IMG/VR virus record: IMGVR_UViG_3300006754_000140
Location: 1-26,191 of that record
DNA length: 26,191 bases
From: a virus
Reading direction: 5' to 3' (one strand)
The position numbers and the translations under genes are program-made. Positions 1 to 26,191 of the stretch are shown here, piece after piece; positions within the stretch are counted from its first letter, which is position 1; each line of letters opens with the position of its first letter. Under the pieces are notes generated by a model. The model was not told where the DNA came from. It did no database searches and saw nothing but the letters and a program-made list of their open reading frames with translations.

Positions 1-1
1 A

Positions 2-1873
2 AAACGTGACAGGGAACTGGCAGCCATCACAAAGGAACGCAAGGAGGCGATCGAGGATCTTAAGAAGAAAAAGGGCTCAATGTCTGATGAGGAATATACG
101 AAACAACGTAAGGAACTGCAAGACACGTCCAATGAAAAATTCACAAGAAAAGCTGGCGGATACGAGCGACGCGCTGCCGCAATAATTAACAGCCAAAAGC
201 TTTATTGGTATTCCTACTTTTTGGATGAACTGCAAAGTACAAATCGCCTTATTGCGATTACTTTGAAAAAAGGTGTAACAGACCTATGGCGAGGTTCTAG
301 AGAATTTCTCCCCCCGGGCGCTGAAGCTGAAGAAGGAGCCGACAACGCCAATGCAGTCCCTAAAACAGGTATTTCTGCAGGAGAAATTTTAAAATCGATT
401 TTTGACGCTGCCCCTGGCACCGACGGAGACCGCGGCAGTTGGCGGCTAGTTAACGATGGCGCGAACACGAAGCATATATCATGTAGAGAGAATCTTGAGC
501 GAGGGAGCAGCGCCGCCCGCGCCTTATCAAAGGCTCTCTGCGGAGAAACCGTAGGAACTATGAAGGATATGAGTGAGCTGGATACATACAAAGCGCACTT
601 CAAAGCCGTTAATGTATCTCAAGACCCGGCCGCGGCTGCCAAGAAGGAAAAAGAAGTCCGCGATAATGCAGTTTTCACAGCCACCACTTCCGGAATTGGA
701 GATAGAGCCATATATTTTACATTTCTAGGAGACATACTTGATACAGCAATGAAATTTATGGCCGAGATCAACGTTATAAACACTCCACGCGAAACTAATA
801 TTCGCCTCTTAACCTCCCAAATTAATTTTATTGACCCTGGCGCCCGTCAACAGGGAGAAAAAAGGAAAGCTTCTTTAAATATCGCAGATGTACCAATTGC
901 TTTTGACGAATTCCTTCTTTGGTTTAACAACAAAGTTATTAAGTCCGGACGCACAAATTATCCTGTTATGGATTTTATTAAAGATGTTATAACAGATCTT
1001 GCTTTTCAAGCATTTGGCTATAATTGTGTCGGAGGATCTCCAGGTCTCGTCCCGATGTTGAACTACACACTTTTTCAGGCTCCATTAAAGGAAAGTGGCG
1101 CAGAGCCCCTCGTCCCGGGCCTAAGATATAACGGCACTGCACCCCTTTTAAAGATTCATGATAACATGAAAGATCTTTTCGTAAAAAGTCCCTCACAAGT
1201 TGTTAATTACGTTATAATTCATGGCGCCAGCAGGTCTTTCGTCAACAAAAATGCTGATTCACTTGAACAAGATGAAAGAGACGGTATTTATCATTTTGGG
1301 ATAGGCTTGGACCGAGGCATATTAAAAGAAATTAATTTTTCGGGTAATACCTTAAAATATGCGACAGAAACCAGAGTAATTGAAGACGGACAATCGGGCC
1401 TTGAACAATTATTTGAAAAATTTGATGCCACCGTACAATTGTATGGATGTCCTATTTTTCGCAATGGACAATATTTATATTTAGATCCACGAACAATGGG
1501 CGTTAGTTCTGATGTCGCTAGAGCTATTGGCCTCGGAGGCTATTATAATATTTATAATGTATCAGGAGAGTTAAACCGCGCTAGTTACACTATGGAGCTG
1601 AAATGTAAATATCAAGGAAGTGGATTATGCGGAGATGACACCATCGATGCCAGCAGAAATACATGTGTAACAAATGCTGTGATGAAACAATGGAAGCAGC
1701 ATAACAAAAATAAACAAGTTGTTCGCCGCGATGATGCAGAAAACCAGCAATCAGTGCCGGTGAACGTAAATGATACAGAAAACCTGCAATCAGCGATGCC
1801 CGCCGGCGCCCCGGCCGCCGCAACCCCCCCCAATCCAGCTGTAGCCAGTACAACAGAAGAGGGAGGCAGTTAA
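2..1873 (+). CDS. Large virion structural protein, 5'-truncated by window edge
   Basis: The frame is open from the first bases of the window, so the gene probably starts upstream. The first internal ATG (position 80) has no Shine-Dalgarno at a sensible distance, and the residues before it continue the same charged helix. Visible layout from that Met: a Lys/Glu-rich coiled-coil-like N-terminus (about residues 1-50), a long mixed alpha/beta body, a segment near residues 465-520 with the patterns 'GQYLYLDPRTMGV' and 'GLGGYYNIYNVSGEL', and a Pro/Ala/Glu-rich low-complexity tail from about 555. The 'GGYY.I..VSGEL..A.YT' pattern resembles segments I associate with phage baseplate or tail-associated proteins. 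That is recall, not a search result. No catalytic motif is seen. The next gene follows after 3 nt and also looks structural. A virion role is likely; the exact part is unknown. Confidence 0.7.
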   Translation, partial: KRDRELAAITKERKEAIEDLKKKKGSMSDEEYTKQRKELQDTSNEKFTRKAGGYERRAAAIINSQKLYWYSYFLDELQSTNRLIAITLKKGVTDLWRGSREFLPPGAEAEEGADNANAVPKTGISAGEILKSIFDAAPGTDGDRGSWRLVNDGANTKHISCRENLERGSSAARALSKALCGETVGTMKDMSELDTYKAHFKAVNVSQDPAAAAKKEKEVRDNAVFTATTSGIGDRAIYFTFLGDILDTAMKFMAEINVINTPRETNIRLLTSQINFIDPGARQQGEKRKASLNIADVPIAFDEFLLWFNNKVIKSGRTNYPVMDFIKDVITDLAFQAFGYNCVGGSPGLVPMLNYTLFQAPLKESGAEPLVPGLRYNGTAPLLKIHDNMKDLFVKSPSQVVNYVIIHGASRSFVNKNADSLEQDERDGIYHFGIGLDRGILKEINFSGNTLKYATETRVIEDGQSGLEQLFEKFDATVQLYGCPIFRNGQYLYLDPRTMGVSSDVARAIGLGGYYNIYNVSGELNRASYTMELKCKYQGSGLCGDDTIDASRNTCVTNAVMKQWKQHNKNKQVVRRDDAENQQSVPVNVNDTENLQSAMPAGAPAAATPPNPAVASTTEEGGS

Positions 1874-1876
1874 TTT

Positions 1877-3151
1877 ATGCCATCAGAAGAAATCGTAAAA
1901 TCTTTAGCAACAAAAGATAGTAATTCTTTCGAACTTTATGAAAATCGTAAGGCTTATAAAAATAGAACTTTAACAAGTTATGGAGATCATGGCGGAACAA
2001 GATATATCCAGCCTGGCATAGCTGAATTTTGGTATGATAGGTATCTTTACGGAAAAGTTAATCGACAGGGCGATATTGTTATTATGCGTGAAGATTTTTT
2101 AAAAACTTTACGCGGCAGCTCAAAAGGCACATTTTATGCTTTAAATTTTGTTGCTCTAGCCTTCAGTGAAATGAAAAATTATCTTGAGAGGCACACGGGC
2201 CCCAATCGAATTCCGAATAAGAAGACTTTGTTTGCTCTCTTAAATCCGGCAGCTGCTTGGCAAGGTATATACAACCAATATCATGATTATATGAAAGGTA
2301 CCTATACCGTTTTTCTCGATTATTTAACTCAATTTGGCAGAGAAAAAAATATTAATAATTTTGATGATTTTATTGAAGAATACTTTATATTTTGCCAAAA
2401 TACAATAACAACAGTCGACAATCCTATAACTCTTTCTGGATTCGTAACAAACGGACATGTCAGCGCCCATTGCGGCGGATTAACCATTGATCTTTTCAAA
2501 GCTCGCGCCTCTAACGACCCGCTTAAGAATGATCTTTTTATTCGAGATATAAACTTTGATTTTTTCGTACATGCTGCGACGAAACATGGCTTTGTCATTG
2601 ATAAAAATGTGCCATGGCGCCTCACCGCAAATTTAAATTCTGATTATATGAGGCGCTTGATGGAATCTATAGCTTTTGATGTCACTTACTCTCTTGGGCC
2701 CCGTCATGTTTTTGATATATATTACTTGAAAACCTATACAATGGATCTTATACTTTTGAGAAAATATATGTACGATATGTATAATTCATTGCTGATTCAT
2801 ACACCATTTTATACCAAATATAAATATTGTAATAATACAGGAAAAACCAAAAATATTAAAGTTACACGCCGCCCAATAACTTCTGCAGCCGCAGAACATT
2901 TATATACTGTTAAGGATTATTGGTTAGAAAAAGCACACCGATTCAGACTTTTAGAGTTGGATCATGATCTGCAAGAAGAAAATATCAAAAAACAAATTAA
3001 AAATGCAAAATCAGTCTATGATATTCGCGGTGAGATGCATTCTTTAAAATATTTACACAATCATACAAAAAGATTTTTTCTGCACGAATATAATAAATTG
3101 AATGCCAATTTGAAGCTTAACATTCCTCAACATTCACCAAAAATAACTTGA
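1877..3151 (+). CDS. Putative virion structural protein (424 aa), function unknown
   Basis: The ATG follows a GGGAGG Shine-Dalgarno (about 1860-1865) and lies 3 nt after the previous stop. The protein is rich in Tyr, Phe and Asn with no transmembrane segment or signal peptide. A central block (about residues 190-250) contains 'NGHVSAHCGGLTIDLF' and 'KHGFVIDKNVPWRL', which look like conserved segments of phage structural proteins, but I cannot assign a named family. The C-terminal 90 residues are helical and charged (Lys/Glu/His). Its stop TGA (3149-3151) overlaps the -35 box of the promoter for the next gene, so this is probably the last gene of a late structural operon. No terminator separates it from the replication genes. 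Confidence 0.65.
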   Translation: MPSEEIVKSLATKDSNSFELYENRKAYKNRTLTSYGDHGGTRYIQPGIAEFWYDRYLYGKVNRQGDIVIMREDFLKTLRGSSKGTFYALNFVALAFSEMKNYLERHTGPNRIPNKKTLFALLNPAAAWQGIYNQYHDYMKGTYTVFLDYLTQFGREKNINNFDDFIEEYFIFCQNTITTVDNPITLSGFVTNGHVSAHCGGLTIDLFKARASNDPLKNDLFIRDINFDFFVHAATKHGFVIDKNVPWRLTANLNSDYMRRLMESIAFDVTYSLGPRHVFDIYYLKTYTMDLILLRKYMYDMYNSLLIHTPFYTKYKYCNNTGKTKNIKVTRRPITSAAAEHLYTVKDYWLEKAHRFRLLELDHDLQEENIKKQIKNAKSVYDIRGEMHSLKYLHNHTKRFFLHEYNKLNANLKLNIPQHSPKIT

Positions 3152-3175
3152 TTTTTCCTGAATTGTTGTTATAAT
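3148..3175 (+). promoter_or_regulatory. Sigma70-type promoter for the polA/tubulin-like unit; leaderless start
   Basis: TTGATT (3148-3153), 16-bp spacer, TATAAT (3170-3175). The ATG of the polymerase gene lies only 6 nt past the -10 box, where transcription would start, and no Shine-Dalgarno precedes it. The mRNA is therefore predicted to be leaderless. An inverted repeat AAAAAT/ATTTTT (3139-3144 / 3151-3156) straddles the -35 box. Confidence 0.65.
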
Positions 3176-3181
3176 CCCTAT

Positions 3182-4348
3182 ATGTTATTCCAAACACTTG
3201 ACAACAAGAACGGTTGTGTCGGCTTTTATCGCGACGGCAAGTTTCTACAAGAATTCGACAACCAGTGCAAAGTTACTTGGCGCCATAATCCCAGACTAGT
3301 CGGCAAAGATGTTGATTTTGTTCAGATTTATGCCGAAGGCAAAGAATTGGACGATATTTGTCCTGAACACTTAAAAGAAGAATGGCAGCAAATGCAAACA
3401 AAAATGTGTAATTTTTACACAAGTTTCCAAATTAGTAAAGTTAATTTACAGGATGTTTGCTTTTATGACTTGTTGCCTGAAAAATTTCTTAAGAAATATT
3501 GCGAGGCTAAAAATGAAATTTGTCGGTGGATCGTCAACAACGCAGAGAAGCCCAAAAATTACGATTTGATGAAAAACATTCTTGGTTTTGTGGCTGAAAT
3601 TGAGACCCGCGAATTAAGCCTAAATTGGTCAGATATTGAACTAGCGAGCATCAAGTCGCGCGCGTTATTAAAAAGAAAGGACACCATCTCAAATAAAGTT
3701 CAATATAATCCATGGAAAACGATTACCGGCCGTTTGGCAACAACACCAAACAGTTTTCCAATATTGACGATGAACAAAGAGAGCAGATCGATAATTAAGC
3801 CTCAAAATGACCTGTTTCTGGAGTTAGATTATAATTCAGCAGAATTGAGGACTGCTTTTGGTCTCCTTAAAATGGAACAGCCGACAATCGATATTCATGA
3901 TTGGATTTTGGAGAATGTGTTCAAGGGTAAGGTTACACGAGAAAAATCAAAGGAAAAGACTTTCGCATGGCTCTATAATGCAAAAGCATCGAACAAGAAA
4001 CTTGAAAAAATATTTGACAAACAGAAGATTTTAGATTATCATTATGACGGAAATTGTGTGAATACCATATATAATAGAAGCATAGAAGTAGATGATAAGA
4101 AAGCCCTGAATTATATTATTCAGAGCACCACGAGCGATTTGGTTTTAACACAAGCAATGAAGATCAGCAAATTAATAGAAAAATCTTTTATTGCATTTGT
4201 GGTGCATGACAGCATCGTCATCGACGTTGATCGATCTGATCGGGGGAAACTTGATGAAATTATTGATGTTTTTTCGAAAACAGACCTGGGGACGTTCAAA
4301 ACCAACGTTGCGCTCGGAAAAAGCTTCGGAGATATGAGAAGGTTATAA
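3182..4348 (+). CDS. Minimal family A DNA polymerase (palm/fingers only)
   Basis: A DNA polymerase I-family catalytic module. Visible motifs: 'TGRLATTPNSFPIL' (residues 182-195, the RL..PN.Q region), motif A 'LELDYNSAELR' (213-223, metal-binding D216), motif B R253/K257/F261/Y265 (the R-xxx-K-xxx-F-xxx-Y helix), and motif C 'VHDSIVI' (341-347, D343). At 388 aa it is far shorter than T7 gp5 (about 700) or Pol I (about 930). No 3'-5' exonuclease signature (DxE...) is seen in the ~170 residues before the palm, so it probably cannot proofread. The start lacks a Shine-Dalgarno and sits 6 nt after a TATAAT box. The stop TAA overlaps the next ATG by 1 nt, coupling it to the tubulin-like gene. A full replicative DnaE is encoded at 16584, so this enzyme may serve primer removal, gap filling or repair, or work with a separate exonuclease subunit; that is inference. 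Confidence 0.88.
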   Translation: MLFQTLDNKNGCVGFYRDGKFLQEFDNQCKVTWRHNPRLVGKDVDFVQIYAEGKELDDICPEHLKEEWQQMQTKMCNFYTSFQISKVNLQDVCFYDLLPEKFLKKYCEAKNEICRWIVNNAEKPKNYDLMKNILGFVAEIETRELSLNWSDIELASIKSRALLKRKDTISNKVQYNPWKTITGRLATTPNSFPILTMNKESRSIIKPQNDLFLELDYNSAELRTAFGLLKMEQPTIDIHDWILENVFKGKVTREKSKEKTFAWLYNAKASNKKLEKIFDKQKILDYHYDGNCVNTIYNRSIEVDDKKALNYIIQSTTSDLVLTQAMKISKLIEKSFIAFVVHDSIVIDVDRSDRGKLDEIIDVFSKTDLGTFKTNVALGKSFGDMRRL

Positions 4349-5208
4349 TGTCAACTATTATTGGATTAGGAAAAGCCGGCTGCAGCATTGCCAAAGAAAT
4401 GAGTATATATCCTCAATATAACATTTTTTGTATTGATTCAGAGGAACATGATCATAACAAGTTTAAGCTTATCGAAAAGCAGAAAAACTTCGAGGCTTAT
4501 GAAAACAAGTTCCCGTCAATTAAAAAGTTCCTTAAAGGTGCAAAAGCGCCATATACTGTGATTGTTGGCGGCTCCGGTGCAATTTCTGGTTCAATCTTAA
4601 GATTAATGGAACAGCTAGCTAGCAAAGAAATTTCTGTGATTTTCATTAAACCAGAAATTGATATTTTATCTAATTTAGCGGAGAAGCAAGAACGTTTGGT
4701 CTTCCATGTTCTTCAGCAGTATGCTCGCTCAAATATGATTGATAAGATGTTTGTAATTTCTAATTCTGAATGTGAATCGATTTTGGGCGGCCTCACTGTT
4801 AAAAATTATTTTAATAAAATTAACAAGTTGATTGTAGCAACCTATCATATGTACAACGTATTCCAGAATATAGAGCCTCTAATCCAGACGCATGCAGATC
4901 CCCTTGAAATATGCAAAATAGCCACTTTTGGAATCGTCGATGAAGCCGGCTCTGAAAAGCTACTATATGACTTAAAGTTTCCGAGGGAAAAACATCTTTA
5001 TTATTCTGTAACAAACGATTCCTTGGAAAACGACGTTTCTCTGATGAAGAATATAAAAGAACAAGTAAGAGAAAAGATGACAGACAAACTGAAAGTCTCA
5101 TATTCAGTGTATGAGAACGATTACGATCAGAATTATATATATTCATGCACCTTCGCTTCAATGATTCAGGAAGAAAATTATGATTTTCCTCTTGACTCTG
5201 ATGTTTAA
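4348..5208 (+). CDS. Candidate divergent tubulin/FtsZ-like GTPase (286 aa)
   Basis: Several elements line up in order with the tubulin/FtsZ fold. An N-terminal glycine loop 'IIGLGKAGCSIA' (residues 4-15) resembles the FtsZ T1 loop and is followed by a strand ending in an acidic residue ('IFCIDSE'). 'VIVGGSGAISGS' (71-82) resembles the tubulin signature GGGTGSG and is followed by helix-strand 'ISVIFIKPE'. 'MIDKMFVISNSE' (130-141) resembles the 'vDtlIviPNd' segment. 'HADPLEICKIATFGIVDEAG' (182-201) matches the position and pattern of the T7 synergy loop. The 85-residue C-terminal part ending in 'YIYSCTFASMI' resembles the FtsZ C-terminal domain. The signature is imperfect (one extra residue), and a Rossmann nucleotide-binding protein remains the alternative. 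The Shine-Dalgarno AGAAGG precedes the ATG, which overlaps the polymerase stop by 1 nt. Phage tubulins (PhuZ, TubZ) are known, but this does not obviously belong to either. Confidence 0.55.
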   Translation: MSTIIGLGKAGCSIAKEMSIYPQYNIFCIDSEEHDHNKFKLIEKQKNFEAYENKFPSIKKFLKGAKAPYTVIVGGSGAISGSILRLMEQLASKEISVIFIKPEIDILSNLAEKQERLVFHVLQQYARSNMIDKMFVISNSECESILGGLTVKNYFNKINKLIVATYHMYNVFQNIEPLIQTHADPLEICKIATFGIVDEAGSEKLLYDLKFPREKHLYYSVTNDSLENDVSLMKNIKEQVREKMTDKLKVSYSVYENDYDQNYIYSCTFASMIQEENYDFPLDSDV

Positions 5209-5220
5209 CGTTGCTATAAT
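5192..5220 (+). promoter_or_regulatory. Strong sigma70-type promoter for ssb-uvsX
   Basis: TTGACT (5192-5197), 17-bp spacer, TATAAT (5215-5220), continuing as TATAATATATAC. The -35 lies inside the end of the preceding gene. A 6-bp inverted repeat GAAAAT/ATTTTC (5173-5178 / 5183-5188) ends 3 nt upstream of the -35. The predicted transcript has a leader of about 68 nt before the SSB start. Confidence 0.8.
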
Positions 5221-5235
5221 ATATACACAATAAGC

Positions 5236-5257
5236 GGCCCGATAGACCAATCGGGTT
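5236..5257 (+). promoter_or_regulatory. Hairpin in the SSB mRNA leader
   Basis: CCCGAT (5238-5243) pairs perfectly with ATCGGG (5250-5255) around a 6-nt loop, extendable by two G-U pairs. It lies in the 5' leader downstream of the promoter and 37 nt before the start codon, with no T-tract, so it is not a terminator. T4 gene 32 is autoregulated through structure in its own leader; a similar role here is only a suggestion. Otherwise it may simply stabilise the mRNA 5' end. Confidence 0.5.
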
Positions 5258-5294
5258 GACTATACCTCAATGGACAAAACAAAAGGAGTTTAAA

Positions 5295-6032
5295 ATGGGT
5301 ATTGATTTGAAGAAGATGCGCGCCAAGATGGATGCGCTTGAGAACCGAGGCGGCAAGAATATTTTTTGGCGCCCCGAAGATGGAGAGACCACCATTCGCT
5401 TGGTCCCGACTGCTGATGGAGATCCTTTCAAGGAGTATTGGTTCCATTATAACGTTGGAAACAACCCGGGCTTTTTGAGCCTAAAGAAGAACTTTAGCGA
5501 GGAAGATCCGTTGGATGATTTCATCCGCCAGCTTTATCGCGAAGGCGGCGAGGACAACACTCGTCTCGCCAAGAAGCTCGGCGCTCGCCAGCGTTTCTTC
5601 ACACCGGTCATTGTACGTGGCCAGGAGGACCAGGGCGTCAAGATCTGGGGCTACGGCAAGATGGCTTACAAAGAGCTGCTTAACCTAGTATTAAACCCTG
5701 ATTACGGCGATGTTACAGATACTGCCGAGGGCACGGATCTTGTCATCAATTATGGCAAGCCGCCTGGAGCACAGTTTCCGCAGACGTCGATTACACCTCG
5801 TCGTAAGACATCTCCCCTATCACAGGATGAGAATAAGGTCCACGCTTGGCTTGATTCCATTCCTAATTTTGAGGAGGTTTTTGAGCGGAAGACTGCAGAT
5901 GAGGTTCGAACGATGCTTGATGAGTACCTTCTGACGCAGGACGACGCGGAAGAGGTTTCTACCGAGTCGACTCGCTACGAGAAGAGCGACAACAGCACTG
6001 ATCGAGCCTTTAAAGAGCTTCTGAACGGGTAA
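5295..6032 (+). CDS. Single-stranded DNA-binding protein, T4 gp32-like (245 aa)
   Basis: Coats ssDNA at the replication fork and helps load recombinase and helicase. gp32-family features: a basic N-terminus with 'KKMRAKMDAL', then 'FWRPEDGETTIRLVP' (about residues 23-37) and 'PFKEYWFHYNVGNNPGFLSL' (about 43-62), the start of the OB core. The C-terminal third is acidic (Asp/Glu/Ser/Thr) and ends 'RAFKELLNG', the usual protein-interaction tail. The protein contains no cysteine at all, so the zinc ribbon of T4 gp32 (His plus three Cys) is absent. ATG 5295 is chosen because AAAAGGAG (5281-5288) precedes it at good spacing; a longer frame from TTG 5256 would run through the leader hairpin. Own promoter just upstream; uvsX follows after 65 nt. 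Confidence 0.85.
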   Translation: MGIDLKKMRAKMDALENRGGKNIFWRPEDGETTIRLVPTADGDPFKEYWFHYNVGNNPGFLSLKKNFSEEDPLDDFIRQLYREGGEDNTRLAKKLGARQRFFTPVIVRGQEDQGVKIWGYGKMAYKELLNLVLNPDYGDVTDTAEGTDLVINYGKPPGAQFPQTSITPRRKTSPLSQDENKVHAWLDSIPNFEEVFERKTADEVRTMLDEYLLTQDDAEEVSTESTRYEKSDNSTDRAFKELLNG

Positions 6033-6097
6033 TAAGACCCTCAACCGCAGGGAGGCACGGGTTTACAGGTGTCTCAATTTTTTAACCCGAGGGAAAA
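6026..6097 (+). promoter_or_regulatory. Structured leader with mutually exclusive pairings before the recombinase gene
   Basis: The 65-nt gap between ssb and uvsX is long for this genome and rich in complementary blocks. CCCTC (6038-6042) can pair with GAGGG (6089-6093), which is the Shine-Dalgarno of uvsX. Alternatively CCTC (6039-6042) pairs with GAGG (6052-6055). CGGGTT (6058-6063) pairs with AACCCG (6084-6089), ending at the Shine-Dalgarno, while a second CGGGT (6026-6030), at the ssb stop codon, can pair with ACCC (6037-6040) or with the same AACCC. These alternatives could switch ribosome access to uvsX. No ligand-type aptamer is recognised and no T-tract terminator is present. Confidence 0.45.
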
Positions 6098-7192
6098 ATG
6101 GCAAAAAAGAAGAAGAACGGTAGGATAGATACAACGAGTCTTATTGACCTGATTAATAAGAAAGCAGGCGAAACGCTTGCGTATGATTTAACAAAAGATA
6201 ATCCAACCGAGGTTAAAGAGTGGATTCCGACTGGATCCACGTGGCTTAACAAAATTACTTGTGTAGGCAATCCAAATGGTGGAGTTCCTGTTAGCAAGAT
6301 TACAGAACTCGCTGGATTAGAAGGATCAGGTAAATCCTATATGGCCGCGCAAATTGCGGCCAATGCTCAAAAGATGGGCATTGAAGTTGTTTACTTTGAT
6401 TCAGAGTCTGCTTTAGACCCAGCATTTTTAGAACAAGCTGGGTGTGACGTTGCCAAGATTGCCTATACACAAGCGAAGACTGTTGAATTTGTTTTCGAAA
6501 CGATGGAGATGCTTCTCGGAGAGACAGATAAGAGGCTTTTATTTGTTTGGGATAGTGTCGCACAAACGCCAACCAGAAAGATGTTAGATGAGGATTTTGA
6601 TCCTCAATCTTCGATTGGCTACAAAGCTCGTCTTTTATCCAAAGCCATGAAAAAGATGACCATTCCTTTGGCCAATAACCAATGTACTTTATTAGCTTTA
6701 AACCAGCTAAAAACAAATATCACAACTGACCGGGCCTCTCTGATGACGGAGCCATACGTTACGCCTGGAGGCAAAGCTTTGCCATACTCATATTCTTTGC
6801 GTATTTGGCTTACTGTACGAAAAGCAAAAGCTTCTTACGTTACTGATGAACACGGATACAAAATTGGTTCTGAAGTTAAAGCGCGGATAAAGAAATCACG
6901 TTTTGGCTCTTTGGGACGCGAATGTACATTCAAGATTTTGTGGGGTAACCACGTCGGCATTCAAGATGAAGAAAGTTGGTTTGACGCAATTCAGCCATCA
7001 GAGAATCTTGAGCGCAATGGGGCCTGGTATACTTTGAAATACGAAGATGGAACATTCGAAAAGTTTCAATTTACAAAATGGCACGAAAAGATTAAAGAAG
7101 AAAAATTTAGAACGAGGGTAATTCAGATAATGGATGAAGTTGTCGTACAAAGTTGGCACCCAATAGAAGAACAAATTTCTGTTGTCTCATAG
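6098..7192 (+). CDS. uvsX: RecA/UvsX-family recombinase (364 aa)
   Basis: ATP-dependent strand-exchange protein for phage recombination, repair and recombination-primed replication. RecA-core motifs: 'IPTGSTWLNKI' (residues 43-53), Walker A 'GLEGSGKS' (73-80), 'VVYFDSESALD' (97-107), Walker B 'RLLFVWDS' (146-153), the 'LNQLK' sensor (201-205), 'TPGGKALPYSYSLRIWL' (222-238, the GG.AL..Y.S.R segment), and 'VKARIKKSRFG' with 'ILWGNHVGI' near 260-287. There is a gp32-like SSB immediately upstream and no bacterial RecA C-terminal domain, which fits a UvsX-type phage enzyme better than host RecA. The start follows Shine-Dalgarno GAGGGA with 4-5 nt spacing, inside a leader whose structure may control it. 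Confidence 0.88.
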   Translation: MAKKKKNGRIDTTSLIDLINKKAGETLAYDLTKDNPTEVKEWIPTGSTWLNKITCVGNPNGGVPVSKITELAGLEGSGKSYMAAQIAANAQKMGIEVVYFDSESALDPAFLEQAGCDVAKIAYTQAKTVEFVFETMEMLLGETDKRLLFVWDSVAQTPTRKMLDEDFDPQSSIGYKARLLSKAMKKMTIPLANNQCTLLALNQLKTNITTDRASLMTEPYVTPGGKALPYSYSLRIWLTVRKAKASYVTDEHGYKIGSEVKARIKKSRFGSLGRECTFKILWGNHVGIQDEESWFDAIQPSENLERNGAWYTLKYEDGTFEKFQFTKWHEKIKEEKFRTRVIQIMDEVVVQSWHPIEEQISVVS

Positions 7193-7209
7193 AAAACCGT
7201 TCCTATAAT
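7182..7209 (+). promoter_or_regulatory. Sigma70-type promoter for the deaminase-to-RNR unit
   Basis: TTGTCT (7182-7187), 16-bp spacer, TATAAT (7204-7209). The -35 lies in the last codons of uvsX. The -10 context TTCCTATAATAT is identical to that of the promoter before dnaE. Shine-Dalgarno GTAGGAGAGAGAG follows, before the ATG at 7229. Confidence 0.7.
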
Positions 7210-7228
7210 ATTCTTGTAGGAGAGAGAG

Positions 7229-7681
7229 ATGGATAAGGAGGGCGACAAGCCTTTTAAGAACAGAAACAAGGTCAAGGGTAAAGAAGTGAGCCTCTCAAAT
7301 AAGATGAGGCGTTATTTGAAAGTAGCCCAAGATATGGCTGCTCATTCTAATTATGGCAAGATAAAGCATGGCGCCGTCCTCATTAAGGGAGGCTCTGTTA
7401 TAAGTACTGCCTTTAACAAGGATAAGTTTAGTTCTTTCGGAGAAAGGTTTCGTGGTCCAGATTGTGGACCAGCTACACATCATGCCGAATTATCATGTGT
7501 AACTGGAGTAGATCGATCTAAAACAGCAGGCGCAAGTATATTTGTTGTAAGGATCAACCGACAAGGTGAGTTGAGATTATCAAAGCCTTGTCCGATGTGT
7601 CACGATGCATTAAAGTTTACAGGTGTTAAGAGAGTTTATTATTCTACTAATGACGGATCAATTGAGATGTACAAGTTGTAA
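7229..7681 (+). CDS. Zinc-dependent cytidine/deoxycytidylate deaminase family protein
   Basis: Hydrolytic deaminase, most likely dCMP to dUMP, feeding the thymidylate synthase ThyX encoded downstream. The zinc site is complete: H85 and proton-shuttling E87 in 'HHAELS', then C121 and C124 in 'KPCPMCHDAL'. 'KIKHGAVLIKGG' (44-55) is the usual first strand pair. The first 20 residues are a basic extension. At 150 aa it is slightly shorter than typical dCMP deaminases (170-190), and I do not see the allosteric zinc-binding insertion of the T4 enzyme. A deaminase acting on other cytosine nucleotides cannot be excluded. Strong Shine-Dalgarno AGGAG and its own promoter. Confidence 0.82.
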   Translation: MDKEGDKPFKNRNKVKGKEVSLSNKMRRYLKVAQDMAAHSNYGKIKHGAVLIKGGSVISTAFNKDKFSSFGERFRGPDCGPATHHAELSCVTGVDRSKTAGASIFVVRINRQGELRLSKPCPMCHDALKFTGVKRVYYSTNDGSIEMYKL

Positions 7682-7696
7682 TTTACGAACTATATA
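7668..7696 (+). promoter_or_regulatory. Weak candidate promoter giving a leaderless start
   Basis: TGTACA (7668-7673), 17-bp spacer, TATATA (7691-7696), with ATG 7703 exactly 6 nt past the hexamer: the same -10-to-ATG distance as before the family A polymerase. The gene it would serve also lacks a Shine-Dalgarno. Both hexamers are imperfect. Confidence 0.3.
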
Positions 7697-7702
7697 TAGT
7701 AT

Positions 7703-8032
7703 ATGGATTTAAGAAATTTGATAAAAGAGGTGCTCAATGAAGGTCTTTACGAGGCAACTGTCATTATGCGCCTTAATCGATCAGAAAATCTAACAATCAT
7801 TACTGACAAACTTCGTGGAGTTTGCGGTATTACAATTGTTGATGTCACTGTCCCATCAAAACCTGTTTCTGAAACAGTCGAACGCGTAACTTTAAATGTA
7901 AGGTTCTTTCTAATGGAAAGCAGCCTTAAAACGCAATTGACCAGAATGTCTACAGAAGCTAGAAAAATCCAAGGTGTATACTCTTTTATGCCTGTTAAGG
8001 CTGTAAAATATTACAGTCGCATTTACAAATAA
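7703..8032 (+). CDS. Conserved-looking small protein, function unknown (109 aa)
   Basis: No family recognised. The N-terminus 'MDLRNLIKEVLNEG' is an amphipathic helix. The rest alternates strands and helices ('YEATVIMRL', 'GITIVDVTVPS', 'ERVTLNVRFFL', a Ser/Thr/Met helix, 'SFMPVKAVKYY') in an order compatible with a ferredoxin-like beta-alpha-beta-beta-alpha-beta fold such as ACT domains. That is secondary-structure reading only. No catalytic residues or metal ligands stand out. There is no Shine-Dalgarno before ATG 7703, only an AT-rich TATATATAGTAT stretch, so it is either leaderless or poorly translated. It sits between the deaminase and the FEN nuclease, so a DNA-metabolism link is plausible. 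Confidence 0.6.
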   Translation: MDLRNLIKEVLNEGLYEATVIMRLNRSENLTIITDKLRGVCGITIVDVTVPSKPVSETVERVTLNVRFFLMESSLKTQLTRMSTEARKIQGVYSFMPVKAVKYYSRIYK

Positions 8033-8047
8033 AAAAATAGAGGGAAA

Positions 8048-9016
8048 ATGTCGATTAATGGAAGGGTGTTGGTCATCGACCAACTTAACCTATTTTTGCG
8101 TAATTATGTAATTAATCCATCGGAGTCTCAATGGGGCCCAATTGGTGGAATAAAAGGCACAATGCAATCACTACAAAAGCTTTGTAATGATGTAAAGCCT
8201 GATCATATTGTTATCTGTTGGGATGGTGCTGGCGGCTCTATCAAACGCAAACAGATGAAGAAGGATTATAAAGCCGGCCGCGCCCCATTGCGCCTAAACC
8301 GAGCTTTTCATCACCTGGATGAGGACGAAGCAAAACAAAATCGTTTCTTTCAGGAGTTGCGCCTTGTTGAGTACTTCAATGAAATGCCGGTGATTCAGTT
8401 TAAATTTGATAATGTAGAGGCTGATGATATCGTCGCATATGTTTGCCAAATGCCGGAATTAGAAGATTGTGAGAAGGTTATTGTATCTAATGACAAAGAT
8501 TTTTTCCAGTTAGTTTCTGGTAAAACTGTGCTTATGCGGCCTGTTGAAAAGAGTCGAGTGTACAATAGTAGGACTGTCCTTAGTGAGTTTAAGATTCATC
8601 CACACAATTTTGCATTAGCAAAAGCAATGATTGGTGATAAGAGTGATAATCTGCCAGGAATTTCTGGTGTTGGAGAGGGACGAATCAAGAAAGACTTCCC
8701 GCAGTTTAACAGCGACCAGCAACTTACAATCGATGAATTGCTAGACTATTGTCGTGATAACCAACAGACTAGTAAAAGAAAAATGTGGAAAGAGATTGTC
8801 GATAACGAGCGCGTTATTAGATTAAATTATAAGATGATGCAACTTTACGCACCCCATTTATCCATAGACAACAAAAGAGAAATTCAGGAGGTAATTCAGG
8901 ATCCGGATTTGACTTTTAATAAGATGAATGTCATGAAGATGATGATGCGTGATGAGTTTGCACAAGTAAGCTTTTCTGATATGTTTAAAGCATTTCAAAG
9001 AATGGCAAAACAATAA
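8048..9016 (+). CDS. 5'-3' exonuclease / flap endonuclease (FEN, T4 RNase H-like)
   Basis: Structure-specific nuclease that removes RNA primers and 5' flaps. FEN motifs in order: 'VLVIDQLNLFLRNY' (residues 7-20, D11), 'IVICWDG' (54-60, D59), a basic arch helix 'KRKQMKKDYKAGR' (66-78), 'VEADDIVAY' (123-131, E124, D126, D127), 'SNDKDFFQLV' (147-156, D149, D151), 'MIGDKSDNLPG' (194-204, D197, D200) and the helix-hairpin-helix 'GISGVGEGRIKK' (204-215). All acidic metal ligands of the family are present, so it should be active. Its 322 aa match T4 RNase H (305) and Pol I N-terminal domains. The minimal family A polymerase at 3182 lacks this domain, so the two functions joined in bacterial Pol I are separate genes here. 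Shine-Dalgarno AGAGGG. Confidence 0.9.
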   Translation: MSINGRVLVIDQLNLFLRNYVINPSESQWGPIGGIKGTMQSLQKLCNDVKPDHIVICWDGAGGSIKRKQMKKDYKAGRAPLRLNRAFHHLDEDEAKQNRFFQELRLVEYFNEMPVIQFKFDNVEADDIVAYVCQMPELEDCEKVIVSNDKDFFQLVSGKTVLMRPVEKSRVYNSRTVLSEFKIHPHNFALAKAMIGDKSDNLPGISGVGEGRIKKDFPQFNSDQQLTIDELLDYCRDNQQTSKRKMWKEIVDNERVIRLNYKMMQLYAPHLSIDNKREIQEVIQDPDLTFNKMNVMKMMMRDEFAQVSFSDMFKAFQRMAKQ

Positions 9017-9025
9017 GAGGATAAA

Positions 9026-10381
9026 ATGACTGAGGGTATAGATTTTTCTAAATATGGAAAATCATTTCAAGAATCGCTAGCGCAATTAATGTTTGAAGAT
9101 CGTCCTTTCTGCGATCAAATCGAGGAAGTGTTAGACATTGGTTTTTTTGAGTTAAAGTATTTACGCGTTTTTGTTGAACGCGTTTTTGACTATAGAAAGC
9201 AATACGGAGTGCATCCATCAATAAACGTCTTTACGTCAATATTACGTACAGAGTTGGAACATTACACTCCAGCACTACAAAAGCAAGTACGTGATTATTA
9301 TGTACGATGCGAAGCTCGCGATGTACAAGATACTGAATACATCAAGAATACAAGTCTAGATTTTTGTAAAAAGCAAAAGTTGAAGGCTGCTCTAGTACAG
9401 TCTGTTGAATTGATCCGTAGTTCTTCTTTTGATGAAGTTAAGCAAGTTATTGATGAAGCTCTTAAATTAGGTGTGGATAACAATTTTGGCCACGATTTTC
9501 TAAAAGATTTTGAAGCTCGATATGAAATCAAAGCTCGAAATCCAATTTCAACTGGCTGGAGTAAGATCGATAAACTTACCGGCAACGGCCTAGGCTCCGG
9601 AGAGCTGGGAGTAGTTATTGCTCCAACCGGAGCCGGCAAATCAATGGCTTTGGCTCATTTGGGGTCTGCCGCAGTTAAAAATGGCAAAAATATTGTCCAT
9701 TATACTTTAGAATTATCAGAGGCTGTAACTGGCCAGCGCTACGATAGTTGTACAACCGGTGTTCCTTTATCACAATTATTTGACAGGAAGGACGAAGTCT
9801 TTGAAAATATTACAGATATTGAAGGATCTCTTATTATTAAAGAATATCCAACAAAAACTGCTTCTCCGGGCACGATAAGAAAACATCTAGAAAAATTAAA
9901 AAAACAAAATCGAAAAATCGATATGATTATAGTAGATTACGCCGATTTGCTCCGTCCTGTCAAAAGTTACAAAGAGAAAAGGAACGAACTAGAGTCTATT
10001 TATGAAGACTTGCGGGCAATTGCCCAAGAAAACCAGTGTCCAGTTTGGACAGCATCACAAACGAATCGTTCAGGATTAAATGCAGAAGTCGTAACTATGG
10101 AATCAATTTCGGAAGCCTTCAACAAGTGTTTTGTATCAGATTTTATTTGTTCTATATCGAGAACAATTAAAGATAAGAATTCTAATCAGGCAAGAATGTT
10201 CATCGCCAAAAATCGTAATGGCCCTGATGGGCTAATATTTTCTATGCATATGGATACTTCCTGCGTAAAACTGCAGGTTATTGATAAAACTGAACTCGGC
10301 AATATTTCGCCGACATCTGATCCAAAAGAATTCGGCGCTGGTGAAATATGGAAAAAGTCTAGAAAAGGAGGAACGCACTAG
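9026..10381 (+). CDS. Replicative DNA helicase, DnaB / T4 gp41 family
   Basis: Hexameric 5'-3' fork helicase. The N-terminal ~150 residues are helical, the DnaB_N-like collar. The RecA-type motor follows: 'PISTGWSKIDKLTGNGLGSGELGV' region (173-196), Walker A 'APTGAGKS' (199-206), catalytic 'TLELSE' (E229), Walker B 'MIIVDYADLL' (300-309), sensor 'ASQTNR' (Q345), and a C-terminal arginine-finger segment 'AKNRNGPDG' (R397). Length (451) matches gp41/DnaB (about 470). No primase domain is fused and none is seen in the window, so a primase must lie elsewhere or come from the host. The stop TAG overlaps the next GTG start by 1 nt. Confidence 0.9.
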   Translation: MTEGIDFSKYGKSFQESLAQLMFEDRPFCDQIEEVLDIGFFELKYLRVFVERVFDYRKQYGVHPSINVFTSILRTELEHYTPALQKQVRDYYVRCEARDVQDTEYIKNTSLDFCKKQKLKAALVQSVELIRSSSFDEVKQVIDEALKLGVDNNFGHDFLKDFEARYEIKARNPISTGWSKIDKLTGNGLGSGELGVVIAPTGAGKSMALAHLGSAAVKNGKNIVHYTLELSEAVTGQRYDSCTTGVPLSQLFDRKDEVFENITDIEGSLIIKEYPTKTASPGTIRKHLEKLKKQNRKIDMIIVDYADLLRPVKSYKEKRNELESIYEDLRAIAQENQCPVWTASQTNRSGLNAEVVTMESISEAFNKCFVSDFICSISRTIKDKNSNQARMFIAKNRNGPDGLIFSMHMDTSCVKLQVIDKTELGNISPTSDPKEFGAGEIWKKSRKGGTH

Positions 10382-12237
10382 TGGAACTATCATCAAAAAT
10401 TTTATCGGATATCACAGTTTATATGAAGTACGCCCGCTATCTAAAAAAAGAGAATCGTCGCGAAACTTGGGAAGAACTAGTTACACGAAATAAGAATATG
10501 CATCTTAAGAAGTATCCTCAACTTGAGGAGGAAATCATTAATGCTTATCAATATGTTTATGATAAAAAAGTTCTTCCATCGATGCGATCTATGCAATTTG
10601 GTGGTAAACCAATTGAGGTCGCTCCTAACCGTATTTATAATTGTGCCTATCTTCCTGTTGATAGTTGGCTATCTTTTAGTGAAACAATGTTTCTCTTACT
10701 GGGGGGAACTGGTGTTGGATTTAGTGTACAAAAGCACCACATTGAAAAGCTTCCTGAGATTCAAAAGCCTCTACAGAAGCGAAAAAAACGATATTTAATT
10801 GGAGACTCAATAGAAGGCTGGGCTGATGCTGTAAAAGCACTAATGAAAAGCTACTTTTTAGGGGGCACACCTTTAAGATTTGACTTTTCTGATATCCGTC
10901 CAAAGGGCGCCTCACTAGTTACTAGCGGCGGCAAAGCTCCGGGCCCGCAGCCATTACGAGAGTGCCTTGTCAAAATTGAAGGTATTCTAGCGGAGAAAGA
11001 GACTGGTGACAAGCTACATCCTATTGAAGTTCATGACATTGTTTGCCATATTGCTGATGCTGTTCTTGCCGGGGGGATTCGTCGGGCTGCTCTTATTTCC
11101 CTCTTTTCAGCAGATGATGAAGAAATGCTCGCGGCGAAAACAGGAAACTGGTGGGAAACAGAACCACAGCGAGGACGAGCTAACAATTCAGTAGTATTGC
11201 TACGCCACCGTATTACAAAAGACTATTTTATGGACCTCTGGGATCGAGTTAGAGCATCACAGTCTGGAGAGCCAGGGTTTTATTTCTCGAACGACAAAGA
11301 CTGGGGGACAAATCCCTGTTGTGAGATAGCTCTTCGCCCATACCAATTTTGTAATTTGACCGAGGTTAACACTTCAGATCTTGAAACACAGAAGGAGTAT
11401 GATGACAGAGCAAGAGCCGCTAGTTTAATTGGCACTCTTCAAGCTGGCTATACTGATTTTCATTATTTGCGTGATATTTGGCAAAAACAGACTGAAAAAG
11501 AAGCTCTAATCGGCGTCTCTATGACTGGAATCGCTTCTGGCAAAGTGGCGGATTTAGATATGAAGAGGGCGGCGAATGTAGTAAAGAGAGAAAATGCCAA
11601 GATTGCCAAAATAATTGGCATCAAATCTGCGGCTAGGTGTACGACCGTAAAACCGGCCGGCACCACTTCTTTAGCCTTGGGCACCTCAAGTGGAATTCAC
11701 CCATGGCACGGCGAATATTACTTAAGAAGGATCCGAGTAGGCAAAAATGAATCGATTTATACTCACTTGCTTATTCACAATCCAGAATTAATTGAAGATG
11801 AATATTTCAGGCCGCATGATACTGCGATCATCACTGTTCCACAAAAGGCGCCAGAAGGTGCCATCACTCGTAAAGAGAGTGCATTACAGCTCTTAAAGAG
11901 AATTAAGCATGTCACCGAAGAATGGGTCCGGCCGGGCACCAGGAGAGGTCAAAATACACATAATATCTCTGCGACACTTTCTATTAGAAAAGATGAGTGG
12001 GTTGACGTCGGTGATTGGATGTGGGAAAACCGCGAATATTATAACGGACTATCTGTCTTACCTTATGATGGTCACACGTATATACAGCCTCCTTTTGAGG
12101 AGTGTTCAAAAGAGAAATATCAAGTTTTATATGATTTATTAGAAGAAGTTGATTTAGAACAAGTTATTGAATTTGAAGACAACACAGATCTTCAAGGAGA
12201 ATTGGCCTGCAGCGGCGGCAATTGTGAAATGAGATAG
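10381..12237 (+). CDS. nrdJ: Adenosylcobalamin-dependent (class II) ribonucleotide reductase, monomeric RTPR type
   Basis: Reduces ribonucleotides to deoxyribonucleotides using coenzyme B12. Recognised by 'LPSMRSMQFGG' (65-75), the radical-site cysteine trio C88 ('RIYNCAYLP'), C313 ('TNPCCEI', with E315) and C324 ('FCNLTEV'), 'CTTVKPAGTTSL' (420-431), and a C-terminal redox pair C610/C615 ('ACSGGNCEMR'). The same C-x4-C spacing is found in Lactobacillus leichmannii RTPR. At 618 aa it is shorter than that enzyme (739). No class I small subunit lies nearby, as expected. The GTG start overlaps the helicase stop as TAGTG and follows a near-perfect Shine-Dalgarno AAAGGAGG (10364-10371). The host must make or import B12. 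A natural partner of ThyX and dUTPase downstream. Confidence 0.9.
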   Translation: MELSSKILSDITVYMKYARYLKKENRRETWEELVTRNKNMHLKKYPQLEEEIINAYQYVYDKKVLPSMRSMQFGGKPIEVAPNRIYNCAYLPVDSWLSFSETMFLLLGGTGVGFSVQKHHIEKLPEIQKPLQKRKKRYLIGDSIEGWADAVKALMKSYFLGGTPLRFDFSDIRPKGASLVTSGGKAPGPQPLRECLVKIEGILAEKETGDKLHPIEVHDIVCHIADAVLAGGIRRAALISLFSADDEEMLAAKTGNWWETEPQRGRANNSVVLLRHRITKDYFMDLWDRVRASQSGEPGFYFSNDKDWGTNPCCEIALRPYQFCNLTEVNTSDLETQKEYDDRARAASLIGTLQAGYTDFHYLRDIWQKQTEKEALIGVSMTGIASGKVADLDMKRAANVVKRENAKIAKIIGIKSAARCTTVKPAGTTSLALGTSSGIHPWHGEYYLRRIRVGKNESIYTHLLIHNPELIEDEYFRPHDTAIITVPQKAPEGAITRKESALQLLKRIKHVTEEWVRPGTRRGQNTHNISATLSIRKDEWVDVGDWMWENREYYNGLSVLPYDGHTYIQPPFEECSKEKYQVLYDLLEEVDLEQVIEFEDNTDLQGELACSGGNCEMR

Positions 12238-12253
12238 AAAGTTATTGACTTTC
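12237..12253 (+). promoter_or_regulatory. Inverted repeat overlapping the -35 of the next promoter
   Basis: GAAAGT (12237-12242) and ACTTTC (12248-12253) around a 5-nt spacer. The 3' arm is part of TTGACT, the -35 box. It is followed by A's, not T's, so it does not read as a terminator on this strand. Possible operator dyad. Confidence 0.4.
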
Positions 12254-12272
12254 AAAAAATAGTGCGTATAAT
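12245..12272 (+). promoter_or_regulatory. Sigma70-type promoter for the groES-thyX unit
   Basis: TTGACT (12245-12250), 16-bp spacer, TATAAT (12267-12272), continuing TATAATATAAC. It starts 8 nt after the RNR stop codon. The transcript would begin about 12279, with Shine-Dalgarno AAGGAGG (12287-12293) just before ATG 12299. Confidence 0.8.
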
Positions 12273-12298
12273 ATAACCAAGACAATAAGGAGGAATTT

Positions 12299-12544
12299 AT
12301 GTCTGATGAGAACACAACTAACGATTATTTGATTGATTACTTTAAGGCCTTTCAGGCCGTAGAGCTGGAAATGGAACCCTATAAGGAGCATAAGAAGGAT
12401 CTTAAGAAGAATTATGTCGAGAATGGCTGGCTTTCAAAGCAGGAAATTAGTCAAGGACTGCGCGCCTATCGAATGTTGAAGAAGGGCGAAAATATCGATG
12501 ATTTCACAGAAATCTTCGACAAGCTTCAGAAAAAGATTAGTTAG
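12299..12544 (+). CDS. Small helical protein, possibly GapR/DUF2312-like (81 aa)
   Basis: Function not recognised with certainty. The protein is entirely helical and charged: 'AVELEMEPYKEHKKDLKKNY' forms a long Glu/Lys helix, followed by 'NGWLSKQEISQGLRAYRMLKKG' and a short amphipathic C-terminal helix. The order (long helix containing E-x-E...KK, then G, then a basic helix) resembles GapR-type (DUF2312) DNA-binding proteins that bind overtwisted DNA ahead of forks. The match is by eye and weak. It is the first gene of a unit with a strong promoter and a perfect AAGGAGG Shine-Dalgarno, so it should be made in quantity, as expected for a DNA-coating or anti-host factor. Confidence 0.55.
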   Translation: MSDENTTNDYLIDYFKAFQAVELEMEPYKEHKKDLKKNYVENGWLSKQEISQGLRAYRMLKKGENIDDFTEIFDKLQKKIS

Positions 12545-12552
12545 GAGACTCA

Positions 12553-12831
12553 ATGTTACTAAAACCCTATAACAGACGTTTTCTAATTCAGCCTTTGGAA
12601 GAAGAAGAAATAGAGCAAACGGGCATACTGCTGCCTGATGATTTTAAAGAGCAAAGCCTCCACTCTGTAGGCCGAGTTCTGCGACGAGCTAGAGATTGTT
12701 CTCTAGGAGTTTGGAAGGGAGATACAGTTGTATATTCGACGAATATGCTTGAGACGATAACTCTCAATGGAAAAGATTCTTTTCTTCTTTTAGAGAACTA
12801 TGTATTGGGTACTATTCATGAAAAGAATTGA
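12553..12831 (+). CDS. groES: GroES-like co-chaperonin
   Basis: Caps the GroEL chamber during folding, as T4 gp31 does for the capsid protein. At 92 aa it has the normal GroES length (95-97). Visible pattern: 'LKPYNRRFLIQPLEEEE' (the usual kPl.DRvlv.p.e), 'GILLPDDFKEQ' at the mobile-loop position, 'SVGRVLRRAR' (the g.V.avG segment), 'WKGDTVVYS' (v.vGD.Vly) and 'LLLENYVLGTI' (l.l.E.dvla.i). No GroEL is visible, so it would act on host GroEL. The mobile loop is short, as in phage versions. Shine-Dalgarno TAGGAG; the end overlaps thyX. Confidence 0.8.
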   Translation: MLLKPYNRRFLIQPLEEEEIEQTGILLPDDFKEQSLHSVGRVLRRARDCSLGVWKGDTVVYSTNMLETITLNGKDSFLLLENYVLGTIHEKN

Positions 12832-13516
12832 ACTTTACGGAGATGGAATAGGCGCAGTAGAATTAGTTGATCATATGGGTTCTGACCTTACGATCGTTAA
12901 TTCTGCGCGTGTATCCTTTGGGAAACAGAAAAATGAACTCGACGAAAAAGATAAGAAACTTATCGACTACCTTATTAAGCACAAACACACATCGACCTTT
13001 GAGCATAACGTTGCTACATTTAGGTTTGTGGTACCTTTGTTTATCCGCAGCCAGCATCATCGCCACAGGACTTGGTCCTACAATGAAATTAGTCGTCGCT
13101 ACACTGATGTAAATTTGAGATTCTATGAACCGAAAGTTTTTAGAACGCAGCATAAAAGCAATCGACAAGCATCTAACACAGACGATTTTATCGATCCAGT
13201 AATTGATTCACACGGAGTCGCCGTCCAGCGCGCCTCCTACTTAATATATTCTCATGACAGAGCATCCTTGGCATTATATAATAAATTAATCGACCATGGT
13301 ATATGTCGCGAACAAGCGAGGGGCGTCTTGCCACAAAATTTATATACAGAATATTATGGTACTTGTAATTTAAGCAATCTACTTAAATTTATAGACTTGA
13401 GAACACATGACGGCGCCCAATGGGAAATTCAAAAAGTTGCTATAGCCGTGTTAGATATTATAACCGAACTATGGCCATCCGCTGTCTCTGCTTATAGAGA
13501 GAACAAAAACATATGA
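12818..13516 (+). CDS. thyX: Flavin-dependent thymidylate synthase ThyX (232 aa)
   Basis: Makes dTMP from dUMP with FAD, NADPH and methylene-tetrahydrofolate. The signature R-H-R-x-x-S is present in 'RHRTWSYNEISRRY' (residues 82-95). The N-terminal 'GSDLTIVNSARVSFGK' (21-36) is the usual ThyX opening, 'HTSTFEHNVATFRFVVP' (58-74) carries the T-x-FEH folate/FAD segment, and 'QARGVLPQNLYTEY' near residue 165 carries the R of the 'E.AR.vLP' motif. Start: ATG 12818 gives the canonical N-terminus and overlaps groES by 14 nt; the upstream ATG 12800 would add six hydrophobic residues and cannot be excluded. Works with the deaminase and dUTPase in this window, which make dUMP. Confidence 0.92.
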   Translation: MKRIELYGDGIGAVELVDHMGSDLTIVNSARVSFGKQKNELDEKDKKLIDYLIKHKHTSTFEHNVATFRFVVPLFIRSQHHRHRTWSYNEISRRYTDVNLRFYEPKVFRTQHKSNRQASNTDDFIDPVIDSHGVAVQRASYLIYSHDRASLALYNKLIDHGICREQARGVLPQNLYTEYYGTCNLSNLLKFIDLRTHDGAQWEIQKVAIAVLDIITELWPSAVSAYRENKNI

Positions 13517-14100
13517 CTTACTTATTATTGGCCCTAATGGCCACCACTCCACCAGAAATTTATATAGAAACATATGATCTGGAGCAACCAACTTATGATG
13601 AAATCTTATTAGAAGCAATTCATAATTGTAAAGGTGTGGATCCAGAAAAAGTTAATATTGAACTGTTGGAAAAGCTCATCGCGGTTGAAAAGGAATTTAA
13701 CGTTCCTCCGTCGCTCAGAGGTATGATCTTGGCTGCAGCCTGTCAAGAGAGTAAATATAATCCCATAGCGGAAGGTGACAAAAAGTTTAGTAAGGACAAA
13801 AAGACGCCAATGGCAATTGGTCTTATGCAGCTATGGCCATATTACGAAAGGGCATACGGGATAAGCCGTACAAATCCCGAAGAAGCAGCTAGAGCCTGGA
13901 TGCAGCATATTATAAAACAAATACCTAAGATTAAACGCAATTGCGGCTATAGAACTGATAATAAAATTTGGATAGCAGCCTGGGTGACTGGCGTACGTTA
14001 TAAGAAAGCTGGAGGCCGATGTCGCGAAGTGCCGAAGCATCACCGTGTTTTGAAGAAGTGGCATAGGAATATCAAGATTAAAAGGAAAGATGGCTGTTGA
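13513..14100 (+). CDS. Lytic transglycosylase (SLT domain), probable endolysin or virion lysin
   Basis: Cleaves peptidoglycan glycan strands. SLT motifs: catalytic Glu E79 in 'AAACQESKYNP' (residues 74-84) and 'AIGLMQLWP' (101-109), then an aromatic 'IWIAAWVTGVRY' segment in place of the usual 'A.AAYNaG'. The first 14 residues ('MTYLLLALMATTPP') are hydrophobic without a basic start, so a short export or signal-anchor role is possible but not clear. The C-terminus is strongly basic (Lys/Arg/His), which may bind the wall or membrane. The ATG overlaps the thyX stop by 4 nt (ATGA). A second wall enzyme, an amidase, is at 25197, so one may act in lysis and the other in the virion. Confidence 0.82.
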   Translation: MTYLLLALMATTPPEIYIETYDLEQPTYDEILLEAIHNCKGVDPEKVNIELLEKLIAVEKEFNVPPSLRGMILAAACQESKYNPIAEGDKKFSKDKKTPMAIGLMQLWPYYERAYGISRTNPEEAARAWMQHIIKQIPKIKRNCGYRTDNKIWIAAWVTGVRYKKAGGRCREVPKHHRVLKKWHRNIKIKRKDGC

Positions 14101-14812
14101 GTTTAGTTGGAAAAACGTAGCCATTGGTACATCGCTGGCGGCTATTCATTGGGCACACAAAACAAATTGTCCAATCCTTTACAACAAAGAACCAGCCTTT
14201 TTTAAATTTAAAAAACTGATTTCTGGCGAGTTTGAATATGATAGATGGCAACGGATTGCCTCTGATTTATCTTGGAGAGGCTTAAACCCCTTTGGTGACA
14301 AGATTTCTTCTATCCGTCTTCAGGAAGATAAAATAGAAGTCATATGTCATAATAGAAAATATATCATAGCTTATGAAAATATTAGATTCTTTGACGGAGA
14401 CAACATTGAAAATTTTCCATTTTCTAAAATAAACATAATAAGTTATCATGTATATGATTGGTTTCGTGTTACATCTGGCACGAAACACGAACACTGGTTT
14501 CTGGAAAACGAAGAAGATTTCGTAAACAAGATTTACTTTTTTCCCAAGATTACTTTACCGAAATATAAAGATTGTGTTTCAGAATCAATTATGTCCGAGA
14601 AGAGTTTAAATCATGTTGATTATACCTCAACAATGGCGAGGCATAAAACAGTCGACGTCATGACGAAAGCTGGAATTCTTGGTACGAAACACACACAAAC
14701 TTATCGTTATCCTGTAAAGATGAATTTTTTAGAACGTCAGGTGTTCGAGGATAAAGAGGAGCTGATGATAGAAGAAGGCAATTACACATTGGATACTAGA
14801 GAATTTAAATGA
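14090..14812 (+). CDS. Conserved phage protein of unknown function (240 aa)
   Basis: No named family. The N-terminus 'AIGTSLAAIHWAHKTNCPILYNKEP' resembles the start of a Rossmann-type nucleotide-binding fold but lacks a clean GxGxxG. Further conserved-looking segments are 'YDWFRVTSGTKHEHWFLENEEDFVNKIYFFP' (around residues 122-153), 'DYTSTMARHKTVDVMTKAGILG' (around 179-200) and a C-terminal Tyr/Glu-rich stretch. I recall proteins of this pattern in other phage genomes next to a gene like the following one, but cannot verify that here. Overlaps the lytic transglycosylase by 11 nt, with Shine-Dalgarno AAAGGA. The 4-nt ATGA overlap with the next gene suggests the pair works together, perhaps on a sugar or nucleotide substrate. 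Confidence 0.65.
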   Translation: MAVEFSWKNVAIGTSLAAIHWAHKTNCPILYNKEPAFFKFKKLISGEFEYDRWQRIASDLSWRGLNPFGDKISSIRLQEDKIEVICHNRKYIIAYENIRFFDGDNIENFPFSKINIISYHVYDWFRVTSGTKHEHWFLENEEDFVNKIYFFPKITLPKYKDCVSESIMSEKSLNHVDYTSTMARHKTVDVMTKAGILGTKHTQTYRYPVKMNFLERQVFEDKEELMIEEGNYTLDTREFK

Positions 14813-15675
14813 GTTCTGGATTTCATTTGGCTGGTATTGTTCCTGTCGCCGGCCCAAAATTAGATTTTAATTTTCCATGGCATGATTGTATGGTTCCCAT
14901 CGCAAAAGATTACCTTGCGATTGAGCGCGCCGTTTTAGAATGCGCATATGCCGGTTGTGAAACTATTTGGATTATCTGTGATGATGATATGCAACCGCTT
15001 ATAAGGTATCGATTGGGAGAATATGTTCAGGATCCTGTCTGGGTTTATCGACATTTTGATCGAGAGAAGGGTGAAAAGAAAAAAGTTATTCCACTACAAT
15101 ATGTGCCAATACATCCCAGAGACAAGAATAAAAGAGATTGTTATGGCTGGTCTATCTTATATGGCGCAAAGGTAGCAGATAAAGTAAGTAAGGGAATTAG
15201 CACATGGCTCGCACCGGATAGATTTTATGTAGCCTTTCCATATGGCGTTTACCCGCATTGGACACCTCGCGGCAATCGTAAACAAATATCAGAAAGACAA
15301 GATAAAAAAGTTTTATATCGATATGATGGTAAAACCATTATTGACGGCGAGTATTTGGGGTTTACATTTAACCAGTCTGATTTGAAACAATTTATTGACG
15401 AGGTAAGAAAAAAATCTACCGGCTTATTCAAAAATGAAGAAAGAGAAAGACTACCTTTAAAAGAGAGATTCTCATATAGGTTCTTTACTTTAGATCAGAT
15501 ATTTGATACAATGAGTACAGATAATATAACATACGTTGATTTAGAAAAATATCATAGAATTGATAGTTGGGATTTATACTCTGACTATATATCTTCTGAA
15601 GGAAAAGTACAATATCCAATTCCTCGAAGTCTTCTAAATGCTAATCAAATTAATCCTGTCGGAGTCGACAATTAA
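14809..15675 (+). CDS. Nucleotidyltransferase-like (GT-A fold) conserved phage protein (288 aa)
   Basis: The N-terminus 'HLAGIVPVAGPKLDFNFPWHDCMVPIAKDYLAIERAVLECAYAGCETIWIICDDDMQPLIR' (given here only as its key pattern) has the layout of sugar-phosphate nucleotidyltransferases: a G-I-V-P-V-A-G loop, a 'P..M.PI' segment, then 'A..AGCETIWIICDDDM' with an acidic cluster (D54-D56). The classical GxGxRL loop is replaced by PVAGPKLDF, so activity and substrate are uncertain. Later conserved-looking parts are 'YVPIHPRDKNKRDCYGWSILYGA' and 'DRFYVAFPYGVYP'. No membrane segment. Coupled to the previous gene by ATGA. A role in decorating DNA, capsid or host surface sugar would fit but is inference. Confidence 0.6.
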   Translation: MSSGFHLAGIVPVAGPKLDFNFPWHDCMVPIAKDYLAIERAVLECAYAGCETIWIICDDDMQPLIRYRLGEYVQDPVWVYRHFDREKGEKKKVIPLQYVPIHPRDKNKRDCYGWSILYGAKVADKVSKGISTWLAPDRFYVAFPYGVYPHWTPRGNRKQISERQDKKVLYRYDGKTIIDGEYLGFTFNQSDLKQFIDEVRKKSTGLFKNEERERLPLKERFSYRFFTLDQIFDTMSTDNITYVDLEKYHRIDSWDLYSDYISSEGKVQYPIPRSLLNANQINPVGVDN

Positions 15676-15684
15676 AGAGGTAAA

Positions 15685-16545
15685 ATGAACATTAAAGATT
15701 TGGTTGGTAACACCCCGATCATCGAACTAAAATCTAATATTTTCGCAAAGTTAGAAACTTTTAACCTATCAGGAAGTATTAAAGATCGGATTGTACTATA
15801 TATACTCAACAACGCTGAAAACAAAGGCTTAATTAATGAAGACACTATTTTGGTTGAAGCAACGAGCGGCAATACTGGCATTGCTCTCGCTATGCTCGGT
15901 TCTATAAAGAAATATAAAGTAAAAATTATAATGCCATCGAATATGTCTGAAGAGCGAAAGCAGCTCATAAGATTATATGGTGCAGAAATAATCGAAGTTG
16001 GCCACAACGACTTTCCAGGCGCAATTGCGCTTCGGGACAAGCTTGTTCGAGAGAATGACAATTGGTGGTCTTTGAATCAATTCGAGAATCCGTTAAACGT
16101 TGAATGCCATGAAAAAACAACAGCCAAAGAAATTGTAAGGCAAATTTTCATCGACCGACGCCTGGAACCAGAAGTTTTAATTTGCGGTGCAGGTACTGGC
16201 GGCACCATAATGGGCGTGGGAAGGGTCCTTAAACGAATCAACAAAGATATCAGGATCATACAGGTCAAGCCGGCCGAAGATGCGTTAAATCACGGGATAC
16301 AGGGCATTGGAGACGGCGGCGATTACTTGGTAGATCCTGATTTTATTGATGAAGTCATCTTCATTAAGACTGCAGACGCAATTGCAAAAGCCAAGGAATT
16401 ATCATTAAATGGCCTCCTGGTCGGCATAAGTTCCGGAGCAAACGTTTTGGCAGCAGAACAAGCGGCTGCGACACACAAAGGCAATGGGGCGATTATTACA
16501 TTCCTTTGTGATCGCGGCGAAAGATATTTATCTCTTTACTCTTGA
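15685..16545 (+). CDS. cysK: Cysteine synthase-like PLP enzyme (CysK/CysM family, 286 aa)
   Basis: A fold-type II PLP enzyme that would make cysteine from O-acetylserine (or phosphoserine) and sulfide. Sequence: 'VGNTPIIEL' (residues 7-15), PLP lysine K33 in 'LSGSIKDR' (28-35), the substrate loop 'TSGNTGIA' (60-67), 'QFENPLNVECHEKTT' (around 132-146), the phosphate-binding loop 'GAGTGGT' (168-174), 'HGIQGIG' (203-209), 'GISSGAN' (247-253) and the C-terminal 'CDRGERYLS'. All catalytic elements are intact. At 286 aa it is slightly trimmed compared with bacterial CysK (about 310-320). Shine-Dalgarno AAGAGG. A metabolic gene rarely expected among replication genes; no other sulfur gene is nearby. 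A related beta-replacement reaction with another nucleophile is possible. Confidence 0.88.
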   Translation: MNIKDLVGNTPIIELKSNIFAKLETFNLSGSIKDRIVLYILNNAENKGLINEDTILVEATSGNTGIALAMLGSIKKYKVKIIMPSNMSEERKQLIRLYGAEIIEVGHNDFPGAIALRDKLVRENDNWWSLNQFENPLNVECHEKTTAKEIVRQIFIDRRLEPEVLICGAGTGGTIMGVGRVLKRINKDIRIIQVKPAEDALNHGIQGIGDGGDYLVDPDFIDEVIFIKTADAIAKAKELSLNGLLVGISSGANVLAAEQAAATHKGNGAIITFLCDRGERYLSLYS

Positions 16546-16550
16546 GATAA
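16528..16550 (+). promoter_or_regulatory. Inverted repeat enclosing the -35 of the dnaE promoter
   Basis: TTATCTC (16528-16534) and GAGATAA (16544-16550), a perfect 7-bp dyad. The 9-nt loop holds TTTACT, the presumed -35 box. It spans the stop codon of the cysteine synthase gene. No T-tract follows, so it is not a canonical terminator. Confidence 0.4.
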
Positions 16551-16562
16551 CATTCCTATAAT
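16535..16562 (+). promoter_or_regulatory. Sigma70-type promoter for dnaE
   Basis: TTTACT (16535-16540), 16-bp spacer, TATAAT (16557-16562), continuing TATAATATAAC. The 12-mer TTCCTATAATAT is shared exactly with the promoter at 7182-7209. Shine-Dalgarno GAGAGGG follows, then ATG 16584. Confidence 0.68.
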
Positions 16563-16583
16563 ATAACAACAGAGAGGGTACTT

Positions 16584-19500
16584 ATGGAACGAACAGAGAG
16601 CAAGATTCCGTTTGTGGGTCTCCATGCGCATAGCGTTGTGGGATCCCCATTCGATGGATTTGGATATCCGCAAGATCATATGGATTTTGCATATCAGAAT
16701 GGCAGTCATGCATTAGCGCTGACAGACCATGGAAATATGAATGGAACGTCATATCAAGTTCTTCACGCGAAGAAGATGAAGGCCGAGGGCAAGGAGTTCA
16801 AGCCAATTTTTGGTGTTGAAGCCTACTTCGTGCCCTCTGTCGCCAAGTGGAAAGAAGCATATGAAGAGGCCAAGGCTGATAAGAAGACAGCCAGAGGTTT
16901 AGAAAAAGAGGACGGTCGACTTGTAACCGAGGATGAGAATATCTCAAAGCAAAAGAGCAACTTAATCAAGGCTCGTCGACATTTAGTTCTTTTAGCGCAG
17001 AATCAGACAGGTCTTAATAATATCTTTAAGATTGTGTCTGAAACGCACCAGGGTGATCATTTTTATCGGTACCCTCGTGTTGATTATAAATTATTGGAGA
17101 AGTATAATGAAGGGATTATTGCGTCGTCTGCTTGTTTGGGTGGTGTTTACGCTGGTGATTATTGGGATAACTTGGACAGTGGACCTGATTCTATATTAGA
17201 TGCAATGCGTGAGACAACTACTCGTATGCAATCTATTTTAGGAGATCGGTGGTATGGGGAGTTACAGTGGAATAACGTGCCGGCACAACACGAATTGAAT
17301 CAATACGTCGTGCAGCTGCATCAGGAGACTGGATTGGAACTTATTTCTACGGCAGATAGCCATTATCCAAATCCGGATGCGTGGAAAGACCGCGAACTAT
17401 ACAAGCGTTTGGGATATCTTAATCGACCCAAGAAGCCGGACTGGCTAACGTCAGAATTACCCGTTGATGTTGATGAAGTAGGGATGGAACTTTATCCGAA
17501 GAATGGAGACCAGATGTGGGAGTCGTATAAGAAGTATTCTGAAGAGTGTCAAGTGATTTATGATGATGACTTGGTTTACGATTCTATCGTCAAGACTCAT
17601 TTTATCGCTAGCGAACGTATAGAAGATTTTATGCCAGATGACACTGTACGCCTACCAAGCTTCGTTGTACCGGCCGGCGTGACTGCAGATGAGGCTCTCC
17701 TCAAGATGTCAGTGGCCGGCCTGCGAAGTTTAAGTTTAGACGAGAATGAAGAATATGCACAGCGCCTCCAGCATGAACTGGATGTTATTGTTGACCGCGG
17801 CTTCTCAAAGTATTTCCTGACAATGAAGGCGATCTCTGACAAAGCAAATGAGAATATGCTTTCAGGACCTGGACGAGGCTCAGCTGCTGGCTCTCTTGTC
17901 GCCTATGTCCTTGGAATCACACAAATCGATCCCATTAAGTATGGCCTGCTGTTCAGCCGCTTCTTACGTTCTGACGCAACTGATTATCCAGACATTGATT
18001 ATGATGTCAGCGATGCGTTTGGTCTGAAAGAGATCTTGGCTAAGGAATGGGGCGAGACGAATGTTGTGCCAATTTCAAATTACAATACTCTTCAACTCAA
18101 GTCTTTGATCAAAGATATCTCAAAGTTCTATGAAATAGAATTCGTTGAAGTTAATCGAGTGACCGGACGAATGGTCAAGGAAGCAACTCCGAAAGCAAAG
18201 GCAGCAAAGGGAATTAAGGCCGGCCTCTACATTCCAAATTTTGAAGAGCTTATGCAATACTCTGATTCTCTGCAGGAATTCTTAGCAAAATACCCACATA
18301 TCAAAACTCACATCGAAGCCTTATACGGACAAGTTCGATCTGTTAGTCGACACGCCGGCGGCGTTGTGATTGGAGAAGATCTAGATAAGCATATGCCTCT
18401 AATCAATAGAGGCGGTGTCGTGCAGACCCCATGGGCGGAAGGACAGAATGTTAGACATCTAGAACCAATGGGTTTTATTAAGTTTGATCTGCTAGGCCTC
18501 TCAACATTAGAGATGATTCAGTCTTGTGTTGGTCATATTCTCCGTCGCCACAAAGGTGTTGAGAATCCAACTTATCAGGACATTAAAGAATATTACAATA
18601 CATATATTCATCCAGACAAGATTGATCTAGAGGATCAAGAGGTATACAAGAACATTTTCCAGAAAGGCAAATTTGTTGGTATTTTTCAGTTTACTAATGA
18701 GGGCGCCCAGCGCTTTTGTAAGTCTGCGAAACCTACTAGTATCATTGACATTTCTGCCATTACCTCGATTTATCGTCCCGGCCCATTGGGCGCCCACGTT
18801 GATAAGTCTTACGTAAAAGCAAAGCGGAATCCTTCCGAGGTTCAATACGTTAACGATCTTGTAAAGGAAGTTACAGAAGAGACAGCAGGTTTCTTAATTT
18901 TCCAGGAGCAAATTGCATTGCTGGCTCATAAGCTTGGCAAAGATTTCTCTCTAGACGAGGGCAACAAACTTCGCAAGCTCTTAACCAAAAAGGGAACTGG
19001 CTCTGTACTGAAAGAGAAGAACAAACTTGAGAAGAAGTTCTTGGACGGATGTTTAGAGAAGAACATCGATTTAACTACAGCTAGCAAACTTTGGCGAAAC
19101 TTTGAGTATTTCTCTGGTTATGGCTTTAACAAGTCTCACGCAGTTTCATATTCTGTTCTGTCTTATCAGTGCGCGTGGCTTCTCAATTACTACCCGGAAT
19201 GCTGGACTGCAGCCTTCTTAGACAAGGAGCCGGAGTCTCGTAAAGAGTTAGCCATTTCCTTGGCACAACAATACGGGTTTGAGGTAACGGATATTGATAT
19301 CAACACCTCCGCGGGTATTGCCTGGGAGATTAGTGAGGATGGTAAGACTTTAATTCAGCCTTTGAGTTCAATCAAAGGCCTCGGCGCCGCGGCCATTAAA
19401 CAAATCGTCGATAACCGTCCGTTTGAGAATGCAGAAGATCTACTTTTTAAGGAAGGGGTGACATATTCCAAATTAAACAAGAAGGCGCTAGATGTACTGT

Positions 19501-20018
19501 GTCGTTCAGGGGCTTTGGATAAAATAGTTGATGATACATTTACAGGAAAGAAGCATTTTTGGATGTCGTGTATCCAAAATCGTCCGAAGAACAAGAAGAA
19601 GATGTTAGAGAATATTCAGGAGTTTCATGACGCCGGCGAATTCTCCCGAGAGGAAAAGATTAATAACATTTCAGATTTGACGGGAATTTTTCCCTTTGAT
19701 ATCGTTCTTTCAAGGGATGTTAAGTCAGCTATTCAACGATATGAAGTACCAGCGCTTGGCGATTGGGATCCAGAACTTGGTGCAGCTTGGTTTGTTCCTC
19801 GCGAGAAGATTGCCAAGAAGACAAAGAATGGAAAGCCATATTGGATTTTAAAAGTTATTGACAATACCTCAACGGTGAATACTATTAGAGTCTGGGGAGT
19901 TGATCCAAATAGAGATTTAATTCATTTGAATCGTCCATATGGAGCCCAACTAAGCTATAGCGAGGATTGGGGATTTAGTTTGAGGCTAAATAAAAATAGA
20001 TTAGTATTATTAGGTTGA
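16584..20018 (+). CDS. dnaE: DNA polymerase III alpha subunit (family C, DnaE type)
   Basis: Complete replicative polymerase, 1144 aa against 1160 in E. coli. N-terminal PHP domain with all nine metal-site residues: H14, H16, D24, H49, E79, H133, C184, D258, H260. The palm has 'GPGRGSAAGSLVAYVLG' (428-444) and catalytic aspartates D472 and D474 ('YPDIDYD') plus D635 ('IKFDLLGL'). Then 'SIYRPGPLGAH', 'FQEQIALLAHKLGKDF', 'LRKLLTKKG', 'FNKSHAVSYSVLSYQ', a helix-hairpin-helix ('SSIKGLGAAAIKQI') and a C-terminal OB-fold. No separate epsilon-type (DnaQ) exonuclease is seen in the window, so the intact PHP site may proofread, as in Thermus-type enzymes. Family C polymerases are known in a minority of phages. 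Own promoter, Shine-Dalgarno GAGAGGG; unit may read on into 20042-23452. Confidence 0.95.
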   Translation: MERTESKIPFVGLHAHSVVGSPFDGFGYPQDHMDFAYQNGSHALALTDHGNMNGTSYQVLHAKKMKAEGKEFKPIFGVEAYFVPSVAKWKEAYEEAKADKKTARGLEKEDGRLVTEDENISKQKSNLIKARRHLVLLAQNQTGLNNIFKIVSETHQGDHFYRYPRVDYKLLEKYNEGIIASSACLGGVYAGDYWDNLDSGPDSILDAMRETTTRMQSILGDRWYGELQWNNVPAQHELNQYVVQLHQETGLELISTADSHYPNPDAWKDRELYKRLGYLNRPKKPDWLTSELPVDVDEVGMELYPKNGDQMWESYKKYSEECQVIYDDDLVYDSIVKTHFIASERIEDFMPDDTVRLPSFVVPAGVTADEALLKMSVAGLRSLSLDENEEYAQRLQHELDVIVDRGFSKYFLTMKAISDKANENMLSGPGRGSAAGSLVAYVLGITQIDPIKYGLLFSRFLRSDATDYPDIDYDVSDAFGLKEILAKEWGETNVVPISNYNTLQLKSLIKDISKFYEIEFVEVNRVTGRMVKEATPKAKAAKGIKAGLYIPNFEELMQYSDSLQEFLAKYPHIKTHIEALYGQVRSVSRHAGGVVIGEDLDKHMPLINRGGVVQTPWAEGQNVRHLEPMGFIKFDLLGLSTLEMIQSCVGHILRRHKGVENPTYQDIKEYYNTYIHPDKIDLEDQEVYKNIFQKGKFVGIFQFTNEGAQRFCKSAKPTSIIDISAITSIYRPGPLGAHVDKSYVKAKRNPSEVQYVNDLVKEVTEETAGFLIFQEQIALLAHKLGKDFSLDEGNKLRKLLTKKGTGSVLKEKNKLEKKFLDGCLEKNIDLTTASKLWRNFEYFSGYGFNKSHAVSYSVLSYQCAWLLNYYPECWTAAFLDKEPESRKELAISLAQQYGFEVTDIDINTSAGIAWEISEDGKTLIQPLSSIKGLGAAAIKQIVDNRPFENAEDLLFKEGVTYSKLNKKALDVLCRSGALDKIVDDTFTGKKHFWMSCIQNRPKNKKKMLENIQEFHDAGEFSREEKINNISDLTGIFPFDIVLSRDVKSAIQRYEVPALGDWDPELGAAWFVPREKIAKKTKNGKPYWILKVIDNTSTVNTIRVWGVDPNRDLIHLNRPYGAQLSYSEDWGFSLRLNKNRLVLLG

Positions 20019-20043
20019 CAAACCAAAAGGAGTTTGATATTAT
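20015..20043 (+). promoter_or_regulatory. Candidate promoter overlapping the zinc-ribbon gene start
   Basis: TTGACA (20015-20020, full -35 consensus), 17-bp spacer, TATTAT (20038-20043). The -10 overlaps the ATG at 20042, so a transcript from here would begin inside that gene and serve dUTPase and beyond. It also contains the Shine-Dalgarno AAAGGAG in its spacer, so part of the match may be coincidence. Confidence 0.4.
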
Positions 20044-20308
20044 GAGTGGAGCAAAAAGAAAAATACAACGTGCTAAAAAGAAAAGAGCCGAAAAAGAATT
20101 ACAAGATAAGATGTTTATGTTTGATAAACTCGGCGATGCTTGTATGACTTGTGAGAAGCCTTTTGATAAGAAGGATAAAGAACAAGTTCAAAGCTGGAAC
20201 GTTGTAGTTCGCAAAAAAGAAAAGAAAGTTAATTTGTATTGTCCCGAATGCTGGGAGAAAGCAAAGAATATCATTGAAGAATTTGCAAGGAGTAAAAATG
20301 ATAATTGA
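20042..20308 (+). CDS. Small zinc-ribbon protein (88 aa), function unknown
   Basis: Two CxxC pairs: C34/C37 ('ACMTCEKPFDKKDKE') and C67/C70 ('LYCPECWEKA'), spaced about 30 residues apart as in a zinc ribbon. The first 22 residues are a basic Lys/Arg helix suited to nucleic acid or RNA polymerase contact, and the C-terminus is an amphipathic helix. I cannot assign a family. A transcription or replication accessory role would fit. ATG 20042 is chosen because AAAAGGAG lies 9 nt upstream; the frame could also start at TTG 20015, which is unlikely since it would place the Shine-Dalgarno inside the gene. Overlaps dUTPase by 11 nt. Confidence 0.7.
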   Translation: MSGAKRKIQRAKKKRAEKELQDKMFMFDKLGDACMTCEKPFDKKDKEQVQSWNVVVRKKEKKVNLYCPECWEKAKNIIEEFARSKNDN

Positions 20309-20792
20309 GTACGCAACTGTAGAATTTGGGGTCAAAGTCCCGACGCGAAGTAACCCGTCCGATGCTGGATTGGACATCTACGCGCATTTAAAAGAGAAGA
20401 TTGAGATTGCGCCCGGAGCGAACAAGATGATTCCTACCGGTCTACGATTTGGGATCCCACACGGATATATGTTGCAGGTTTGCAATAGATCAAGTATGGG
20501 AGCAAAACGATCTTTGGTCGTCGGCGCGCATATTATTGATTCAGGATATGACGGTGAAGTCTTTATTGATCTTCATAATATTGGAGCAGATACACAAACA
20601 ATTATCACCGGTGATAAAGTTGCACAACTGATCTTGGTCCCGGTGGTTCATTTCCGCGCCCGCCGAGCAGCCACTACAAATTTGTATGAAAATCAAGGGC
20701 TTACGATAAGTGAAAGAGGCAGCGGAGCCCTAGGGAGCACCGATAAAAGCACTCCTCACCCTCTGAATGGTCACCCCTCCGGAGGCTTCTAG
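20298..20792 (+). CDS. dut: dUTPase (deoxyuridine 5'-triphosphate nucleotidohydrolase)
   Basis: Trimeric enzyme hydrolysing dUTP to dUMP, keeping uracil out of DNA and feeding ThyX. All five motifs are visible: I 'DAGLDIYA' (22-29), II 'NRSSMGAKRSL' (63-73), III 'IIDSGYDGEV' (79-88, catalytic D85), IV 'GDKVAQLILVPV' (105-116), V 'RGSGALGST' (140-148). In motif V the usual Phe that stacks on uracil is Leu, and a 16-residue tail rich in Pro, His and Gly follows, ending 'SGGF'. The start is ATG 20298, with AAGGAG (20287-20292) and 5-nt spacing. The stop TAG overlaps the next gene's GTG. Confidence 0.92.
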   Translation: MIIEYATVEFGVKVPTRSNPSDAGLDIYAHLKEKIEIAPGANKMIPTGLRFGIPHGYMLQVCNRSSMGAKRSLVVGAHIIDSGYDGEVFIDLHNIGADTQTIITGDKVAQLILVPVVHFRARRAATTNLYENQGLTISERGSGALGSTDKSTPHPLNGHPSGGF

Positions 20793-21124
20793 TGAAGATT
20801 AATAAAGAAGAGTGGCGCTGTATGGTAGACAACGCCAATTTGGCAGATCTGCACGAAAGAAAAGATTTAAGAGATTTACCTTCCCTGGAAGATTTGAAAG
20901 CATTGGCCACACGCGAAGCTAATTTAGTTGATCATCCAAATCACTATAACATAGGAAAATATGAAGTGATCGATATAATTGAAGATTGGGAATTAGATTT
21001 TCATTGTGGAAACGCAGTTAAGTATATCGCGCGCCATAGTTATAAAGAGAATCCCAAGCAAGACATAGAAAAGGCAATTTGGTACTTACAGAGATATCTG
21101 GAAACCTTAGATGAAGACTCTTGA
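20792..21124 (+). CDS. DUF3310 family protein (110 aa)
   Basis: The C-terminal two thirds carry the DUF3310 pattern common in phages: 'DHPNHYNIGKYEVIDIIEDW' (47-66), 'FHCGNAVKYIARH' (70-82) and 'DIEKAIWYLQRYL' (91-103). The biochemical role is not established; some database entries call it a nucleotide kinase-like protein, with little support. The first 45 residues are an acidic, helical extension. The GTG start overlaps the dUTPase stop as TAGTG, with GGAGG (20781-20785 region) as Shine-Dalgarno. Translational coupling to nucleotide enzymes suggests a role in nucleotide metabolism, which is inference. Confidence 0.82.
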   Translation: MKINKEEWRCMVDNANLADLHERKDLRDLPSLEDLKALATREANLVDHPNHYNIGKYEVIDIIEDWELDFHCGNAVKYIARHSYKENPKQDIEKAIWYLQRYLETLDEDS

Positions 21125-21350
21125 TTTACACAATGTTAGACACAGCAAAGTAGAAGAAAAATTAATAAAGTTTATAAATCATAGACTTCCGTTAGATATA
21201 CCTTTCAGAGTTATAACCGGACAGTCAGATTATATGCATATGTTGGTAACACAACTCCTGCAAAAAAATGATCTTTATTGGAAATACGAAAGTTACGCAA
21301 ATCCAGGCTCTTTGATAATAATGGATGTGCAAGCACCAGGATACAATTAA
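21111..21350 (+). CDS. Smr-domain protein (79 aa)
   Basis: A stand-alone Smr (small MutS-related) domain, a fold known for nicking or binding DNA or RNA. Pattern: 'LDLHNVRHSKVEEKLIKFI' (residues 4-22, the LDLHg..v.eA motif), 'FRVITGQSDYMHMLVTQLL' (32-50, the ItGkG segment with GQS instead of GKG), and 'YANPGSLIIM' (62-71, the G.G.l.v strand). At 79 aa it is close to the minimal domain. The GQS change removes a conserved glycine of the catalytic loop, so nuclease activity is uncertain. Overlaps DUF3310 by 14 nt and the next gene by 1 nt (TAATG). No MutS is present here. Confidence 0.72.
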   Translation: MKTLDLHNVRHSKVEEKLIKFINHRLPLDIPFRVITGQSDYMHMLVTQLLQKNDLYWKYESYANPGSLIIMDVQAPGYN

Positions 21351-21817
21351 TGAATGATTGGTTTACAGGATCCGGGGATCGGATATCTTTTGAAGATATA
21401 ATAAAAATTGTAATAGAACATTCAGAGGCCACTGGCACTGTTTACATTGGGTCCGATAGCATGGTTCAAAAACAAAAATGTGTTTTTTGCACAGCCATTT
21501 GCCTATTAGGGCCCACAGAACAAAGTAACCGTTATTTTATTAAAAGAACGAAAAGTGACGCAAAAGAATTTAAAACTTTACTTCAGAGAATTACAACCGA
21601 GGTTCAAAATTCTATTGATATGGGATTAAGATTGTTGGAATATTGTCCGACGATAAAGATTGAACTGCACCTAGATGTAAGTAACACAAACAAAGAATCA
21701 AAAACAAGCAAGTTTGCTGACATGTTAATAGGCTATGCCAAAGGAAGCGGCTTTGATTGTAAGATAAAACCAGATGCATTTGCGGCATATTGTGTCGCAG
21801 ATAAACACTCAAAATAG
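21350..21817 (+). CDS. DUF458 / YkuK-type RNase H-like protein (155 aa)
   Basis: Matches the pattern of the predicted RNase H-fold family DUF458: 'TVYIGSDSMVQ' (30-40, first acidic D36), 'FCTAICLLGP' (46-55), 'LLQRITTEVQNSI' (77-89, E84), 'IKIELHLDVSNT' (102-113, D109), and 'IKPDAFAAYCVADKHSK' at the C-terminus (D142, D151). The four acidic positions suit a two-metal nuclease, though activity in this family is, to my knowledge, only predicted. Start ATG 21350 overlaps the Smr stop by 1 nt; the frame runs further upstream to 21278, but that would overlap the Smr gene widely. Two candidate nucleases side by side (Smr and this) is a notable pairing. Confidence 0.72.
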   Translation: MNDWFTGSGDRISFEDIIKIVIEHSEATGTVYIGSDSMVQKQKCVFCTAICLLGPTEQSNRYFIKRTKSDAKEFKTLLQRITTEVQNSIDMGLRLLEYCPTIKIELHLDVSNTNKESKTSKFADMLIGYAKGSGFDCKIKPDAFAAYCVADKHSK

Positions 21818-21825
21818 GAGAAACA

Positions 21826-22848
21826 GTGAAAAAAGCATTATCATATGACGATGTATTACTTGTTCCGCGATATAGTGATATCGAAAGTAGAGGGCAGGTC
21901 GACATCGGCAGCAGTTTAGGAGATGATTTAAAATTTAAATTACCAATTATTTCCAGTCCGATGGATACCGTTACCGAAGATAAGATGGCGTGTATGATGG
22001 CTTCACACGGAGGCCTAGGCATAATTCATCGTTATAACGAAATCGAGGAGCAGGCCCGTACTGCAGCCCGCGCCTTGTTTGAGGGCAATGAAAAAACTGT
22101 TGGGGCAGCAATTGGAATGACCGGAGATTATGAAGAACGGGCCATGGCCTTGTGTTCTGTCGGCGTAGAGGTGTTATGTGTCGATGTCGCCCACGGCCAT
22201 CACATTATGATGGAGAGGTGCCTAAAGACACTTAAAGACCGTTTTCAGAACAAAGTACATATAATGGCCGGCAACGTTGCGACACTAGAAGGCTTCGAAG
22301 CATTAGCTTCCTGGGGAGCAGATTCAATCCGTGTTGGTATTGGCGGCGGCTCCATCTGTTCTACTAGGCTCATATCCGGACACGGTGTTCCCACACTAGA
22401 GAGTATTATGGAATGTGCCAAGAGCACATCTGATGTAAAAATTATTGCAGATGGAGGGATAAAAACTTCTGGCGATATAATTAAATCATTGGCCGCCGGC
22501 GCTGACTTTGTTATGATAGGGTCTTTGCTGGCAGGATCTGAGGAAACTCCCGGTGAAACGTTCTGCGGAAATACAGGCAAAAGGTATAAAGTATACAGAG
22601 GCATGGCATCAGCGGATGCGCAAAATGAATGGCGCGGGAAAACGTCAACCCCAGAGGGGATTTCAACTACCGTTTCGTTTAAAGGTAGTGCTGGCGATAT
22701 CCTTGAAGATCTCGCTGGTGGTATTCGCAGTGGTCTCTCTTACACGGGCGTGCGAAGTCTTGGAGAACTTCGATGTAAAGCAACTTTCATTAGACAAACA
22801 CACGCTGGTCAATCCGAAAGTTCCACCCACATTTTGAGGAGGAGCTAG
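21826..22848 (+). CDS. IMP dehydrogenase / GMP reductase family enzyme without CBS domains
   Basis: TIM-barrel purine oxidoreductase. 'LSYDDVLLVPRYSDI' (5-19), 'PIISSPMDTVTE' (40-51), 'GLGIIHRY' (63-70), 'VDVAHGH' (119-125), 'IMAGNVAT' (146-153), catalytic Cys loop 'GIGGGSICSTR' (171-181, C178), 'IIADGGIK' (206-213), 'YRGMAS' (257-262) and the C-terminal 'TFIRQTHAGQSES'. There is no CBS pair between residues 80 and 100, where IMPDH normally carries one; that and the length (340 aa) are GMP-reductase-like. 'TPEGIS' with 'GGIRSGLSYTG' leans toward IMPDH. I therefore leave the direction open: IMP to XMP, or GMP to IMP. GTG start with AGGAG Shine-Dalgarno. The stop overlaps the next gene (TAGTG). 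Confidence 0.88.
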   Translation: MKKALSYDDVLLVPRYSDIESRGQVDIGSSLGDDLKFKLPIISSPMDTVTEDKMACMMASHGGLGIIHRYNEIEEQARTAARALFEGNEKTVGAAIGMTGDYEERAMALCSVGVEVLCVDVAHGHHIMMERCLKTLKDRFQNKVHIMAGNVATLEGFEALASWGADSIRVGIGGGSICSTRLISGHGVPTLESIMECAKSTSDVKIIADGGIKTSGDIIKSLAAGADFVMIGSLLAGSEETPGETFCGNTGKRYKVYRGMASADAQNEWRGKTSTPEGISTTVSFKGSAGDILEDLAGGIRSGLSYTGVRSLGELRCKATFIRQTHAGQSESSTHILRRS

Positions 22849-23192
22849 TGGCGAAAGATCCTAATCTTCCAGACCCGGAAGATCGTAAAAAAATGATGTT
22901 TTGGGAATCCCCCAAACGACAAGCTAATCTAAAGATAAGATTGGGATTAGATGGATTTACACAATCACATTTTTTCCGTGCCATAATCACAGGCTATCTA
23001 GAAAAAGACGAAAACATATTAAAGTATATTGATGATTATAAAGAAAAGACCAGATCTCAAGGTATCGCCAAGCGTAAAGTAATAAATAAAAATTTAGCCA
23101 ATGCGAGAGAGACTGAAAACAAGTTCGCCCTAAACGAAAACGAGATTGAGGATATATTTGATATTATTGCGGAGGAGTTTCCGGAACTATGA
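22848..23192 (+). CDS. Candidate ribbon-helix-helix DNA-binding protein (114 aa)
   Basis: Residues 23-60 ('KRQANLKIRLGLDGFTQ' followed by 'SHFFRAIITGYLEKDENIL') have the ribbon-helix-helix layout: one beta-strand with alternating basic/hydrophobic residues, then two helices beginning after 'G-F-T'. After that comes a Lys/Arg linker (60-90) and an acidic C-terminal helix ('NENEIEDIFDIIAEEFPEL'). Such proteins are usually dimeric repressors, but no binding site can be matched here. GTG start in a TAGTG overlap with the preceding stop, Shine-Dalgarno GAGGAG. It overlaps by 4 nt (ATGA) the mini sigma-like gene, so the two may form a regulatory pair. Confidence 0.6.
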   Translation: MAKDPNLPDPEDRKKMMFWESPKRQANLKIRLGLDGFTQSHFFRAIITGYLEKDENILKYIDDYKEKTRSQGIAKRKVINKNLANARETENKFALNENEIEDIFDIIAEEFPEL

Positions 23193-23452
23193 AATGTCTA
23201 AAAGATTTAAAGCAGAATAAAAAATGTTGCCAAAAAAAAGATTGTCGCCAGTGGATAGACTTTGAAGACGACTTAAACTGTACGTTAGAAGCAATTGCAA
23301 AAAATGAACATGCATCAATGACTTTAAGAGAAGTAGGCAATCGCCTAGGCGTAAGTTTTGTTAGGATTAAACAGATCGAGGATGCAGCGCTAAAGAAATT
23401 GCTAGCAAGTGATCCACAACTAGTTGAATATCTTATAAAAGATGACTTTTAA
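23189..23452 (+). CDS. Mini sigma-region-4 HTH protein with N-terminal cysteine cluster (87 aa)
   Basis: Residues 43-72 ('SMTLREVGNRLGVSFVRIKQ' then 'IEDAALKKLL') are a clear sigma70 region 4.2-type helix-turn-helix: the 'LTLeEVG..lgvs.eRIrQIE..AL.KL' pattern that reads the -35 box. In front lies a cysteine-rich segment with C3, C13, C14, C19 and C31 ('KCCQKKDCRQW', 'DLNC'), likely a zinc knuckle. Regions 2 and 3 are missing, so it cannot open promoters alone. It might act as a sigma-4 substitute, an anti-sigma decoy or a late-gene co-activator. This is the last gene before a 50-nt gap and the virion-type gene at 23503, a position that suits control of late transcription. Confidence 0.75.
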   Translation: MKCLKDLKQNKKCCQKKDCRQWIDFEDDLNCTLEAIAKNEHASMTLREVGNRLGVSFVRIKQIEDAALKKLLASDPQLVEYLIKDDF

Positions 23453-23468
23453 AACTTTTTGATACTAT
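23442..23468 (+). promoter_or_regulatory. Weak candidate promoter before the acidic virion-like gene
   Basis: ATGACT (23442-23447), 15-bp spacer, TACTAT (23463-23468). The short spacer and imperfect boxes make this tentative. The gap 23453-23502 otherwise holds an AT-rich hairpin TTGAAA/TTTCAA (23475-23480 / 23487-23492) and the Shine-Dalgarno AGGAG. A phage-modified late promoter would not be recognised by these criteria. Confidence 0.25.
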
Positions 23469-23502
23469 TTATTTTTGAAATCTATTTTTCAATAGGAGAT
23501 TA

Positions 23503-23997
23503 ATGATGAAGAAGAGCCTGCTAAATGAATCAGAGATCCGCAAGTTTATGAAATTCGCGGATTTGAATACCTTAACTGAGAACTTTATTGAGAACAGTTA
23601 TGGCTTAGAAGAAGACACCGTTACTGAAGAAGACACCGTTACTGAAGACACTTTTACAGAAGAAGTCCTCGCCGAGGAAGACGTTGATGTTAAAGATCTG
23701 GTCACTGCCTTGATGGACGTGATTCAGGATAAGACGGGTGTTCAGGTGAGTGTGGAAGACGATCCCGGCGCAGAGGCTGATGGAGAGCTAGAAGAGCCGT
23801 TGCCTGGCGAAGAAGAGGAGGTCGGCTCAGAGCCTTCTCCAGAGGCTGCAGAAGATGATCTAGGAGATCTGGAAGCAGGGGCCCCCGAAGAAGAAGAGGT
23901 ACCCCCGGAAGAAGAGACGGATATGATAGCTGAACGCTTGGTCCACCGGATTACTCGTAGGGTTGCAGCGCGCCTTTTGAAAGAGAATAGAAAATAA
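23503..23997 (+). CDS. Acidic virion or scaffold-like protein (164 aa)
   Basis: The N-terminus 'KKSLLNESEIRKFMKFADLNTLTENFI' is a basic amphipathic segment of a type I recall at the start of several phage virion proteins. The middle (residues 35-135) is extremely acidic, with runs of Glu/Asp/Pro/Gly, and the C-terminus is a basic helix ('LVHRITRRVAARLLKENRK'). A helix-acidic-basic design resembles internal scaffold or prohead core proteins, which are removed by a phage protease; the ClpP-like protein at 24457 is a conceivable partner. Residues 37-54 derive from an 18-bp tandem repeat. Shine-Dalgarno AGGAG before ATG 23503; a second ATG follows at once. A strong terminator ends its transcript. 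Confidence 0.6.
   Translation: MMKKSLLNESEIRKFMKFADLNTLTENFIENSYGLEEDTVTEEDTVTEDTFTEEVLAEEDVDVKDLVTALMDVIQDKTGVQVSVEDDPGAEADGELEEPLPGEEEEVGSEPSPEAAEDDLGDLEAGAPEEEEVPPEEETDMIAERLVHRITRRVAARLLKENRK
23611..23664 (+). repeat. 18-bp tandem repeat, two perfect and one degenerate copy
   Basis: GAAGACACCGTTACTGAA occurs at 23611-23628 and 23629-23646, followed by a diverged third unit (23647-23664). It keeps the reading frame and encodes EDTVTE twice, then DTFTEE, so copy number can vary by slippage without breaking the protein. Confidence 0.9.
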
Positions 23998-24027
23998 TAT
24001 AAAAAAAGTATTAAAAAATAGATTTTG

Positions 24028-24058
24028 AAAGACAAGGTTGATCCTTGTCTTTTTTTTT
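24028..24058 (+). terminator. Rho-independent terminator after the acidic virion-like gene
   Basis: Perfect 10-bp stem AAAGACAAGG (24028-24037) / CCTTGTCTTT (24043-24052), 5-nt loop TTGAT, running straight into T's (to 24058). The only textbook terminator seen in the window. Confidence 0.92.
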
Positions 24059-24073
24059 GGAAGAGGCTATAAT
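24045..24073 (+). promoter_or_regulatory. Possible promoter nested in the terminator
   Basis: TTGTCT (24045-24050), 17-bp spacer, TATAAT (24068-24073). The -35, identical to that at 7182, lies in the descending arm of the terminator stem. The -10 overlaps ATG 24072, so the transcript would begin near 24080, just before the in-frame ATG at 24084. Spacing is ideal, but TATAATG is also what an AT-rich ribosome-binding spacer looks like. Confidence 0.35.
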
Positions 24074-24446
24074 GGAAAATGAGATGTTGATATATTTTAG
24101 TTGGTTTGTCGGCGGGGCAGTTACGCATAAAATTTTATCTTATTTGTTGGCACTAGGAACTTCAATCAACCTTTTCAATCAAACATTAAATGGTTGTTTG
24201 GTGATGCTAAACAAAATTGATGAACAAAGACTTGTGACATTAAAACAAAAATATGATAAATTGGAAAAAAATAAAACCGATATCGAAGGGGAAGAGATTG
24301 AGCAAGAAAAGACCATGGATTTAAATAGCCACTATTTATGGAGGGAGATGATGATAGGAATTATATTAATTTGTTGTCCTAAATCTATAAAATCTAGCTT
24401 AAATTTTAAAGACTGGCCATCGGCTATGAAATTATTAGAAAAATAG
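24072..24446 (+). CDS. Small membrane-anchored coiled-coil protein (124 aa)
   Basis: Residues 5-30 ('MLIYFSWFVGGAVTHKILSY' and on through 'LLALGTS') are hydrophobic enough for one or two membrane passes, followed by a hydrophobic helix with 'NLFNQTLNGCLVML' and then a charged coiled-coil-like segment (48-80, 'RLVTLKQKYDKLEKNK', 'EGEEIEQEK'). The C-terminal 'IGIILICCPKSIKSS' is weakly hydrophobic. No family recognised. A role in lysis (holin- or spanin-like) or membrane attachment is possible, given the amidase two genes on, but the topology is not typical of either. ATG 24072 follows GGAAGAGG; upstream TTG 24045 lies in the terminator and is not used here. Confidence 0.6.
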   Translation: MENEMLIYFSWFVGGAVTHKILSYLLALGTSINLFNQTLNGCLVMLNKIDEQRLVTLKQKYDKLEKNKTDIEGEEIEQEKTMDLNSHYLWREMMIGIILICCPKSIKSSLNFKDWPSAMKLLEK

Positions 24447-24456
24447 GAGTTTTATA

Positions 24457-25200
24457 ATGTTTAGTGCCAAAAAAGAAGATACGAAGAAACCTGCAAAAAA
24501 GCGGCCATCGAAGAAGAAGGCTGTAGAAGAAGATGAGGTGCCAGAAGAAGAAAATAAAGAAGAGACACCACCTGACTCAACGATGGAGGATCTATCATTT
24601 CTCTTGAATCTTGGAGGAGGAACGGCCGAGAGCCCCCCGCAACTGAGAGTTACAGGAATCTACGGAGATATTAATGAAGAAAAATGTTCAGAAACTCTTT
24701 ATTCAATGTTGCTACTTCAAAAATCTGGTATGAAATTAGAACCAGAAGATCCAGAAGACCCAGAATCTGAGCTAATCGAAGTTAGTGAACCTTTTGATTT
24801 TTTTGTATCTTCTCACGGAGGATCCGCAGTTGAAATGTTCTCATTGTATGATATAATGAGACAGATAAGAGAAACAATGCCAATTCATACAGTTGGGATT
24901 GGCAAAGTAATGTCAGCCGCAACACTTCTCCTGGCCGCCGGGACAAAAGGCGAAAGAAAGATCGGCAGGTATTGCCGCGTTATGATTCATGGTGTTATTT
25001 CTGGACAGCATGGTCACTTAGCTGATATTGAAAATGAATTTGATGAAGCTAAAATGACACAAAAACTGTATATTCAAGCACTTGCAGAAGAAACAAATAT
25101 GACCGAAAGATATTTGAGAAATCTAATTAAGAAGAAGAGTAATGTTTATATATCGGCCGAGGAGGCTGTTGACTTAGGGATTGCAGATATAGTGATATGA
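24457..25200 (+). CDS. ClpP-like serine protease homologue (247 aa), altered catalytic triad
   Basis: ClpP/S14 fold. Residues 1-58 are a Lys-then-Glu-rich linker. The core shows 'VTGIYGDIN' (65-73, the i.l.g.i.d strand), 'DFFVSSHGGSAVEMFSLYDIM' pattern (114-134, the inSpGG..aGl.iyD motif), nucleophile S153 in 'GIGKVMSAATLLLAAGTKGER' (position 147-167), base H178 in 'RVMIHG', and 'ISAEEAVDLGIADIVI' (232-247, the msa.EA.eyGliD.v end). Aligned to ClpP, the third triad residue, normally Asp in 'eRDrfmsa', falls on N229 ('KKKSNVYISA'). An acidic insert (about 90-112) interrupts the head domain. It may be a prohead protease or a ClpP mimic or modulator. Shine-Dalgarno AGGAG; the stop overlaps the amidase start by 4 nt. 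Confidence 0.82.
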   Translation: MFSAKKEDTKKPAKKRPSKKKAVEEDEVPEEENKEETPPDSTMEDLSFLLNLGGGTAESPPQLRVTGIYGDINEEKCSETLYSMLLLQKSGMKLEPEDPEDPESELIEVSEPFDFFVSSHGGSAVEMFSLYDIMRQIRETMPIHTVGIGKVMSAATLLLAAGTKGERKIGRYCRVMIHGVISGQHGHLADIENEFDEAKMTQKLYIQALAEETNMTERYLRNLIKKKSNVYISAEEAVDLGIADIVI

Positions 25201-26072
25201 GCTGGACCTGGAACAAAATTAGATATAATAAAAAAACCTCCAAAGAGTTGGGTTGGGATCCGTCCTGGTTCGGAGAAGATGGTTTTGACAAAAATCTAAT
25301 AGATTCCATTATGCAGTTTCAAACAAATCATAACTTAAAACCAGATGGAATGGTAGGCACGAACACATATCGGCGCGCCCTCCTTAAGCATGAGAAGGTA
25401 CAAGATTCTTTAGAAGGCCACAGTAATCTTATGATCAATGGCAGACTCAAGCCAATTGCTTGGCATAAAGTAAAGAAAGATATACTTCCTTCAAAATGTT
25501 TTCGACGCAGCAGGAAAGAAAGAAAGCCTCATGTTATTGTAACTCATTGGGATGTATGTACTTCTGCAGCTTCTTGCAAAAGGGTGCTGGAAAAAAGAAA
25601 TATTTCCACACATTTTGTTATTGATAATGACGGAACAATTGTTCAGCTTGTTGATACAAACAATATTGCATGGCATGCGAAGGGCGCAAACAACAATTCA
25701 ATTGGAATCGACATATCTAATGCGTACTACACCAAATATATGAATTCATATACAAAGAAAGGTCTAGGGTTGCGCCCAACATTAAATGATAGCGTTGTGC
25801 ACGGCAGAAGACTACCAAATCATTTGGGTTTTTATCCGGCACAGTTACATGCCTATTCAGTATTGATTGCATTTTTGTGCAAGACATATGATATTCCGCT
25901 AGATTATCCGAAAGATGAGAACGGATTATTGTGCACGACGGTTTATCAACCAGCGGTTAAGAATAAATTTGAAGGTGTCATTAACCATTACAATTTGACG
26001 AGAAATAAAATTGATACTGCGGGTTTAAAACTCGACGAGATTATTGATAATATTAAGAACATGGAGAGTTAA
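25197..26072 (+). CDS. N-acetylmuramoyl-L-alanine amidase with peptidoglycan-binding domain
   Basis: Cell-wall hydrolase cutting the sugar-peptide bond. The N-terminal 65 residues are a PG_binding_1-type domain ('LIDSIMQFQTNHNLKPDGMVGTNTYRRAL' pattern, residues 34-62). The Amidase_2 domain follows: zinc ligand H117 in 'VIVTHWD', 'STHFVIDNDGTIVQLVD' (137-153), 'AWHAKG' and 'SIGIDISNA' (168-176), then H263 in 'GVINHYN' and D273 in 'NKIDTAG' completing the zinc site. No signal peptide, so it would need a holin or act from the virion. A long loop (177-255) is larger than in T7 lysozyme. Second wall enzyme of the window besides the transglycosylase at 13513. Coupled to the ClpP-like gene by ATGA. 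Confidence 0.88.
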   Translation: MSWTWNKIRYNKKTSKELGWDPSWFGEDGFDKNLIDSIMQFQTNHNLKPDGMVGTNTYRRALLKHEKVQDSLEGHSNLMINGRLKPIAWHKVKKDILPSKCFRRSRKERKPHVIVTHWDVCTSAASCKRVLEKRNISTHFVIDNDGTIVQLVDTNNIAWHAKGANNNSIGIDISNAYYTKYMNSYTKKGLGLRPTLNDSVVHGRRLPNHLGFYPAQLHAYSVLIAFLCKTYDIPLDYPKDENGLLCTTVYQPAVKNKFEGVINHYNLTRNKIDTAGLKLDEIIDNIKNMES

Positions 26073-26080
26073 TTAAGACT

Positions 26081-26191
26081 ATGGAATTTAAAATGAATGA
26101 AGCATCGATCGACGATGCATTAAAAGTATTAAAAGAAAATAAAGAAATAAAGCCTTTCGATTTATTGGCTGAGCTTGAGAATCGAATGAGA
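26081..26191 (+). CDS. Start of a further gene, cut by window end
   Basis: ATG 26081 opens a frame that stays open to the last base (37 codons): Met-Glu-Phe-Lys, then a Glu/Lys/Leu-rich helix ('IDDALKVLKENKEIKPFDLL'). A second in-frame ATG lies at 26093. No clear Shine-Dalgarno precedes 26081 ('TTAATTAAGACT'). No function can be assigned from this fragment. Confidence 0.5.
   Translation, partial: MEFKMNEASIDDALKVLKENKEIKPFDLLAELENRMR

Follow-up and report, generated by a model that had tools for sequence, protein, structure and literature searches.

Does the 286-residue product of an open reading frame in a phage replication region belong to the tubulin/FtsZ superfamily, and what would so small a tubulin do next to a DNA polymerase gene? 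The window analyzed in this study is the whole 26,191-nucleotide stretch of the IMG/VR record IMGVR_UViG_3300006754_000140. The original prediction, made from the sequence alone, had singled out a frame at 4348-5208 on the plus strand. This frame is open over exactly these coordinates and encodes 286 residues, and the four peptides on which the prediction was based occur in the order claimed, that is, GLGKAGCSIA (residues 6-15), GGSGAISGS (74-82), DKMFVISN (132-139), and ADPLEICKIATFG (183-195). The frame is intact in 141 homologous ORFs (median 280 residues), it shows a purifying pattern with pN (~0.13-0.21) far below pS (~0.73-0.82), and its glycine loop and the asparagines N139 and N159 are nearly invariant, showing a genuine gene and not a chance frame. 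One in-frame stop was observed inside the tubulin profile match in the contigs G008, G012, G028, G029, and G032, which may mean either that the alignment overran the genuine stop codon or that the gene is broken.

The product is almost certainly a tubulin/FtsZ-superfamily protein. The AlphaFold2 model built on the A5 alignment of 84 homologs (84 of the 141 collected ORFs, thinned at 80% identity) has pLDDT 94.8 and pTM 0.91, with 94.1-94.8 over the five models; an earlier model from seven close sequences was poor (pLDDT 43) and was discarded. In the Foldseek comparison of this model with the PDB, the best match is TubZ (4ei7, E 7.8e-13), followed by FtsZ, and all of the best 50 matches listed are to TubZ or FtsZ. 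The VIA-align Z scores are 25.5 for CetZ, 23.3 for both TubZ and FtsZ, and ~22 for tubulin over residues 1-286, covering the N- and C-terminal domains, and the score is at least 8 for all 713 chains aligned. BFVD gave a match (TM 0.75) that comes from an uncultured phage and is annotated as "FtsZ cell division GTPase". The tubulin/FtsZ-like fold suspected from the peptides is thus borne out.

Sequence comparison by itself gives marginal evidence of tubulin identity. A profile of 48 sequences matched TubZ (4ei7) in register with E 1e-4, TubZ being the only family with a significant match, and the match was gone with the 84-sequence A5 profile; we treat it as supporting evidence only. Using hhalign, E. 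coli FtsZ was aligned over residues 3-271, with T1, T4, the T6 Asn, and the H7 Asn matched. The Pfam Tubulin domain weakly matched nine of the 48 members, of which none reached the PF00091 gathering cut-off (best E 0.003), and the contigs also gave no match above it. PHROGs returned nothing of note for the window protein alone and nothing consistent for the 84 members, and phmmer against the PDB with the window protein alone gave sub-threshold or chance matches only. An ordinary NAD(P)-binding Rossmann protein, or some other enzyme with a chance likeness to tubulin, was the outcome that would have spoken against the prediction, and it has virtually nothing left in its favor, as the sub-threshold single-sequence Pfam matches to TrkA_N (E 0.006) and saccharopine dehydrogenase and the weak KtrA alignment of an early profile are set against a high-confidence family model that fits the whole two-domain tubulin/FtsZ fold (Z 22-25) and against the conserved guanine-site asparagines. 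Taken by themselves, those single-sequence matches would have favored a wrong "dehydrogenase" label.

In the model, for which the strand and helix names were assigned by us, the N-terminal part contains S1 (2-7), H1 (8-20), S2 (24-30), a short element (39-41), an H2-like helix (48-53), a strand (69-74), and H3 (78-90). The middle part contains S4 (95-101), H4/5 (109-127), a strand (133-138), an H6-like helix (139-146), and H7 (154-174), and the C-terminal part contains S7 (191-197), S8 (212-222), H10 (232-243), S9 (249-257), and S10 (263-270). The 16 residues between H7 and S7 are helix-free and the S7-S8 interval holds nothing but one short strand, so that H8 and H9 are missing. The last strand, S10, stops at residue 270 and the final 16 residues form neither helix nor strand, hence H11 or a long tail is absent as well. 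The modeled protein is therefore a tubulin fold reduced to its core. A VLQQYARS stretch at a helix end is strongly conserved. To our knowledge, no natural tubulin fold is more reduced than that of this family, which has neither H8, H9, and H11 nor conserved T7 acids.

The nucleotide site is conserved in the family. In the T1 loop, G6 and G11 are found in all 84 sequences and G8 in 83. The T6 and H7 asparagines align with FtsZ residues that we take, from general knowledge of FtsZ and tubulin, to contact the base. An aromatic residue is usual at position 155, four residues ahead of N159, which is the spacing seen in FtsZ and tubulin; other conserved positions are D30, E49/E52, G75, and S80. Since T1 and both base-contacting asparagines are conserved, the small tubulin likely binds GTP/GDP. 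The T4 peptide had been called signature-like, and this part of the prediction needs correction: the canonical tubulin signature [SAG]GGTG[SAT]G is present in 0/84 members versus 8/8 FtsZ proteins. PhuZ also mostly lacks it, and the T4 signature thus does not define the superfamily.

The segment taken for the T7 loop is a mixed case, as a DxxE motif is indeed present in the window protein (D184, E187), but the family as a whole does not conserve it, and no H8 follows it. NxDxx[DE] is found in none of the 84 sequences and DxxD/E in 30, the window protein among them. At strictly T7-equivalent spacing from N159 the family has F/L182 and P185; two residues further, acids occur at 184 in 41 and at 187 in 60 of the 84 sequences, with either one present in 73. 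The entropy of the segment is 2.50 versus a column mean of 1.85. In the control sets, FtsZ has its T7 acids at D209 (8/8) and D212 (7/8), and PhuZ at D201 and D204 (both 10/10). PhuZ T7-loop mutants without GTPase activity form non-dynamic filaments (PMC7950403). Because the canonical T4 is absent, the T7 acids are unconserved, and the model has no H8, H9, or H11, hydrolysis-driven dynamics is doubtful as a family property, though some members, for instance the window protein with its D184 and E187, may still hydrolyze GTP.

Table 1. Features of the small tubulin gene and its neighborhood (window coordinates)
Feature	Coordinates	Strand	Remarks
Promoter-like site, extended -10, directly ahead of the polymerase gene	3148..3175	+	Consensus match only
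Small family-A DNA polymerase, 388 aa	3182..4348	+	Pfam DNA_pol_A, E 4e-13
Tubulin/FtsZ-superfamily protein gene	4348..5208	+	286 aa, ATG start; minimal core (model without H8, H9, H11/tail)
T1 glycine-rich loop IIGLGKAGCSIA, aa 4-15	4357..4392	+	G6, G8, A10, G11, C12 nearly invariant
T4-like phosphate loop GGSGAISGS, aa 74-82	4567..4593	+	Canonical GGTG[SAT]G in 0/84
N139 codon, T6 Asn	4762..4764	+	81/84; aligned to FtsZ N165 (guanine contact)
N159 codon, H7 Asn	4822..4824	+	83/84; aligned to FtsZ N186 (guanine contact)
T7-like segment EPLIQTHADPLEIC, aa 176-189	4873..4914	+	Variable across the family, no H8
Promoter-like site TTGACT-17-TATAAT, directly ahead of gp32	5192..5220	+	Consensus match only
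gp32-type single-stranded DNA-binding protein	5295..6032	+	Pfam gp32, E 2e-11; phrog_1192
UvsX/RecA recombinase	6098..7192	+	
5'-3' exonuclease	8048..9016	+	
DnaB-like replicative helicase	9026..10381	+	

The locus was rightly described as a phage replication region, with the gene order polA, tubulin, gp32, UvsX/RecA, dCMP deaminase, 5'-3' exonuclease, DnaB, and RNR. The final A of the polymerase stop codon TAA also serves as the A of the tubulin start codon, ATG. Promoter-like consensus sites number 18, versus 7.5 in shuffles. Given one such site before polA, the 1-nt stop/start overlap, and a second site before gp32, the polymerase and the tubulin would be co-produced from one short operon. 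Wherever the contig reaches far enough, the 388-aa polymerase lies upstream of the tubulin (117/117 loci) and gp32 downstream (128/128), the latter followed by UvsX/RecA, the exonuclease, DnaB, and in many cases RNR. At least one small gene is inserted between the polymerase and the tubulin in ~35 loci. Across a large group of uncultured phages, the position of the tubulin-fold core protein within the replication cluster is constant.

Several further features of these loci were observed. The insertion hot spot between polA388 and the tubulin (for instance, L064:7687-7998) often holds a 100-112 aa "YNKLVRDRIPEII" (YNKLVRDRIP) protein that resembles, by eye, MazG-like NTP pyrophosphohydrolases and has no Pfam match. 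The 86-nt gap ahead of gp32 (window positions 5209-5297) contains part of an extended -10 promoter-like site and a CCCGAT/ATCGGG hairpin (z -1.7) upstream of the gp32 ribosome-binding site; the two are possibly involved in gp32 regulation. The 388-aa polymerase seems, by eye, not to be long enough to include a separate 3'-5' exonuclease domain, and the window also encodes, at 16584-20018, a 1144-aa DNA polymerase III alpha-like protein with a PHP domain. Host-like metabolic genes encode a PLP-dependent cysteine synthase-like protein (15685-16545), IMP dehydrogenase (21826-22848), an enzyme of the GTP synthesis pathway, and a ClpP-like protease (24457-25200).

Iterated profile searches of IMG/VR increased the number of small-tubulin relatives from 7 to 17, then to no fewer than 503 and finally to 590 or more, reaching down to ~30% identity. 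No tblastn match to the window protein and two divergent members was found in 50,697 phage records, PhuZ phages included, and one scan of 84,980 GTDB species found no member; full-text searches of open-access papers yielded no published description of the family. It is an unrecognized family, numerous in environmental viral contigs but with no member in the records of cultured phages that were searched, and the viruses that carry it form a large uncultured group that infects bacteria. The 15 large contigs (102-191 kb) have one tubulin copy each and all encode T4-type gp23. None of these 15 contigs matched chimallin in a single-sequence search that also missed JM-2012 and whose positive control matched only itself; the search for RNAP beta was insensitive even on 201phi2-1.

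The nearest cultured phages sharing the module are Flavobacterium phage immuto and Microcystis phage Mel-JY01, along with the uncultured 484-kb LR756508. Profile searches of these three whole records found no tubulin. In these relatives the slot between polA and gp32 is occupied by a conserved 129-151 aa "HRKKESNTLYTINALN" (HRKK) protein (L186:1346-1801, L185:3621-4064, and L187:5785-6174); a divergent tubulin in this slot was considered and rejected, given the size of the protein and the profile result. In a gp32-anchored scan of the tubulin-less side, 64 loci with enough upstream DNA contained no tubulin and 51 HRKK proteins, and the HRKK protein was found in none of the tubulin loci. The two proteins look mutually exclusive in this slot, one in each of two phage groups, the tubulin loci having been selected by their tubulin.

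A second phage-encoded family, A7 (~345-364 aa, for instance L189:5390-6481 on the minus strand), is FtsZ/CetZ-like and has at least 107 IMG/VR relatives on contigs of up to 281 kb; it gave no match in cultured phage records. Unlike the small tubulin, it conserves a canonical T1 (GVGGGGG), T4 (GGGGGTGSA), and T7 (FDxKDL), and the two families align weakly (hhalign E 0.0018). Both are found together in at least eight contigs. Constant pairing was rejected, since A7 is present in two of 21 contigs with the small tubulin, which in turn occurs in six of 22 contigs chosen by A7.

What could the small tubulin do? We tentatively propose a GTP/GDP-binding, tubulin-fold replication accessory that organizes replication sites, probably via slow or static oligomers. 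Its action as an organizer at the phage replication site is suggested by the operon and the synteny, though a place among replication genes is no proof of a function in replication. The nucleotide face could still permit head-to-tail or heterotypic contacts, whereas GTP hydrolysis in the next subunit would be weak or absent because the T7 acids are not conserved and H8 is absent. Short or static oligomers or filaments would then gather or position replicating phage DNA, with no dynamic spindle of the PhuZ type. Judging from the model, the loss of H8 may even prevent polymerization altogether. This non-dynamic oligomeric organizer is the mechanism we would choose, without strong conviction, over a dynamic filament, a GTP-bound accessory, and an anti-FtsZ decoy.

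A cytomotive tubulin like PhuZ and TubZ, whose GTP-hydrolyzing dynamic filaments center or segregate phage genomes, would agree with the shared fold, with a genome near the size class where phage tubulins occur, and with the DxxE at the T7 position of the window protein. We consider it unlikely, as the T7 acid pair is kept in 30/84 members versus 10/10 in PhuZ, and the model lacks H8 and the C-terminal H11 or tail, which TubZ uses for contacts within the filament and with partners (PMC5322520). Further, no iteron or repeat array was found near the tubulin gene (window 2900-6200), and no TubR-like gene was noted. Equally to be doubted is a non-polymerizing, monomeric GTP/GDP-binding switch or replisome accessory, for instance one that adapts the polymerase or SSB to the state of the nucleotide pool. 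The lost T7/H8 half of the longitudinal interface, the tight linkage to the polymerase and gp32, the VLQQYARS stretch, which would suit a putative partner, and the IMP dehydrogenase gene in the window would all fit such a switch, but the well-studied tubulin-fold GTPases polymerize. Finally, a decoy that co-assembles with host FtsZ or blocks it, thereby stopping division, is improbable: FtsZ-targeting phage proteins are known, and a nucleotide face combined with a degenerate T7/H8 face could conceivably cap FtsZ filaments, but the gene has its fixed place among replication genes, not early host-takeover genes, and its similarity to FtsZ is remote.

A tubulin relative this small, missing several of the usual elements and encoded within the replication cluster, suggests that phages have recruited the tubulin fold for a new task in copying their genomes. 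If the context of the small tubulin (a core replication cluster, gp23, and no chimallin match) holds, then viral tubulins are independent of a nucleus and of partition. Further, because the small tubulin is so reduced, it offers a direct test of which tubulin parts are needed for nucleotide binding, polymerization, and hydrolysis. It is possible, and we put it forward guardedly, that the family is a third, nucleus-independent lineage of phage tubulins, in which the reduced core would be a replisome component and the bound GTP would serve a structural or sensing role and not hydrolysis-driven filament dynamics.

Two groups of phage tubulins are known, PhuZ, which nucleus-forming jumbo phages encode, and TubZ, which belongs to plasmid-like phages, and by membership tests the small tubulin is neither of these, nor FtsZ. 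It shares with PhuZ the phage origin and the tubulin fold. PhuZ, which occurs together with chimallin, has 312-342 residues in the comparison set and an invariant T7 acid pair, and the hhalign alignment with it covers residues 3-99 only (E 5e-5). TubZ of plasmids and prophages (4ei7, 2xka) is the best Foldseek match, has a VIA-align Z of 23.3, and is likewise carried on mobile DNA, but it has a C-terminal tail, whereas the small tubulin has no tail helix after S10. The TubZ tail serves filament contacts and partners in a system with TubR and tubC (PMC5322520). FtsZ shares the fold (Z 23.3, 2r6r), the T1 loop, and the T6 and H7 asparagines, but it has the GGGTGTG signature (8/8 versus 0/84), and the small tubulin also lacks NxDxxD, conserved T7 acids, H8/H9, and the linkage to division genes seen for FtsZ. 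The best structural match is archaeal CetZ (3zid and 4b45; Z 25.5 and 24.9 over residues 1-276/277), a likeness measured in fold at 13-14% identity; CetZ chains have 334-342 residues versus 286, and the phage protein differs in its lack of H8/H9 and conserved T7 acids. A 2021 survey recognized two distinct representatives of the family among phage tubulins (PMC7824862), and as the small tubulin has no close phage homolog, its original placement as a third, small lineage holds.
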